Below, one piece after another: positions 1 to 64,000 of a stretch of 64,000 nucleotides of DNA (position 1 is the stretch's first letter; each line of letters starts with the position of its first letter). The notes under the pieces were generated by a model that was given only the letters and a program-made list of their open reading frames with translations, was not told the DNA's origin and ran no database searches. The stretch is from Laspinema sp. D2d. GTDB taxonomy: Bacteria > Cyanobacteriota > Cyanobacteriia > Cyanobacteriales > Laspinemataceae. The translations under genes and the position numbers were made by a program. The stretch covers positions 1 through 64,000 of the forward strand of contig NZ_JAMXFC010000035.1 in NCBI RefSeq assembly GCF_025370755.1, in the 5' to 3' direction.

Positions 1-4
1 GCCA

Positions 5-42
5 AGGGGAGCCTAGATGCAAGTCGGGCTCCCCTCTTTATT
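5..42 (+). terminator. Probable Rho-independent terminator of an upstream gene
   Basis: An 8-bp stem (GGGGAGCC pairing with GGCTCCCC) is followed by a T-rich stretch on the plus strand. It probably ends a rightward gene lying outside the window. Confidence 0.5.
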
Positions 43-587
43 GCTTTCGTGTCACTGGCTTAGTCTAAACTCCAGTTAAGACAGACGTCATCATACTATA
101 ACCTACTCAATCATATTTTTCCCAGCCGTATCTGTATTTACAATTTCGTTAATCTTCAGAGGGGTTTAAAGAGAGTTAAACATTAACCGCGAATGTAGTC
201 ACGGGAGTCCGGGGATACAGTAAGAGAAAGACTACCCGGTTTTTTGACACAATTTGTAACCCGCAGCAACTGTCAGGAGGATAGAAACCTAGTTTTTTGT
301 CCCTAGGATTTAATCCTGTATCAATGCTGGCGGGTCGAACCAGAAACCACCCCAAAAGGCGATCGGTCCAAGGAACAAGTGATCCCCTATTTTTGAAGGG
401 TTGGATCAATCAAGGACTGGGGTACAGGAACGGGAAGACAACCCGGGTTTTTTGATAAAATTTTTGCTGGATTTACACCCAATTTAGGCCAAAACTCCGG
501 CTTCTAGTTGTGCATTTGTGGTGAAGCAGGAGGTTGTAAAAAAGCGCTTTTCTGTGTGCCATCCCGGGGGGTAAGGCGCGATCGCCC
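43..587. other. Non-coding stretch with dispersed repeat copies
   Basis: No convincing gene is seen. Two stretches (about 224-250 and 436-464) carry the sequence CCCGG followed by TTTTTTGA and an A/T-rich tail. This matches a repeat family found elsewhere in the window (for example 15499-15562 and 43957-44022). A 77-codon minus-strand frame at 176-409 lies over these repeats and has no recognisable protein character. Confidence 0.5.
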
Positions 588-616
588 AAAAAAAATAGCC
601 TCCATCCGACTGGAGG
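588..616 (-). terminator. Rho-independent terminator of map
   Basis: Read on the minus strand, CCTCCA and TGGAGG form a 6-bp hairpin followed closely by a run of eight T. It lies 20 bases past the stop codon of the methionine aminopeptidase gene. Confidence 0.7.
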
Positions 617-636
617 AGGCAAGTCTAACCGAAGAA

Positions 637-1470
637 CTATACCTTGGTGCGATCGGTTAAAATCTCATAACCTTGCTCAGTCACCAAAACCGTATGCTCA
701 AACTGAGCCGACAAGGAATTATCCACCGTCACCGCTGTCCATTTATCCGATAGAATCTTGGTATGGCGGGAACCCTGGTTGACAATGGGCTCGATCGCCA
801 ACGTCATCCCTGCACGCAGTTTGACATTGGGCATCTCCCGAGTCCGGAAATTAAACACCGAGGGTTCTTCATGAAGATTTCGACCCACACCATGACCCGT
901 GAAATCTTCCACCACACTAAACCCATTCGCCTTCACACAATCCTCGATCGCACCGGCAATATCCAGCAGATAATTCCCCGCCTTCACTTGCTCAATGCCC
1001 TTATAAAGCGATTCTTCTGCCGCCCGAATCAAGTGTGCCGCCTGGGGAGAGGTTTCCCCACCCACAGCGATCGTGATGCAAGAATCCCCATGAAATCCTT
1101 CAAAATAAGCGCCGGTATCAACCTTGAGGACATCTCCAAGACAGAGTACCTTTTTTTTATTCGGAATTCCATGCACGACTTCTTGATTAACACTGGCGCA
1201 AATCGAAGCGGGAAATCCATGATACCCCTTAAAACTCGGAGTGGCCCCCATTTCCCGAATGCGTTTTTCCGCATAAGCATCCAAGTCAGCAGTAGTCATT
1301 CCTGGTTCGACGGTTTCGGAAATTTCTTTCAGGACCGTAGCGACAATTTTGGAGGCTTGACGCATGATATCGATTTCACGGTTCGACTTGAGTTCAATCC
1401 CCCGGCGTTGCTGTTTTTTGGCACGCGATTGACTGACGGGCTGAGGCAGTAGATTAGAAAGAATGTTCAT
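637..1470 (-). CDS. map: Type I methionine aminopeptidase
   Basis: This cytosolic metalloenzyme removes the initiator methionine from new proteins. The 277-residue chain has a basic N-terminal extension of about 30 residues and then the complete pita-bread fold. The catalytic His100 (VVHGIP) and the five metal ligands Asp118, Asp129, His193, Glu227 and Glu258 can all be placed, and their spacing matches the E. coli enzyme within one residue. The gene stands alone, with its own terminator just downstream. Cyanobacteria usually carry several map paralogues; the N-terminal extension suggests this is not the shortest form. The family assignment is secure. Confidence 0.95.
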
Positions 1471-1645
1471 CTATGGGATAAGTAACTAGGATATGGACAT
1501 CAATAAATAAGAAGAAGCGTTGCGCCAGTCGGCGATCGCCCTTGTGCATCTAGGAATCTTTATCTAAGTTAACAGATTATTCACCAATTCCCCAGAAGGT
1601 TCTAGGGTAAAGGGTCTCGACTGACCCTTTAGCCGTTCTAGTGCT

Positions 1646-2880
<1,235 letters not shown>

Positions 2881-2900
2881 CTTCCCTGCCTTAGATGGAG

Positions 2901-3425
2901 TTACTCAAACAATCGGAAATAAGGATAGCGGATGGGAACCCCCGGTTCCTTTTCCAGCTCAAAATTAATCACTTCCCAACAGGGTTCCACCGCTGCCTCG
3001 GGGCTGAATTCCACAGGTAAGCCATAGAGTCGCAGTTTTGCTGAATCCGGTTGACCCCGCCAAGGGGAACTGCGTTCTAGGTAGGAACCAATTAGGTTCT
3101 GATAGCGTTGGGCAATAATGACTTGAGTAGCCCGATACCCTTGAGTGTAGAGGCGATCGAGGGCTTCATGGATTTCAAAGCGAATCCCATCAGGATGGGT
3201 ATGTTGCCGATACCACTCATTATTCCACTGACGCCAATGCCGTCCAGACTGGAGGTGAATCAGTTCCCCGGTGGTTGGGTTGGCCTCAAATGCACCATGA
3301 CGCTGACACAAATAAGTATCCGTCAGAGTCAGTGCGGGAATTGTCTGACGACAGTGGGGACACTGAATCTCTGGGCCGAAGATAGGATACTGCGAAGCTA
3401 AATTGATCATGCTATTGGGGGCCAA
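2901..3425 (-). CDS. Conserved cyanobacterial protein, TIGR02652-type, zinc ribbon
   Basis: The 174-residue protein has an N-terminal CPHC and a second Cys about 17 residues later (YLCQRHG), suggesting a small metal-binding ribbon. It continues with a Trp/Arg-rich segment (GRHWRQWNNEWYRQHTH) and a conserved-looking C-terminal domain. I recognise it as the cyanobacterium-specific family labelled TIGR02652, whose function is unknown. No signal peptide or membrane segment is seen. It is probably the first gene of a two-gene unit with the VOC protein. Confidence 0.7.
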   Translation of the reverse strand: MAPNSMINLASQYPIFGPEIQCPHCRQTIPALTLTDTYLCQRHGAFEANPTTGELIHLQSGRHWRQWNNEWYRQHTHPDGIRFEIHEALDRLYTQGYRATQVIIAQRYQNLIGSYLERSSPWRGQPDSAKLRLYGLPVEFSPEAAVEPCWEVINFELEKEPGVPIRYPYFRLFE

Positions 3426-3530
3426 CTTGCTTGGGTTAGGTGCGCCAGGGATTTTGGCTTTATTATAGCGAGGGAGACCTGGGTATTGCTTACAATTTAT
3501 GGCGATTCCTTAAATAAGGCAAGCTCAATT

Positions 3531-4088
3531 GTGACAAATCTCAATCAACCTCTCAGGGTTTCCTCGAATTATTGGCCGGTGCCGGATCTGTCTGCGGCGG
3601 CTTTTGTTGCGCCGAATGCAACAGTGATGGGCTGGGTGGAGGTGGGTCCCGGGGCGAGTATCTGGTATGGTGCCGTGGTGCGCGCTGATGTGGAAAAAAT
3701 TATCATTGGCGCGAGTAGCAACATTCAAGATGGGGCGGTTTTACATGGAGATCCGGGAAAGCTGACGGTTTTAGCAGAGTTTGTAACCGTGGGTCATCGG
3801 GCGGTAGTGCATGGGGCCTATATTGAACGGGGCTGTTTGGTGGGGATTGGTGCGGTGGTGATGGATGGGGTGCGAGTGGGAACCGGGAGTATAGTGGGGG
3901 CTGGGGCAGTGGTCACGAAGGATGTTCCGCCTTATACTCTGGTGGTGGGTATTCCGGCTAAACCCCTGCGTACTTTGTCGGAAGCAGAAGCTGCGGAATT
4001 GATTGAACACGCAAGGCGCTATGAGCAGTTGGCGTTGGTTCATGCGGGTAAGGGGACGGATCTGGGCTTTAGGGTGGCGGATTCCTAG
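3531..4088 (+). CDS. Gamma-class carbonic anhydrase-like hexapeptide protein
   Basis: The protein is a left-handed beta-helix of hexapeptide repeats (for example VGPGAS and VRVGTGSIVGAGAVV) with a C-terminal helix. The three zinc-ligand histidines are present with the family spacing: His in LHGD, then +17 (GHRA) and +22 (VHG). The family includes YrdA/CamH proteins and the N-terminal domain of CcmM. Enzymatic activity is plausible but not proven by sequence. The open frame reaches a TTG at 3486, but those 15 codons are atypical; the GTG at 3531, starting VTNLNQPLRV, fits the family better. Without the CcmM Rubisco-like repeats this is a free-standing homologue. Confidence 0.85.
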   Translation: MTNLNQPLRVSSNYWPVPDLSAAAFVAPNATVMGWVEVGPGASIWYGAVVRADVEKIIIGASSNIQDGAVLHGDPGKLTVLAEFVTVGHRAVVHGAYIERGCLVGIGAVVMDGVRVGTGSIVGAGAVVTKDVPPYTLVVGIPAKPLRTLSEAEAAELIEHARRYEQLALVHAGKGTDLGFRVADS

Positions 4089-4109
4089 GGCTTTGTCCCT
4101 CTAAATAAT

Positions 4110-4138
4110 GTAGAGGCGATTCGCTTGGTCGCCTCTAC
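4110..4138. repeat. Palindromic repeat, 10-bp stem
   Basis: GTAGAGGCGA and TCGCCTCTAC form a perfect 10-bp stem around a 9-nt loop. It lies 21 bases past the stop of the gamma-carbonic anhydrase-like gene. This GTAGRGGCGA palindrome is a familiar dispersed cyanobacterial element and may also act as a transcript end. Confidence 0.7.
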
Positions 4139-4304
4139 TGGGGATGGGCTAGGGTCCATGCCTGAGTTTTGAGGGGTCTGAGGGTTTCCTGGGCTAATTT
4201 GAGCAGAATCGGTGAAAAGGGTTGTTCAAGTGAGCCAATTGATTGCAAAATGTCAGTAGAACTCAGAAAATAAGTTAAGAATTTAAAGAAAAGGGGAATT
4301 CACT

Positions 4305-4430
4305 ATGGATTTTGACTGGCGCATACTCATTGTTCTGTTACCCATCATTGGCGCTGGAAGTTGGGCGCTGTTCAATGTTGGTAAAGTGGCGATCGCCCAG
4401 ATCCAAAACTTTTTGAACAAACAAGCCTAA
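4305..4430 (+). CDS. psbY: Photosystem II protein Y
   Basis: This 41-codon gene encodes a single-span thylakoid protein at the periphery of photosystem II, near cytochrome b559. The chain starts MDFDWRILIVLLP, runs through one hydrophobic helix, and ends with the amphipathic VAIAQIQNFLNKQA. From memory it matches cyanobacterial PsbY (MDWRV... and an IRQLQ-type tail). A good ribosome binding site, AAGGGGA, lies seven bases before the ATG. It stands alone between the carbonic anhydrase-like gene and a leftward histidine kinase. Confidence 0.85.
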   Translation: MDFDWRILIVLLPIIGAGSWALFNVGKVAIAQIQNFLNKQA

Positions 4431-4578
4431 TCGGTTTCACCCGGGGAACCGGGGTGGATACTTCCCTCTTGCGGAGTCGTTTTTTCCCTTGAGCTTGCGG
4501 GAGTCCTTGTGGAACTTGAAGAGGGGTTCAGCGGTCATTTCGACCCAGCAGCTTGGACTGCCAATCACGCAAACGCAA

Positions 4579-4643
4579 ACACAAAACTAATCTAAAAGCA
4601 CCTGAACCCAGGCCACTGAGCTAAGGTTTGGGGGCTTTTTTCT
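4579..4643 (+). terminator. Possible terminator region after psbY
   Basis: An imperfect stem (AGCACCTGAACC with GGTTTGGGGGCT) is followed by TTTTTT on the plus strand. It would end rightward transcription from psbY. It also lies just past the stop of the leftward kinase gene. Confidence 0.4.
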
Positions 4644-4656
4644 TGTGGCGATCGCC

Positions 4657-6228
4657 TTAAACGTCAGGCTGGGGGGTAGGTGCGGGTAGCTCAATGGTAA
4701 ATGAAAAGGTACTGCCTTGACCCAAGGTACTTTCGGCCCAAATCTGCCCGCCATGCTGTTGGACAATTTTTTCACAAATGGTTAGACCTAAGCCGGTCCC
4801 TCCATGAGCACGGGAGTCGGAACTATCCACCTGTTGAAATCGCTCGAAAATCTTTTCTAACCGTTCTGGGGGAATGCCGCGTCCACAATCTTTGACCTGG
4901 AACAGGATATGGGTGGATTGCACGGATGCTTTCAACCAGACGGTGGAGCCTGGAGGGGAAAATTTGATGGCATTGCTCAGGAGATTGGTAAAGACTTGGA
5001 TCAGGCGATCGGCATCAGCGGATAAGACGACCTCTGCTGGCTCAACTACAATCGAAACCAAGGCATCTTCAGCTAGGGCCTGTATGGAATCTGCCCCGCG
5101 TTGCATGAGTTCTCCCGCATGACAAGGCTGTTTGACGATCGCCTCTTTTCCCGAAGCCATGCGTTCCATATCCAGAATATCATTGAGCAGACGTAAAAGC
5201 CGGTCGGAGTTCTCTAAGGCAATGGAGAGCATTCGTTGGGATTTTTCGGGTTGGTTCGCCAGGACCCCACTGGCTAATAGACCCAGGGAACCCCGAATTG
5301 AGGTGAGTGGGGTCCGAAGTTCATGGCTGACGATGGAGATAAACTCATCTTTCATCCGTTCGATTTCAATCCGCTCAGTGATGTCTTTGAAGGTTAAGAC
5401 AACCCCGACTATTTCCCCTTTTTGGCGCAGGGGGGCGCTAATATATTCTACCGGAAAACAGGTGCCGTCTTTGCGCCAAAAGACGCCATCGGTAATAAAT
5501 TTGACGTTGCCTTGTTTGAGGGTTTCATCAATGGGAAATTCCCCTTTTAAAGGGGAGGGGTGAGGATTAGGGGTCATTCTAAGCAAGAGTTGGACCGGAT
5601 GACCGATCGCCTCGGCAGGTTCATAACCTAACATTCTTTCGGCAGCCGGATTTAAAAAGGTGAGCTTCATTTGCTCATCCAATCCACAAATTCCCTCTCC
5701 AGCGGAGTTTAAGATTAATTCGTTCTGATGGCGCAACCAGGCGAGGGCTTGATCCGGTGGCGGATAATCCGCCGGTTGGGTGCCAATAGTGAAGGCATAC
5801 AAATCGGCTCGAAGTGCCATGTGTTCGAGGCGATCGCGAATGCTTTGGAGTTCGGTCCGGTTGCTTACGGGCGATCGCGGTGCGGGAATGTCCTGATTCG
5901 GCCAGTTTGGTAGGTCGTTACAAGGACAGGACATAGGGGGCATTCCTCTCGTTCTTAGGGGGTGAGGCATGGAACATCGAGGGCAGTCCACAATTTCCCA
6001 TTCTGATGTCATGAGCTCGGCGACGGTTTCCTCGGTTCCTGTTAGATAACAATGCCCTGACTCTGGCGCTTGTACCTCGAACCATAATTGTTCAAACTCC
6101 TGACTGTAGGACTCCCCTGCAATGGTTTCTGTCGGTTTGCGGTCTAGCCCTCCGTTTCTCATCAAGACGCTTTTGCCTAATTGCAGCCAATGAGCAAGAT
6201 ATGCTTTTACTTTAGATGGGGACGCCAT
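4657..6228 (-). CDS. PAS-domain sensor histidine kinase
   Basis: The 523-residue protein is probably soluble, with no membrane segment. Residues 1-165 are a family-unassigned N-terminal part with a CPRC and a CPC pair that may bind metal. A PAS domain follows at about 165-285, then HisKA with the H-box SHELRTPL near residue 302. The HATPase_c domain (about 395-515) has NLLSNAIKF, DCGRGI and GTGLGL. All motifs needed for autophosphorylation are present. No response regulator is adjacent, so the partner is unknown. Within the PAS domain a stretch reading NPHPSPLKGEF comes from a palindromic repeat (about 5538-5570) that is inserted in frame. Confidence 0.9.
   Translation of the reverse strand: MASPSKVKAYLAHWLQLGKSVLMRNGGLDRKPTETIAGESYSQEFEQLWFEVQAPESGHCYLTGTEETVAELMTSEWEIVDCPRCSMPHPLRTRGMPPMSCPCNDLPNWPNQDIPAPRSPVSNRTELQSIRDRLEHMALRADLYAFTIGTQPADYPPPDQALAWLRHQNELILNSAGEGICGLDEQMKLTFLNPAAERMLGYEPAEAIGHPVQLLLRMTPNPHPSPLKGEFPIDETLKQGNVKFITDGVFWRKDGTCFPVEYISAPLRQKGEIVGVVLTFKDITERIEIERMKDEFISIVSHELRTPLTSIRGSLGLLASGVLANQPEKSQRMLSIALENSDRLLRLLNDILDMERMASGKEAIVKQPCHAGELMQRGADSIQALAEDALVSIVVEPAEVVLSADADRLIQVFTNLLSNAIKFSPPGSTVWLKASVQSTHILFQVKDCGRGIPPERLEKIFERFQQVDSSDSRAHGGTGLGLTICEKIVQQHGGQIWAESTLGQGSTFSFTIELPAPTPQPDV
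5538..5575. repeat. Palindromic repeat inserted in frame in the kinase gene
   Basis: The sequence CCCCTTTTAAAGGGGAGGGG contains CCCCTTT/AAAGGGG arms and encodes the residues SPLKGEF inside the PAS domain. This PSPLKGE-type element is a common cyanobacterial interspersed repeat, usually found between genes. Confidence 0.65.
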
Positions 6229-6704
6229 AATTCCCTATAACCTTCCATTGTAGAGCTAGACCCTATTAAGGGCTGCTTTTTTAATCAAATCTTAAGATTG
6301 GCAGTCTTCCGCCTATCCCCAGTTTAAGAAATTTTAGGGAATCCAGGAGGAATTCATAGCGGGACCTTTGACTCAACAACTCTTTCTGGGCAGTAACCGT
6401 AAGGGGGAAAAGGATGAGTTGATCGCGGGGTTCAGAATAGCAAGGAAAAAGGCAGGAGATTGAGGCGATCGCTAAAACGGACAGGGTATCTGTCAAGGGG
6501 GACGCTCTAGGGAACTCCGTTGTTCTTAAGTTGCCCCAAAAGGAAGGTTAAGGGTTCAACCTCGAAAGGACTAATTTTAGTTCCACTTTATCCCCGAAGC
6601 GAGGCGGGGAATAACAAAACTGGGTAATTCAAGGTTCAAGTTTACCCTAAAATCGCTGGAGTTAACTGACCCATTGGGGTAAAAATTCCCGGTTGGGTTG
6701 TCAC
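6229..6704. other. Intergenic stretch, weak 71-codon frame only
   Basis: This 476-bp gap separates two leftward genes. One minus-strand frame at 6281-6496 encodes 71 residues without a recognisable domain and is probably not a gene. Nothing else was identified apart from one HIP1 site. Confidence 0.4.
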
Positions 6705-8147
6705 TCACTCCTGATGGTGGGCGCGCACTTTGTCTCGGAGGCGTTGAGCGATCGCCTGAATGTAACTCATGCCTTCATCATCGGGTTCCATATTACACCG
6801 TCGCCAACGGTTTCTCGCTATCAATAAGGCGGTGCGAAGTTCTTGGAATGACTGCGGCAGAATCTGCTTTTTTTGGTAATCTTTAGCACAGCGATGGCCT
6901 ATTTCTACGCATTCCTCTACCGACTCCCAAGATTCATAGCCATTGAAACTTAAAGCAAAATGATTAAATAATTCCCAACGGGCATGAGTGGAGGGAATAT
7001 CAGATTCAGTCAGTTGGGTATGTTCAATGGGTTTTAACAGTAAACTCACCAGGGGTAACCAGGCTTTTTCGATCCATTTTAAATCGGGGGAAGCCGTCAC
7101 CCGCTCGAAAATCCAATGAGTGTCTATTAATTCCATTTCCATGCCAATTTCTGCTTCTTTATTTGAAGTATGAAAAATTAGCGGACATCGGGGCTGTTGC
7201 GTCGCCAAATAATCAACGATTTCTCGGCCATTCCCTGGATCAAAAACTTTTTCTTGCAGGGTCCAGCTTTGACCCAGATTATAATCCAAGCTGATTAATA
7301 GACATTTTTCTAAATGGACTTTTAACCAAGACAAAAGCTCCGGAGCATTATCAAAACATAATACATATTCCCCGGGAAACTTTTGTTCGAGGTGATGGCG
7401 CATTCGGTCAATTCGTTTTTTACTATTATCTAATATTACAATATTTTTAGCTCGACTCAGGCGGTTAAATTGGGGGGTATTGCGCGACACCCAAGCCATT
7501 AATTCTAAAGAATTCTTGAAAAACCCACAGGACCAACCGGGAAAGACTTCACCGAGGCGATCGCTGATTAAATTTTGGGCGTCTGGGGTATCATCTAAGA
7601 TAATAATCATCCGCGATGAAGGTACGGTCTGAGGGTCGCGTTGCGGTGGCTTATCTGGGAGGCGTTCCTCACTAGAATTAGAGCTATGTTTAGCCCTCGA
7701 TTGGATTAACCGTTTCAGGGTATCGGCCCAATCTGAATCAATCCAATCCCAAGAATCGATCGCTTCTAAGGAGTGAGAGGGGATGACCCTTTCACAGTGC
7801 CAATTTGCACCCTTCAACGCCATTTCCATCCCGATTTCGGCATCCCCATTTGAGGTATGGAGAATTACTGGACATTGGGGCAATTGTGTGATCAAGTAAT
7901 CTACCACCTCGCGACCAATTCCCGGATCAAAAAGTTGGCCGCTGCGTTCCCAACTGGGGCCCAAATCATGGTCAAGACTGAGCAAAAGGCACTCATGTAA
8001 GTGTCTTTTTAACCAGGCAATAATATCTGGGGCATTATTAAAAAAAATTGCCGCATAGTCAGGAAATGACTCTTTGAGACGCTTTTCCATTGCCTGAATG
8101 CGCCCCGGATCATCTTCTAAAATTGCAATGATTTCATGCATCCCCAC
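6705..8147 (-). CDS. Tandem receiver-like (cyclic-phosphate processing REC) protein
   Basis: The 480-residue protein has two complete copies of a receiver-like domain. The first (about 5-155) has ILEDDPGR and LSLDHDLG; the second (about 235-375) has ILDNSKKR and ISLDYNLG. Both share the ending FDPGxGREVVDYL...HTSN. Between them (about 178-215) is a third, truncated copy with only ILDDTP and the following helix. I recognise the LDHDLG type as the family called cyclic-phosphate processing receiver. The C-terminal 100 residues are helical and unassigned. The second copy has Tyr-Asn in place of His-Asp at the core motif, so it may have diverged in function. Its role is unknown. Confidence 0.7.
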   Translation of the reverse strand: MGMHEIIAILEDDPGRIQAMEKRLKESFPDYAAIFFNNAPDIIAWLKRHLHECLLLSLDHDLGPSWERSGQLFDPGIGREVVDYLITQLPQCPVILHTSNGDAEIGMEMALKGANWHCERVIPSHSLEAIDSWDWIDSDWADTLKRLIQSRAKHSSNSSEERLPDKPPQRDPQTVPSSRMIIILDDTPDAQNLISDRLGEVFPGWSCGFFKNSLELMAWVSRNTPQFNRLSRAKNIVILDNSKKRIDRMRHHLEQKFPGEYVLCFDNAPELLSWLKVHLEKCLLISLDYNLGQSWTLQEKVFDPGNGREIVDYLATQQPRCPLIFHTSNKEAEIGMEMELIDTHWIFERVTASPDLKWIEKAWLPLVSLLLKPIEHTQLTESDIPSTHARWELFNHFALSFNGYESWESVEECVEIGHRCAKDYQKKQILPQSFQELRTALLIARNRWRRCNMEPDDEGMSYIQAIAQRLRDKVRAHHQE

Positions 8148-8214
8148 CCTCCCCTCAATTGATTTTCCATTATAGGGAGTATTCCCCCGTAGGGGGTCTA
8201 ACCTATCAGGGGCC

Positions 8215-8703
8215 TCACCCTCTGTTAACCAGGGCCTCTCCCGTCAGACGACAGATGCGCCAGTCGGGGAGAATTTCGGCCCCTAGGCGACGATAGAAGG
8301 CGATCGCCGGTTCATTCCAATCCAATACCGACCATTCCATCCGTCCACAACCGCGATCCACCGCCAATTTTGCCAGTTCCTCAATCAGGGATTTGCCAAT
8401 CCCTCTACGGCGATAGTCAGGTAATACAAACAGATCTTCTAAGTATAGACCGGGCTGGGTTAGAAATGTAGAATAATTATAGAAAAATAGGGCAAATCCA
8501 ACAACGGTGCCAGAATATTCCGCAATCAATGCTTCCGCGTAGGGGCGATCGCCAAACAAATGCTCATGTAGTGCCTGGGGATTGCCGGTAACCGCATCGG
8601 ATAGCTTTTCATAGGCAGCGAGGGCACAAATTAACTCAAAGAGTACCGCCACATCATCCGCAGTGGCAGAGCGAATTCGGATTTCAGAGCAAATTTCAGA
8701 CAT
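8215..8703 (-). CDS. GNAT family N-acetyltransferase (diamine acetyltransferase-like)
   Basis: The 162-residue protein has the complete GNAT core. It includes an N-terminal IRIRSATADDVA strand/helix, the acetyl-CoA pyrophosphate loop in LYLEDLFVLPDYRRRGIGKSL (motif A, RRRGIGKS), and a late WNEPAIAFYRRLGAE helix. The LYLEDLFV...RGIG...W..NxPAI.FY pattern resembles eukaryotic spermidine/spermine acetyltransferases, so a small amine or thialysine substrate is plausible but not shown. It runs leftward in the same direction as its neighbours. Confidence 0.85.
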   Translation of the reverse strand: MSEICSEIRIRSATADDVAVLFELICALAAYEKLSDAVTGNPQALHEHLFGDRPYAEALIAEYSGTVVGFALFFYNYSTFLTQPGLYLEDLFVLPDYRRRGIGKSLIEELAKLAVDRGCGRMEWSVLDWNEPAIAFYRRLGAEILPDWRICRLTGEALVNRG

Positions 8704-8751
8704 AATCCCGGGAGAGTATTGTGGTATTATTATATCCCCAGGGAAATGGGT

Positions 8752-9267
8752 TCAAAAATCCGGTTCTTGACAGTCATCCAAGCGGGATGCTAAATTTCCC
8801 GCCCATCCCACCCCTAAGCCCTCCTCGGTGTAGAATGGTTGGGCGGGTAAATGTCCCGGCGGTGCGCTTAAATCAAAGATTAACTCCGCATAACTGCGCC
8901 ATTCTATTCCCCCTGAAACTGCCCATCCGACGGTTTGGGCAAATTGAGCATAATCCTGCTGCTGTTGCTGCCAAATCTGGGACTGGATTGTGAATCCAAA
9001 GTGACCCTCGCTAGAGTCCATCCACAGGTGATCAATCAGGCACAGGTCGGCACAAGGAATGTTCAAACTATCATCTTCTGTGAGATAATCCAAACGGGTT
9101 AGCCATTGAATATCGGCTTTGGAAAGGGAATCCCCACCTCGCAAGGTTTGGGTAATTTCTAATAGAATGCGCCCGGTTTCGCGATCGCCACGTTCCCATT
9201 CCCCCGCGTTTAAAAAGTCCCGCAGTTGCGTATAATTGACTGTCCCAATAATCAGAGAATCTGGCAT
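8752..9267 (-). CDS. GUN4 domain-containing protein
   Basis: The domain is recognised by LRDFLNAGEWERGDRETGRI, a conserved polar helix, then IPCADLCLIDHLWMDSS and GHFGFTIQSQIW, and a final VGWAV. GUN4 domains bind porphyrins such as protoporphyrin IX and stimulate Mg-chelatase. This protein is a stand-alone GUN4 domain plus a 45-residue tail, but it diverges from the standard chlorophyll-synthesis Gun4, so it may be a paralogue with another role. The frame extends to 9324; I use the ATG at 9267 (MPDSLIIGTVNYTQL) because the domain begins there. Confidence 0.8.
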   Translation of the reverse strand: MPDSLIIGTVNYTQLRDFLNAGEWERGDRETGRILLEITQTLRGGDSLSKADIQWLTRLDYLTEDDSLNIPCADLCLIDHLWMDSSEGHFGFTIQSQIWQQQQQDYAQFAQTVGWAVSGGIEWRSYAELIFDLSAPPGHLPAQPFYTEEGLGVGWAGNLASRLDDCQEPDF

Positions 9268-9492
9268 TATTATCCGGCAACGGGGAGAGGCAATGGACCG
9301 CACAGGATGAAGGGAGAAAAACACAAGGGGACGGGTTGATTCATGATTTAAACGACAACAGAGGAAGGTTCAGGGGAAGGGATGGAATTTGGCAATAGAC
9401 TTGGGGGTGTTTATTATCTTACAATGAAACGAAACGGCTGGATTTCTGGATCAAGACCCGCTACAATTGGGTAGCATAACTGGTGTGAGTCA

Positions 9493-12072
9493 ATGATGCA
9501 ATACGATATCCCCTGGGAAGATTTAGCGCCGATCGCCCACCTGGTTGCGGAACCGGGGGGCGGTTATGATGCGATCGGGGAGACACCAGGGACAAACCCG
9601 GAACCTTCAGGGCGTTGGATCGAGGTGTTGGTAGACTCTCCCGCTTCTGAGACCCCTCTGGATGAAGAACCCCTAAAATTATTTACCTATCGAGTGCCGT
9701 CGGGGTTAACAGTGCAACCGGGGGATATTCTCAGTGTGCCATTTGGATCACAACAGTTAGGGGCGATCGCCATCCGGTTTACGGATCAATTACCCGCTGA
9801 TTTGCCCGAGAGTAAGGTTAAAGAGATTGAAGATGTGGTAGTTTCTGGATTTTTTGCCCGCAACTATTGGCAACTGCTGGAACGGGTGGCGGATTACTAT
9901 TATACTCCCTTAGTGCGAGTGATTCGGGCGGCGATGCCTCCGGGATTATTTGCCCGATCGCAACACCGAATCCGCCTGACAGCGCAAGTTCCCGCAGGGG
10001 GAAAAGAATTTCTAAAAACCATTTCCGCCCAAAAAATCCTCGACCTGTTGCAATCTTCGGGAACGGGAAATTATACCTTACAATATATTCGTAATAAAGT
10101 TAAACCGGGAGCAAATTCGGGGTTAAAAGAGTTAAAAAAACGCGGATGGGTGGAAAGTTACTATGAGGCAGGCGATCGCCCTGCGCCGAAACTGCAACAA
10201 GCGGTTACCTTGATCGCTAGTTCTTTTCCCCCAGATTTGAGCAAGCGTCAGCGAGAAGTGCTACAAGTGCTTAGGCGACGGGGTGGGGAACTATGGATGA
10301 CGGAGTTGCTGAAAATCTGTCAGACAAGTTCGGGAGTGGTGAAAAAGTTGGTGGAAAAAGGGTGTGTGGAAATCTACGATCGCGAAGCATTGCGATCGCA
10401 AACGCAACCCACCCAGACGCCTGATGTGCCTAAAGTTTTGAATTCTTATCAGCAACAGGCATTAGATGGGATTAATCAGATCGACGGATATGCCCGAGTG
10501 TTGCTGCATGGGGTGACAGGTTCGGGGAAAACAGAGGTATATTTACAGGCGATCGCCCCAGTTTTAGCACAAGGAAAATCGGCGATCGTGCTGGTCCCGG
10601 AAATTGGTTTAACGCCGCAACTGTGCGATCGCTTCCAAGCGAGATTTGGGGATAAAGTGGTGGTTTATCATAGTGCGCTATCCCAGGGTGAACGGTACGA
10701 CACTTGGCGACAAATGCTCACAGACACCCCTCAAATTGCGATCGGAACGCGATCGGCCATTTTCGCACCTTTACCCAAGCTCGGCCTCATTATCCTCGAT
10801 GAAGAATACGACGACAGTTATAAACAAGACCACCCTGCACCTACTTATCACGCCCGGACTGTCGCCCAATGGCGGGCGGAATTATCCAATTGTCCCCTGA
10901 TTCTCGGTTCGGCAACCCCTTCTTTGGAAACTTGGGTAGAGATTGCGCTTAATCCCACTGAGGGCGATCGCACTCATTATCTACGCTTACCTGAACGCAT
11001 CGAATCTCGACCCATGCCGCCGGTGGAAGTCGTGGATATGCGCCAGGAATTACGCAAAGGAAACCGTTCCCTATTTAGCGAATCCCTGCAACAAGAGTTA
11101 AGTACCCTCCGAGAAACTGGACGACAAGGGATATTATTTATCCATCGGCGGGGACATAGTACCTTTGTTTCTTGTCGCAGTTGCGGGTATGTGATGGAAT
11201 GTCCCCATTGCGATGTTTCCCTGTCCTATCATCAATTTCAAGAAGGCGGGACGGAATTTCTGCGCTGTCATTATTGCAGTTATACCAGTCGCCCCCCGGA
11301 ACGCTGTCCTGACTGTGATTCTCCCTATTTTCGGCGCTTTGGCAGTGGCACTCAGCGAGTTATGCAGGAATTGGCGCGGGAGTTTCCTGAGTTGCGCGTG
11401 ATTCGATTTGATAGTGATACAACTCGCACGAAAGACGCACATCGAATCTTATTGTCTCAGTTTGCCACGGGGGAAGCGGATATTTTGTTGGGAACCCAAA
11501 TGCTGACGAAAGGGTTAGATTTACCGCAAGTGACCTTAGTTGGGGTGGTGGCAGCGGATGGGTTATTAAATTTAGCGGATTTTAGAGCATCGGAACGCGC
11601 CTTTCAAATGTTAACTCAGGTGGCGGGTCGTGCGGGTCGAGGAGATGAACCGGGACGGGCAATTTTACAAACCTATTCCCCAGAACATCCGGTCATTCAG
11701 GCGGTGCGAAATCAGGAGTATCACAGTTTTATCCAACAGGAGTTGGAACAGCGAGAGGCGTTGAGTTATCCCCCTTATGGACGGTTGATTTTGTTAAGAA
11801 TTTCGGGGAGGGATGATTGGACGGTGGAGGATACGGCGGTGGAGTTAGCGCAGGTACTCGGGGGACCGGATGCCTATCTCACCCGAGGATATGAGTTGTT
11901 GGGACCGGCACCGGCACCGATTTTGCGGGTTGCCGATCGCTATCGGTGGCAAATCCTACTTAAATTCCCTCCCAATATCCGGGTGGAGTTGCCGATGTTG
12001 GAGGAGTTGCGATCGCGCTGTCCCCGAGACATTAGTTTGGCGATCGATGTCGATCCCTTGAATTTGAATTAA
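9493..12072 (+). CDS. priA: Primosomal protein N' (replication restart helicase PriA)
   Basis: PriA recognises stalled forks and reloads the replisome. The 859-residue protein has the N-terminal DNA-binding domain (about 35-150). A superfamily 2 helicase core follows, with Walker A GVTGSGKTEVY near 341 and the DEEY box near 435. A Cys-rich zinc insertion (about 560-610: CRSCGY, CPHCD, CHYC, CPDC) supplies eight cysteines, and the C-terminal helicase motifs include QVAGRAGRG. It is longer than the E. coli enzyme, as is usual in cyanobacteria. The start at 9493 is followed directly by a second ATG; either is possible. It is a single-gene unit with repeats immediately downstream. Confidence 0.97.
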   Translation: MMQYDIPWEDLAPIAHLVAEPGGGYDAIGETPGTNPEPSGRWIEVLVDSPASETPLDEEPLKLFTYRVPSGLTVQPGDILSVPFGSQQLGAIAIRFTDQLPADLPESKVKEIEDVVVSGFFARNYWQLLERVADYYYTPLVRVIRAAMPPGLFARSQHRIRLTAQVPAGGKEFLKTISAQKILDLLQSSGTGNYTLQYIRNKVKPGANSGLKELKKRGWVESYYEAGDRPAPKLQQAVTLIASSFPPDLSKRQREVLQVLRRRGGELWMTELLKICQTSSGVVKKLVEKGCVEIYDREALRSQTQPTQTPDVPKVLNSYQQQALDGINQIDGYARVLLHGVTGSGKTEVYLQAIAPVLAQGKSAIVLVPEIGLTPQLCDRFQARFGDKVVVYHSALSQGERYDTWRQMLTDTPQIAIGTRSAIFAPLPKLGLIILDEEYDDSYKQDHPAPTYHARTVAQWRAELSNCPLILGSATPSLETWVEIALNPTEGDRTHYLRLPERIESRPMPPVEVVDMRQELRKGNRSLFSESLQQELSTLRETGRQGILFIHRRGHSTFVSCRSCGYVMECPHCDVSLSYHQFQEGGTEFLRCHYCSYTSRPPERCPDCDSPYFRRFGSGTQRVMQELAREFPELRVIRFDSDTTRTKDAHRILLSQFATGEADILLGTQMLTKGLDLPQVTLVGVVAADGLLNLADFRASERAFQMLTQVAGRAGRGDEPGRAILQTYSPEHPVIQAVRNQEYHSFIQQELEQREALSYPPYGRLILLRISGRDDWTVEDTAVELAQVLGGPDAYLTRGYELLGPAPAPILRVADRYRWQILLKFPPNIRVELPMLEELRSRCPRDISLAIDVDPLNLN

Positions 12073-12220
12073 CGACTGAAGTCGTTTCTTCTACCTGTTT
12101 ATCATAACAACTTCAGTCGTTTCTTCTATCCAAAGGATAAAGCGGTTATATCAAGTCCGGTTAATCCGTCCTGAACAGCATTTTCTCTTTGAAGGGGAAT
12201 TAATGACTGAAGTCGTTACG
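12071..12220. repeat. Cluster of AGTCGTT palindromic repeats
   Basis: AACGACT-GA-AGTCGTT (12071-12086) is a perfect 7-bp inverted repeat. A second copy of AGTCGTTTCTTCTA lies at 12115-12128 and a third element, ATGACTGAAGTCGTTACGACGAAC, starts near 12203. A related core (TAACGAGTTCAGTCGTTTG) is at about 63557. They fill the gap between priA and the next leftward gene and may serve as a bidirectional transcript end. Confidence 0.7.
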
Positions 12221-12262
12221 ACGAACGGGGGAAATAACTTCAGAGGTTAATTCTATGGGCGT

Positions 12263-13264
12263 TTACCGAATGGGGACTGCAGGTCGGCGATTACGACGCC
12301 ACGCATTTGCTAGACCCGCTAAACCGATCAGACCCGGTAACCCCAACAGTCCCCAATTCTTAGCGCGATCGCGGGTTCGGACCGTTTGAGTTGCCGAACG
12401 GGTTGTCCTTGGGGTTGTCGTTGTTTCGGTATTGGTACGCTCGATAATGGTGGTACTACCGGGAGTTGTCGTTGTACCCGGTGTGGTTGTACGCGGTGTG
12501 GTTGTACCCGGTGTGGTCGTTGCAGGCGGTACAATCAGTGTAGTTCCCGGAGTTGTGCCGGGAGTTGTGCTAGGAGTTGTACCGGGAGTTGTCTGTGGAG
12601 TTGGGGTTGTACTGGGAGACATCATCCCGGGACTGGTAGTCGTCCCTGGAGTTGTACCAGGAGACATCATCCCCGGACTGGTCGTCCCCGGAGTCGTCCC
12701 TGGAGTTGTACCAGGAGACATCATCCCTGGACTGGTCGTCCCGGGAGTCATCCCTGGAGTTGTACCTGGAGTGGTTGTCCCGGGAGTTGTCATACTCGGA
12801 GTTGTATCAGGAGTGGTTGTCCCGGGTGGAGTTGTCATACTCGGAGTTGTACCGGGAGTGGTTGTCTCGGGAGTTGTACCTGGGGTGAGAGTGTCATCGG
12901 TTTGAGTGGGATCAGACTCAAACGTTCCCGGGGGTGGAGTGCCCTCCGGTGTTGTGGTATAAGGGTCGGTGGTCTCAGGATCGGTGGTCTCAAAATCCGT
13001 GGTTCCTTCTGGGTCCGTTGTTTCGGGGGTGGTTAGACCCTCAGGATCCGTAGTATAAGGGTCAGTATCGGTATAAGAAGGGTCAGTATTCTCCAAATCG
13101 GTGGTTCCCTCGGGATCAGTCCCCGCTGGTGCAGTGGGGGAAGTCGTTCCCATGCCATCGGGTGAGGTTTGCGCAAAACTGGGGAGATTGAATAAAGGCA
13201 CAGTGACGACACTCAAGGTACAGGCACTTGCCAAAACTATTTTAGAGAGATTAACAGGTTGCAT
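12263..13264 (-). CDS. Secreted Thr/Pro-rich protein with WGxxGxxG C-terminal anchor
   Basis: The 333-residue protein has a signal peptide (hydrophobic ASACTLSVVTVPLF, cleavage near SFAQ). A low-complexity domain follows, first rich in DPE/TDP and then in repeated TTPGTT, TTPSM and SPGMM units. The C-terminus reads WGLLGLPGLIGLAGL followed by a basic RRNRR tail. That ending is the WGxxGxxG type of C-terminal sorting or membrane signal found in cyanobacterial surface proteins. The likely role is a cell-envelope spacer; no enzymatic domain is present. The repeats are encoded by divergent but related codons, so copy number may vary. Antisense frames here are shadows of the repeats. Confidence 0.75.
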   Translation of the reverse strand: MQPVNLSKIVLASACTLSVVTVPLFNLPSFAQTSPDGMGTTSPTAPAGTDPEGTTDLENTDPSYTDTDPYTTDPEGLTTPETTDPEGTTDFETTDPETTDPYTTTPEGTPPPGTFESDPTQTDDTLTPGTTPETTTPGTTPSMTTPPGTTTPDTTPSMTTPGTTTPGTTPGMTPGTTSPGMMSPGTTPGTTPGTTSPGMMSPGTTPGTTTSPGMMSPSTTPTPQTTPGTTPSTTPGTTPGTTLIVPPATTTPGTTTPRTTTPGTTTTPGSTTIIERTNTETTTTPRTTRSATQTVRTRDRAKNWGLLGLPGLIGLAGLANAWRRNRRPAVPIR

Positions 13265-13678
13265 GGTTATGTTTTGTTGAGATTGACTGAGTAATTTAGG
13301 GTCGCTTGTTAATTGGACTGAGAACCCGTTCTCATTACAGGGGAATGCACCACTGAAAATATAGGTTGGAGACTCGGGAATCTAAGGGATGAAAACTGGG
13401 TTAGTCTTGTTTTAGAGTAAGACATCAAAAGAGGGGTTGCCAATCCTCTGTAGGCATATTTTTGATCATGCGATCACTGGGGATGGAGGCGTCAGAAGAG
13501 TCTGAGGATTTTTTTTAGGAATTCCCAAGAGAATTCAGGGGGGAGGATTACTGCGATCGCCTAAGCATTCCTGTCAGTTAGGACTAATTGGGTGATGGGG
13601 ACCGTTGACCTCTTCCTTCCGATAGATTTACCTTGAATCCCTGGTATGAAAAGTGCGGTGGGAAAATTGAGGGGAGGT
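13265..13678. other. Intergenic stretch without recognised features
   Basis: A 414-bp gap between two leftward genes. It holds the presumed promoter of the Thr/Pro-rich protein and one HIP1 site. I see no gene or clear terminator. Confidence 0.4.
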
Positions 13679-14980
13679 TCAACGCGGCGATCGCCAGCGA
13701 TTTAATCCCATCCAACTCACCCCTGCAAACAGAATTCCTAGGAAAAGACTCACGAACAAGACTAATCCATAATTGAATCCCATCTGAGTTGGGGTGACTT
13801 CACTGGGGGATTCGGATAGCGATAGTTTGGATATTGCCTCAGTCCCAGAAATGGCCGATGCAGTGCTTGTCCCGACTCCCATTGCAGCAGCGGCGATCGC
13901 ATTTTCCAACCGGCGATCGCGTTCTTGCTGTTGAGCGCGTTTCAGCACTACTGCGATGTCTTTTAAAGATTGTTCTTGTCTCTGTAATCCCATTTTAAAT
14001 CCCCGCCATTGTTGTTCGAGTTCTGCTTGATATTGGGGGGCGATATAATCTCTAAATTCAACCCAAACTTTCAAGTCACTGGTTGCAATTTCATCCTTGA
14101 GTTGCTCTTGAATCCGGTTTAAGCGTTTCTCATAATTTCTTAAAGAGGTAGTTAACGCCTCGCGTTGGGTTTCTAATCCGGTCAATCCCGCGTGATGGTG
14201 CGCTAAAATGAGCCGATTTTGAGACCATTGGGATTGGAGATTCGGTAAATTTTGAAGGTTTTCCCAGGACGCGGGTAGGAGTTGGGGAAGTTCGGATAAA
14301 ATTGAACTAGGTCTGAAAATGCCTTGTTCTTCTAATGCGGTTTTGATGCGTTGGCTATTGCGATAAGCTGACCCAATTTCATGGCGATGAAGAAATAACC
14401 ACAACCACTCGGCATATAAGTCAGTGACTCGCTTTAAAGCAGATTTGGAGGGACAAATACAAATTAAAATGACTTCAAGTTCGGGGTCAGGATTCTTCCC
14501 ATCTTGGGGAGATTCCCGGACTTCATATAAGGAACAATTCAGCAATTTACTAGGATGAAAAGCTGGAACAGCTTTTGAGGGATAAAACCCTTGATAGGCG
14601 GCGTGAGCCGCTTGAAAATGAGCGGAATCGGAGCGACTGTTGACATAGCCTAAAATTAGCCAAGTTTTGCCTAAATTGGCAGAAACATCAAGAGTTTGGC
14701 GAAAGCGAGATAAGAGGGTAATTTGGGAAGTTTCGTCAGAATGAGGCATCAATGCCACCATCAGACTCTGGGTATCTCCTACGCCATAGCGGAGGTAAAA
14801 CCCTTGTCCATCTGGGTTCTGAAACAGATAATCCCGATCGCCGGGTTGATTTGCCTCCCGCTGAATTTGCAGGCGATCGCGTAAAGCATCCCACTCTTTC
14901 CCATTTCCCTCTTCAGAACTGGGAATCTGTCGGTCATAAGCAAATAAAAAGAGTTGAGGGTAACTTAAATAAGTTTGCAT
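13679..14980 (-). CDS. Coiled-coil protein with C-terminal membrane anchor, function unknown
   Basis: I do not recognise this 433-residue protein. The N-terminal half (about 1-200) looks globular, with YLFQNPDGQGFYLRYGV and a strand-rich middle part. Residues about 250-345 are helical and charged, predicted as coiled coil (for example TSLRNYEKRLNRIQEQLKDE). A segment reading LENAIAAAAMGVGTSTASA follows, and near the C-terminus there is one membrane helix (YGLVLFVSLFLGILFAGVSW). This suggests a C-terminally anchored protein with a large cytosolic part. The C-terminal helical design resembles CorA-like topology only superficially. It is a single gene next to a long intergenic region. Confidence 0.7.
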   Translation of the reverse strand: MQTYLSYPQLFLFAYDRQIPSSEEGNGKEWDALRDRLQIQREANQPGDRDYLFQNPDGQGFYLRYGVGDTQSLMVALMPHSDETSQITLLSRFRQTLDVSANLGKTWLILGYVNSRSDSAHFQAAHAAYQGFYPSKAVPAFHPSKLLNCSLYEVRESPQDGKNPDPELEVILICICPSKSALKRVTDLYAEWLWLFLHRHEIGSAYRNSQRIKTALEEQGIFRPSSILSELPQLLPASWENLQNLPNLQSQWSQNRLILAHHHAGLTGLETQREALTTSLRNYEKRLNRIQEQLKDEIATSDLKVWVEFRDYIAPQYQAELEQQWRGFKMGLQRQEQSLKDIAVVLKRAQQQERDRRLENAIAAAAMGVGTSTASAISGTEAISKLSLSESPSEVTPTQMGFNYGLVLFVSLFLGILFAGVSWMGLNRWRSPR

Positions 14981-15752
14981 GAGTATTCCAACCTTTTTTA
15001 AACAAATTTTTTGAAATTTTATCAGGTTTTCAAATGATTATTAATAATAAACTAAAGTCAAAAATACCACAAAAAAGAAATTTTACAAAATCTGTCTCCT
15101 ATCTGGGCTTACAAAATTCTTCGGGCAATTTCTGTGAATTTTATCTAAATTTAATCCTAATACTTCCGTCAAAATGCTAAAATCCACCCTACGGGGTATA
15201 GAAATCTATCATTGAATGAATTAATTTGAATCACTAAATCCGCGATTTTTCAAGCCGATTCTCCCCCAAAATAAGGTTTTCAGCTTGGGATTTCTTGTCA
15301 AATTTGTTGAGGGTCGCTTTAGAGTTACGGACTCATGAGGTACTCATCACAATCAGGTGTGGGTTCCAACTGGGTAAAGTGGGGTGCATCCAGAGATGGC
15401 TCAGGGAGGGGGCATTGTAGATGGATGGCCTATTAGACCCGAAAAATTGTAGAAATTCTCAGCTACCCCAGGCGAGTCCGTCTAGTCAGAGTTAAAAGCC
15501 CGATTTCTTGACAAAATCTCTGCGGATCAGGAGCGTTATCTCGGGTCAGAAACTGGGTTTTTTCTCCTTGGGATCTCAACTGATCCCCGGGTCATAGAAG
15601 GGTGGAGTCCCAAGTCTCGCCTCTGCTGTCCATGCTAAAATCATAAGTCAATACCCCAGAAAAATTTGGCCGGATTCGATTGACCTGCTCCCAAACTGGC
15701 GATTCACCTGATGCCCTGGGTTCCATCATTCACCGTTGACTAGAAGAACTTG
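14981..15752. other. Long intergenic region with dispersed repeat copies
   Basis: About 770 bp lie between divergent genes, so promoters for both must be here. A copy of the CCCGATTTCTTGACAAAATC repeat (about 15499-15520) is followed by an inverted partner, CAGAAACTGGGTTTTTTC (15550-15567). The A/T-rich part near 15000-15200 is the likely promoter of the leftward gene. No coding sequence is supported. Confidence 0.45.
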
Positions 15753-18700
15753 ATGAAACGCCCTATCCGGATTGATACGCTTCAATGGTTTATTGGCATT
15801 TATCTTGCCGTCCGGGGCACATTGATGCTGATGTTGCCACACAAAGTCGCCAGCGATATTTTTGCCCCGTTTCAGCCTTATGTGACTGGGTTGGGGGCGT
15901 TGCAAGTGATGGTAGGCGCTGGGTTGATCGGGGTAGCGACCTTGCTACCCCTGCGGTGGAGTATCCTCTGCGCTCATTTGATGGCGGGGGTGGTGTTGTT
16001 CCAGATTGGCATCGGATATGCTTCTGTGGGCAAATTGATCGGGGTGGTGGGGCCGTTGATCTTGGGATTGGCGCTGGCGATCGCCCCTTTTTTACACCCT
16101 GACCCTGCGGGTCGAGATCGGCAGAAGGAGGAGAAGGCCCTGGCGATCGACCTGTTTGCGGTAGCAATGGGATTGAGAATGGTGATTGAAGCCCTGTTGT
16201 TCCTCACCCTGTTGAATCCAAAATTACAGGCATCCTTATCCCCGGTGCTGCCTTCGTACCGACTCCCCTACGCCCTCCTCTATTTAGCGATCGGCGCGAG
16301 TCTTTTGGGGGTTCAGCTTTACCCGAAAGTCCCTCGGTGGCTGTTTCAATTGGTTCATGTCTTCGCGGGGACCTTCCTTTGGACCTGGATTCTAGGATTG
16401 GGCTTTACTCTGTGGAATGGGGTGCTCTCCTATGCGGGATTGGGAACAGCTTTGGCATTCCTCCCCTGGATCGGCAAGCGCCTGAACCGACTGGATCCTC
16501 TTTCGTTACAAACCCGAGTTGCCGTAGCTTCCATTGGCATTGTGACCTTACCTCTGGTCTCTTTAACAACCCTGGTATCTCTTCCCCAAGAGCAAGCTAT
16601 CATCGATCATGCGCTGACGGTTCAGCAGTCCCTGGCGGTTGCTCTCTCGCAAGATATCGCCACCTATATCAACCTGCATCGTTCGGCGATGGTTGCTTTG
16701 GGGAATCACCCCGGATTGGCAGAAATGGACCCGAAACAACAGCAGGCTCTCCTCCAGGTTGTTCATGGGGCTTATCCGGATATTCAGGTATTAAGTACCT
16801 TTAATGCGAATGGTCAAGAGGTGGCCCGCAGCGATAACCGTCCCCTCGGTCCTTCGATTCAGGAAATGGCTTCTTTTCAAGAGGTCCGACTCACGGTTCA
16901 ACCGATTCTCAATTTCCAGGTGGGTAGAACGGTGAATTTGCCGGTGGCATTTTTTCTAGTGCCAATTAAAAATTCTCAGGGAGAATTTGCTGGGGCTGTA
17001 GCGGGTTCGATCGCCTCGTCTCGGATTATGGCACAACTGGGCCGGATGGCGTCGGATACGAGTCTCAAAGCTTATCTGGTTGATAAAAAAGGCCGGGTGA
17101 TTGCTCATCCTAATGTCCAGTTGGTTAATTCCTTCGCGAACTTCGCCGATGTGCCTCCAGTAGCTGCCCTTTTGGAGAGTTCCATTTCCTTGGGAAAACT
17201 AAGCTACTGGAATGGACCCATCCGCGAATTGGTCGGCTATGCCCGAGTCCCAGATTTTGGCTGGGGTGCGATTGTGGAACGTCCGGCAGAGGAAGTGTTA
17301 GGGACCTTAAATGTTAGACGGGAACGGGATTTTGTGGTGCTGTTGGCGGTGGCAACGGCTTCCCTGGCGATCGGGGGGTTCCTCTCTCACCGCTTGACCC
17401 ATCCCCTCAGAACTCTGGCGTTTGCGGCACAAGAGTTAGGCAAGGGCAATTCCCAAGCGCCTCTACCGACTAGCAATATTACGGAACTGGCAAATTTATC
17501 TTTAGTGTTTGGGACGATGCGCGATCGCCTGGTTCGCCGCACCCAAGAACGCGATCGCGCTGAGGCGGAGTTACGGCAAAGTGAGGCGAAATTTCGTCGC
17601 TTGGTGGAATCGAATATTATTGGGGCGATCGTCGTAGAAATTGAAGGGCCCGTACTCGAAGCTAATGATGAATTTCTGCAAATGATGGGCTATACTCGCG
17701 CTGATTTAGCTTCGGGTAACATTCATTGGCTGAAAATTGCCCCTCCCGAATATTTTGAGGGCGATCGCCGCATCACTCAGGAGTTACAAGAAACCGGGGC
17801 ATTTACTCCTTTTGAAATGGAATGTATCCGGGCTGATGGTCGTCGGGTTCCGGTATTATTGGGGGCAGCCCGGTTAGAAGAAACGGAGGATAAGGCGATC
17901 GCATTTGTCCTGGATTTGACCCAGCGCAAACAAATGGAACGGGAGCGCGAACAACTCCTCAAGCGCGAACGATCGGCGAGAGAAGATGCGGAATCGGCTA
18001 ACCGGATTAAGGATGAATTTTTGGCGGTCCTCTCTCATGAATTGCGATCGCCCCTCAATCCGATTTTAGGCTGGGCCAAGTTGCTCCGTTCTCGGACCTT
18101 TGATCAAAAAACGATTGATAAAGCTTTAGAAACCATCGAGCGTAATGCCCTGTTACAAACTCAATTAATTGAGGATTTACTCGATGTTTCTCGGATTCTG
18201 CGGGGCAAATTAACCCTGAATGTCCAACCTGTTAATTTAATCTCGGTAATCACTGGGGCGCTAGAAACTGTTAGTTTGGCAGCAGAGGCGAAATCGATTC
18301 ATATCGAAACTCGATTTGATAACGCCGCGAGTCCGGTTGCCGGTGATGTGATTCGCCTCCAACAAGTGTTGTGGAATCTGCTCTCTAATGCGGTGAAATT
18401 TACCCCGGCTAATGGCCAAATTGAGGTGATTTTAAGCAAGGTGGATTCAATGGCTCAGATTCAAGTTAACGATACGGGAAAAGGTATTGCTCCCCAGTTT
18501 CTGCCTTATGTATTTGAATATTTTCGCCAGGAAGATGGCGGAACGACGCGCTCTTTTGGGGGTTTAGGGTTGGGATTGGCGATCGTCCGGTATATTGTGG
18601 AACAGCATGGGGGTTCGGTGATGGCTGAAAGTCCCGGTGAGGGCTTAGGCTCAACCTTTACGATTCATTTACCCCTGATGTCCGTGGAACCGACTCCTGA

Positions 18701-19136
18701 TGAGGGCGATCGCCCTCCCCTGAGTCTGATGGAGAATTTACAGGGTCTGCGCGTGCTGGTGGTGGATGATGAACCGGATCTGCTGGAGTTAGCCGCTTTT
18801 ACCTTGGAGGAAGCGCAGGCAACAGTGACTTCCTGTGCCAGTGCGGCAGAGGCACTCATTGCCTTAAATCAAAACTTCTATGATCTGCTCGTTTGTGATA
18901 TCGGAATGCCCGATATTGATGGTTATATGTTTATGCGTCAGGTGCGCTCATTTCCACCTGAACTGGGCGGCAAAATTCCGGCGATCGCTCTCACCGCCTA
19001 TGCCAGTGAATTGGATCGGCAACAAGCTCTTTTAGCCGGGTTTCAGTTACATTTATCTAAACCCATTGAGCCGGATTTGTTCATTCAGGCGATCGCTCAA
19101 TTGCTCCAAGCTTCTCCAGAGGCTGACTCGCAGTAG
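15753..19136 (+). CDS. Membrane hybrid sensor histidine kinase (multi-TM, Cache, HAMP, PAS, HisKA, REC)
   Basis: The chain of about 1127 residues begins with a hydrophobic block of several membrane helices (1-245). A further membrane helix follows, then a periplasmic Cache-like sensor (about 285-530), a second helix, HAMP (about 550-605) and PAS (about 615-730). The kinase region comprises HisKA with SHELRSPL near 761 and HATPase (NLLSNAVKF, DTGKGI, GLGLGL). A C-terminal receiver has VLVVDDEPD and the phospho-Asp in LVCDIGMPD. All phosphorelay residues are present up to the receiver; no HPt domain follows. The N-terminal membrane block is not a usual sensor and resembles small DoxX/DUF-type membrane proteins. 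The frame starts with TTG at 15750; the next codon, ATG, is the better start. Confidence 0.9.
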   Translation: MKRPIRIDTLQWFIGIYLAVRGTLMLMLPHKVASDIFAPFQPYVTGLGALQVMVGAGLIGVATLLPLRWSILCAHLMAGVVLFQIGIGYASVGKLIGVVGPLILGLALAIAPFLHPDPAGRDRQKEEKALAIDLFAVAMGLRMVIEALLFLTLLNPKLQASLSPVLPSYRLPYALLYLAIGASLLGVQLYPKVPRWLFQLVHVFAGTFLWTWILGLGFTLWNGVLSYAGLGTALAFLPWIGKRLNRLDPLSLQTRVAVASIGIVTLPLVSLTTLVSLPQEQAIIDHALTVQQSLAVALSQDIATYINLHRSAMVALGNHPGLAEMDPKQQQALLQVVHGAYPDIQVLSTFNANGQEVARSDNRPLGPSIQEMASFQEVRLTVQPILNFQVGRTVNLPVAFFLVPIKNSQGEFAGAVAGSIASSRIMAQLGRMASDTSLKAYLVDKKGRVIAHPNVQLVNSFANFADVPPVAALLESSISLGKLSYWNGPIRELVGYARVPDFGWGAIVERPAEEVLGTLNVRRERDFVVLLAVATASLAIGGFLSHRLTHPLRTLAFAAQELGKGNSQAPLPTSNITELANLSLVFGTMRDRLVRRTQERDRAEAELRQSEAKFRRLVESNIIGAIVVEIEGPVLEANDEFLQMMGYTRADLASGNIHWLKIAPPEYFEGDRRITQELQETGAFTPFEMECIRADGRRVPVLLGAARLEETEDKAIAFVLDLTQRKQMEREREQLLKRERSAREDAESANRIKDEFLAVLSHELRSPLNPILGWAKLLRSRTFDQKTIDKALETIERNALLQTQLIEDLLDVSRILRGKLTLNVQPVNLISVITGALETVSLAAEAKSIHIETRFDNAASPVAGDVIRLQQVLWNLLSNAVKFTPANGQIEVILSKVDSMAQIQVNDTGKGIAPQFLPYVFEYFRQEDGGTTRSFGGLGLGLAIVRYIVEQHGGSVMAESPGEGLGSTFTIHLPLMSVEPTPDEGDRPPLSLMENLQGLRVLVVDDEPDLLELAAFTLEEAQATVTSCASAAEALIALNQNFYDLLVCDIGMPDIDGYMFMRQVRSFPPELGGKIPAIALTAYASELDRQQALLAGFQLHLSKPIEPDLFIQAIAQLLQASPEADSQ

Positions 19137-19251
19137 GCAGTATATGAATTGCCCCAACTGGGAATATGGGCTAAGGGAGTTTCTTCAACTTCCATCCTTC
19201 AATTTACCCATCCAGTTTGTACACACTTTTTTATAAAGCAGGAAGTTTTTT

Positions 19252-19359
19252 ATGAGTCACGATTGGCTGATTTTTATCGGCTCTATGGGGATTTTAATTC
19301 TCTATTTACTGTTCTCGGCCCTCACGGAAATGGGGACAAAATGGCCCGAAAAAAAATAG
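19252..19359 (+). CDS. Small single-span membrane protein, 35 residues
   Basis: An ATG with a fitting ribosome binding site (GCAGGAAG, six bases before) opens a 35-codon frame. It encodes MSHDWLIFIGSMGILILYLL, continuing to a charged tail, TKWPEKK. The composition is that of a one-helix membrane protein with the N-terminus short and the C-terminus basic. It follows the hybrid kinase by 115 bases in the same direction. I do not recognise the family. The gene model rests on the binding site, the clean hydrophobic helix and the position. Confidence 0.5.
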   Translation: MSHDWLIFIGSMGILILYLLFSALTEMGTKWPEKK

Positions 19360-19900
19360 TAACATCCCCATTTATAGGCGAGTCTAAATTATTTTACCAT
19401 AATTTTAGCCTGATTTTAATAGACCTCTTACAAAAATCCGAATTGATCCCCCCAACCCCCCTGATTATCCCCCTCCCGTCCCCGGTCGATCCCCCTCCCG
19501 TCCCCCTTAAGAAGGGGGAAGCCAGAGGAATCAATGTTTATTTGCTGGGGGAAGCCAGAGGAATCAATGTTTATTTGCTGGGGGGCTTTAAAGAATTTTG
19601 CAAGAAGTCTAATATCCGGTTTACTCGATCACCCACACTGACCTAACCCCCCAACCTCCTTCGCTTGAAGGGAAGGGGGAGAAGATAAAGAAAGGATTTT
19701 TTAGCTTAATTCATAACACTGACTCTAACATCAAGATAAAGAGCAAACTACTCCCTAAAGCCCCCCTTTTTAAGGGGGGTTGGGGGGAGCAATCCGGATA
19801 GTTTACTAGAAGTCTATTATTTCCTAATTAATGAAACGGAAAGAAAGAAGCAGCCTTACACGCATTAAAATAGGTGGCTTTTTACAATTCTGCAATCCCC
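19360..19900. other. Repeat-rich intergenic region
   Basis: This stretch contains C-rich repeats (CCCCCCAACCCCCCTGAT type, near 19448), a perfect 33-bp tandem duplication, and a G/C hairpin near 19760-19787 (CCCCCCTTTTTAAGGGGGG). A longer plus-strand frame at 19149-19646 runs through all of these and is rejected as coding. Confidence 0.6.
19518..19583 (+). repeat. Perfect 33-bp tandem duplication
   Basis: The unit starting GAAGCCAGAGGAATC and ending TTTGCTGGGG occurs twice head to tail with no mismatch (19518-19550 and 19551-19583). Confidence 0.95.
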
Positions 19901-20215
19901 CTATTTAAGCAATCGACAAATCAGATCTCCCACCCCATCTGGCTCAAAGGAAACTCTCGTTCCATTCCCTTGAACTCGAATGCGATCGCGACAGTTATAG
20001 CGTTCCAAGGGTTGATCTACGCCGTCAAGGCGAAGGGCTACTCGATATTCCCAATGATATTTTGCACTGCGCTGAATTTGCACAATACACACTGAGCGAT
20101 CGCCCAGGGTTCGACAGACGAGTGCTTGGGCGGGGAATGCCACCGTCCAAGTCAATATAATCCCCAGAAAAAGGGCTGTTACTTTGATCCATTGTCCGGG
20201 TTGAATGCAACTCAT
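19901..20215 (-). CDS. Small secreted protein with four cysteines
   Basis: The product starts MSCIQPGQWIKVTALFLGI and has a typical signal peptide with a cleavage site near FPAQALV. The mature part of about 70 residues has four Cys (VCRTLGDRSVC, YNCRD, LICRLL), so two disulfides are likely. It is strand-rich and basic. I recognise the pattern as a small cyanobacterial secreted family without known function. The open frame extends to 20302, but residues before the ATG at 20215 are hydrophilic and would hide the signal peptide, so the internal start is preferred. Confidence 0.7.
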   Translation of the reverse strand: MSCIQPGQWIKVTALFLGIILTWTVAFPAQALVCRTLGDRSVCIVQIQRSAKYHWEYRVALRLDGVDQPLERYNCRDRIRVQGNGTRVSFEPDGVGDLICRLLK

Positions 20216-20546
20216 ATTGTGACCTAAGTTGGGGGATAAAATGGGCGGGATTGTCTCTGTCTTGGGATAAAAAGTTGTGACTCTATCTTTAGATAGAGAC
20301 ATAAAATATCAATTTCGTCAATAATTAGGAGAAATTACTCTATGTGATAAACTCACTTTTAAGCTTGCGATCGCTGAAACCCCAGGGGAGAGAGAATTAA
20401 GGTCGGAGGCTACGCGACATCTAGTCTGAAGACTGAAAATTTTCAAAACCATCCGAGTCACTCCCTAAACGGTGAAGCTCACGGCAATCTTAGCGGAAGC
20501 GTGTTATCATAAGTGAGGCTAGACCGAAAAATGACGAGGAGAAATA
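20216..20546. promoter_or_regulatory. Divergent intergenic region
   Basis: It separates the leftward secreted protein from the rightward phospholipase D gene and must hold both promoters. No operator or -10/-35 pair stands out. A GAGG ribosome binding site lies just before 20547. Confidence 0.4.
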
Positions 20547-21830
20547 ATGAATTCGGTACTGGTATGGATTCTGGCGACAATGATTGGATTGGCGATACTT
20601 CTCGTGATTTCGTTGTATATTCGCGGAACCTTTCGCGATCGCGTAGAATACAAGGTAAAAAATCCCCCGACTCCGGGAGAACCCCGCTTTGCGATCGCCC
20701 AAGCAAGCTTATCTAATTCTTTAATCACCTCTGCTTTAATTACCGATGTTTGGAATGATTCACCCACCATTCAACAAGTCAGACTCGATGCGATCGCCAA
20801 AGCCCAAAATTCTATCCATTTTGAAACCTTTTTCATGACCCCGGGACGACGGGCGAATGACTTTGCCGCAGCAATTTCCGAACGCGCAACAGCGGGAGTA
20901 ACCGTTAAATTATTGGTAGATAGTTACGGCAGTAAAACTATGTCCAACAAGTATTGGAACCGATTAAAAGCTGCCGGAGTTAAGGTGCTGTTTTTCAATC
21001 CATTTGACTGGAAAGCTCCGGCAGATTATGCCGGGAGAACCCACCGAAAATTACTCGCTATTGATAGTCGGTTTGCCTATATTGGGGGTGCGGGAATTTC
21101 TGATTTTTGGGACGGGGAGTCCGGTTCCGGAGAAAAAGAACCGTGGTTTGATTGTGAATTTCGCCTGGAAGGAGAGATTGTTACCGTATTAGAAGGCGTC
21201 TTTGTTCAACATTGGACTTATGCGAGTGGAGTCGCGGATCTCGGCCCAGAAATATTTAAAAAAGACCCGGCCCAAAAGCCGATTACCCTCGTGACTCCTT
21301 CCTTTAATCCTACTTACCGATTTTCCCCAATTCGAGCTTTATTTCAAACCAATTTATTAGCAGCCAGAAAGCGCATTTGGTTGGCAAGTCCTTATTTTTT
21401 CCCGGACCTTAATTCCCGGGATTTGCTGATTGCTGCCAAAAAGAGGGGATTGGATATCAAAATTCTCACCACCAGTTCGGTGAGTGATAAAAAAAAGGTT
21501 TATTATGCGTCTTATGAAGGATATGGACCGATGTTGGCCGCCGGAATTGAGATCTATGAATATCAACCGAGTATGACCCATGCCAAGCTATTATTGATTG
21601 ACGATCGCTGGATGACGACTGGAAGTGCTAATTTTGACCCCCGCAGCTTTTTTCATAACGATGAATTAGATTTTTCCACCGGCGAACCGAATGTTTTAAA
21701 AGAAGTTGAGCAAATTTTTCAACGGGGGTTTTCTAAATCTAAAGTAGCCAGTTTGGAGCAGTGGCGCAAGCGATCGCTCTGGCAGCGAATGGTAGGGCAA
21801 ACCGTTCGCTTCTTTGAATGGCAACTGTAA
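20547..21830 (+). CDS. Phospholipase D family protein (cardiolipin synthase-like)
   Basis: The 427-residue protein begins with one membrane helix (residues 3-25) and has two phospholipase D domains. Each has a full HKD motif: HRKLLAIDSRFAYIGGAG near 166 and HAKLLLIDDRWMTTGSANF near 344. Such proteins condense phosphatidylglycerol to cardiolipin or hydrolyse phosphodiesters, acting at the cytoplasmic membrane. Only one N-terminal helix is seen, as in shorter Cls proteins. A strong ribosome binding site (ACGAGGAGA) precedes the ATG. Confidence 0.85.
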   Translation: MNSVLVWILATMIGLAILLVISLYIRGTFRDRVEYKVKNPPTPGEPRFAIAQASLSNSLITSALITDVWNDSPTIQQVRLDAIAKAQNSIHFETFFMTPGRRANDFAAAISERATAGVTVKLLVDSYGSKTMSNKYWNRLKAAGVKVLFFNPFDWKAPADYAGRTHRKLLAIDSRFAYIGGAGISDFWDGESGSGEKEPWFDCEFRLEGEIVTVLEGVFVQHWTYASGVADLGPEIFKKDPAQKPITLVTPSFNPTYRFSPIRALFQTNLLAARKRIWLASPYFFPDLNSRDLLIAAKKRGLDIKILTTSSVSDKKKVYYASYEGYGPMLAAGIEIYEYQPSMTHAKLLLIDDRWMTTGSANFDPRSFFHNDELDFSTGEPNVLKEVEQIFQRGFSKSKVASLEQWRKRSLWQRMVGQTVRFFEWQL

Positions 21831-22008
21831 GGGGGTTTAATCGCTAATTTGACCCTTTCCTAGAGGGTAGGTATAGGAATTATATCCCCGGGACCAGAAA
21901 CCGGCTGTCACAGACCTGTTTGGCTGGGAATTGCTCCGGATTTTCTGGACTGAACCTGGTTTGTCGTCCCGGGACTGTACCGATGCTGGATTAGGGAGAA
22001 ACATTGTG

Positions 22009-24525
22009 CTAAGAAGGGGGTCCGGCTACATCCAAGGGTTGAGGAGGGGTCGGATACGTCTGTTGGATGGGAATTTCCAGGATGAACTCGGCCCCCTGGG
22101 ATAGTTCAGAAATATAGCGAATCTCACCTTGATGTTTCTCTACGACTACTTCCTTGGCGATCGCCAACCCAACCCCGATGGATTTTTTCGTAGATTTTGT
22201 CGTATAAAATGGCTCAAAGATTTTGTCCTGAAGGCTGGGGTTAATCCCCACCCCGTTATCAGCAATACTAATTAAGACGCGATCGCCTCCCAGGGCTTCG
22301 GTGCGAATCAAAATGGTTTTTTGTCCCGGGTGGTTGGGGTGGGAGTCTAACGCATCGATCGCATTGGATATCAGATTCATAAACACTTGATTGAGTTGGC
22401 TGGGATAGCACTCCACCTCGGGCAGATTTCCATAAGCTTTGATAATTTGAATTCCCGGGGAACCTCCTTTCCCTTTGAATCGATGTTGTAAAATCAATAA
22501 CGTGCTATTAATTCCCTCATGAATATCCACCGCCTTCAATTCCGATTCATTTAATCGCATGAAATTTCGCAAGGCATCAACTAAATCTCGAATCCGTTCC
22601 GCCCCCCCTTTCATCGATTCAATCAAGTGGGAAAAATCTTGAGAGGTAAATTCAAGGTCAATTGATTCTATGGTTTCTAAAATCTCCGGGACGGGTTCAG
22701 GATAGTGCTGTTGATAAAGATACAATAGATTTAATAAATCCTCTGCATACTCCTGAGCATGAGCCAGATTTCCCGTGATAAAGTTAATCGGATTCGTAAT
22801 TTCAGCGGCTATACTAGCAATTAATTCCCCCAGTTCTGACATTTTTTCTTGTTCAATTAACTGGGTCTGGGTGCGCTGGATTTCTTGCAGGGCTTGGGCA
22901 AGCTGATTGGCTTTTTCTTGAGTTTTCGCTTCAGATTTCTGCAAGGCTAAATTTAATTTAGCCAGTTCATCTGCCTGCCGCAGAACGATTGTGATGATCG
23001 CATTTTTGAGGTCTAATGCCGCATCAATTTCACAGGGTTTCCAGGGTAAGGATTTTAATTTGACACTCTCTTGCCACACTTCAAAAGATTTTCGAGGATG
23101 CAGTCGAGGATTTCTGCCCGGTAACAGTTCAAAGGGAGTATTGGGGTCTCCCGCCCAACTGACTTGATCAATTACCTCGGTTCTAAACCATAATACATAA
23201 TGCTTAGGTTCTTGGGAAATGACCACCGCCAACAATCCACTGGCGATATCTTTATAAGATTCGGCTTCGGGATAAACACTTGCCAGGGAATCAGTATGAT
23301 AAACCGTGGAAAAGTTCTGTTGTTCTAGCCAGTGAATTAGCGGCTCAATGCGATCGGGATTGGGAGTATTGCCCAGGGGACAACAAGTCCCTTTAAAATA
23401 AATCAACGCCCCATCCGCCCTCACTAGATCCAGTAAGTTCGGTTGATAATTTAATAATCCGTCAATAAAATTAGTCTCTCCTGACATATATTCGACTAAT
23501 TTCGCCGTAGTTGATTGCAATTGCAGGCGATATTCATAGTAGCTATCATCTTCTTTAGACCGCAGTTCCAATGCCATAACCTTTCCAAAAAATTCGCAGG
23601 CTTTTCTTACTTCATAAGACACATATTTAGGAGAGTTATGATGGCAGGCAACCAGTCCCCACAGTTTTCCCTCTTTGACAATCGAAATTGACATAGATGC
23701 ACTAACGTTCATATTTTGAAGATACTCGATATGACAAGGGGAGACACTGCGAAGAACTGAATGACTCAAGTCAAGGGGCCTTTTATCTAGGGGATTAATC
23801 GTCGGAATAATTGCAACAGGTTTGTAGTTGACATCAGCAATTAATCGGAGCAAATTAAGGGAATAGAGTTGTCTAGCTTGGGGTGGAATATCTTCGGCTG
23901 GATAATTTAAGTTTAACCAACTGTTCATAGACTCCAGCTTTTCCTCAGCCAAAACGGTCCCATGTCCGGCAGGATCAAATCGATAGAGCATTACCCGATC
24001 AAATCCGGTAATATTTCTAACTTCCTTGACTACAAATTGGCAGAGTTCTTGAAAATTTTGGGAATTTTGAATCGTTGATGCAGCCGCTTCTACTAATTTA
24101 TAAAAACTTAAAAATCCCACGGTTTTTAGGGAAAGGGTGGGTTCGAGTTCTAAAATAAAACAATCGGGATGAGAGGGATGAATGATTCCATCAAAATAGA
24201 GAGTTTTACAGTCAGTCTGAATAGTTAGGTTGATAGGATTGACAGTTGCCAAATTCTGATAAGTGATAGATTCTCGGATAAGATTAACCTGAGTTTCATC
24301 CATTACCCTCGCTAAGGGTTGGCCTAAAAAAGTTTCCGGGGGGCGTCCAAAAAACTTAACTGTATTGTTACTAACTTGTAATATATTGATTTCTCTGGAA
24401 AGAACGAACAGGACTCCATGAGGTTGGATTAAACCGGGACTTTGAATCGGTTCTCGTTCGTAGTTTGCCCAACTTAGGGTTTCTGGCTTCATCATCTGAA
24501 TTCTCCGACTGTCTAGGTGAATCAA
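22009..24525 (-). CDS. Phytochrome-like sensor protein with degenerate histidine kinase
   Basis: The 838-residue chain has the order PAS (about 15-120), bilin GAF (about 140-320), PHY (about 335-510), a coiled linker, a HisKA-like region and HATPase_c. The GAF domain carries the phycocyanobilin-binding Cys in SVSPCHIEYLQNM (near 265) and a PAEDIP version of the PASDIP motif. No N-terminal Cys is present, so it is not a biliverdin-type protein. The HATPase has NLISNAIDAL, DNGVGI and GVGLAI. The H-box reads IAAEITNP, where relatives in this window read AHEINNP; the phospho-accepting His is Ala. Autophosphorylation at the usual site is therefore not possible. It is a single gene. Confidence 0.9.
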   Translation of the reverse strand: MIHLDSRRIQMMKPETLSWANYEREPIQSPGLIQPHGVLFVLSREINILQVSNNTVKFFGRPPETFLGQPLARVMDETQVNLIRESITYQNLATVNPINLTIQTDCKTLYFDGIIHPSHPDCFILELEPTLSLKTVGFLSFYKLVEAAASTIQNSQNFQELCQFVVKEVRNITGFDRVMLYRFDPAGHGTVLAEEKLESMNSWLNLNYPAEDIPPQARQLYSLNLLRLIADVNYKPVAIIPTINPLDKRPLDLSHSVLRSVSPCHIEYLQNMNVSASMSISIVKEGKLWGLVACHHNSPKYVSYEVRKACEFFGKVMALELRSKEDDSYYEYRLQLQSTTAKLVEYMSGETNFIDGLLNYQPNLLDLVRADGALIYFKGTCCPLGNTPNPDRIEPLIHWLEQQNFSTVYHTDSLASVYPEAESYKDIASGLLAVVISQEPKHYVLWFRTEVIDQVSWAGDPNTPFELLPGRNPRLHPRKSFEVWQESVKLKSLPWKPCEIDAALDLKNAIITIVLRQADELAKLNLALQKSEAKTQEKANQLAQALQEIQRTQTQLIEQEKMSELGELIASIAAEITNPINFITGNLAHAQEYAEDLLNLLYLYQQHYPEPVPEILETIESIDLEFTSQDFSHLIESMKGGAERIRDLVDALRNFMRLNESELKAVDIHEGINSTLLILQHRFKGKGGSPGIQIIKAYGNLPEVECYPSQLNQVFMNLISNAIDALDSHPNHPGQKTILIRTEALGGDRVLISIADNGVGINPSLQDKIFEPFYTTKSTKKSIGVGLAIAKEVVVEKHQGEIRYISELSQGAEFILEIPIQQTYPTPPQPLDVAGPPS

Positions 24526-24982
24526 GGACGGGGTTTGAGGACAACTGGGTTGAAAGAGGGAGGAAATAGGGCCTTTTGGTGTAGTGAAGCGGAGCGTTTA
24601 TTTGAGCGAGTTATTTTTCTGAATATTTTTTGAAAATTTTATCATAACCCTTGACTCATCGTTTACTTTTTGACCAAAAAAAATGTTTTGTAACAATTCT
24701 TAATTACCGGGTTTTGCACGTCCCAATTGACCCAGAAAACCTCGGAAGCGAGGAGATTTCAGGGTTCATAAAAGTCCCAAACTCTCACTCACTTTCCGCC
24801 CCCCGCCCCCATCTCAAGATTGTGAGAAGGGGCGATCGCTGCTGATGCGATCGCCCTTTTCCAGCTACGGTACAGGGAGTTGCGGCAGTCATCCCCCCTT
24901 AACGCCTGGAACTCCATCGTTCCTTCCCGACTATACAGAGAGTAAATCGCCCTTGGGCAAAATCTGGGTTTCCCGGGGGGAA
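24526..24982. other. Intergenic region with HIP1-containing hairpin
   Basis: A 10-bp stem (GGGCGATCGC/GCGATCGCCC, 24830-24856) with a 7-nt loop is followed by TTTT on the plus strand. No gene is supported here. Confidence 0.5.
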
Positions 24983-26434
24983 TTAATGGGTATCTTTAAA
25001 AAACTGAAATTGGCGATCGGTGATGCGTCTTGCATCATAAAGAGTTTCAGCAATTTCCGAAAGGGTCAAGACCGAATGAGCTTGATATCCATTGACTTTT
25101 AATCGTTGTTTCACCCCTTTTTCATGGTCAATAAAGACTACAATATCCTCCACCTTTAATCCGGTTGATTGGAGCTTTTGCGCCCCTTCCATGGCACTTT
25201 TTCCACTAATTAAAATATCATCTACCACCACTACGGTTTCCCCGGGATTAAAATGACCTTCCACTAATCGCCGCGTCCCATGTGCTTTCACTTCTTTCCG
25301 AGGAAAAATCATCGGATAATTCAACCGTAAAGAAAGTCCTGTTGCTGTCGGTAATGCCCCGTAAGGAATTCCTGCAATCCGGTCAAATGTTAGGGTGTTT
25401 AAAACCTCGGCATAAGCCCCAATAATTTTATCGAAAATTTGGGGATTTGAGATAATAGTTCGCAAATCAACATAATAGGGAAAAGTTTCCCCAGATGCTT
25501 GGACATATTCTCCAAACATGATGCACCCCAAATCATAGAGTTGCAGAATTAAATCGGTATGGGGATGAGCATCAGTCGCCGGAATATCCGGAAACCACAC
25601 CGGACAAGCTTGTGCCTCCGATGGGATGCGAATTCGGACTTGATTAATCGTTTCTCGCAGTCCTAAAATGAGGGAACCGGCATTTTCACTGCTTAAAAAA
25701 TCTTGGGGAACTGGCAGGATTAAGCCATCTCCTTGACTGTTTAAACCGGCTTTGAGGATGTTAGCTAAAACCGTTCCTTCGGACCAGATACTACGGGCGA
25801 GAATCAGCCGTTCTGGGGCAATAGACCTGACTTGCTTCAAGACTTCCGGGGTATTGGTTCCCACCTCGACTGCCACCTGTTCTGGAGTCCCCCAAGTCCG
25901 GGTTTCCTTGACGATTTGTAGGTACAACGGCGCATCTTTTTTTGGATAATGTTGCAAGACTTGCGCCGCCGGATTGGAGGTATGACAGAGGACAAAGACG
26001 GCTTTATCGGGATACAGTAAAAACGGGGCGGCTAAATCTTGCCCGGGATAGGGACTCAGCGTCACTGCATCCACTTGCCACCGTTCAAAAATTGTCTGGG
26101 CAAATACGGTACTACTGTTGAGATCCGAGTGTTTAGCATCTAAAATCACCGGCAGGCAACTGGGAATCGCTTGTAAAATTTGCTGCAATAAATCTAAGCC
26201 CTCCGCCCCCAAAGCGGTGTAGAATCCGAGGGTTGGTTTGTAGGCACAAACTAATTCAGCAGTTTGGGCAATGATAAAATGCAGCCAATCCGTCAAACGC
26301 GCGATCAGAGTCTCCGGGTTATCCGGGGTCCCGAACCGGGAGGGAAGTGCCTCGGGATCCGGGTCAAGTCCTACACATAGCAGGCTATTATTGCGGTCGA
26401 TCGCACTTTGTAATTTATCGCTAAAATTCATCAT
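24983..26434 (-). CDS. pyrF-pyrE: Bifunctional orotidine-5'-phosphate decarboxylase / orotate phosphoribosyltransferase
   Basis: The enzyme carries out the last two steps of UMP synthesis. The N-terminal half (about 1-285) is an OMP decarboxylase with VGLDPDP and the catalytic DAKHSDLN (Asp-Lys-Asp). The C-terminal half (about 300-480) is an orotate phosphoribosyltransferase with the PRPP loop VVVVDDILISGKSA near 405. The fusion order decarboxylase first, then transferase, is the opposite of the eukaryotic UMP synthase and is known from cyanobacteria. The frame runs up to 26527, but MMNFSDKLQSAI at 26434 fits the decarboxylase start. Confidence 0.95.
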   Translation of the reverse strand: MMNFSDKLQSAIDRNNSLLCVGLDPDPEALPSRFGTPDNPETLIARLTDWLHFIIAQTAELVCAYKPTLGFYTALGAEGLDLLQQILQAIPSCLPVILDAKHSDLNSSTVFAQTIFERWQVDAVTLSPYPGQDLAAPFLLYPDKAVFVLCHTSNPAAQVLQHYPKKDAPLYLQIVKETRTWGTPEQVAVEVGTNTPEVLKQVRSIAPERLILARSIWSEGTVLANILKAGLNSQGDGLILPVPQDFLSSENAGSLILGLRETINQVRIRIPSEAQACPVWFPDIPATDAHPHTDLILQLYDLGCIMFGEYVQASGETFPYYVDLRTIISNPQIFDKIIGAYAEVLNTLTFDRIAGIPYGALPTATGLSLRLNYPMIFPRKEVKAHGTRRLVEGHFNPGETVVVVDDILISGKSAMEGAQKLQSTGLKVEDIVVFIDHEKGVKQRLKVNGYQAHSVLTLSEIAETLYDARRITDRQFQFFKDTH

Positions 26435-26701
26435 AGTGGGTGGAGATTGAATCGATTTTGCACGAATTTTGCTCACCGCCCCCGGTTTTACCCACCGGGG
26501 AAATGACCCACGGCGATCGTCGCCCAACCCGGTCTAAAATTAGCAATTTGCCATTCACCCATCCGATGAATTCTTGTTAAAACCGGAGATTTACGATATC
26601 AATGGAGTATAACTTAGGGAATGAACGGATGAGGTCGGAACAAAGAAATCTGTTGTTGCCCTCACTCTGGCTTATTTTACCATTAATGAGCGATCGCCAC
26701 G

Positions 26702-27277
26702 ATGACTGGAGAAAAAATTGGCAAATACCTCACCCTAGAAGAATTTTGCACCTGTACGCAAACCTATCAAACCTACAAGGATCAGATTCATCCCTTTCCG
26801 AACAACCCCCAGGAAACGATTCCGGCAATTTTGGCGTTAATTGAGGCAATTGTCGATCCCGTTATCGATGAGTTCGGACCCGATCGCTTTCGGTTAACCT
26901 ATGGATTTTGTTCTAAAGATTTAAAGCGGTATCTGGAGAAAAAAGACCCTATAACGGGGAAGAAAAATGGGCGCGTAGCCCCGGAATTAGACCAACATTT
27001 GGCCCATGAAATGAATCAGAAGGGGAAGTATTATTGTCAGCGTCTCGGGGCCTCCTGCGATTTTCTGATTCTGGATTTATCCACTACAGATTTAGTGGAT
27101 TGGATATTAACGCATCAATTACCCTTTGATTCCCTTTATTTTTATGGGGAAAATCGGCCCATTCATATTAGTTATGGCCCGCAAAAAAAGCGGGATATTT
27201 GGACTTTTACTCGGGGGAAACAGCCGACTAAAAAAGGAATTGAGGAGTGGGTTGAGTTGGCGAAATTGATTCAATAA
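26702..27277 (+). CDS. Peptidase M15-like protein of unknown function
   Basis: The 191-residue protein starts MTGEKIGKYLTLEEFCTC. It has a central block RLTYGFCSKDLKRYL, then DQHLAHEMN and a following GASCDFLILD. The order S/G-x-R region, a His followed by G/K-rich turn, and a xxDF motif recalls the zinc-site layout of D-Ala-D-Ala carboxypeptidases (M15_3 type). The classical SGYR and SxHxxGxAxD strings are altered, so catalytic function is uncertain. It has no signal peptide, so a cell-wall role is unlikely. It faces the Dnd gene train and lies at the island edge. Confidence 0.55.
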   Translation: MTGEKIGKYLTLEEFCTCTQTYQTYKDQIHPFPNNPQETIPAILALIEAIVDPVIDEFGPDRFRLTYGFCSKDLKRYLEKKDPITGKKNGRVAPELDQHLAHEMNQKGKYYCQRLGASCDFLILDLSTTDLVDWILTHQLPFDSLYFYGENRPIHISYGPQKKRDIWTFTRGKQPTKKGIEEWVELAKLIQ

Positions 27278-27316
27278 ACCCGCACCCTTCCCTTAAGGGT
27301 GTGGCTACAGAAACAA

Positions 27317-27334
27317 AGCCCGCCTGCGCGGGCT
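27317..27334 (-). terminator. Terminator-like hairpin at the end of the dnd gene train
   Basis: AGCCCGC and GCGGGCT form a 7-bp stem with a 4-nt loop. Read leftward it is followed by TTTGTTTC, so it would end the Uma2 transcript that stops at 27375. Confidence 0.55.
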
Positions 27335-27374
27335 AATATATAGAGATTTATTGCCTGATAAAATAGCCCTTTTA

Positions 27375-27917
27375 TTACTCAAATACGGGCGGCCATAAAT
27401 CAGCAATTGGCATTTCCCACCCGGGGAATAACTCAGGAATGATTAAGGTCTCTTCAGTTTTTAATACGGTAGTTTCTCCCGTGGGACGATAGACGGTGAC
27501 CGTTTCTTTATCCGGGTCAACTAAAATGCCGACGGTGGTTCCTAATGCTAAAAATAGTTTGATTTTATCAGCGAGGGGATTAATGCGATCGCTTTTGGAT
27601 TTAATCTCTACCATCAAATCTGGAACGAGACGCACAAAATCCCGATTACTGCGCTTAATTCGGTCCGCCAGAACAAAGGATACATCCGGTGCCCGTAAGT
27701 CAGTATTCGGGAGGATAAATCCCCCACTAGAGTCATAAACTCGTCCTAATCTGCGGGGATTGACCCACAGTTTCAACAAAAAGGTAAATTGAGCACCAAT
27801 TTCGCTAGAGGTATCGTCAGATGGACCCATTGCCTTAATCCCTCCATCAATTAATTCCAGGTTCCACTCGGGATGTTCCAGTTGAACTTGTTCCAAGTCA
27901 GCAATTGTTAAACTCAT
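27375..27917 (-). CDS. Uma2 family protein (putative PD-(D/E)XK nuclease fold)
   Basis: The 180-residue protein has the common cyanobacterial Uma2 (DUF820) layout: ELIDGGIKAMGPSDDTS, a strand NTDLRAPDVSFVLADR, then VPDLMVEIKSKSDR and IDPDKETVTVYRP-like strands. The Asp in RAPDVSF and the E-x-K of VEIKSKSD fit the PD-(D/E)XK active site. Uma2 genes exist in tens of copies in filamentous cyanobacteria and their role is unclear. This one begins 30 bases after the Dnd-associated methyltransferase stop and ends at a terminator, so it may be the last gene of the dnd train. A link to restriction is inference only. Confidence 0.8.
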   Translation of the reverse strand: MSLTIADLEQVQLEHPEWNLELIDGGIKAMGPSDDTSSEIGAQFTFLLKLWVNPRRLGRVYDSSGGFILPNTDLRAPDVSFVLADRIKRSNRDFVRLVPDLMVEIKSKSDRINPLADKIKLFLALGTTVGILVDPDKETVTVYRPTGETTVLKTEETLIIPELFPGWEMPIADLWPPVFE

Positions 27918-27947
27918 GATTGAACCTCGCTGTTGCTTTATTTTAGT

Positions 27948-30899
27948 TTAGCTTAAATCCGGTTCAGGTTGCACTTGCTTTTTCTGGCGCGATCGCAGTG
28001 CTGCTGCTGCTTTGAGGATTCTCAGGCGATAGGGGTCAGAATCTTTGCGCCAATACACCCTATTTCCCCGAATTTCGGCACAGTTTTCTTCTAATCTTTT
28101 TTGCCAATTTTTGAGGGTTTTAATCTCCCAGGGTCGGTCTAGCAATCCTCGATTTTCTTCTTGATGGGTCAGTTTTACCAGTTTTTCATACTGGGGATAG
28201 TCCGGAGTTAAGCAGGCATATTTCCGATGGAGGATGGGCGGATTATCGTCCTTGTCATAGTCCCGATAAATTACCCGCAAATCGATTAAATCAATATCCA
28301 TTTGGGTATGTAAGAGGGGATGTGCTTCTTGGTCAAAATTGGGGTAAAATAAGTAAGATATTTTTGGCTTTTTTAGGCTAAATTTAATTAAAGTGGCCTC
28401 ATCCATCCGCCCAATTGCTCGACTAACGACGCCTTCATAAATTCTCAGCAAAGGTTCGAGGGTTTCTAAGGCGGAAATATGAACCGTGAAACTGTTGGGT
28501 TTGAGCAATCCTACGGGACTATTTTGACAACTCCGGGCCACTAATGCAATATCATTTAAACTAAATACCAGTTGTTCTGCCATGATGCAGGCAGTCCGAT
28601 AAGAGGGAAATAGCGCTTTGATATCATTTTGAATTTCTAAGGGTAAATGAGACAGTTGGACTCGTTTTAATAAGTTGCTGACGGCAATATAAGTCAGGAT
28701 ATCCTTGCGGCGTTTTTCGGTGATTGCTTCCCATTCTTCCGGATGGGTGAACTCCATAATCACTTTAAAGGCGCGGCGCAAATTGCCAAATTCAGCGATA
28801 ATTTGGGGTTCTTGAGGGAGTTCGCCGGGAACTGGGAGTCTGCCGCGATCGCTGGCAAATTCCATGAGTGGCGTCAGGATTTCCCGATATTCATCAAAAC
28901 TTTTCAGCAGTTTAGGAACTGTAGTCCGACTGCGGAACCGATGCGCTTGAATCCGTTGTGCCAATTGTTGGTCCCGAAAGACAAAATAAATCCCCAATGC
29001 TACGGGAACTGCTTCGACTTGTAGAACACTTTCAATATACTGTTTTAGTTCTTCCTGTTCATAATATTTCTGAAAAGTATGGCGGCGGGTAATGACCCCA
29101 TCTCCATAGGCAACCTGACCACTATTGCGATCATCTACTAAGACTAAAGACGCCACAATTAACACTTTTTGGGTCAATTTCCAGGATTGAATCAGCGCTT
29201 GTCGGCGTTCTTCTAAATCTTCAATCACATTAATGATATAACCCAAATTCACCACATCTGCCGGAGTCAAAGGAGTATCTGGGGAATAATAGGGGTCCCA
29301 ACCACTACTGGGAAATCCTTGTTCGGCAATCCGTTTAATATCTCCCCCATGACCACATCCATAATCAAAAAAGGTCGTTCCTTCGGTAAAAAATCCCGCT
29401 TCTAATCCTAATCGCATTGGACGAGAGATGGCATTACGAACAATTGCAGCGCGATGGCGTTCGATTTTGGGGGTGGTTTTTAGGGGTTCATAGGTAGTCT
29501 TAGGTTCTGAGGTGACAATGACCGTATGTCCTTGAATTTCGACCCCCGCAGCGGCCAAATAGTCTAACCATCCATTGCGAGTTCCAATCCCCCGTGACTT
29601 GTTTAAAAGTCCTAATTTTTCTTCTTCTCGGGTGAGGGTTTCAAATAGTTCATAAAGTGGATAATCCGGGGTGACAAAGGTTTCTTTACGGTGGAGAACG
29701 GGAGGATTATCTGCTTGGCGATAGTCTCGATAGCGAATTCGGCCCTCGGGGAAATGAATCTGTAGACTGGCCTCTAATGCTGGATGCGGGTCGGTGTCAA
29801 ATTCGGGATAAAATAAATAAGAAATAATGGGTTTATCCAGGTTAAATTTAATTAAGGTTGAGCCATCAACTTGGCCTAAATGACGACGGGTAATGGCCTC
29901 GTATAAACGGAGGATGGGGTCTAAAGATTCTAGGGACCAAATATGAACATATAATGCACCGGGTAGCTTTTTTCCGAGGAGACTATTTTGGCAAGCGGTG
30001 GCAACTGCATCCGGAGATTCTAATTGGGATAGCAAGTTTTGGGCCAATTGTTTTGCTGTTGTCCAATTGCCAAATAACGCGCGAAAATTAGCGGCAATTT
30101 GGGGGGAAACTTCCGATAAGGCGGGAACGTGCTTTTTTTCCCAAATTAGACCGGCGATATAAATTAAGGCATCTTGACGGCATTGTTCCTGGATTTGGTC
30201 CCAAATTTGACTTGGAGTTGCTTCTTTAATTTGATTAAATGCCTGTTCTAAGCTGCCAAATTTTGTAACGATTTTTTGGCCGGTGGATAACTCTTTTACT
30301 TTGGGTAACCGTCCCCATTCCGCAATAAACTCCATTAACGGAGTGATAATTTCTTCCTGTTCAATTAAGGGGGTAGCATCGGGGTTGAGGGGAGGAATTA
30401 CGGAACGCGATCGCCCTTGGTTGAACTGATAAATTTGAGCATCTGCCGGATTGCGAAAGATAAAATAAACTCCCAATCCTGCCGGTGTTGCCTCTACGGA
30501 CAAAATGCGGTCCAGTTCCCTTTTCAGTTCTACTTGTTCATAATAAGTATGAACGGAATTCATGGGAATCACGCCCTCTTTTCCGTAGGCGATTTTTCCT
30601 TGATTGACCTCAGAAACAGTGACCGATGAAGCGACAATTAAGACATTGTGGGTCAAGTTCCAAGCATCCTGCAAGACATCCTGACGTTCTTCTGGGGACT
30701 GGATTACATTGAGGATATCGGCAAGATAAACAACATCCGCAGGATGGTGATTAGTATCTCCCCCATAGTCCAAAAACGTGGTTTCAGAAGTCAGGATTCC
30801 CGCTTCTCCGGCGAGACGCAGGGCACGGGGTAGATGGCGGTGAACCGATGCCAAACGGTTTAGTTTGGTTTGGGGTAGCGGCAAACTGGATTTATCCAT
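27948..30899 (-). CDS. Fused double DNA phosphorothioation-associated putative methyltransferase
   Basis: This 983-residue protein belongs to the family annotated as DNA phosphorothioation-associated putative methyltransferase (TIGR04096). It is two complete copies fused head to tail. Both halves share RHLPRAL/RNAISRPM-type openings, PADVVxLxxIxNVI, LTxxVLIVAS, the block ITPLMEF/LTPLMEF...GRLP, ACQNS/SCQNS, LIKFNLDKP/SLKKPKISYLFYP, and NPPVLHRK/NPPILHRK. The C-terminal copy (about 490-983) has an intact SAM loop, DYGCGHGGD, near 510 followed by GWDPYY. The N-terminal copy reads DYGGDTNHHPADV, a net loss of about 25 residues that removes the SAM site. The frame opens at a TTG at 30953; the ATG at 30899 (MDKSSLPLPQ) is preferred. 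It lies downstream of dndCDE in the same direction. Confidence 0.85.
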   Translation of the reverse strand: MDKSSLPLPQTKLNRLASVHRHLPRALRLAGEAGILTSETTFLDYGGDTNHHPADVVYLADILNVIQSPEERQDVLQDAWNLTHNVLIVASSVTVSEVNQGKIAYGKEGVIPMNSVHTYYEQVELKRELDRILSVEATPAGLGVYFIFRNPADAQIYQFNQGRSRSVIPPLNPDATPLIEQEEIITPLMEFIAEWGRLPKVKELSTGQKIVTKFGSLEQAFNQIKEATPSQIWDQIQEQCRQDALIYIAGLIWEKKHVPALSEVSPQIAANFRALFGNWTTAKQLAQNLLSQLESPDAVATACQNSLLGKKLPGALYVHIWSLESLDPILRLYEAITRRHLGQVDGSTLIKFNLDKPIISYLFYPEFDTDPHPALEASLQIHFPEGRIRYRDYRQADNPPVLHRKETFVTPDYPLYELFETLTREEEKLGLLNKSRGIGTRNGWLDYLAAAGVEIQGHTVIVTSEPKTTYEPLKTTPKIERHRAAIVRNAISRPMRLGLEAGFFTEGTTFFDYGCGHGGDIKRIAEQGFPSSGWDPYYSPDTPLTPADVVNLGYIINVIEDLEERRQALIQSWKLTQKVLIVASLVLVDDRNSGQVAYGDGVITRRHTFQKYYEQEELKQYIESVLQVEAVPVALGIYFVFRDQQLAQRIQAHRFRSRTTVPKLLKSFDEYREILTPLMEFASDRGRLPVPGELPQEPQIIAEFGNLRRAFKVIMEFTHPEEWEAITEKRRKDILTYIAVSNLLKRVQLSHLPLEIQNDIKALFPSYRTACIMAEQLVFSLNDIALVARSCQNSPVGLLKPNSFTVHISALETLEPLLRIYEGVVSRAIGRMDEATLIKFSLKKPKISYLFYPNFDQEAHPLLHTQMDIDLIDLRVIYRDYDKDDNPPILHRKYACLTPDYPQYEKLVKLTHQEENRGLLDRPWEIKTLKNWQKRLEENCAEIRGNRVYWRKDSDPYRLRILKAAAALRSRQKKQVQPEPDLS

Positions 30900-31017
30900 A
30901 AGATAGGAGGTGTAACTCAGCAGCGATCGTGACCCACCTTGTTCATACCACAAAACGGCTGCCGCCAGTCCAAAAAATTATCGCCGCTACCCCAGTACAG
31001 CAGAAACTGATGGAGAA

Positions 31018-31581
31018 CTAGGCGCTAAATTTACTGCGAATGTCTTCGATTCGTTTCCGGTTTACCCCTAAATCCGATTGTCCTAACCGCGATGCCGATC
31101 GCACTTGAATTACTCCCGACTTGCGATCCAGAAAAAATTCCACATCATCCACATATCCCATTAAAGCGCTGGTAAATTCAGCATACAAATAATGGGCCTC
31201 GGATTTAATAATCTTAGCATTATCCATCTCTTCAATAATCTCCTTGAGATGGGCAAAGGCTTTTTTCTCCGATGACTTATATTGTAACGGTTCAACTTTA
31301 TGTTTTTTATCCGTTTCTTCTGCTTGAGAAGAGACACAATTGGGAGAAGTTGGACAAGGGGATAATTTGCCCATACTTACTCCTAAACTGTCGGGACGTT
31401 CCCCGGAAAAGGAAAACATACTGGCAATCGTCGCATTGGGTGAAATCTCAGCAGCGAATGCCGCAGGAATTGCCGCCAAATAAAACAAAATTGCCAAGGT
31501 GAACGAAAAACAGACCGTGAGAACTTTGAAAGCAGATAACTTGTACATAAATCGGCGGTTGATGTAAAATGTTCTTTCCAT
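31018..31581 (-). CDS. DUF1499 domain lipo- or secreted protein
   Basis: The 187-residue protein has an N-terminal signal-like segment (FKVLTVCFSFTLAILFYLAAIPAAFA). The DUF1499 domain follows: SPCPTSPNCVSSQA, a helical middle, then YLYAEFTSALMGYVDDVEFFLD and a closing VRSASRLGQSDLGVNRKRIE. DUF1499 proteins are exported proteins of unknown function, common in cyanobacteria and plastids. The gene starts 25 bases after the dndE stop in the same direction, so it is co-transcribed with dndE although no phosphorothioation role is known. A start at the internal Met12 (MYKLSAF) is also possible. Confidence 0.8.
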   Translation of the reverse strand: MERTFYINRRFMYKLSAFKVLTVCFSFTLAILFYLAAIPAAFAAEISPNATIASMFSFSGERPDSLGVSMGKLSPCPTSPNCVSSQAEETDKKHKVEPLQYKSSEKKAFAHLKEIIEEMDNAKIIKSEAHYLYAEFTSALMGYVDDVEFFLDRKSGVIQVRSASRLGQSDLGVNRKRIEDIRSKFSA

Positions 31582-31606
31582 TCTAGCGGCAAATTTGACT
31601 ACTGGT

Positions 31607-32020
31607 TCACCGTTTCCCTTGGGATTCTTTCTCCCCTGCCTGAGTCGCCACCTCGATTAAATGCTCAATTTTCTTCAGATTCGGATCTCCTGCCAGATAC
31701 CCAATCCCGCGATGCAGATGCAAGCGAAACTGATTTGCCAATGTCTCTTTATCCGTTCCCAATCCATCTTGGTGACAGCGTTGTTTCAATGCCAAAATTA
31801 AAATATCGGACATTTCCCCGCCAAAGACTCGCCAACTCATTTCGACGTTACTATCAGCGGGAATTGGCACTGGAGAAGGGATAGAAGTTTCAGATAAAGA
31901 TTTACAAAATGCCCAGCGGCATAAAATATTCCATTGGTCTATTTTCGTATAGCGTTTGAGTTTGCTAAGTTGTTCTTTAGCGGTTTGAGAGAGTTTAATT
32001 CGGTCGAGTGGTGGTTCCAT
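31607..32020 (-). CDS. dndE: DNA sulfur modification protein DndE
   Basis: DndE is a small component of the Dnd complex that binds nicked DNA and is required for phosphorothioate insertion. The 137-residue protein has the family opening RIKLSQTAKEQLSKLKRYT and WNILCRWAFCKSL. A mid-part with VFGGEMSDILILALKQRC and a closing LHLHRGIGYLAG follow. Length and motif order match the family. It starts 30 bases after the dndD stop, so the two genes are in one operon. Confidence 0.9.
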   Translation of the reverse strand: MEPPLDRIKLSQTAKEQLSKLKRYTKIDQWNILCRWAFCKSLSETSIPSPVPIPADSNVEMSWRVFGGEMSDILILALKQRCHQDGLGTDKETLANQFRLHLHRGIGYLAGDPNLKKIEHLIEVATQAGEKESQGKR

Positions 32021-32050
32021 TGATGCTTTAAAATAAATCGGTGTGACAGT

Positions 32051-34033
32051 TTACCAGAAATAGCCTTTTTCTACAACAGTTTTTCGGGTTTCCGGTTGAT
32101 ATTTGAGGAGATAGCTGTTGGCGATCGCCTCTTGTTCTACGAGATGTTCATACTCAGTTTTGCTAATTTCTGTATCCGTAGATAACAGAATCACTTGATG
32201 GGATGCTGATGGAAAATAGCGTTCAATCAGATTATTCCGATGGGAAGAATCCAACCGTCCTAATGGTGTATCGATCGCCACCGGGAGATGCCGTCCCGAG
32301 ACTCGCGCTAATCCCCACAAAAAGGCGATCGCTAACAACTGCTTTTCCCCGGCAGAAAGGCGATGTTTTGGAACAGGTTTACCCTCGGGGTCGTACAGGG
32401 ACAATCCAAAACTTTGCGTATCAATCGCAATCCGATGGACTAAATCCGCTTTATGTAACAGATAGCGGAAACAATCCGTTACCTCCACCTCTAACTTATT
32501 TAACTTCCGCAGGGTCAACCTTTCTTTAAACAATTTCAGGGTTTCCTGAACCTTCTTCGATGACTCAATAATATGCTCATCATTTTGGCGTTCAATACTC
32601 GTTTCACTGTACACCGCCAGTTCCTTCTTAAACCCTTCAATATCTTTACTTAACTTATCGCATCGCTGCTGACCATTATTATAGTCCCCTTGCGCCTTCA
32701 CCACTGCCGCTTGTGCCGCCTTCAATGCCGCATCCAGTTGTTCATAAATCTCCGGAGAAGGTGCAGAAGCCAATTGGCGTTCATTGAACGTAATTTCTAC
32801 TTCCAATGATTCCAAAGACTGCAACTTTTCCCCGGCCAATTTTACCTGACTTGGCAGTTCATGACGCAAAACATTCGCCAACAAAGACAGAGTTTCCTCA
32901 TCTGCCGATAACCAGATATCCTCTTCCGAACCAATTTCGCGATCGAGTGCCTCATCCTCCTGTTCCAGGAAAAACTTAATCTTATCCACCTGTTGCGGTT
33001 TCAACTTCAATTTGTCCAGATATTCTACCAGACGACTGCTGCGTTCCTTCACCACATCCCGCGCAATTTTGGCCTGAAAAGACTTCGCCTCCTGTTCCCC
33101 TTGAACCTGCACCTCAGTCAGCAAAGGTTGAATTAAAACCAGGGGTAAACTCCCCCCAGCTAATTCCCCCAAAGACTCGCGCATCTGTTCCAAACTTCCT
33201 TCTAAATTGCGCTTTTGCTTTTCTAACTGAGTCCGTTCTGCTGCAATTTTTCCTCCTTCCGAAATAAACTTATCCCAAGCATCCCGCTGCCGTTCATGGG
33301 CCTTTTCTAACTTATTTTGTAACCCGCCTAACTCTTGCTTTGCCTCCTCCAAATCTTCGTTAGATTTAGACAATTTTTGTTCAATCTCTTCCAAACTTGC
33401 CAATTGCTTTGCACTTGCCAGCTTCTTCTGTTTTCGTCGAACCAAAATATCCAAATCTATGGATAAACGTTCCGCTAACTCTAACCCCAACAGGGATTGA
33501 ATCGCATCCACCACCACCGGAGGCGGCGTTTCCTGTTCCGCCAGTTCCTTCACCTGTTCCCCATCAAATAGAAACAGATTAGAAATCCCCAACGGCAACA
33601 AATTCTCGATATATTCATCCCAAATATTCGTCAAATCTGTTCGCGGCCAATCTCCTTCCAAAATCCCTAACGTATCCTTACCATCCTTCGGATTTGCTTC
33701 CCAATAGCGCACAATCCGCAACTCCACTGCTGCATCATTTTCAAAATGCTCAAACACCAACTCAATCCGAGTTTTTTCCACCGGATCCGAATCCCGAGTT
33801 ACACACTGTGTCAGGAAATCACTATAATTCAAATTACCTCGGGTCGAACATTGAGCCCGAGGACCATAAAGCGCTAACCGAATGGCATCCATTAGGGTAG
33901 TTTTTCCCCCACCATTCATCCCTCCAAACAGGATAATTGGACGGGTTTCCCCATGAATTTGAGGACGTAAATCAATCACCTGTCGTCCCATATAAGGACC
34001 AAAATTTTGCAGAACCAGTTCAATAAAAATCAC
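32051..34033 (-). CDS. dndD: DNA sulfur modification protein DndD (SMC-like ATPase)
   Basis: DndD supplies ATPase activity to the DndCDE complex, probably for DNA structure changes or nicking. The 660-residue protein has Walker A GGMNGGGKTTLMDA near 38, long coiled coils (about 190-290 and 390-510), the ABC signature LSAGEKQLLAIAF near 557, and Walker B PVAIDTPLGRLD near 590. No Cys-pair hook is seen between the coils, unlike the second ATPase at 44049. It is separated from dndC by 115 bases that hold a C-rich repeat. Confidence 0.93.
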   Translation of the reverse strand: MIFIELVLQNFGPYMGRQVIDLRPQIHGETRPIILFGGMNGGGKTTLMDAIRLALYGPRAQCSTRGNLNYSDFLTQCVTRDSDPVEKTRIELVFEHFENDAAVELRIVRYWEANPKDGKDTLGILEGDWPRTDLTNIWDEYIENLLPLGISNLFLFDGEQVKELAEQETPPPVVVDAIQSLLGLELAERLSIDLDILVRRKQKKLASAKQLASLEEIEQKLSKSNEDLEEAKQELGGLQNKLEKAHERQRDAWDKFISEGGKIAAERTQLEKQKRNLEGSLEQMRESLGELAGGSLPLVLIQPLLTEVQVQGEQEAKSFQAKIARDVVKERSSRLVEYLDKLKLKPQQVDKIKFFLEQEDEALDREIGSEEDIWLSADEETLSLLANVLRHELPSQVKLAGEKLQSLESLEVEITFNERQLASAPSPEIYEQLDAALKAAQAAVVKAQGDYNNGQQRCDKLSKDIEGFKKELAVYSETSIERQNDEHIIESSKKVQETLKLFKERLTLRKLNKLEVEVTDCFRYLLHKADLVHRIAIDTQSFGLSLYDPEGKPVPKHRLSAGEKQLLAIAFLWGLARVSGRHLPVAIDTPLGRLDSSHRNNLIERYFPSASHQVILLSTDTEISKTEYEHLVEQEAIANSYLLKYQPETRKTVVEKGYFW

Positions 34034-34074
34034 GATACAGTCACGGTAATAAAGTCAACAGTAGGCAACATTTC

Positions 34075-34142
34075 AATTCCCCCCTTAGCAAGGGTCTCTT
34101 TCAATCCCCCCCTTAGCAACGCCATCGGGTTAGGGGGGGTTC
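34075..34142. repeat. C-rich CCCCCCTTAGCAA repeat pair between dndC and dndD
   Basis: Two copies of AATCCCCCCTTAGCAA-type sequence lie 30 bases apart (from about 34078 and 34105), and the complementary GGGTTAGGGGGGTT follows. Such elements are dispersed in filamentous cyanobacteria. This one interrupts the operon but leaves both reading frames intact. Confidence 0.6.
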
Positions 34143-34148
34143 TTTCGA

Positions 34149-35777
34149 TTAATTCTCTACATCATCATCATCAGAATTGATACTGGGATATTTCATCGTC
34201 CCCCAACTTAACTGTTTAATCCCAGCAACATCTCCATCAGTCGCCGAGGGTTTCATATCCCGATTTTTGAGTTGTTTAATCGCATAAACATCCCCTTCTT
34301 TCGCAGCAGTTTTAAGGTCCCGCTTGTAATGAGCATTTTCAATCGCTTCTTCCTGCGATCGCGAACTACTTTCAAAGCATTTTTCTAGCGCATCATAAAC
34401 ACCTGTTCGTCGGGATTTAGTATGATACTTGTACTCCGTCCCAATCAACTTCGACATTAATTCCAAGTGCATCGTATCGGGTTGGCAGATTTCATCTAAC
34501 ACCTCCCACTCATCACTTCCCCACAACTGATTACCCGCGCCAGGACGAGGGTCCTCAAATGGTTCCCCCGTCTCTTCTTCATAAATCTTAGGCAAACTAT
34601 CATCAAATTCATGCTTTTCTTCTAGCCAAATTTTCCGAATTTCGCTGAGTTCGTCTAATGTGATGAGGGTGATATCCCGCATATCTTCGGGACCATTTTT
34701 TCTGACTCCAGTTTGAGCCGAGAGAACTTTTCTCAGCCAATGCTCTCGCCATTTTTTTAAATAAGGTCCAGGAATAGGCACGACAGTCATTTCCCCCTCA
34801 TTATTGCGCTCAAAGAGTTCAACTTTTCCGTAAATACGACGGAAGTCTCGCTTATCGTGATCTTCATGAATATCTAATTCATTGCGAATTTCCAATAGCG
34901 GCATCATCCATTCTTTTTCGTCATCATTTTGGATCATCGCTTGCATGGATTTATCTTGATTGACCAGGGTACAAACCCAGCAACCAAAGCGAGAATCCCC
35001 ACAACTTGGGGTACTGGTATCAACGACGAGGGGACATTCATTGTCTGCGGTTGCACCCCGATACATCGTAAATAAATCTTTATTGCTTTGTCCCCAGGGA
35101 TTTGTCCATTGATTCAAATAAATCCAGACTTCATCATTCCGCCAGTCTTCGATAGGAGTATAGACTAAAGAATTAATCAAACTTGATCTAGGACTTAGGC
35201 GATCGCGCACCCTTTTTTCTTCGTGTTTTTGCATGGTTGCCGAACGGCTGACGCTTTCAGCCTTACGCATACCTAGAACAAGAATGACTTCTCCATTGTC
35301 CCTAACCATGCTACGAATGAAGTTGTTAGCTGGCTGAATTTTTAAACGATCTGTACACCAGCGAAAGCGGGATCGAGGTGCTGGATAGCCTTTTCCAATT
35401 AAACAAACCCAGAATGTATCTTTAACTTTTGGGTGAAGCAGATGTGGCTCAAATGGCATTTTTTGTTCCATCGCTGCTTCTTTGATCCGGTCGAGTGATT
35501 TGCGAACCCAAGTAGCAACGATGGGATTCTCAACCAGCGTGTCTGTCGTAATTACATGAATAGTTTTGGTTCGCTTTTCCATTGGAAGTTGAGCGACTGC
35601 ATTCCAGATTAACTGTAATGTTGCCGTGCTGTCTTTCCCACCTGAATATCCCACAATCCAGGGAACTTCATCTAAACAATATAAAGCTTGAACTTCTTGA
35701 GTTAGTTTTTCTATGTCCTCTACTAATTCATCTACAGTGCGAGGTGGGAATAATGACATTTGCGATTGTTCTGACAT
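34149..35777 (-). CDS. dndC: DNA sulfur modification protein DndC (PAPS reductase-like)
   Basis: DndC is an ATP pyrophosphatase with a 4Fe-4S cluster that activates the DNA backbone or carries sulfur. The 542-residue protein has the PP-loop YSGGKDSTATLQL near 45 and the cysteine set CPLVVD...PSCGDSRFGCWVC (four Cys) near 260-285. The C-terminal 70 residues hold two tandem 19-residue units (KRDLKTAAKEGDVYAIKQL and NRDMKPSATDGDVAGIKQL). A strong ribosome binding site (AAGGAG) precedes the ATG. It is the first gene of the leftward train and diverges from dndB. No cysteine desulfurase (dndA) adjoins it. Confidence 0.93.
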   Translation of the reverse strand: MSEQSQMSLFPPRTVDELVEDIEKLTQEVQALYCLDEVPWIVGYSGGKDSTATLQLIWNAVAQLPMEKRTKTIHVITTDTLVENPIVATWVRKSLDRIKEAAMEQKMPFEPHLLHPKVKDTFWVCLIGKGYPAPRSRFRWCTDRLKIQPANNFIRSMVRDNGEVILVLGMRKAESVSRSATMQKHEEKRVRDRLSPRSSLINSLVYTPIEDWRNDEVWIYLNQWTNPWGQSNKDLFTMYRGATADNECPLVVDTSTPSCGDSRFGCWVCTLVNQDKSMQAMIQNDDEKEWMMPLLEIRNELDIHEDHDKRDFRRIYGKVELFERNNEGEMTVVPIPGPYLKKWREHWLRKVLSAQTGVRKNGPEDMRDITLITLDELSEIRKIWLEEKHEFDDSLPKIYEEETGEPFEDPRPGAGNQLWGSDEWEVLDEICQPDTMHLELMSKLIGTEYKYHTKSRRTGVYDALEKCFESSSRSQEEAIENAHYKRDLKTAAKEGDVYAIKQLKNRDMKPSATDGDVAGIKQLSWGTMKYPSINSDDDDVEN

Positions 35778-36051
35778 TTGATGAAGACTCCTTGCTATCT
35801 TGCTAAATCTAGTGACTTGTGGTAAAATTAGAACTATTTTTAATTCAAGGATGCAACTTGCATCCTCAATTTTTGGCTTGTTTTAGATATTTTATTCACG
35901 CTTTACACCCTCTAGTTACTTTTATAATGAGTGAATAGACTTGTATTAATCTATCCGAGATGTCCCCTCCTGAATCGAGGTTACCAACTCGGGTGGATCT
36001 CTGGTCAATTTCCTCATCGGATGACAGTTCTCCCTACTTTTACGATTTTAT
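35778..36051. promoter_or_regulatory. Divergent dndC-dndB control region
   Basis: This 274-bp gap must contain both promoters. A near-consensus promoter for dndB is seen: TTTACA (35902-35907), a 15-base spacer, and TATAAT (35923-35928). A 19-bp palindrome lies at 35848-35866, between the two genes. No clear -10/-35 pair was found for dndC. Confidence 0.6.
35848..35866. promoter_or_regulatory. Operator-like palindrome upstream of dndC and dndB
   Basis: AGGATGCAA-C-TTGCATCCT is a perfect 9-bp inverted repeat with a single central base. The one-base centre makes a DNA-binding dimer site more likely than an RNA hairpin. DndB-family proteins regulate dnd transcription in Salmonella, so DndB or a paralogue is a candidate binder; this is inference. 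Confidence 0.5.
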
Positions 36052-37227
36052 ATGATGGACAACCACTTACCTGAGACAGAAAGTTCCCCCCGCCTCGATC
36101 CCTTCCTTGAACCCTATTTCGCCAAACATCATCGCGAAAAGTGTTATCCTGGTTTAATTTTCCGCCAGGGGAAGCGCCAGATGGTCCAAATCAATGTCCC
36201 TGCCGATGATTTGCCGACGCTTCTCCAAGCAAAACCCTCTAGTGACAATGATCCCGATTCGGGTAAAAATCGCCCAGAAGTTAAGGGTCATGCCGAGGAA
36301 ATCAAAGAGTATATTCTCAAACGTGCCAACAAAGGCACACCCTGGATTTTGGGAACTCTAACGGCAAATGTCGATCCCAGTAAGATTGATATCATTAAAT
36401 TGGGGAGAGGGATTTGCTTAGTCGTCATTCCTCGGGGGGTCAAGTTGGACATTACCGATGGACAACATCGTAAAAGTGCAATCCAAGATTTGATTATGGG
36501 TGAATTTGGCGAGGTAATTGGTGATAATGATTTCCCCATTACTCTCGTCTTAGAACCAGATTTTAACCAGTGCCAAACTGATTTTAGAGATATGGCGCAA
36601 ACGAAACAACTCGATAAATCGCTGCTGTTATCGTTTGGGGAATTTGAAGGTCGGGTCGGCATCACTAAGCGAGTTGTCGATGAAGTTTTCATGTTTCGAG
36701 GCAAGACGGAAAAGATTAAAAATTCTCCTGCTCTTAAAAAGAAATTGATTTACACAAACAATTACATAATTAGGGCGGTTAGTTCTGCATTTACTAACGA
36801 CCCAAACAATGAACTAAGAGAGTATGATGTAAATCAAGCATCAGATTCTTTAGTTAAGACCCTCAACCAGTTCTTTTCAGAATGTAGTCATAGTCGGCAT
36901 ATCTATGAAACCGAACCTGAAGATTTAACGATTGAACAAGTGGCAGAATTTCGAGAAAATTGTGTTTTGGGAATAAGTGTAGGTTTGGATATTCTAGGTC
37001 GATTGCTTTATTACACTTACAACCAACATACTATGTCTTTTGAATCCAGTCAAGTATCGCAATTAGCCCTCCTAAATTGGTCAAGAAACAGTCATTTATG
37101 GAAAGACAATGTGGTATTAATCGATCCTAAGCCTAAAAATCCAGCCAAACCCTACAAAATTTCTTATGTTTCAAGCGCAGTAAGAATTGCTGTAAATCGG
37201 GCAAAAACTCATCTAGGATGGATGTAA
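36052..37227 (+). CDS. dndB: DNA sulfur modification protein DndB (DGQHR domain)
   Basis: DndB is the regulatory or negative-effector member of dnd clusters and controls modification level in studied hosts. The 391-residue protein has the family signature DGQHRKSAIQDL near 138 and a preceding ILGTLTANVD strand. Its C-terminal half is helical. It is transcribed rightward, divergently from dndC, from the TATAAT promoter at 35923. Of the three DGQHR proteins in this window it is the one next to dndC, and I give it the dndB name on position and length. Confidence 0.85.
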   Translation: MMDNHLPETESSPRLDPFLEPYFAKHHREKCYPGLIFRQGKRQMVQINVPADDLPTLLQAKPSSDNDPDSGKNRPEVKGHAEEIKEYILKRANKGTPWILGTLTANVDPSKIDIIKLGRGICLVVIPRGVKLDITDGQHRKSAIQDLIMGEFGEVIGDNDFPITLVLEPDFNQCQTDFRDMAQTKQLDKSLLLSFGEFEGRVGITKRVVDEVFMFRGKTEKIKNSPALKKKLIYTNNYIIRAVSSAFTNDPNNELREYDVNQASDSLVKTLNQFFSECSHSRHIYETEPEDLTIEQVAEFRENCVLGISVGLDILGRLLYYTYNQHTMSFESSQVSQLALLNWSRNSHLWKDNVVLIDPKPKNPAKPYKISYVSSAVRIAVNRAKTHLGWM

Positions 37228-37303
37228 AATTGGCCGGTTAGCAAGTTGGAGGGAGTCGATCGCCCGAATTGCTCCCGAATTGCTCCCTCCTGAATTCCTC
37301 CTA

Positions 37304-38371
37304 CTATTCCAAACGCTTCTCTTCCTCCGTTAACGGCAAATTTAAGCGCTGTTTCAGATAAGCAGTCATCCGCATTACGCTGGTTGACCCTGGGGACAGT
37401 TGACCCTTGAAAATCACCCTCCCTTCCCAGTCTAAATTCGATCGCGACCAATCGACTTGCCGTAAGGGGTCCAAATGGTCTCGCCAGGTGTCTGGATAGG
37501 TCCGGAGTAATGTTGCACCCACTGCGCCTAGTCCGATTAAGACGATCGCCTGGGTATGCAGGTAATCTCGCCGCATCTCAAAGGCGCTGACTTTTCGTTC
37601 TAATACCAATTGCCAATCTGGAATCTGCCGACTGACCGCATTCCAGTAATCCACTGCCTGTTGGATTTGTGCCTCTAGGGGTTCCCCTTCCCGGTCTGCC
37701 AATAATGTCAAGGTTGCCTGACAAATATGGGGGAGTATAAAGAGTTTACCAGACCGGGTGCTTAAATGACTGCGTTCGGTTTCGGTGAGGGTGCGGAATA
37801 CCTCCACTTGCTGATATACTCCTCTCCCTAATGCGGCAGCGCGATCGCGATGGTCATACAGCAGATTTAAGGCAGGGTCCGATCGCACTGGGTAGCGGTT
37901 GAGGTCACTAAAGATTTGCTGCGATCGCTTCAAACCCACATCCAGAAACAAAATCAGGGGAATGGTTTCATATCCCAAGTCCGGATTCTCCTTCAATGCC
38001 GATTCAAAGGCGACCCGGCGATGTTGGCCGTCATTGATGGTAAATCGCGCATCCATTGGCACTCGCAAGCGTCCGACTTTTCGCCCTTCCGCCTCGGTTC
38101 CCAGGGGTTCAAAGGTGATATCTGCATCAATAGAGGCCGTAATCGCCGAGAGGGTATAACTCTGGGGATTATCTAAAATATACTGGGTAATCTGTGGCAC
38201 TCGGGTCCGATTGAGCGATCGCCTCGCCCGATTTTCTGGCGGCGTTTCCCCCTGTTCCAAAGGGAACAGTTTCGGCAGCAGTCGCAGAGGACACATGGAC
38301 ACATAGTATTCCCGTCCTGCCTGTATTCCTCGGATGACAGGTAAGACATATTCAAAGGCCGTATTTAGCAC
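37304..38371 (-). CDS. Second DndB-like DGQHR protein
   Basis: The 355-residue protein begins FEYVLPVIRGIQAGREYYV and has the signature NDGQHRRVAFESAL near 115. It has an opening similar to canonical DndB (VLPVIRG... and LPKLF), so it may be the truer DndB by sequence, although it lies one gene further from dndC. The DGQHR core is kept, followed by IPLILFLDVGLKRSQQIFSDLN. It converges with dndB (76 bases between stops) and diverges from the third DGQHR gene. Confidence 0.85.
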   Translation of the reverse strand: MLNTAFEYVLPVIRGIQAGREYYVSMCPLRLLPKLFPLEQGETPPENRARRSLNRTRVPQITQYILDNPQSYTLSAITASIDADITFEPLGTEAEGRKVGRLRVPMDARFTINDGQHRRVAFESALKENPDLGYETIPLILFLDVGLKRSQQIFSDLNRYPVRSDPALNLLYDHRDRAAALGRGVYQQVEVFRTLTETERSHLSTRSGKLFILPHICQATLTLLADREGEPLEAQIQQAVDYWNAVSRQIPDWQLVLERKVSAFEMRRDYLHTQAIVLIGLGAVGATLLRTYPDTWRDHLDPLRQVDWSRSNLDWEGRVIFKGQLSPGSTSVMRMTAYLKQRLNLPLTEEEKRLE

Positions 38372-38441
38372 GATCGCCCTCCCGGTATGTGCGGTAGATA
38401 GTATCCCACCGGCAACTCCCCCCTTTTTTTTCTGATGGCTC

Positions 38442-38470
38442 TTGACAAATTAACATAACTGTGTTAAAAA
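38442..38470 (+). promoter_or_regulatory. Promoter with internal palindrome for the third DGQHR gene
   Basis: TTGACA (38442-38447) and TAAAAA (38465-38470) are spaced 17 bases apart, pointing at the gene starting at 38578. The spacer contains TTAACA (38450-38455) and TGTTAA (38462-38467), a 6-bp inverted repeat overlapping the -10 box. That is a fitting place for a repressor. Confidence 0.5.
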
Positions 38471-38577
38471 TGACCGAATTTAATCGCTTTATTTTAGTAA
38501 AGCACAAAAAGTTTTTAAAAACCAGCTTTTTAGCAAAATAGCTCAAAACCCTTGCAAATATTCGGTTTTGAGTAGAG

Positions 38578-40239
38578 ATGAGTCAGTCTGGGAACTTTCC
38601 TGCTATGTTTAAGGATGTGCCTATCGAGATGAAAGTCCCCATGAACCCTCCCCGGAATCCAGCAACAGACCTTGCCAGCAAAATCCTGGAACAGGAAAAT
38701 AGCGATCGCGAAGCATTGGCGCTATTGCTGGATCGCCACCTCTCCCGCAGCGATCGCCTCCTGGTTCAGAAAACCCAGATGGGGAATACCGAGGCATTTA
38801 TTGGATCTGTGACCTTAGAATGGTTAAGCAGTCGGGTTCGTTTCGCCTCCCAACTGCCACTCTTTCAGAAAAAATATGACCCTCAAACCGATAATGTCGT
38901 CCGGGACCGGGAAACCATTGACGAACTGCTACAACGTCCCTTGGATTGGTCTCGCCAAGCAGCTTTAACCTTGTATTTAGTCGCCAGAAAAAACCATAAA
39001 TTTCCTGCTTTGTTGGTGGTGCAAAGTCCGCCCTGGGTGGATAATCCTGATGCGCCAGAGTGGGATAAAACCGGGCGATCGCGTCAATCCAGTTGTGACT
39101 TTATTTCCTTAGACAAAGACAACACCATCGGACTTTTAGAACTGTCTGAAAAAGTTGCAATTTTTGCTCTGGATGGTCAACATCGACTGATGGGAGTCCA
39201 AGGATTAATGGAACTGATTAAAACCGGACGACTCCAGCGGTACAACAAAAATAAAAAGGCCGTGGGTGCGGCAATTACCGTCGAAGATTTAAAACAACAA
39301 TATCAGGTAGAATCGGCCCACCTCCAAAATTTAGCCTCGGAAAGAATCGGGATAGAATTTATTCCCGCAGTCTTGGAAGGAGAAACCCGAGACGAAGCAA
39401 GGCGAAGAGTTCGGTCTATCTTTGTTCATGTTAACCTGATGGCTGTTAACCTGAGTAAAGGACAACTTGCTGTTTTAAATGAAGATGATGGATTTTCGAT
39501 TATCGCGCGGAAAGTTGCCGTTACTCATCCGTTATTGAAAGATAAAAAGAAACGCAATCCTCGGGTGAATTGGGACAGTGCGACTGTAGCGGCGAAATCA
39601 ACGGTATTAACCACGCTTCAGGCGCTTAAAGATATGTCGGAACGCTACTTAGGCCCGAAATTTCCCCAGTGGCGATCGGCGAATAACAAAGGGTTAGTGT
39701 CAATTCGTCCCGAAGACGATGAACTAGAGGAAGGGTTGCGGGAATTTGAGGCATTATTTGATGGATTATCCACCTTAATCAGCTATCAACAACTTGACTC
39801 CGGAACAGAAACCCCAGAAATGCGCCGGTTTAGTCAGGAAAAAGGCGGGGGTGATGGGAATTTGCTGTTTCGTCCCATTGGACAAGTTGCCTTAGCGCAA
39901 GCAATGGGAATTTTAGTATTTGAAAAAGGGTTCTCTCTGAAAGAATTGGTTGAAAAGTTGCAGGAATTTGATGTGGATGGGGGATTTAGTGGGATGGAAT
40001 ATCCCCATTCCCTCTGGTATGGGGTTCTATATGACCCGAGTAAAAAGCGGGTATTAGTTTCGGGTCGGGATTTAGCGGCGAAGTTGTTGGTGTATATTCT
40101 CGGGGGAATCGAGGATGATTATGAACGCGCCAATCTACGCAAGGCGTTAGCGGATGCGCGGACTTTTGAAGGGAAAGCAGTTAGTTTTGACGGGAAATTT
40201 GTGAAACCGAAGGAGGTGGGTTTGCCGGAGGTTTTGTAA
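38578..40239 (+). CDS. Third DGQHR domain protein, long form
   Basis: This 553-residue protein is the longest of the three DGQHR proteins. The signature reads LDGQHRLMGVQGLMEL near 200, preceded by DKDNTIGLLELSEKVAIFA and followed by an insertion (RYNKNKKAVGAAITVEDL). A HVNLMAVNLSKGQLAVLNEDDG block corresponds to the DndB segment after the signature. The extra N-terminal 100 residues and the C-terminal domain (about 400-553) are not in the shorter relatives. It probably acts in DNA modification control or substrate recognition; the exact role is unknown. It has its own promoter, so it is regulated separately. Confidence 0.8.
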   Translation: MSQSGNFPAMFKDVPIEMKVPMNPPRNPATDLASKILEQENSDREALALLLDRHLSRSDRLLVQKTQMGNTEAFIGSVTLEWLSSRVRFASQLPLFQKKYDPQTDNVVRDRETIDELLQRPLDWSRQAALTLYLVARKNHKFPALLVVQSPPWVDNPDAPEWDKTGRSRQSSCDFISLDKDNTIGLLELSEKVAIFALDGQHRLMGVQGLMELIKTGRLQRYNKNKKAVGAAITVEDLKQQYQVESAHLQNLASERIGIEFIPAVLEGETRDEARRRVRSIFVHVNLMAVNLSKGQLAVLNEDDGFSIIARKVAVTHPLLKDKKKRNPRVNWDSATVAAKSTVLTTLQALKDMSERYLGPKFPQWRSANNKGLVSIRPEDDELEEGLREFEALFDGLSTLISYQQLDSGTETPEMRRFSQEKGGGDGNLLFRPIGQVALAQAMGILVFEKGFSLKELVEKLQEFDVDGGFSGMEYPHSLWYGVLYDPSKKRVLVSGRDLAAKLLVYILGGIEDDYERANLRKALADARTFEGKAVSFDGKFVKPKEVGLPEVL

Positions 40240-40317
40240 AGAATTGTTCCCTAAGTTACCACTTTCCCTCCCCAGTGGTGATATAATTTCTGCTTAATTC
40301 AGGAATAAGGGCAAATT

Positions 40318-41052
40318 ATGTCAATAACTAAGCGGTGTCTTGCAGAGTTCATTGGAACGTTCTGGTTGGTCTTTGGGGGATGTGGCAGTGCGGTACTTGC
40401 GGCCTCGTTTCCCGATTCAAGCAATGCTTTGGGAATTGGACTGTTGGGAGTGTCCCTAGCATTTGGGTTAACGGTGATGACGATGGCATACGCGATCGGT
40501 CATATTTCGGGTTGTCACTTGAATCCAGCGGTTTCCCTGGGTTTATGGGTGGGGAAGCGGTTTCCGAAGAGCGAGCTCGTCCCTTATATCAGCGCGCAAA
40601 TCGGTGGGGGGATTTTTGCTGGGGGAATTCTTTATCTGATTGCCAGTGGTAAACCTGGATTTACCCTGAGTGATGGATTTGCGGCAAATGGTTATGGCGC
40701 ACATTCTCCCGGTGGTTATTCCATGTTAGCCGCTTTGGTGGCTGAATTTGTCTTGACTTTCATGTTTTTGTTTGTGATTATGGGAGCAACCGATCGCCGG
40801 GCTCCTCAAGGTTTCGCACCTGTTGCGATCGGGTTAGCATTGACCCTGATTCATTTAATTGGCATTCCCGTTACTAATCTTTCAGTCAATCCTGCACGCA
40901 GTATCGGACCTGCCGTCTTTGTTGGGGGTTGGGCGATGGCACAACTCTGGTTATTCTTGTTAGCACCCCTTGCCGGTGCCGCTTGTGCTGGACTTGTCTA
41001 TTCCACCCTCGTAGGTGATGTGAAACTACGGCGCATGAAACTAAAGGTCTAA
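40318..41052 (+). CDS. aqpZ: Aquaporin Z
   Basis: This 244-residue membrane channel conducts water across the cytoplasmic membrane. It has six membrane helices and two half-helices with NPA boxes: [10 protein letters not shown] near 68 and [10 protein letters not shown] near 190. The selectivity residues typical of AqpZ (a His in IHLIGIPV and the Arg after the second NPA) are present, which points to a water rather than glycerol channel. It is 78 bases downstream of the third DGQHR gene and faces the next gene across a shared terminator. It is probably not part of the Dnd system. Confidence 0.95.
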
Positions 41053-41110
41053 TTAAATTTGTGAGTTTTTGTGTTTGTGTTTGCTTTTGTGTTTGCTTTT
41101 GTGATATAAT

Positions 41111-41139
41111 AAAAACCCGCTCATTTAGAGCGGGTTTTT
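41111..41139. terminator. Bidirectional Rho-independent terminator
   Basis: A perfect 12-bp stem (AAAAACCCGCTC/GAGCGGGTTTTT) with a 5-nt loop has A-runs on one side and T-runs on the other. It serves both the rightward aqpZ and the leftward phosphorothioation-associated gene ending at 41201. Confidence 0.92.
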
Positions 41140-41200
41140 TAATACCTAATCTAGTTTTTAAAATCACTAATTTTATACATAAACTTCAAAACAACGGGGT

Positions 41201-41671
41201 TTACAAAAATCGACTGAGGTCAAAATCATCGGGTTCTGAGGTCGTTTTTTTGAATCGTTCCGAGAGGAGAATGAGCAGGATTCTTTCGGTATAGTCTACG
41301 GCACCTCGTAACTCTTCTCGGAGGATTTCTAAACCCCCGTTGGCATATTCTTCAAAGATATGAGCGCGGATTTCTTCACAATCGGGGTCGTTGGGGGCGA
41401 TAATTTTAGAGTCTTTGGTTTCGGAGATCGCCAGTAATTTAATCACCAAGTCATACCCTTTAGTCACAAAAGTATCGATGTCTATTGGACCCGGTTCGGT
41501 TTTGGAGATTGCGCCGAGGGGGACTCGTTTTTTGCGTTTAGCACCCAAGGCAGCAGCAAAAACCAGCACATCGGTAAAGTGGCGAAATACGCCGGTTTTG
41601 TTATCCGACGAAGTTAAAGATGTGACTAAATCTGCTTTATCTTTGGCAACCTTAATTCGATATGCACCCAT
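41201..41671 (-). CDS. DNA phosphorothioation-associated protein 4
   Basis: The 156-residue protein is recognised as the family named DNA phosphorothioation-associated protein 4. It opens IKVAKDKADLVTSL, continues GVFRHFTDVLVFAAALGAKR and IDIDTFVTKGYDLVIKLLAI, and ends in LREELRGAVDYTERILLIL. No enzymatic motif is seen; it looks helical. The family occurs with dnd restriction-type clusters, and here it lies between the modification block and the helicase operon. It converges with aqpZ. Confidence 0.8.
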   Translation of the reverse strand: MGAYRIKVAKDKADLVTSLTSSDNKTGVFRHFTDVLVFAAALGAKRKKRVPLGAISKTEPGPIDIDTFVTKGYDLVIKLLAISETKDSKIIAPNDPDCEEIRAHIFEEYANGGLEILREELRGAVDYTERILLILLSERFKKTTSEPDDFDLSRFL

Positions 41672-41781
41672 TGCGATCGGCCTGTATTGTATTGAACCAT
41701 GAACAGGATTCTGGAAGCAACGCCCCCATCCTGCTAATCTAGCATAAATGGAGGCATTTTCAGAGTCAGAGACTCACCCTT

Positions 41782-42735
41782 TTACGGTGCAACTCGATAC
41801 ACTCCCACATCATCAATGATAAATTCTGTAGAGTTTTGACCATCCGTATTCCCCGTAGAAAAGAACAAATAGTCCAGATTATCAAACTTAAATTGATAAG
41901 GAGTATAAGTCGCCGCCACAGATTGAGAACCAGCGCGGAAAGTCAGTAAATCTCTGGGGGTTAAATCATCAACCCCTGGACTGGCGTAATAACTAATTGA
42001 CCCATCGGGATTGAACGCCATACCCAAAGTCCACCATCCCGTATTGGTAAATTTTTGTTCGCTGGCATTGATATCTACGCCTTCATTATTCGCCCGAACC
42101 ACCCAGCGAAAAGTCCGACGACCACTGCTTTCTTTGTCCATCCAAATCCAAATTCCCGGCCAATAATTCGCCAATTGACCATCCGGTTTCCGTCCCGTGG
42201 CACCAACGCGAAACCCAATATGATATCCACTCAAATCCTGCCATGCATCCAAGGGAGGTAAATAAATTCGGGTCACTACACTCAACCCCGAACCGAGAGG
42301 AATATCCCCGTTTGTTTTTCCGGGAATAATATTCAGTAAATCGTCTTGCTGAATTGTCCCTTGGGTAATCTTAGGAGTACCCGAATTTGTAGTTCTTAGA
42401 CGCAAGGAATATTGACTTCCCGGGATGCCTCCTGGTGGGGTTCTGACTTGTTCGACAATATCCGGATGTCCCCGAGTCGGTCCCTCGATCCATCTGCCAT
42501 TGACAGAAACACTCGTGGGATCATTCCGTGCATGGATAACTTCAACCCAACCGGAACCGGGATTGTGATATTGATTGTGGAGTTTAGGGTTATTGAAGTT
42601 ATAACTCCACCCGACTTCCTCGAAGGTGTCCCCGAACTCCGGGATCCGGGTCCCTCTCCCCGGTGGCATCAACTCGGCGCTAGTGGGTAGGGTGAAGGCG
42701 ACTAAAATGCCTGCTAGGATTTGTACTGCTTTCAT
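41782..42735 (-). CDS. Secreted beta-sandwich-like protein, function unknown
   Basis: The 317-residue protein has a signal peptide (ILAGILVAFTLPTSA) and a strand-rich mature part with many aromatic and Gly residues, such as YHIGFRVGATGRK, YWPGIWIWMDKES and WWTLGMAFNPDGSISYY. The layout suggests a concanavalin-like or carbohydrate-binding beta-sandwich, with an IDDVGVYRV ending typical of such folds. No catalytic pair is identified. It has no evident tie to the Dnd genes around it and may simply be a neighbour inside the island. Confidence 0.65.
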   Translation of the reverse strand: MKAVQILAGILVAFTLPTSAELMPPGRGTRIPEFGDTFEEVGWSYNFNNPKLHNQYHNPGSGWVEVIHARNDPTSVSVNGRWIEGPTRGHPDIVEQVRTPPGGIPGSQYSLRLRTTNSGTPKITQGTIQQDDLLNIIPGKTNGDIPLGSGLSVVTRIYLPPLDAWQDLSGYHIGFRVGATGRKPDGQLANYWPGIWIWMDKESSGRRTFRWVVRANNEGVDINASEQKFTNTGWWTLGMAFNPDGSISYYASPGVDDLTPRDLLTFRAGSQSVAATYTPYQFKFDNLDYLFFSTGNTDGQNSTEFIIDDVGVYRVAP

Positions 42736-42962
42736 TGAGTTATCAAATTTTACGCGGTCTTAAGACATACTTGTAGCCTAAATTGTGTCAACTTACAGCA
42801 AGATTGTGCCAGTTTTCTCTATCTGGCGCGATCGCCTCGGTGGGTTCTCAGGAGATGATTTAATTCGGGTGGCGGTTATCGAGGGTTGAGAAAGGCGATC
42901 GCGTTCCCCTGATGAAAAGGCGATCGCAGTTCATGTTCCCCCCAAATCAGGGAATCAAAGAT

Positions 42963-43922
42963 TTAGTCCCTTTCAGAAAATGTCCCTAATAATTCGTCCC
43001 GAGATAGGGTTGCTAATTGCAACATTAGGGCGCTCAATTCTTCGGGATGTAATGCTAATAAGGGGTCAATCAACGTCAAAAGTTCCTCATCTAATTCCCC
43101 AAAGCGTACCCGCAAGAAATTTTCTATTAATTGGCGCTGTCCCTGCTGAATTCCTCGTTCTTCTCCAATTTGAATTCCTCGCTGTTCTCCAACTTGAATT
43201 CCTCGTTCTTCTCCTTCGCGGATTGCTTGTTCTCGGTCTTGTTGATAAAGTGGTGCTAATCGCATAATTAACTCCCGTTCTTCTGCATCGGTACTTTGAT
43301 TAACTTGTAAGTTTTGCCGCAGGTTGTAAAGCATTTCTAAGGCGATCGCCCGAAACGGGTTATCCTGTGGAAGTGCTTCGAGTTCATCGATCGCTTGCTT
43401 TTGGACTGTTCCCCTTCCTAGAAGTCTCAACCAGAGGGTTTCTGCGGTCCGGGGTAGTTGGTGAATCACCACGATCGCTGTTCTCAGAGAGTCCCCCATC
43501 AAGTACACCCCAGGCAACCAATTTGGTTCTAGTATAGCTCTAAATCCATTTAAAAGGTTGGCCGATGCCGTCGGGGTGAGTACCCATAATTTGGGTAAGT
43601 CAGACTCTTGAATCCGAGTCTGATTCCGGTTCGCTTCTCGTTGGTAATCTCCCCGAACTTCTAGCAATTTTAAGAGGCAATTACAGATGTCGTCGGGGTT
43701 TGCGGGGTTGCGAAAGGGTTCAAAGATTGCCGGGGTCCGGGCGAATCGTCCTAATAATCCTAATCCCGCAAGATTGGCATCCGCTTCGGGGGAAGGTGCA
43801 AACCAAACATCAATTTCTCGGACTTCTCCAGCGACTCGTCGGGAGGGTTTGACTTCGCCGTATGGAGACAGTAATTCTTCTAAGTAATCTTTGGCAAATT
43901 GGTCATGAATAAAGCGAGTCAT
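42963..43922 (-). CDS. Rpn/PD-(D/E)XK transposase-like protein
   Basis: The 319-residue protein belongs to a large cyanobacterial family related to Rpn recombination-promoting nucleases. The N-terminal HDQFAKDYLEELLSPYG and GEVREIDVWFAP hold the presumed nuclease acidic residues. A central domain of about 150 residues ends in PFRAIALEMLYNL. A linker follows with repeated short units (EERGIQVGEQRGIQIGEERGIQQGQ) and then a C-terminal helical domain (LRVRFGELDEELLTLID...). The repeats probably vary in copy number. Activity is not shown. Confidence 0.75.
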   Translation of the reverse strand: MTRFIHDQFAKDYLEELLSPYGEVKPSRRVAGEVREIDVWFAPSPEADANLAGLGLLGRFARTPAIFEPFRNPANPDDICNCLLKLLEVRGDYQREANRNQTRIQESDLPKLWVLTPTASANLLNGFRAILEPNWLPGVYLMGDSLRTAIVVIHQLPRTAETLWLRLLGRGTVQKQAIDELEALPQDNPFRAIALEMLYNLRQNLQVNQSTDAEERELIMRLAPLYQQDREQAIREGEERGIQVGEQRGIQIGEERGIQQGQRQLIENFLRVRFGELDEELLTLIDPLLALHPEELSALMLQLATLSRDELLGTFSERD

Positions 43923-43956
43923 TTGTCAAGCAGTTTTTGGTCTTTTATTTTAGGGT

Positions 43957-44022
43957 AGAAACCGGGTTTCTTAACAAAGTTTAGACTAAATTGCAGGAAT
44001 TTTGTTAAGAAACCCGGTTTCT
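43957..44022. repeat. Perfect 22-bp inverted repeat (CCCGGTTTCTT family)
   Basis: AGAAACCGGGTTTCTTAACA (first 20 bases of the arm, 43957-43978) pairs fully with the sequence at 44001-44022 across a 22-nt loop. It belongs to a dispersed family with related half-sites at about 224, 436, 15499, 15550 and 62077. It lies between the ATPase and Rpn-like genes and may end the restriction operon transcript. Confidence 0.9.
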
Positions 44023-44048
44023 GGTTCCGGGTTAAAAGCTACAGGTTT

Positions 44049-46121
44049 TTAAAATGCTTCATCTACCTCCACCACTTCGGTATATTCAAATTCATTGGGA
44101 CTCAACTTAACTAACGGGTAGCGCATTCCTTTTAATTCAATCCAATCTTCTTCACAATCGGGTTTCGGAGAGTTATAAACAAGCACATATTCTTTACCGA
44201 TGTAAGGTTTCATTTCTTGGGCGACTTCTCCCCGCCATTGGGTTTTGGTCACTAAAACAACGAGTTGGTTAGCAAGTTGAGGCAGAATTTTGGCAATTTG
44301 GCGGCGATAAATTTCGTCTAAACTGCCAAAGGGGGAGTCCATGACGATGGGAAAGGTACTGCTATCCGGTCCCATCAGGGTGTTCTTTTTACTCCACTCG
44401 CGAACACCATCGATAATGCCGCCAATGAAGGATAAACTGAGGATTTGATTTTCGCCGGTGGAGGCAGCAACGGGGACTTCAAATCCACTCGTATTTTCGA
44501 TTAAGGTGAGTTCGTATTTGTCGCTGAGTTTGGGAAGATAGGGGGTAAAGGATATTTCGCTAAAAATTTCCTGCACTCGCTGTTCGAGTTGGGATCTAAA
44601 TTGGTTTTCTAGGCGCGATCGCACCTCGGTTAAGCGGTCGATCGCATCCTGAGTGGCGAATATCCGTTTTTTGGCTAACTCTTGTTTCTCTTCGTTGGTT
44701 TTCTGCTTTTCTAGTTGTTTATTTAAGCGGTCTATTGCCCCTTGCAAGCTATCGATCTGAGTTTGATTAGAACCCAATTCTCGGTCTAATTCACTCATTT
44801 TTCGCTCAATTTCATCGAGGCGTTTTTGTAATTCTTGAATGTTTTCATCGGGATAGCTTCGCAGCTTATCTTTGATTTCATCCAACTGGTTTTCTATGGC
44901 AGAAAGTTCAGTTCTAAATCCTTCAATCGCCTTCTGTTGGCGGTCCATTTCTTGCCAAAAGTCGGGGACTTGTTTATCGATCACCTCAACTTGGGTACTC
45001 ATGCGAATGGCAGTTTCTTCAATGTCTGCCATCCCTGCTTTATCCATCCACGATCGCACGAGTTGTCGGGCAGGATTGCCTTCACTAAGTTCGGCCCCAC
45101 AAATACAACGTTGGCGATCGAGCAATTGTTGAACGAAGGGTTGTTTAATCCCAGCAGGTAGTTCCCCTCGGTTCCGTAAATCATTGACGAAGGTTCTAAA
45201 TTCGTTAGTAAATTCTCCCAGTAAAGTGATATAACCTTGACTAGAAATAGCCCGTTTTAACGCTTCTTTAGTTTGTTTTAATTGGTGGCGAATGGAAGTA
45301 TTTTGTTCCTCTAGGTTTTTGCGCCGCTTTTGCAATTCTTCCGCCCCGCCTAATTCCAAGAGGCGATCGCTGATGGTTTTCTTCAGTTGTGCTTGTGCTT
45401 CTAACTCTTTGGTGATTTCAGTTTGTCGTTTCTGGAGGCGAGTTCCCTCTTTCTCTCGGGTTGCCTTTTCTTTTAATAACTGTTGGGTTTGGGGGTCGCC
45501 AATCGCTTTTAATTCCGTTTCTAAGCTTTTGCGGGTTTCGCCTAAGTGACGAATTGCCCGATTTAAAACTTCTAATCCTAGTAATTTCTTCGTAGCTTCA
45601 GCAATTTCAGCTTTTTTCTCAGAACGGACGATATATTCAATCCGTTCTCCATCAAAAAAGAAATATTGATGTAAACTTTCCGGTAAAATTCGACCAATGA
45701 TATCATCGGGATGTTGTTGGGGTGGAGGCGGAGACCATCTGCCATCATCTCCGGCGATCGTCATAAATAATTCACTCGACCCGTGGGTAATTCCCGTGGA
45801 GGTATTGTAAGCGCGAATTAGGCGTTTTGCTTGATAGCGCTTGCTGTCATGTTCAAACACTAATTGCACCCAACAGGCAACAGGTTCACCGGGTTTTGCT
45901 TCAGTGATGGCGCGTTTATTCACGAGGCGATCGGGTCCGGCAAAAGCAGCGGAAAATTGTTCATAAAGAACCCAAGTAAAGGCATTCATTAAAGTGGTTT
46001 TACCGGACCCGTTATTGCCATGAATAATGGTAGTATTATTCGACCCTCGGGATAAAACTATTTCGGGGGTTCTCCCATAAAATTGGCGAAAGTTACAAAG
46101 CGTGAGAGAAATCAATTTCAT
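44049..46121 (-). CDS. Second DndD-like / Rad50-like ATPase of the restriction module
   Basis: The 690-residue SMC-family ATPase has Walker A HGNNGSGKTTLMNA near 36, two long coiled coils, and a hook-like CICGAEL near 340 (Cys-x-Cys-Gly). The signature is GENQILSLSFIGG near 560, with Walker B FPIVMDSPFGSLDE near 595. The hook distinguishes it from DndD at 32051, so it is a distinct paralogue rather than a duplicate. Its start overlaps the stop of the 97-residue gene by four bases (ATGA), which implies translational coupling. With the helicase upstream it forms a likely restriction or DNA-sensing complex. Confidence 0.85.
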   Translation of the reverse strand: MKLISLTLCNFRQFYGRTPEIVLSRGSNNTTIIHGNNGSGKTTLMNAFTWVLYEQFSAAFAGPDRLVNKRAITEAKPGEPVACWVQLVFEHDSKRYQAKRLIRAYNTSTGITHGSSELFMTIAGDDGRWSPPPPQQHPDDIIGRILPESLHQYFFFDGERIEYIVRSEKKAEIAEATKKLLGLEVLNRAIRHLGETRKSLETELKAIGDPQTQQLLKEKATREKEGTRLQKRQTEITKELEAQAQLKKTISDRLLELGGAEELQKRRKNLEEQNTSIRHQLKQTKEALKRAISSQGYITLLGEFTNEFRTFVNDLRNRGELPAGIKQPFVQQLLDRQRCICGAELSEGNPARQLVRSWMDKAGMADIEETAIRMSTQVEVIDKQVPDFWQEMDRQQKAIEGFRTELSAIENQLDEIKDKLRSYPDENIQELQKRLDEIERKMSELDRELGSNQTQIDSLQGAIDRLNKQLEKQKTNEEKQELAKKRIFATQDAIDRLTEVRSRLENQFRSQLEQRVQEIFSEISFTPYLPKLSDKYELTLIENTSGFEVPVAASTGENQILSLSFIGGIIDGVREWSKKNTLMGPDSSTFPIVMDSPFGSLDEIYRRQIAKILPQLANQLVVLVTKTQWRGEVAQEMKPYIGKEYVLVYNSPKPDCEEDWIELKGMRYPLVKLSPNEFEYTEVVEVDEAF

Positions 46122-46411
46122 TGGATTGCTTCCTTAACAATTTTGAGGATATCATCATTAATATTTCGGGGCGCTTTCATATAAAGTTTATCTTTTTCCG
46201 CTTGCAAAACGCGCTCAATAATGGTGCGGACTTCTGGAGAGGCACTGAGGATCGGTTCTTCGATATCACGGAGTTCCTCGTGGGGTCGATTGCTGGGGTG
46301 ATAGGCAGGCTGATTTTCCGCGAAAATGAGGTGCTTTTTGACAGGAACTGTCCCGGAAGGATAGGCGACTTCCACGGTTGTATCTGATTCTGGCGGGTGA
46401 CTGGCGTACAT
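46118..46411 (-). CDS. Small protein coupled to the ATPase, 97 residues
   Basis: I do not recognise this protein. It starts MYASHPPESDTTVEVAYP, has a Pro/His-rich middle (AYHPSNRPHEELRDIEEP) and ends in a charged helix (ILKIVKEAIQ) that may be a coiled coil. Its stop overlaps the ATPase start by four bases, and it lies 69 bases after the helicase stop, so all three are one operon. The tight coupling suggests a subunit or adaptor for the ATPase. Confidence 0.7.
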   Translation of the reverse strand: MYASHPPESDTTVEVAYPSGTVPVKKHLIFAENQPAYHPSNRPHEELRDIEEPILSASPEVRTIIERVLQAEKDKLYMKAPRNINDDILKIVKEAIQ

Positions 46412-46480
46412 TTGATGATTTCCTCCCCGATTGAAGTGTTACCCAATTGTCATTAATTTTACCGGGCTTTCCCCCAACTG

Positions 46481-47878
46481 TCAAAGACTTAATAATCCGT
46501 AAGATTTCTGAAGTTGGAGTAATTGCATTCGCGCTTCCCCGGCATTGTCGGCTAAATCGGCAAATTCTATAAAGCGGCGCAATTCTTTTTTTAAGATATT
46601 TCGTTCGATTTCTAGTGCTTCTCGATCGAGTTTAGGAGGCATGACAATGGTATCAAAAAGAGTCGCTCTATCCTTGTTGGGATGGGGTCGTAAAATCCGG
46701 CCTCGACGCTGGATAAACTGGCGGGGATTGCCACTAGAAGCGAGAATCACAGCGGTTTTAATGGCGGGGATATCTACTCCTTCATCTAAACAGCGAATTG
46801 CGACTAATCCTTGTAATTCTCCGCTTTCAAATTGCCGTCGCAATTCTTCTCGTTCCTCGATCGCAGTGTCAGCCGTATAGGTATTAATCCGATACCCAAG
46901 TTCCGAACCCAGCAGGTGGGATACCGCTTCCAGTTGGCGATCGCTGCCCCGAAAACCAGACTCCTCAACGGTCCCATCGCCACAATAAAATAAGGTATGG
47001 CTGGTATGCAGGCGGGTTTTCATTAACTCCCGCAAAGCATTTAATTTATTACTCGCTGACCCAACTAACCGGGTGCGTTGCATGATTAATCCTCGTAAAT
47101 CATCATGATTAAGATCCATCTTTTCTTGATGGCTTAATATCCAGCCAATGCGCTTGGTTAATTTCAAATAAGCATAGCCTTCCGATTCCGTTAAATTTAC
47201 TAAAATCGGATAATAAAGATACCGTACCAATGCCCCCGCTCGAATTGCATCAGCTAGGGTCAATTCCGGGGGAATAACGGGGCCGAAATAATCTAGTAAT
47301 CCCTGGGTTCCAGTCTCATCAAAATAGCGTTCAGGGGTGGCAGAAAGGGCTAATCGTAAGCCAATTTGTCGGGGTAAACTTTCTTCGAGACGCGGTGCCC
47401 CCAGGTTGTGCGCTTCATCCCCAATGATAAAGGTTTTTTCGGGGAAGTAGCGCAATTGAGATTGGAATCCCTCACTCATTAGGGTCGCATTGGTGGTAAT
47501 AATTGTGAGAAAAGGCTGGAGATTAGCACTGACGTTGTAAAGTTGGGTAGAAAGCTGACTCTGCCAAGTATAAACAGTTTCAAAAGCTAAAATCGGGGCC
47601 AACCCGAATCCCTCACATTCTCTCGCCCACTGATTGACCAGGTGACGGTAGGGACAGAGGATGAGCAATACTTGTAATCCAATGCGGTGATAGAGTTCGC
47701 TGGCGATCGCCAAGGCAGCGATGGTTTTGCCGCTTCCTGTTGCCATTTTCAGGGTTCCTCGTCCCTGGTTTGCAAACCAACTGGCGATCGCCTGTTTTTG
47801 ATACGATCGCAGGGTCAAATTGGGCGGCAGTGTTGGAACCCCGGGTCCCGATTTTTGAGGAGGATTCGATGCACTCAT
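46481..47878 (-). CDS. DNA phosphorothioation system restriction helicase (SF2)
   Basis: The 465-residue protein fits the family described as DNA phosphorothioation system restriction enzyme. It has a complete superfamily 2 core: LRSYQKQAIASW, Walker A MATGSGKT near 45, DEAH in IIGDEAHN, LSATPER, and motif VI QRRGRILR. No nuclease domain is fused, unlike many type I/III subunits, so cutting would need another protein. It is the first gene of a leftward operon with the 97-residue protein and the SMC-like ATPase. Confidence 0.85.
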   Translation of the reverse strand: MSASNPPQKSGPGVPTLPPNLTLRSYQKQAIASWFANQGRGTLKMATGSGKTIAALAIASELYHRIGLQVLLILCPYRHLVNQWARECEGFGLAPILAFETVYTWQSQLSTQLYNVSANLQPFLTIITTNATLMSEGFQSQLRYFPEKTFIIGDEAHNLGAPRLEESLPRQIGLRLALSATPERYFDETGTQGLLDYFGPVIPPELTLADAIRAGALVRYLYYPILVNLTESEGYAYLKLTKRIGWILSHQEKMDLNHDDLRGLIMQRTRLVGSASNKLNALRELMKTRLHTSHTLFYCGDGTVEESGFRGSDRQLEAVSHLLGSELGYRINTYTADTAIEEREELRRQFESGELQGLVAIRCLDEGVDIPAIKTAVILASSGNPRQFIQRRGRILRPHPNKDRATLFDTIVMPPKLDREALEIERNILKKELRRFIEFADLADNAGEARMQLLQLQKSYGLLSL

Positions 47879-48062
47879 TCGTCAAATTTTGGATTAAAAA
47901 AATATTTGTTATTTTATCTTAAAATCCTGGACTTTTTATTCCAACTCTGATAAAATAGATAAATTCATCACCCCAGGCATTAACCCAACCTGCGTCAGTC
48001 TAGTCAAATGTCGGAATCTGTTCTACAGTAGATCCGGTAATCCTATCCATCACATTGCCATC

Positions 48063-49001
48063 ATGATAGAGGACAAAGCGAGGTTGCAAGGCCGCCTCAC
48101 CCTAGAACCCGATACGTTATGGTTTAAGGTGAAACACTGTACGAAACACGGCATAGAATCGGGTGCACTCCAATCGATTCCCACCGATTCTGAGTTTTTA
48201 GAAACCCAGGGAATGCGCTTTTTAGTGCGAATTTTGTCGAATCTCGTTCGCAAGCAGAAGGCGAAACAATCCGAAGCGGATAAAACTCGGAAATCAGGGC
48301 AAGAATTTAATCCTTTTTTACCTTATGACCGCGATTTGTTTGTCACTGATATTTCCCCTACTCATGTTTGCTTATTAAATAAATTTAATGTTGTAGACTA
48401 TCATTTATTGTTAGTAACACGGGAGTTTGAAGACCAAGAAATGTTACTCACTCTAGCCGATTTTGAGGCGATGTGGGGCTGTTTACAGCAGTTTGATGGG
48501 TTAGGGTTTTATAATGGCGGAAAGGAAGCGGGGGCGAGTCAGAGACACAAACATTTGCAATTAGTCCCCCTACCGATCGCCTCTGATGGACCAAAAATTC
48601 CTTTGGAGGAGGCGATCGCCTCAGCGACGGTGGTAGATGGGATAGGAACGATCGCCGCCTTTCCCTTTGATTGTGCCGTTACCTTTTTTGAACCTGACTT
48701 ATTTAACGATCCCTTGGCAGCGGCACAAATCACCCTCCAATCCTATTTAAAACTGTTAGCAACGGTAGGGTTAAAACCGGAGAAAATGAGTCCGAAGCAA
48801 GCGGGTCCTTACAATCTTTTGATGACCCGAGATTGGATGATGATTGTCCCGCGATCGCAGGAAAATTTTGAATCTATTTCCATCAATTCTCTTGCCTTTG
48901 CCGGTTCCCTTTTTGTCCGCAATTCCCAGGAAATGCAGCGTCTTAAAGAAGTCGGTCCCCTGAAAATATTAGAAACTGTCGGGCGATCGCCTCAGTCTTA
49001 A
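48063..49001 (+). CDS. ATP adenylyltransferase (Ap4A phosphorylase) family protein
   Basis: The 312-residue protein belongs to the HIT superfamily APA1/2 branch, which cleaves diadenosine tetraphosphate with phosphate. It has an opening IPTDSEFLETQGMRFLVRIL, then NPFLPYDRDLFVTDI, NKFNVVDYHLLLVT and the active-site RHKHLQLVPLP. The C-terminal part has a GPYNLLMTRDWMMIVPR segment. The family can also act as an ADP-sulfurylase in vitro. It diverges from the restriction helicase (184 bases between starts). Confidence 0.88.
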   Translation: MIEDKARLQGRLTLEPDTLWFKVKHCTKHGIESGALQSIPTDSEFLETQGMRFLVRILSNLVRKQKAKQSEADKTRKSGQEFNPFLPYDRDLFVTDISPTHVCLLNKFNVVDYHLLLVTREFEDQEMLLTLADFEAMWGCLQQFDGLGFYNGGKEAGASQRHKHLQLVPLPIASDGPKIPLEEAIASATVVDGIGTIAAFPFDCAVTFFEPDLFNDPLAAAQITLQSYLKLLATVGLKPEKMSPKQAGPYNLLMTRDWMMIVPRSQENFESISINSLAFAGSLFVRNSQEMQRLKEVGPLKILETVGRSPQS

Positions 49002-49007
49002 TCCGAA

Positions 49008-52000
49008 TTAAACCGTTCGATTCTCATGTCGAATCGGAATTTCAATAGTAAACTCTGTGCCTTCCCCCGGTTGGGAGGTACAGAGGAGTTGTCCATGATG
49101 TCGATCCACAATAATTTGATGACTAATTGATAATCCCAGTCCCGTCCCTTTCCCTTCCGGTTTCGTGGTAAAAAAGGTCCGAAATAGTTGTTTCTGGACT
49201 TCCTCACTCATCCCCAATCCATTGTCTGCAATGTGAATGGCGACGCCCTGATCTTTTAATTGAGTCCGAATCCGAATAATTTTAGATTCGGGTTCTTTCG
49301 GCGAAACTACAGGCGAATTCTCCTCCGATGAACCACTGGTAACCCGGGATAAATGACTCGATACCCCTGATTCTAAAGCATCGATCGCATTAGCAATCAA
49401 GTTCATAAATACCTGATTCAGTTGTCCCGGATAACAAGGGACTAAGGGGAGATTTCCATACTCTTTGATTACGGTGATGGCAGGTTTAGAACCTGTCGCT
49501 TTTAAGCGATTTGATAAAATCAACAAGGTACTATCTATTCCCGCATGAATATCAGTTTTTTGAAATACTCCGGGGTCTTTGCGGGAAAAATTCTTGAGAG
49601 ATTTGACAATTTCCTTGATCCGTTCGGTTCCCACATTCATAGATCTCAGCATTTCTGGGAAATCTTCTTGCAAATATTCTAAATCGATCGCCAAGGCATG
49701 ATTTTTGATATCGGCAACAGGTTCCGGATAGCATTGCTGATAGAGTTGCAGATGGTTAAGTAAATCTTCTGCATATTCTAGGGACATATTCAGATTGCCG
49801 TCAACGAAGCTGAGGGGATTGTTAATTTCGTGGGCGACTCCAGCGACTAACTGTCCCAGGGTAGACATTTTTTCCGTCTGAACCAGTTGTAATTGAGCTT
49901 CTTTCAAGTCCTGAAGCGACTGTTGTAAATTCTGGTATAATCGGGCATTTTCTAGGGAAATAGCCGCCTGAGATGACAGTAACTGTAAAACTTCCAGGCG
50001 ATCATGGGTAAACACGCCGGTACTGAGATTATTTTCTAAGTATAAAATCGCTACCGTGTGACTTTGGTAGGTAATGGGGAAGCACAGAATTGATTTAGGT
50101 TTCTTCGCCGTAATGTACGGATCGGTCGTAAAAACTGACTCAACTGCGGCATTATTAAGAACCAGAACCTCCCCGGTTCTATGCACATAATGGATTATAG
50201 TCAAGGGCAAACAGGAGAAATCTTCTAGGGGAACCCCTGTGCAACTAATTTCAACCGATGGGATTGTCGTGGTTACAATTTCTTCTTCAATATTTCCCGC
50301 CGCCTGGATGACTTGTTTTCCCTCTTTTTCTAAAATTAAAAACCCCGTTTGTGCCCCTGCATTTTCCAGGATGACTCGCATTAACTTATTTAAAAATTTA
50401 TCCAAAACCAGTTCTTCAGAAAGCGCTAATGCAGCTTTCATCACCGTCGTTATATCTAAGGCAGAAGTGTCTTGGTTAATACTGGTACTGGTGGTACCAA
50501 AGGAGGAAATCGTTTCTTGAATGCTAAAGGGTCGAATGACTGAACGTTGGGTGACTCGGGCTAACACTAACGGATATTTTTTTTCTAAAAATTTTACTTT
50601 AGCATTCGCTGACCAACGCACATATCCATAGTAGGCTTCCGTTAAATAAAACTGAGCAATTTGGTGACTTCCCCGCTGGAGATGAAATTCCCCAGCGAGT
50701 TCATTAGCCAGGGCTTCTTCTTGAATATATTGGCTTTCTCGCGCGTGGAGAATGGCCCGGTCATAACCGGCGATCGCCTCAGCAATGTCCCCCGCTAGTC
50801 GGGCTTTTTCCGCTTCCACCAGTTCATATTTATGCAGAAAATTATCAGGCGAAAATTCTGCCCATTTTTTCATCTTCTCTTGATTTGCCGCCACCTTATT
50901 CCCTAGCACTTCTTGTTCTGCTTCAGGCCGATTTCCATAGACTCCTAATGCAGCCAGAGAATCATAAAAATAGAAGAGGGGTAAGGGGTAAACAGCGGTC
51001 AAGCCATCTAAATAGTTAGCGGTGATCTCCGCATTTTTTAAGGCCGATTCACTTTGTCTGAATAGATAGCTGAGAATCAGTTTATTCAGGTATAAACAAC
51101 ATAAGGCGTAGCGATCGCTAGTTTGTTCATGGAGGGGTAACATGGTAAATTCATTATAAAGTTCCCCCACCAGATGTTCTGGATGATCTGCCCCGCGAAT
51201 TAAATGGGACACCACCTGCCAGTACATTTTTTGATAGTTGAGGGTATTGGTCTGCTTGAGTTTTTCCATCAACAGACTGTAAGAAGACATTTCCGCTTCT
51301 AACTGCCCCAATTCTTTCCCGGCAAAATAGGAATTAATGCAGTAGTTATAAGCACATAACACGGCATATTCTACATCTCCCGTCTCCAGTCCACTCTCAT
51401 AGGCTATCAGTAAAGGGGGAACCGTGTGGTGGAGGGGTTCCTTCCACAACCGGACATTATTATTCACCACCATCATGGTCCGGGCTTTAAGTTTCTGATT
51501 CTCGAATTGCGCCAACACCGTTAAGGCTAATTGACCAAATTGATAGCCGGTTTCAATATCTCCGACAATGCCACATAAAATTAATCCATAACAGGCATAA
51601 GCATAAGTCGATTCCTCGGTATTGCCATAGTCCAGAGACAATTTAACTTCTTCAAAAACCAGCAAGGGCAATAATAAAGGGGCAGATTGATAGGCTGGGG
51701 CAATCGCACTATTGAGAATTCGCATCGCCGCTTTTTTATCAGGATTGCTCATTTTGGGCAATTCATTTAAGGCTGCGATGTGCTGATCCGTTAATCGGGA
51801 AAACAGTTCTCCCAGTCCATTTTGAATATGCTCAAAGCTGGGTTGTTCGGGTAAGTTAACGCCTAATAAAGCCAGGGCTTCTCTCCCGGTAGCCAAGGCG
51901 TCGAGTTGTTTATTTTGCGCCGTATAAGCTTGGATTTTGACTTCATAAATTTGAATTTTATCCAGGAGAGTTTCGGCTTTTTCGAGGACAATTTGGGCGA

Positions 52001-54461
52001 GGTCTTCCATGCGCTCAAACTCGGTACTCAAATAAGCAGATTCTGCGGCGGCTAGATAAAGATTAAGGGTTAAATCATAGCGATCGCCCCAACTGATGGG
52101 ATGTAATAAAGCCAACCCAGCTTCCAAATACCGTAATGCCGGTTCGTAAGCGGTAGCCGCTTTGGCTTTATGTCCCGCTTGCAGATTCAACGCCGCTAAT
52201 TGATATTTTTCTGATTCACTCTCAATTAAATCAGCCGCGATATTTAATTGATTGACTAAATCAAAGACTTTTTCTTCAACTGCTTCTGCGGGGATATTTT
52301 CTAAGAGTAACCGTCCGATTTTGAGGTGGGTTGCTTGTTTCTCACGATCAGGAATCAGAGAATAAGCCGCTTGCTGGACGCGATCGTGTAAAAATTTATA
52401 CTGGACTGTGGGGGCTTCCGTCTTCATTTCTTCGCCCTCAGACCCGGAATCTGATTGGAAGAATTTATACAATTCACTCACCGGAATGACTACCCCCGCT
52501 TGCAGGGCTTCCCACAACTGCGCTGAGGTTTCCCCGAGGGAATGCTCATATACAACCGCTAAGGTAGCGAGGTCGAATTGATGTCCGATACAAGCCGCTA
52601 ACGTTAAAACGGTTTGGGTTGAGTCCGGTAACCGCTGCAACTGCGTTGCCATAAATTCTACAATGTTCTCGGAAACCGCTAAGGCTCGAACTTGGGTGAG
52701 ATCACACTGCCAATACCCGCGATCGCCATCATACTCTAATAAATGATCCTCATAAAGCGATTTTAAAAACTGGGTGACAAAGAAAGGATTTCCTTCAGTT
52801 TTTTGAAACACCAGTTCGGAAATTGGTTGCGATCGCGTTTCAGGACAACTTAAAGCATCGGCCACTAAGTGATTCAAATCCTCACGCTTCAGGGGGGGAA
52901 CTTCAATGCGATTAATCCCCAACCCCTGAGTTTGTTGCAAGCGATTCACCATCAACATCAGGGGGTGCACCGGACTCACTTCGTTATCCCGATAAGCCCC
53001 AATCACTAATACATGATGTAAATCCCGGTCGCTTAACAGCAACTCTAGTAATTTTAAAGACGCGATATCTGACCATTGTAAATCATCTAAAAACAACACC
53101 AAGGGATGATGTTCATTGGCAAATACTCGAATAAATTTTTGAAAAATTCGATTAAATCGATTTTGGGATTCAGCCGCTGGAAGTTCAGGAAGGGCCGGTT
53201 GTTTTCCCAAGAGTAATTCCAGTTCGGGAATCACCTCAATGAGCACCTGGCCTTGTTTTTCTAGGGCGGCAGCGAGTTGTTTTTTCCAGGTCGCGATCGC
53301 CTTGGGACTTTCCGTAAGAATGTGGTAGCGAATTAAATCTTGAAACGCTTTAATCAGAGGAGCAAAGGGGATATTTCGCTTAAACTGGTCGAATTTTCCC
53401 GCAATAAAATAACCCCGTTTTGCCAGAATGGGTTTATGGACTTCTTGAACTAATGCTGATTTTCCAATTCCGGAATATCCCGCCACTAACATCAGTTGAG
53501 CAGGGCCGGTAGCAACGGATGCAAACGTACCCATTAACTGTGCGATTTCCCCTTCTCGTCCGTACAGTTTTTCCGGAATTTGGAATCGCGCGGCCAGGTC
53601 TTTTTGAGCAATGGCAAATGGTTCAATCTTGCCGGTAGTTTGCAGTTGCATTAAACAGGTTTCTAAATCTGCTTTTAAACCCCGGGCTGTTTGATATCTC
53701 CCTTCCGCATTTTTTGCCATCAATTTCATGACAATTTCCGCGATCGCCTCGGGAATATCCGAAACCACTCGATTCGGGGGGACCGGCTGTTTGGCGATAT
53801 GATAATGGACTAATTCCATCGCATCCGTCGAGGCAAAGGGTAACGTTCCCGTTAATAATTCATAAAATGTTACCCCCAAGGAATAAAAATCTGTGCGATA
53901 ATCAATTAATCGGTTCATTCTCCCCGTTTGTTCCGGAGAAATATAAGCCAAGGTCCCCTCTAAGGCATTGGGATTAACCAAGGTCAGGGATTCTTTTGGC
54001 AACCGCGAAGAAATACTAAAATCAGTTACCTTAACCTGCTTGGTGAGGGGGTGAATTAAAATATTATCCGGCTTGATATCTTTGTGAATAATGCGATTTT
54101 GATATAAAGTATCTAAGGCATCCGCAATTTGGATCCCAATGGAGAGAAAATCAGAAATAGAAAGGGGATGAGATGTGGTATAATCTTTTAAAGAAATGCC
54201 GCCAAAATCTTCCAGGATCAGCGCCAATCCATTGCGATCGCGTTCTAGGCTTAAGGGTTTGACAATTCCGGGAACATTGAGATTTTTGGCGATCGCATAT
54301 TGATTCCGCAAGCGAACCAGTTCCCCTACCGTCGGATATTCCGCATTAGGAATTTTAATCATAACGGAGGTGTCATCCCCGGGCCGATATCCACGGTACA
54401 CCAGGGTGTGAACACTTTCATGTATTTTTTCGGTGATCAAATAGTCAGCGATCGCGTGCAT
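49008..54461 (-). CDS. Giant multi-kinase: Ser/Thr kinase, AAA ATPase, GAF, histidine kinase
   Basis: The 1817-residue chain has a eukaryotic-type Ser/Thr kinase at the N-terminus (HKDIKPDNILI near 125 and VTDFSISS). An AAA/STAND domain follows, with Walker A GYSGIGKSALV near 335 and FLDDLQWSD. A long helical TPR-like section (about 650-1200) and a GAF domain (about 1310-1480) precede HisKA with AHEINNPLSF near 1543 and HATPase (NLIANAIDAL, DNGLGM, GTGLGL). All catalytic motifs in both kinase types appear intact. This architecture is known in cyanobacteria as multi-sensor signal transduction multi-kinases such as Anabaena HstK. The next gene leftward is unrelated. Confidence 0.92.
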   Translation of the reverse strand: MHAIADYLITEKIHESVHTLVYRGYRPGDDTSVMIKIPNAEYPTVGELVRLRNQYAIAKNLNVPGIVKPLSLERDRNGLALILEDFGGISLKDYTTSHPLSISDFLSIGIQIADALDTLYQNRIIHKDIKPDNILIHPLTKQVKVTDFSISSRLPKESLTLVNPNALEGTLAYISPEQTGRMNRLIDYRTDFYSLGVTFYELLTGTLPFASTDAMELVHYHIAKQPVPPNRVVSDIPEAIAEIVMKLMAKNAEGRYQTARGLKADLETCLMQLQTTGKIEPFAIAQKDLAARFQIPEKLYGREGEIAQLMGTFASVATGPAQLMLVAGYSGIGKSALVQEVHKPILAKRGYFIAGKFDQFKRNIPFAPLIKAFQDLIRYHILTESPKAIATWKKQLAAALEKQGQVLIEVIPELELLLGKQPALPELPAAESQNRFNRIFQKFIRVFANEHHPLVLFLDDLQWSDIASLKLLELLLSDRDLHHVLVIGAYRDNEVSPVHPLMLMVNRLQQTQGLGINRIEVPPLKREDLNHLVADALSCPETRSQPISELVFQKTEGNPFFVTQFLKSLYEDHLLEYDGDRGYWQCDLTQVRALAVSENIVEFMATQLQRLPDSTQTVLTLAACIGHQFDLATLAVVYEHSLGETSAQLWEALQAGVVIPVSELYKFFQSDSGSEGEEMKTEAPTVQYKFLHDRVQQAAYSLIPDREKQATHLKIGRLLLENIPAEAVEEKVFDLVNQLNIAADLIESESEKYQLAALNLQAGHKAKAATAYEPALRYLEAGLALLHPISWGDRYDLTLNLYLAAAESAYLSTEFERMEDLAQIVLEKAETLLDKIQIYEVKIQAYTAQNKQLDALATGREALALLGVNLPEQPSFEHIQNGLGELFSRLTDQHIAALNELPKMSNPDKKAAMRILNSAIAPAYQSAPLLLPLLVFEEVKLSLDYGNTEESTYAYACYGLILCGIVGDIETGYQFGQLALTVLAQFENQKLKARTMMVVNNNVRLWKEPLHHTVPPLLIAYESGLETGDVEYAVLCAYNYCINSYFAGKELGQLEAEMSSYSLLMEKLKQTNTLNYQKMYWQVVSHLIRGADHPEHLVGELYNEFTMLPLHEQTSDRYALCCLYLNKLILSYLFRQSESALKNAEITANYLDGLTAVYPLPLFYFYDSLAALGVYGNRPEAEQEVLGNKVAANQEKMKKWAEFSPDNFLHKYELVEAEKARLAGDIAEAIAGYDRAILHARESQYIQEEALANELAGEFHLQRGSHQIAQFYLTEAYYGYVRWSANAKVKFLEKKYPLVLARVTQRSVIRPFSIQETISSFGTTSTSINQDTSALDITTVMKAALALSEELVLDKFLNKLMRVILENAGAQTGFLILEKEGKQVIQAAGNIEEEIVTTTIPSVEISCTGVPLEDFSCLPLTIIHYVHRTGEVLVLNNAAVESVFTTDPYITAKKPKSILCFPITYQSHTVAILYLENNLSTGVFTHDRLEVLQLLSSQAAISLENARLYQNLQQSLQDLKEAQLQLVQTEKMSTLGQLVAGVAHEINNPLSFVDGNLNMSLEYAEDLLNHLQLYQQCYPEPVADIKNHALAIDLEYLQEDFPEMLRSMNVGTERIKEIVKSLKNFSRKDPGVFQKTDIHAGIDSTLLILSNRLKATGSKPAITVIKEYGNLPLVPCYPGQLNQVFMNLIANAIDALESGVSSHLSRVTSGSSEENSPVVSPKEPESKIIRIRTQLKDQGVAIHIADNGLGMSEEVQKQLFRTFFTTKPEGKGTGLGLSISHQIIVDRHHGQLLCTSQPGEGTEFTIEIPIRHENRTV

Positions 54462-54560
54462 TATAAAGTCTCTCCAGTCCCTGACACTTTTTTTAAGTGT
54501 TCTGCTTTCCTTCTATTGTACCGCGCTTGCTCTGCCCATTAACAAGGATTGCCATTTTTT

Positions 54561-54670
54561 TTAGGACAGATGGGGGAGATGGGGAAAATAGGGGAAAATT
54601 GGTAGATGGGGGAGAATTGGTAGATGGGGGAGAATTGGTAGATGGGGAAGAGAGGGGAGATGGGGGAGAT
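54561..54670. repeat. G-rich minisatellite with 18-bp units
   Basis: The unit GGTAGATGGGGGAGAATT repeats from 54601 (54601-54618, 54619-54636, then a degenerate third copy from 54637), within a larger GATGGGGGA-rich tract. It lies in the 231-bp gap between two large kinase genes and resembles the tracts at 2199-2440 and 63515-63665. Confidence 0.9.
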
Positions 54671-54692
54671 ATTTAATATTTATCCATACCTT

Positions 54693-57600
54693 TTATCGTT
54701 TTTCATCTTTGTGAAATTGGTCCTGGTGAATCGGCAGTTCAATGGTAAATTCAGTCCCTATCCCTAGGGTGGAGGTACATTGAAGTTTACCTTTGTGGCG
54801 ATCCACGGTAATTTGATAGCTGGTTGCCAATCCTAACCCTGTCCCTTTCCCGATGGGTTTGGTTGTAAAAAACGGGTCAAAGAGGCGAGAGAGGGAATTT
54901 TCGGGAATGCCACAGCCATTATCTTTAATCTGGATGGCAATGCGATCGCCGGGTAGAACCTGAGTCTGAATCCAAATTTTGCCCGGTTCCTGGCGATTAC
55001 CTTGACGATAAGCTTCCTCAATAGCATCGATCGCATTAGTCAAAATATTAATAAATACCTGATTGACTTCGCTGGCAAAACACTCCACCTTGGGAAGAGT
55101 TCCATAGTCTTTAATTACTTCAATTTCTGGACGATTCCCTTGAAAGTCTAACCGATTTTTCAAAATCATTAAGGTACTTTCGATTCCCGAATGAATCTCT
55201 ATATCTTTGAGCGCTGCTTCATCATAGCGGGAAAACGTCCGCAAAGAGGTGACAATTTCTCGGATGCGAATCGCCCCCTGTTCCATCGAGTCCAAAAGTT
55301 TAGAAAAGTCTTCCTTCAAAAATTCTAAGTCTACCTCATCTGCTTTTTCAATAATCTCGGGTCCGGGATTCGGATACTCTTGGTCATAGAGTTCCACCAC
55401 TTCTAGCAAGTCGGACAGATACTCTCTGGCATGAACAATATTTCCAAAAATAAAGCTAACTGGATTATTAATTTCGTGAGCAATTCCAGCTACCAACTGG
55501 CCCAAACTCGCCATTTTCTCACTTTGAATCAGTTGAGTTTGAGTTTTTTGGAGTTCTTTGAGGGTTTGTTCCAGTTCTTGCGATCGCGCCGTTGCTTCTT
55601 TATACAGTTCCGCCTGAAAAATAGCAATTTCCATGCAGTCCCGGACCGCCTCTAACAAGTCAAGTTCCGATAGTTTCCAGGGACGCGGTTGGCCCGAATT
55701 GGCACAACAAATCACCCCTAACTTGCCATTACTTTTTCGCAGGGGAACTAACAAAATCGCACTAAACCCTTGTTCTACATAAATATCATGCCACTCCCGA
55801 TCCGGTGATTGGGCCAAATCATCGCACCACACCATCTCTCCCGCTATCAATTTCCGATACAAAGAGTTAGGGTCAAGAATCGGGTATTCTCCCAAGAAAC
55901 TGTCTAAATGGGGCCGTTTAGCCTCTTGAATGCAAGACCAAACCGGAGTAGGTTCCGTTTGATGCCATAAAAAGTAACAGCGGTCCAGATTCAAAACTCG
56001 CTGTAGTTCAGTCACCACCGTTTGCAAAATCTGATTCAAATCTAGGGAATTGCGGATTTGGGAAGTCAGCCGATTGAGTAGTTCCTCGCGGGCGACTTTT
56101 TCTCGAAGTTTGGCCTCACTTTTAAGACGGGCTGCTTCAGCTTTCTTGCGATCGGTGATATCTTCAACCACCGAGATCCAATAACTCCCCTCCTGCTCCA
56201 TTGCTACAGTTAAATTAACCCAAATCCAGGTCTTATCTTGACGAATGTAGCGCTTTTCAATGGAGTAATGAGTAATTTGCTCTTGCTTCACTTGCTGGGC
56301 TAATTCCCAATCTAAATCTAAATCATCGGGATGGGTAATTTCCTGAAAAGTCAGAGCCAACATTGCGGCTTTGGAATACCCCACAATATCACAAAACCGT
56401 TGATTAATCCGAATAAAACGGCCTTCAAAATCCACATGAGCCACCCCCACTGCCGCTTGTTCAAAGGTGGTTCTAAAACGAGCTTCACTATTTCTTAAAG
56501 CCTGTTCTGCTTGTTTGCGATCGCTGATATCCGTGTTAATTTCTAAAATAGCCCGTGGATGATTCTGTTCATCCCGTTGCAAGTTCCATCGACTATCTAC
56601 CACCACTTGAGTGCCATCTCGCTTCCGATGAACCAACTCTCCTCGCCAATGCCCTTGGCGTAAACAACTTGCCATAATTTCCGACAACGGTTGAGGAAAG
56701 CTTGTGTGTAACAACTCATGAATAGATTGTCCTAGAACCTCAGTGAGACTCCATCCATACAATCGTTGAGCACCTTGATTCCAATATTGAATATGGTCGT
56801 TTAAGTCGCGAATGAGAATAGAGTCATTGGCTTGGTCTAACATCTCGATCTGTTGACGCATTGAATCATCAGCCAACTTGCGATCGGTAATATCCAGAAC
56901 CATCCCATCCCATAACATTGCCCCATCGGGTTGAGGTGACTTTTTGGCCGCCCCTTGCAGCCATTTCAGTTTTCCCGAAGGAGTGATAATTCGCCACTGA
57001 TAATACCATTCTTTCCCCGTTTGAGCCGCGCTAATGAAAGAGCGAGCAAATTCTGTACTATCCTCCGGATGAATGATTTGCCACATTAATTGAGAATTGT
57101 CGAGTACCGCTTCAGGTTCGAGTTCATAAATCTCTCGACAAGCGGGGGAAACGTAAGTAAAACTATCCTCAGTTTGGTTCAGGTACTGACGGTATTGATA
57201 AACCATTCCCGGTAAAGTTTTTGCTAACCGTTCAAAGCGGGCTTCATATTCATGCAACGCAGCTTCAGCGCGTTCCCGTTCGGCTTTCTCCTGTCTCACC
57301 TCCTCTGGGATCGGGTCAATTTTACGGTGATGATCGGTAATTTCTGTGATAAAACCCATGACTGAGTGCACCCGTCCTTTTCCATCCCGGACCCCATTCA
57401 CTTGGAGGGAAACGCGGGCGATCGCACCGTCCTTTCTCAAATAGCGCTTTTGTAGAGAATAGGTATCAATTTCGGCATTAACTAATTTTTTGGCCCAGAC
57501 TAATTCTCTATTCAAGTCTTCTGGGTGGGTCAGGTCCTCAAAACTGCGCGATCGCAACTCCTCCTCAGTGTATCCGACAATCTCGCAGAACTTCTCATTC

Positions 57601-57752
57601 GCCTGCCAAATTTGACCATCTAATCCACACTGCACTATTCCCACCGGGGCTTGACTAAAGCTCACCTGAAACCGGGTTTCACTCTCCTGAAGCCTGTTCT
57701 GGAGTTCAGCATATTCTTTTTGCAGCGCTACAAGTTGAGATTGTGTGACCAT
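54693..57752 (-). CDS. Multi-PAS, GAF sensor histidine kinase
   Basis: The 1019-residue soluble protein has four PAS domains (about 20-140, 170-290, 300-420 and 425-545), most with the DITDRK-type PAC ending. A GAF domain (about 560-725), HisKA with GIAHEINNPVSF near 759 and HATPase (NILTNAIDAI, DNGCGI, GTGLGL) follow. The phospho-accepting His is present, in contrast to the phytochrome-like protein at 22009, which shares the same kinase subfamily. No receiver is fused. The ligand for the PAS/GAF set cannot be read from sequence. Confidence 0.92.
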   Translation of the reverse strand: MVTQSQLVALQKEYAELQNRLQESETRFQVSFSQAPVGIVQCGLDGQIWQANEKFCEIVGYTEEELRSRSFEDLTHPEDLNRELVWAKKLVNAEIDTYSLQKRYLRKDGAIARVSLQVNGVRDGKGRVHSVMGFITEITDHHRKIDPIPEEVRQEKAERERAEAALHEYEARFERLAKTLPGMVYQYRQYLNQTEDSFTYVSPACREIYELEPEAVLDNSQLMWQIIHPEDSTEFARSFISAAQTGKEWYYQWRIITPSGKLKWLQGAAKKSPQPDGAMLWDGMVLDITDRKLADDSMRQQIEMLDQANDSILIRDLNDHIQYWNQGAQRLYGWSLTEVLGQSIHELLHTSFPQPLSEIMASCLRQGHWRGELVHRKRDGTQVVVDSRWNLQRDEQNHPRAILEINTDISDRKQAEQALRNSEARFRTTFEQAAVGVAHVDFEGRFIRINQRFCDIVGYSKAAMLALTFQEITHPDDLDLDWELAQQVKQEQITHYSIEKRYIRQDKTWIWVNLTVAMEQEGSYWISVVEDITDRKKAEAARLKSEAKLREKVAREELLNRLTSQIRNSLDLNQILQTVVTELQRVLNLDRCYFLWHQTEPTPVWSCIQEAKRPHLDSFLGEYPILDPNSLYRKLIAGEMVWCDDLAQSPDREWHDIYVEQGFSAILLVPLRKSNGKLGVICCANSGQPRPWKLSELDLLEAVRDCMEIAIFQAELYKEATARSQELEQTLKELQKTQTQLIQSEKMASLGQLVAGIAHEINNPVSFIFGNIVHAREYLSDLLEVVELYDQEYPNPGPEIIEKADEVDLEFLKEDFSKLLDSMEQGAIRIREIVTSLRTFSRYDEAALKDIEIHSGIESTLMILKNRLDFQGNRPEIEVIKDYGTLPKVECFASEVNQVFINILTNAIDAIEEAYRQGNRQEPGKIWIQTQVLPGDRIAIQIKDNGCGIPENSLSRLFDPFFTTKPIGKGTGLGLATSYQITVDRHKGKLQCTSTLGIGTEFTIELPIHQDQFHKDEKR

Positions 57753-58007
57753 TTGAGCCTACCTCACTCACGAGATTTTTCGGATTAATTCGGAGGTTAT
57801 AACCGCTTTTCGACCCCCTACGCTCTGGAGTAGTCGGACTGATTGGATATCCAATACGCTATACCCTCCGCACTTTACTTCTTGAGAGACTTGACAAATT
57901 AAAAAAAACATGAAATTCAGCCTTTTAAAAAGGCTTTATATTTTCTTTATTTTAATAATAATAGCCCGTTTTAAGCGGAGTCACCGCTAGGACGCCGGGA
58001 CAGGATT
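57753..58007. other. Intergenic region upstream of the multi-PAS kinase
   Basis: It contains the presumed kinase promoter and A/T-rich tracts near 57900-57960. No gene is supported; a 74-codon plus-strand frame at 58052 is rejected. Confidence 0.4.
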
Positions 58008-58053
58008 ATACTCCCTCCGGTTTTTAAAGGACTATAAAAACCGGAGGGAGTAT
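58008..58053. repeat. Perfect 19-bp inverted repeat
   Basis: ATACTCCCTCCGGTTTTTA (58008-58026) pairs without mismatch with 58035-58053 across an 8-nt loop. No T-run follows on either side, so it is not a textbook terminator. It lies just past the stop of the leftward serine hydrolase. Confidence 0.9.
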
Positions 58054-58088
58054 GAGTCGTAAAAATTGCCTAAGTCCTGTTTCCCAAA

Positions 58089-59174
58089 CTATCCCACTTC
58101 CACTAATAAGGCACCGACGGCTTCATCTGTCCCTCGGAACGCCTGTTCACCGCCTTGATTCGTCGCCACCAGGACCGCAAAATCCCGCTGAGGTGCCATC
58201 CAGACCAGAGCAAAATTTAGGGTGTTGCTGCCATTGTGATACAGGACGCGCCCACCCCCCCAATCCCGTTCGGTAACCATCCATCCTAAGCCGTAGAGAT
58301 CGGAACTCCCCTCTACCATCGATCCGGTCTCTAAAGCCGGGGTATGCAGTTTTTGCAGGGTTTCAGGGCTTAATAATGTAGAGTAGCCTTGTTCGCCTTG
58401 CAAATGCAGGGAAATAAAGCGGCCCCAATCTTCCAAAGAAGCATGAACCCGACCCGCCGGGGAAATTAAAGGGGGATTATCATGTTCCGGTTCCGGTGCG
58501 ATCGCCTCAATCTCTCCATTTTCTTCAAAATGCTGCCAGGGTTGGTCGATCTGACCCGGAGTTCCCATCGGTCCAAAACCGACCCTCGTCATTCCCAAAG
58601 GTTGAAAGAGTTTTGTTGTGATTAACTCTTCCCAGGATGCATTCATCACCTGTTCTGCCATTGCTGCGGCCACTGTATAGCCCAGATTGGAATAGTGGTA
58701 TTTCCCAATGGGAACGGTGGGTGGTTGTTGCAGTGCCTGTTTAAGATAGGCTTGTCGCTGCTGTTGAATTGACCCGGGCAAGTCATACATTTCTAGGTGA
58801 GTTTTTCCCGGCAGCCAGGGTTCGTCCCCTCCTGGAAAGGCTGCTTGATGAGAGAGCAGTTGTTCTAGGGTAATCCAGCGATAAATCGGCAGCATTTCAT
58901 AATCCGGCTCAAAAATTTGAGCCAGGGTGGTCTCCCATTGCAAGGTTCCCGCTTCGACTAATATGCCCATCAAGGTAGCGGTCATTGCTTTGGTGCAGGA
59001 ACCCAAATGAAATAGGTCATTGAGGGTTACGGGAATTCCGCTGCCATATTTCCGCTCACCCACGGCACCGATCGCACTCAATCCGTGACTGGTGACAAGC
59101 GCTGCCCCTAGAGCGGGTAAATGATAATGCCCTCGAATGGGTTCCAAAACTGAATTAAGATTTATCATAACCAA
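58089..59174 (-). CDS. Serine hydrolase, class C beta-lactamase family
   Basis: The 361-residue protein has the catalytic SxxK (GSCTKAMT near 57), YxN (YHYSNLGY near 164) and HxG (LYHNGSN near 315) motifs of the beta-lactamase/esterase family. HxG replaces the lactamase KTG, which is usual for esterase- and peptidase-like members rather than true resistance enzymes. No signal peptide is evident. Its substrate is unknown. It stands alone. Confidence 0.9.
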   Translation of the reverse strand: MVMINLNSVLEPIRGHYHLPALGAALVTSHGLSAIGAVGERKYGSGIPVTLNDLFHLGSCTKAMTATLMGILVEAGTLQWETTLAQIFEPDYEMLPIYRWITLEQLLSHQAAFPGGDEPWLPGKTHLEMYDLPGSIQQQRQAYLKQALQQPPTVPIGKYHYSNLGYTVAAAMAEQVMNASWEELITTKLFQPLGMTRVGFGPMGTPGQIDQPWQHFEENGEIEAIAPEPEHDNPPLISPAGRVHASLEDWGRFISLHLQGEQGYSTLLSPETLQKLHTPALETGSMVEGSSDLYGLGWMVTERDWGGGRVLYHNGSNTLNFALVWMAPQRDFAVLVATNQGGEQAFRGTDEAVGALLVEVG

Positions 59175-59333
59175 GGCTTATCCACAGATTAATTGGGGTC
59201 AGCTTGGGTATTGGGCTTACCCTTACGGGGATGGAGTGATTTTGTCAGGGGTTTTTAAAATAAAGTCCAGAATTTTCCTGGGGATTTCTCAAGGGTGGGC
59301 CCGGACTCCCTGAATTAAATTAAGCATTATTAC

Positions 59334-59516
59334 TTACTCCGGTAAGGCTTTATAAGTCGCAATCACGGCTACTAATAAAACCAAGGTCCAAGACCAACTG
59401 GGAATGGAAGCGACTAATAGCCAGACATCCCCAAAGATGGCGGCAAAGAGTTCCAGGAAGTAAGCGATCGCTATCGTGGCAATAGCCAAGAGGATAACCG
59501 GGAATATTTCAGACAT
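59334..59516 (-). CDS. Small two-span membrane protein, 60 residues
   Basis: The product starts MSEIFPVILLAIATIAIAYF and has two hydrophobic helices separated by a short turn (PSWSW), ending TYKALPE. A GAGG ribosome binding site before 59516 supports this start over the longer frame to 59549. I do not recognise the family. It is a single gene between the serine hydrolase and a repeat-free gap. Confidence 0.6.
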   Translation of the reverse strand: MSEIFPVILLAIATIAIAYFLELFAAIFGDVWLLVASIPSWSWTLVLLVAVIATYKALPE

Positions 59517-59549
59517 AACATTTCCTCGTCTAGTTCTCATCACCAGCAA

Positions 59550-60022
59550 GGCGATCCCTAGCTGGTTTTTGCGATTCTTTTCTGTAACAGATTATAAAGC
59601 AAAAGTTACAAAACTCCAAGAAATAGGTTAAGAATTATTAAGGTAAGGGGCCGATGAACCGCGATCGGCTAAAATTAAGAGTTAAGTAAAAATCAGCGCC
59701 TAAATTGCCGTGATTCTAGGGGCGGCTGGATTAACCGATTCATTGTGATAGTTACAGCCTAAGCCTTTTCGAGCCGTTGATTGACCCGATTATGACAGAT
59801 TGAGATTTGGCTATAACCGCTGATTTTTTCCTGAGACGCGATCGCCCTTAATTCAGTTTCTTTCCTTTTAGTTTACACAGCAAAACCAGCCGATTAACTC
59901 GGTATTAATACTTATTTACAAAAGGAAACCCATCGTGAGTTCCCCAGAGACTCCCGGGAGGAAATCCCATAAAAATTGCCCCTCAAAGGGAGGGTGCGCT
60001 GAGGGGTTGGGGTATTACGTCA
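59550..60022. other. Intergenic region with terminator-like hairpin
   Basis: A stem near 59978-60010 (CCCCTCA with TGAGGGG) lies just past the leftward AAA ATPase stop and may end its transcript. Otherwise no gene or RNA was recognised in this 473-bp gap. Confidence 0.45.
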
Positions 60023-61927
60023 TCAGCTCCCTAAACGTTCGGTTGAGGTGGCTAAATTAATCCCTTTAACCGATTCTGACTCGGGTTTCTCCCGAGTGGG
60101 TGTGACCCGTTCCGGAGAAAGCGTGCTGCGGGCGATCGCCTGTAATAGAGGATTTTCCGTGGCGAGTTTTCGGTAAGCGATAAACTCAAAAATTTGTTCG
60201 GTCCCGATTCCATACACACTGCGGCACTGATAGACCCGCCATAAAGCAATCAGAGGCAGAATGTCCTCCGCTTTCAAATCCACCCACTGTCCCCCCCGTT
60301 CTCCGGTGAACTGTTGCAGATAACGGGATGCTTGCCAATGGGGGGGAATCCCATGCTCGTAGGGGCGAACTAAACACCCACAGGTGAGATCAAAGGTTTC
60401 ATATTGAACCAACCGTTTTAAAGCCGCTTCCACTTTTTGGCTCTGCATCTCTTGCAGAATCGCCACCCCCAAAGTGGAGGGACGGCCATTCTCACGAGTG
60501 GTCAAGGTGAATTGAATATAACCGCGATTGTGGCGATCGCGCTGAATGCGATCGCTCACGGACTCGACCTCCACCCCCGCGATCGTCTGTCCCAGAAGCC
60601 GTTGGAACCCAAAATAAATCGCCTGGGCGACTGTCCCATTATCGAGTAGAGACTCCAGATTCTGCGGATAAATCTGTTCCCCCTCAAACGCCGCTTCCAC
60701 CTGTTCAAAGGGGTCTTCTTCCACCGGATGGAAATTTTCCGCACACCATTCCAAAATCTCGCGAACTGACAACTGTTCCCGCGCCAACGCCCTCAATTGA
60801 CCCGCTTCAAAGGGGTAAACCGGGTTCGGTGGGGTTAAATGGTAGTGGTCATAAAACCCTTGTAACCAGAGGCGCACTAACTCCACAATCCCATCGGGAC
60901 TGATTTGGTATAATTGCATCGGTTCGCCTTGTTTGCACAGGTAATTGGCGATTCCCGGGGGCAGCGCTTGGACCTTCGTGCGCCAGGTTTCCTCAGTCAT
61001 GACACTAAACAAGACCATTCCCCGTTCTAGGGAGGCACGAGGCAAGGTATCCCAGATTCGTTTAATAATGCTGGCAACCACCCGTTCGCGTTTTAAGCCC
61101 GTATCACTTTTATCTGCCGCTTCCAACTCGTCAAAACAAATGATGAGGGGGTAATAGGAACTAATCAGGGTTAAGGTATGCATGAGGATTTCCCAAGCAT
61201 CGGCATCGCGGGAGTCGCGGGACCGATTGGGTAAACCGAGTTCAGTGGCTTTAGAAGGGGCGATCGCCATCCCGGACAACCATTTAATACTGTAGGGGGC
61301 TTCCGTACTAGAGAGGGTCCAGATAATCCCCCGGACGATATCCGGATCGGCGATATCGGGTTTAAGTTTGCAGAATCCTTCGGTGAGTTGAGTCACCCAG
61401 GTTTGATTTTTAGCCCGGGTATGATTGTTGAGTTTGGCAATCAGTTCCGGGGGAGAAAAGGTGCGTGCCTTGGGGTCGATCGCATGAATGGCATGATTAG
61501 CGATCGCCGCCGCCAGGGATTGCCACTGCATGACCCCCCCTTGACCCGCATAGCGTAAACTCTCTACTACGCGCTGATGAAATTGATAACGCAAGAGGTT
61601 TAAGTCCGTTAATTGACCGGCATTGACATAAACGAACAATGCACTATCATCTTGTTGGACCTGATGCCGCAGGGTGCTAATCAGATGACTTTTGCCCATG
61701 CCCGGATTGCCCGTCACCGCGATCGCACTCAAGGCAGAACGACCTTGACGAGAGCGTTCAAGGGCTTGAAAGACCACCTGCCGAATGCGATCGTTCAAGC
61801 TATTGAGATTGGGAAGGTCATCGCGCCAAATTTCGCGATCGCTGACCGATGCAGGGTAAGGGAAAGGGTTCTGAGCGGCGATCGCCGCATTTAGATCCTT
61901 AATCGAAGAAATAGAACAAGTAGCCAT
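60023..61927 (-). CDS. AAA family ATPase, function unknown
   Basis: The 634-residue protein has Walker A TGNPGMGKSHLI near 73, Walker B ICFDELEAAD near 265 and a sensor-like FSVMTEE. The C-terminal 250 residues include a strand-rich domain. The order P-loop, large insertion, then C-terminal domain recalls bacterial Orc1/Cdc6-like or BREX/Dpt-type ATPases, but I cannot assign it. It is 12 kb from the Dnd island and no Dnd-associated gene adjoins it. Confidence 0.7.
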   Translation of the reverse strand: MATCSISSIKDLNAAIAAQNPFPYPASVSDREIWRDDLPNLNSLNDRIRQVVFQALERSRQGRSALSAIAVTGNPGMGKSHLISTLRHQVQQDDSALFVYVNAGQLTDLNLLRYQFHQRVVESLRYAGQGGVMQWQSLAAAIANHAIHAIDPKARTFSPPELIAKLNNHTRAKNQTWVTQLTEGFCKLKPDIADPDIVRGIIWTLSSTEAPYSIKWLSGMAIAPSKATELGLPNRSRDSRDADAWEILMHTLTLISSYYPLIICFDELEAADKSDTGLKRERVVASIIKRIWDTLPRASLERGMVLFSVMTEETWRTKVQALPPGIANYLCKQGEPMQLYQISPDGIVELVRLWLQGFYDHYHLTPPNPVYPFEAGQLRALAREQLSVREILEWCAENFHPVEEDPFEQVEAAFEGEQIYPQNLESLLDNGTVAQAIYFGFQRLLGQTIAGVEVESVSDRIQRDRHNRGYIQFTLTTRENGRPSTLGVAILQEMQSQKVEAALKRLVQYETFDLTCGCLVRPYEHGIPPHWQASRYLQQFTGERGGQWVDLKAEDILPLIALWRVYQCRSVYGIGTEQIFEFIAYRKLATENPLLQAIARSTLSPERVTPTREKPESESVKGINLATSTERLGS

Positions 61928-62225
61928 AGCAAGACGTATAAAGGAGCAAACCGAATCGAGCTTCGGCTCTTACTTTAGAGTGTGCCGCGAAACTCATTTA
62001 ACCGGACACAATGCTAATCGGTTCTCTACTCAAACCCCTTTCTCGGGCGTTGGTACAGTATGAAATCAAAAGGACCAGAAACCTGATTTCTGGGCCAGAT
62101 GTGTTACTCCTGAGCCGAGATGTTGCCTAGAACGCCGGTTTCTAATCGCTACGGAACCGACTCCCTAGATTCCAAAGGCGATCGCCCCTTGATGTAGAAC
62201 GCTCCGATTTCCCAACCGAATTCAG
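61928..62225. other. Intergenic region with repeat half-sites
   Basis: A CAGAAACCTGATTTCTGGG element (about 62077-62096) belongs to the dispersed repeat family seen at 43957. No gene is supported. Confidence 0.45.
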
Positions 62226-63209
62226 TTAGCCCAAGGTGCGACCTGATAAAATCTCATGAGCTTGCTGCAGATGCTGGGCTACAGATTTAGCAGAAGCCTG
62301 GAAAGCCGCCTGTTCTTGCTCATCCAGTTCGAGTTCTAACACCTGAGTAATCCCTCGGCATCCTAACTGACAAGGAACCCCGATGAATAGATCGCGTAAC
62401 CCATATTCACCCTGAAGATAAGCCGCAGCCGGAACGATTCGCGACTGGTTAAGCAAAATCGCTTCAATCATCAGACTCACCGAAGAGGCTGGAGCAAAAT
62501 AAGCACTCCCGGTCTTCATTAATTCTACGATTTCCGTGCCCCCGTTGCGAGTGCGTTCCACAATTCGCGCAATGGTTTGAGCATCCATCAGTTCCTTGAG
62601 GGGAATCCCATCAACCGTCGTGTAGCGCGGTAGGGGGACCATTAATTGTCCGTGATCTCCCAGGACCATTGCCTTGATATCCTGGATTGAAACCCCCAGT
62701 TCCATCGCAATAAAAGTTTTAAACCGCGCCGCATCCAAGACTCCCGCCATGCCAATCACGCGACGGCAGGGGAGTTGAGTGGCTTCCCAGGCAACGTAGG
62801 TCATGACATCGAGGGGATTGGTGACCACAATTAAGATAGCTTCAGGCGATCGGGCGATCGCCTCCTTCGCTGCTGTCTTGACAATCGCCGCATTAATCTC
62901 AATCAAATCATCGCGATTCATCCCGGGTTTGCGAGGACGACCCGCAGTGATCACCACAATATCCGAGTTCGCCGTATCATCATAATTATTTGTACCGACA
63001 ATTTGCCGGTCATGACCCTCCACCCCCCTTGCTTCTATCAAGTCCAGGGCAATCCCTTGGGGCATCCCTTCCAGGACATCCAACATCACCACATCAGCTA
63101 AATTTTTTTCAGCAACTCGCTGGGCGAGGGTACTGCCAACTTTACCCGCACCAATAATGGAAACACGAGCTTGATGACAAGACGGAGGAAAAAAGGAGGG
63201 GGAGGACAT
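62226..63209 (-). CDS. mdh: Malate dehydrogenase
   Basis: The enzyme interconverts malate and oxaloacetate with NAD. The 327-residue protein has the Rossmann loop IGAGKVGSTLA near 19 with an acidic residue that favours NAD (VMLDVLEG). The substrate-binding Arg lies in GRPRKPGMNRDD and the catalytic His in LGDHGQLMVP. Length and motifs fit the bacterial LDH-like malate dehydrogenase group. It starts 30 bases from the ndhO stop in the same direction, so the two are probably co-transcribed. Confidence 0.95.
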   Translation of the reverse strand: MSSPSFFPPSCHQARVSIIGAGKVGSTLAQRVAEKNLADVVMLDVLEGMPQGIALDLIEARGVEGHDRQIVGTNNYDDTANSDIVVITAGRPRKPGMNRDDLIEINAAIVKTAAKEAIARSPEAILIVVTNPLDVMTYVAWEATQLPCRRVIGMAGVLDAARFKTFIAMELGVSIQDIKAMVLGDHGQLMVPLPRYTTVDGIPLKELMDAQTIARIVERTRNGGTEIVELMKTGSAYFAPASSVSLMIEAILLNQSRIVPAAAYLQGEYGLRDLFIGVPCQLGCRGITQVLELELDEQEQAAFQASAKSVAQHLQQAHEILSGRTLG

Positions 63210-63239
63210 GATTAATAAAACCGTTGAACAGTTTAGGGT

Positions 63240-63455
63240 TTACTGGAATTCTTCGAGTTGGTCGATTCGTAGCCAAACATTAGGGGCAGGCATCTGACCA
63301 AACTTGATCAGGGCATAGTCCCCATTCATGTCTACAACTTCCCCTTTAGTTTCAAAGATATAACTGGGGAAGCGCGAATCACTAGCACTTGCTTCTAAAC
63401 TATTGTCCAACGTTTCGCGAACGGCGCGAACCATACTACCTTTTTTAACTGCCAT
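63240..63455 (-). CDS. ndhO: NAD(P)H-quinone oxidoreductase subunit O
   Basis: This 71-residue subunit belongs to the cyanobacterial and plastid NDH-1 complex, which drives cyclic electron flow and respiration. It has the family sequence [19 protein letters not shown], then [20 protein letters not shown] and [13 protein letters not shown]. It lies on the stromal or cytosolic arm of the complex. The gene precedes mdh in the direction of transcription. Confidence 0.95.
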
Positions 63456-63514
63456 AAGTTGCTCTGCCCTGTTTAAAACGCTTTCTCTCCCTCATTTTAA
63501 TCCCTCTCGGGGTC

Positions 63515-63665
63515 GGGGGATGGGGAGGATGGGGAGGATAGGGAGGATTAAGAATTTTGTAGTAACGAGTTCAGTCGTTTGCACATCATCTCCCGTCTCT
63601 CCCCTATCTCCCGTCTCTCCCCTATCTCCCGTCTCTCCCCTATCTCCCCCATCTCCCCCATCCCC
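63515..63665. repeat. Minisatellite between ndhO and mutM
   Basis: A G-rich half (GGGATGGGGAGGATGGGGAGG, about 63515-63550), a central segment with TAACGAGTTCAGTCGTTTG, and a C-rich half built of CTCCCGTCTCTCCCCTAT units (63587-63660) form an imperfect inverted repeat of the same kind as at 2199-2440. Confidence 0.85.
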
Positions 63666-63671
63666 CCATTA

Positions 63672-64000
63672 CTAACGCTGACAATTGGGGCAGAAATGGC
63701 TAGAACGTCCGGTAAGCTTCAGACGATGGAGAGGAGTACCACAAACGCGGCAAGGTTGGCCCGTGCGATTGTAAACCCAAGCGACTCCTGCATAGTTGCC
63801 ATTGACGCCGCTGACGTTGAGAAAATTGCTGAAGGTGGTTCCTCCGGCAGCGATCGCAGTCTGCAAGACTTGAATAATTTGGCTGTGCAGTCTCTCAATT
63901 TCCGCCGAATTTAGGTCAGCACACAGCTTTGTGGGTACAATCCCACTCAGGAATAAACTTTCATCAGCATAAATATTCCCTACCCCCGCAACAATAGTTT
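63672..64000 (-). CDS. mutM: Formamidopyrimidine-DNA glycosylase, 5' part outside the window
   Basis: This is the C-terminal part of the enzyme that excises 8-oxoguanine and formamidopyrimidines. The visible 109 codons contain VGNIYADESLF (a conserved Fpg segment), the basic-helix region, QTAIAAGGTTFSNF, and the zinc finger CRVCG...HFCPNC at the end. The start and the catalytic N-terminal Pro lie beyond the window edge at 64000. Confidence 0.93.
   Translation of the reverse strand, partial: TIVAGVGNIYADESLFLSGIVPTKLCADLNSAEIERLHSQIIQVLQTAIAAGGTTFSNFLNVSGVNGNYAGVAWVYNRTGQPCRVCGTPLHRLKLTGRSSHFCPNCQR

Follow-up and report, generated by a model that had tools for sequence, protein, structure and literature searches.

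A two-copy TIGR04096 protein in a dnd gene cluster

The window, a stretch of 64,000 nucleotides from the cyanobacterium Laspinema sp. D2d, carries on its reverse strand genes for a phosphorothioation system restriction enzyme (TIGR04095; 46481..47878 (-)), phosphorothioation-associated protein 4 (TIGR04062; 41201..41671 (-)), dndB (37304..38371 (-)), dndC (34149..35777 (-)), dndD (32051..34033 (-)) and dndE (31607..32020 (-)). Between dndE and the gene considered here lies a DUF1499 gene (31018..31581 (-)), which is also found in L043-L048. The gene itself (27948..30899 (-)) encodes 983 aa from an ATG, or 984 codons with the stop counted; a TTG start at 30953 is a possible alternative that would extend the frame to 27948..30953 (-).

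The product belongs to TIGR04096 (dnd_rel_methyl of NCBIfam), the family of DNA phosphorothioation-associated putative methyltransferases. A literature search found no study of TIGR04096 or biochemical data on it, the name itself saying only putative methyltransferase. The profile matches the protein twice in one frame (1037 bits for the whole): the C-terminal copy scores 655 bits over profile positions 1-478 and the N-terminal copy 379 bits over positions 64-477, both above the curated cut-off of 150 bits. Aligned with each other over 477 columns, the halves are 42% identical, with 57% positives (E 2e-117), which bears out the initial annotation of two family copies fused in frame. The copies are joined by a linker (29472..29510 (-); residues 464-476) modeled with low confidence, and the packing of the domains is uncertain in the predicted model (pTM 0.52).

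In addition to dndCDE and dndB near the window gene, we observed a link to phosphorothioation at the genome level: the family is present in 72 of the 73 sampled cyanobacterial genomes with DndC. Strict membership in a dnd operon was rejected: when flanks of up to 6 kb were considered at 80 loci, dndB-E genes were found in 12, Ssp-like genes in 8 and both in 1, with 61 of the 80 having neither Dnd nor Ssp-like genes in the flanks examined. The 72/73 link makes the family a candidate for a missing part of phosphorothioate biology.

The methyltransferase part and its N-terminal remnant

The C copy begins with a predicted complete class I methyltransferase domain (28935..29471 (-); residues 477-655). 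As had been stated from the sequence, it keeps both DYGCGHGGD, within the SAM motif I FFDYGCGHGGD (29340..29372 (-); residues 510-520), and GWDPYY at the end of strand 2 (29286..29303 (-); residues 533-538); the predicted secondary structure has a strand at 510-512, a helix at 519-526 and further strands at 531-534 and 547-553. On the strength of fold and motif it is a putative methyltransferase. A helical middle region follows (28551..28934 (-); residues 656-783), and then a C-terminal domain (CTD), here the C-CTD (28044..28550 (-); residues 784-952).

The N copy has the corresponding parts in the same order: a methyltransferase remnant lacking the SAM site (30420..30857 (-); residues ~15-160), a helical middle region (30015..30392 (-); residues ~170-295), in which a weak HNH_repeat-like match (E 0.16) falls under the cut-off, and the N-CTD (29511..30008 (-); residues 298-463). 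The break lies at residues 46-52 (30744..30764 (-)), where GGDTNHH follows FLDY. There FLDYGGDTNHHPADVV covers the span from the glycine loop to beyond GWDP, with a net loss of 25 residues in the half-versus-half alignment, and both SAM motif I and the acidic end of strand 2 are absent. The deletion is equally apparent in the model, in which a strand at 42-44 leads directly to a strand at 54-59, leaving the predicted Rossmann fold without helix A and strand 2. The claimed loss of about 25 residues together with the SAM site is hence correct.

To place this architecture we used 150 distinct family proteins (152 less two half-length paralogs). Among the cyanobacterial members, the N copy consists of a methyltransferase remnant plus CTD in 12, the middle region plus CTD in 10, the CTD in 96 and a partial CTD in 2, and is missing altogether in 20. 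Of the 120 fused cyanobacterial proteins, then, 98 have an N copy reduced to the CTD or part thereof, and all nine fused proteobacterial members likewise have a whole or partial N-terminal CTD. The loss from the N-end is graded across lineages, and the lasting part of the N half is its CTD. The fusion had been presented as unusual unless proteins of this length are routine in the family: the long form is indeed uncommon, and the fused two-part layout as such is the rule in the sets examined, including the cyanobacterial relatives. The SAM segment is absent from all 12 remnants (0-3 of 26 positions filled). Seven of these retain residues flanking the segment on both sides, as an internal deletion would leave; the other five begin past it and so do not demonstrate a common deletion.

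Five other genomes have an identical layout, with the best segment 89-92% identical, one of them having its C copy cut by a contig end. Across 6 genomes of this lineage the N half has no gaps and no stops, and dN/dS, computed for each part as a ratio of means, is 0.157 for residues 1-170, 0.25 for the middle region and 0.108 for the N-CTD; the respective values for the C copy are 0.067 (methyltransferase), 0.052 (middle region) and 0.077 (C-CTD). The dead remnant is under purifying selection in the Laspinema lineage, and is less constrained than the N-CTD or the active copy.

The initial annotation saw in the N half a regulatory or scaffold pseudo-enzyme, as in other pairs of active and inactive copies. 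This agrees with the pairing of a SAM-complete and a SAM-less copy, with the remnant fold being predicted with good confidence despite the lost SAM site and held by selection, and with the inactive methylase domain described for DndH (PMC10853773). However, the inactive fold is kept in just 12 of the 120 fused cyanobacterial proteins; in the other 108 the remnant is gone and the CTD persists, and where the remnant remains the selection on it is weaker than that on the N-CTD and the active copy. We therefore consider it improbable that the N half is retained chiefly as a pseudo-methyltransferase that regulates the active half allosterically or acts as its scaffold, though in Laspinema and its relatives the remnant may still serve as a regulator, scaffold or structural element.

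Conservation patterns of the two CTDs

From 70 non-redundant cyanobacterial two-CTD proteins (among 123) we derived two residue sets, A with 13 and B with 10 residues. Genes of the two-CTD kind also occur in laboratory strains, on pSYSM in Synechocystis PCC 6803 and on a plasmid in Trichormus variabilis ATCC 29413. In cyanobacteria the N-CTD conserves set A and the C-CTD set B, that is, different positions: mean retention is 0.97 (A) and 0.34 (B) in the N-CTD as against 0.32 (A) and 0.94 (B) in the C-CTD. The Laspinema protein follows suit, with 13/13 of A and 5/10 of B in its N-CTD and 5/13 of A and 10/10 of B in its C-CTD. The corresponding two-CTD counts of 132/132 (A) and 131/132 (B) are not deduplicated and are partly circular, because the sets were taken from the N/C contrast. 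With respect to set A, the degenerate copy is the C-terminal one, a further point against taking the N half for mainly a pseudo-methyltransferase. The view that the N-CTD is the more conserved of the two was rejected: mean entropy is 1.50 versus 1.40 and only the positions differ.

The 23 one-CTD proteins, many of them near kin, were left out of the set definition. At least 10 of the 13 set A residues are found in 21 of them (235/299 overall) and at least 5 of the 10 set B residues in 22 (165/230 overall). Set B is the weaker, with at least 8/10 in only 11 of the 23; its M394 and Y405, kept in 4 and 6 of these proteins, respectively, seem to have been acquired later by the C copy and not to be ancestral. 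The one-CTD members without set A are L172, in whose genome a search for a second CTD found none, and the divergent L162. Both sets are full in the single-copy L013 and L014 (13/13 and 10/10), and the single-copy Nonomuraea protein L153 has 10/13 of A and 5/10 of B. Complementary loss and retention of both sets in single-copy proteins, as in a subfunctionalised duplicate pair, are thus both seen, less clearly for set B. In proteobacteria the N-CTD keeps 7-12 of the 13 set A residues (6 of 8 aligned in L158), and the C-terminal CTD of 10 members keeps neither set well (0-2 of A, 2-5 of B); the trade between A and B is accordingly shown for cyanobacteria only.

The N-CTD is modeled with high confidence (pLDDT 92.6 for residues 292-466, 175 aa). 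No match to the CTD was found by fold search (best E 0.21) or sequence search of the PDB, or in Pfam and PHROGs; it does match one nameless viral predicted protein (E 5.7e-6). It stands alone in the phage-like records L187 and L190, and in Sphingomonas (L160) the N-CTD is a separate 155-aa frame ahead of the methyltransferase. Many polar residues are fixed in all 70 N-CTDs (K325, H334, K366, H387, N413, H418, R419 and K420). Together with the free-standing forms, these would fit a CTD that is itself an enzyme, acting for example on phosphorothioated DNA (PT-DNA) or a nucleotide; its set A site would then work in the N-CTD but be dead in the C-CTD, and the methyltransferase would be a partner activity. 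Yet the domain is not recognised as a known fold or family, and conserved polar residues would also fit DNA or phosphorothioate binding, which leaves this a rather unlikely account.

That the whole N half is a decaying, non-functional relic is very improbable. The graded N-end loss is in its favor; against it, dN/dS is 0.11-0.25 in all three N parts, and the N-CTD is nearly as conserved as the C-CTD (mean pairwise identity over the 70 proteins 0.550 and 0.557) and is present, at least in part, in all nine fused proteobacterial members classed.

Origin of the fusion and comparison with known systems

In the CTD tree, placing the N-CTD of the window protein together with the C-CTD of the same chain is rejected (dlnL 74, p 0.0005), which points to an old split between N- and C-CTDs and speaks against a recent duplication of the domain. 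The methyltransferase part alone is undecisive: its N copy attaches on the cyanobacterial side, and both a grouping with its own C copy (p 0.096) and an older origin (p 0.39) are compatible. Even with that latitude, a recent tandem duplication or a chimeric assembly in this genome, the latter having been suggested as a possible artifact, is very unlikely, because the layout recurs in five related genomes and the CTD split is old, and a search for signs of an assembly fault found none.

The protein probably results instead from an ancient internal duplication whose copies decayed in opposite ways, so that the conserved sites of both together amount to roughly those of one complete enzyme. The ancestor would have been a phosphorothioation-linked SAM methyltransferase with a helical middle region and a CTD. 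After its duplication long ago, the N copy would have lost the SAM site and kept set A in its CTD, and the C copy would have kept the methyltransferase and set B and let set A go. Most cyanobacterial lineages examined would then have deleted the spare N-copy parts, leaving an N-CTD ahead of the methyltransferase, with the longest remnant retained by Laspinema and a few relatives. Counting against this duplication model, pure wear of the remnant would not predict its dN/dS of 0.157, and the proteobacterial N-CTDs are nested in the CTD tree in a position that it leaves unexplained.

The two CTDs of the fused chain are conserved at unlike positions, and this hints at how the work is divided among the residues: we infer that set B docks the CTD onto its methyltransferase and that set A contacts a substrate or partner, either PT-DNA or the Dnd/Ssp machinery. 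It is possible, if somewhat doubtful, that the CTD is an undescribed domain, perhaps with a new fold, that reads or processes phosphorothioated DNA, that TIGR04096 is an overlooked and almost obligatory part of phosphorothioation in cyanobacteria, with methylation a normal step of that system, and that the reciprocal decay sets its two activities apart and shows which residues belong to each. The Sphingomonas N-CTD frame and the stand-alone CTDs of the phage-like records offer small, directly testable proteins.

The Laspinema protein resembles TIGR04096 in that both copies exceed 150 bits and in the position of its gene, which follows directly on dndE and DUF1499 within a dnd cluster. The model, however, describes one methyltransferase-plus-CTD unit of 478 positions, whereas this protein has two, the first without a SAM site; the N-terminal CTD of most sampled members lies outside those 478 positions. 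The single-copy proteins (L013, L014 and L153) likewise combine a methyltransferase, a middle region and a CTD into a unit, but have only one CTD. The proteobacterial forms (L148, L150, L151, L154-L160) similarly have a CTD ahead of the methyltransferase; unlike the Laspinema protein, they have no methyltransferase remnant in front, and their post-methyltransferase CTD is strongly diverged or cut short. In pairs of the METTL3-METTL14 type, one copy is active and the other SAM-less, and the dead partner acts via its methyltransferase fold; by contrast, what persists across the TIGR04096 relatives is the other domain, the CTD. Within phosphorothioation-linked systems, DndH is likewise described (PMC10853773) as having a catalytically dead methylase domain: an inactive DAM-type (adenine-methylase) domain carried in a separate restriction protein and proposed to block target sites, a likeness drawn from that description.

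Two copies of the TIGR04096 unit in one protein

The tandem gene on the minus strand (27948..30953, ATG at 30899) encodes a protein of 983 aa that is matched twice in frame by the TIGR04096 profile for DNA phosphorothioation-associated putative methyltransferases (cut-off 150 bits). The C copy scores 655 bits over profile positions 1-478 and carries DYGCGHGGD and GWDPYY; the N copy scores 379 bits over positions 64-477 and carries FLDYGGDTNHHPADVV. Aligning the halves by BLASTP, as the initial annotation had suggested, gave 198/477 identities (E 2e-117) with a main gap of 25 residues at the SAM loop. Together with the two in-frame profile matches, this gap bears out its description of a C copy with the SAM motifs and an N copy without them. 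In the predicted model of the whole protein (mean pLDDT 84.9, pTM 0.52) the N copy lacks helix A and strand 2. The top Foldseek matches of the model include class I methyltransferases of small-molecule and tRNA types; the only one passing E 0.001 is 3h2b_A (E 6e-4), followed by 5cm2 (Trm9-Trm112; E 2e-3).

Each unit ends in a C-terminal domain (CTD), which gave a pLDDT of 92.6 and a pTM of 0.88 when modelled alone. It matched nothing among PDB sequences, in Pfam or in PHROG, and one Foldseek run against the PDB found no fold match at E <=0.001 (best 0.21), which is no proof of a new fold. We also observed stand-alone CTDs in phage-like records, namely in frames of 199 codons (L187, 3920-4516 of the 485-kb phage LR745208) and 172 codons (L190, 4611-5126 of a viral contig).

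Reciprocal conservation of the two CTDs

A 482-position HMM built on the C copy served to class 150 distinct proteins, two half-length paralogs having been dropped. The cyanobacterial N copies comprise 12 with the methyltransferase remnant and CTD, 10 with the middle region and CTD, 96 with the CTD alone and 2 with a partial CTD, 20 proteins having none; the proteobacterial ones comprise 8 CTDs and 1 partial CTD, and actinobacteria contributed one single-copy protein. Hence, in the sampled sets (relatives of the window retrieved with its protein or the family profile, plus plasmid records), for which alone these proportions hold, members normally carry a fused N-terminal CTD and proteins of ~1000 aa are uncommon. 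It had been reasoned that the fusion would be unremarkable if family members routinely had this length and these halves: in these sets the length is uncommon, but the fused N-terminal CTD is routine. In the Sphingomonas locus L160 the N-CTD is its own 155-aa frame directly upstream of the methyltransferase, and in L164, L165 and L176 of the cyanobacterial family f13 the C-CTD of the active copy stops near model position 427, the N-CTD being intact. Separately, locus L175 holds two adjoining half-length relatives (G000:C24:48510-48989 (+) and 49706-50161 (-); frames of 303 and 214 aa) that match only the methyltransferase part of TIGR04096, and a similar pair occurs in genome G007 (L171).

From 70 non-redundant cyanobacterial two-CTD proteins (123 usable) we derived two residue sets. 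Set A has 13 positions nearly fixed in N-CTDs (66-70/70) and kept by <=50/70 C-CTDs (K325 L327 P328 A330 Y332 N413 R419 E421 T422 F423 T438 G454 T455); set B has 10 positions nearly fixed in C-CTDs (66-70/70) and kept by <=55/70 N-CTDs (R346 G350 R354 G357 R358 M394 L398 V403 Y405 E441). The window N-CTD has 13/13 of A and 5/10 of B, and its C-CTD 5/13 and 10/10; the means over 132 two-CTD loci, not deduplicated, are 0.97 and 0.34 for N-CTDs and 0.32 and 0.94 for C-CTDs.

The 23 one-CTD proteins, which played no part in choosing the sets and are not independent draws since many are close kin, retain 235/299 A and 165/230 B positions in total. At least 10/13 of A is found in 21 of the 23 and at least 5/10 of B in 22, at least 8/10 of B in only 11; L013 and L014 have all 23 positions. 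The exceptions are L162 (A 0/13, B 3/10) and L172 (A 2/13), in whose genome a search found no other CTD. The basic and glycine core of set B (R346 in 22/23, G350 18, R354 17, G357 23, R358 18) is old, while M394 (4/23) and Y405 (6/23) seem to have been gained by the C copy. Among ten proteobacterial members, likewise outside the choice, N-CTDs keep 7/13 to 12/13 of A (6 of 8 aligned in L158). Their C-terminal CTDs keep 0-2 of A and 2-5 of B, so in this group the second CTD seems to have degenerated with respect to either set.

Age and constraint of the duplicate

A tree of 129 CTDs, made by a quick method and with long branches flagged by the program, separates N-CTDs from C-CTDs; 9/10 cyanobacterial and 2 actinobacterial single-copy CTDs fall between them and the tenth (L172) among C-CTDs. 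In a careful 39-row tree the C side (97/96) takes in 6/7 single-copy CTDs, the remaining one (L163) lying at the root as drawn. This tree rejects grouping the window N-CTD and its sister with the C-CTDs of the same proteins (dlnL 74, p-AU 0.0005) and is compatible with a single clade of N-CTDs, or of C-CTDs (p 0.49, 0.40). Trees of the methyltransferase part unite the N remnants in a single clade (94/85; 91/94 in a second tree). Joining them to the C copies of their own proteins has p 0.096, so taken alone this part is not decisive. The SAM segment is absent from all 12/12 remnants examined. Seven retain residues to either side of it, the pattern expected from an internal deletion, and a single early loss is therefore likely for these seven, leaving aside the five in which nothing aligns before the segment.

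We estimated dN/dS as a ratio of means by pairwise counting in six genomes from the close group to which the window belongs. The N half gives 0.157 (remnant), 0.251 (middle region) and 0.108 (N-CTD); the corresponding C parts give 0.067, 0.052 and 0.077. Low values in all N parts, and the lack of any gaps in the N half among these genomes, indicate that this half is in use; selection constrains the remnant, though less tightly than the active copy. The N half had been proposed to be a pseudo-enzyme regulator. We replace this with an old fused duplicate whose two copies would have decayed in opposite ways, the N-CTD being the piece of the N half that relatives retain.

Phosphorothioation and comparison with known systems

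On the same strand, dndC, dndD, dndE and DUF1499 precede the TIGR04096 gene; dndB, TIGR04062, a second DndD-like ATPase and TIGR04095 lie farther off. The dndE and DUF1499 neighbours are common to L043-L048, and L043 to L047 (named Laspinema, Oscillatoria and Phormidium pseudopriestleyi) have a best segment 89-92% identical. These best hits assign the window to Laspinema or a close relative. Two DGQHR-domain (DndB-like) paralogs (36052-37227 and 38578-40239, (+)) flank dndB from the opposite strand, followed by an aquaporin gene (40318-41052); the second ATPase (44049-46121), below the DndD cut-off, sits between TIGR04062 and the TIGR04095 restriction helicase.

TIGR04096 passes its cut-off in 51/59 relatives searched and in 83 of 292 genomes of the phylum; DndC does so in 73 and both in 72 (Fisher p 3e-55, which ignores shared descent). 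Seven of the 11 genomes with TIGR04096 and no DndC above cut-off carry DUF4007, which is SspB per PADLOC in the one case tested, and 4 have neither; DUF4007 occurs without TIGR04096 or DndC in 4 of the 292. Most loci show no such linkage nearby: in flanking sequence reaching at most 6 kb, and less where a contig ends, dnd genes occur at 12/80 loci, Ssp-like genes at 8/80 and both at one. Any function of TIGR04096 proteins beyond the phosphorothioation link we can but infer. In viral contigs L188 (single-copy) and L192 (two-CTD), SspC- and SspD-like genes adjoin the TIGR04096 gene. At five proteobacterial plasmid loci (L154, L157, L158, L159, L160) a large gene with an FtsK/SpoIIIE domain lies a short way upstream of it, and the flanks examined showed neither Dnd nor Ssp genes.

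Searches on phosphorothioation methyltransferases, Dnd/Ssp and cyanobacteria, with subscription journals largely outside coverage, turned up no study of the two-CTD layout; the name TIGR04096 returned none, and phosphorothioate with pseudoenzyme only papers unrelated by title. A protein of viral contig L193 (3287-5668) joins a CTD and a methyltransferase motif with domains of inorganic pyrophosphatase and of the phage serine protease XkdF, in the style of polyvalent proteins. A table for Rhodococcus qingshengii RL1 gives dndABCDE, a TIGR04096-type gene and protein 4 consecutively (PMC8416521). In the Dnd literature, passages on methylases that leave the TIGR04096 family unnamed report an inactive methylase domain in DndH (PMC10853773).
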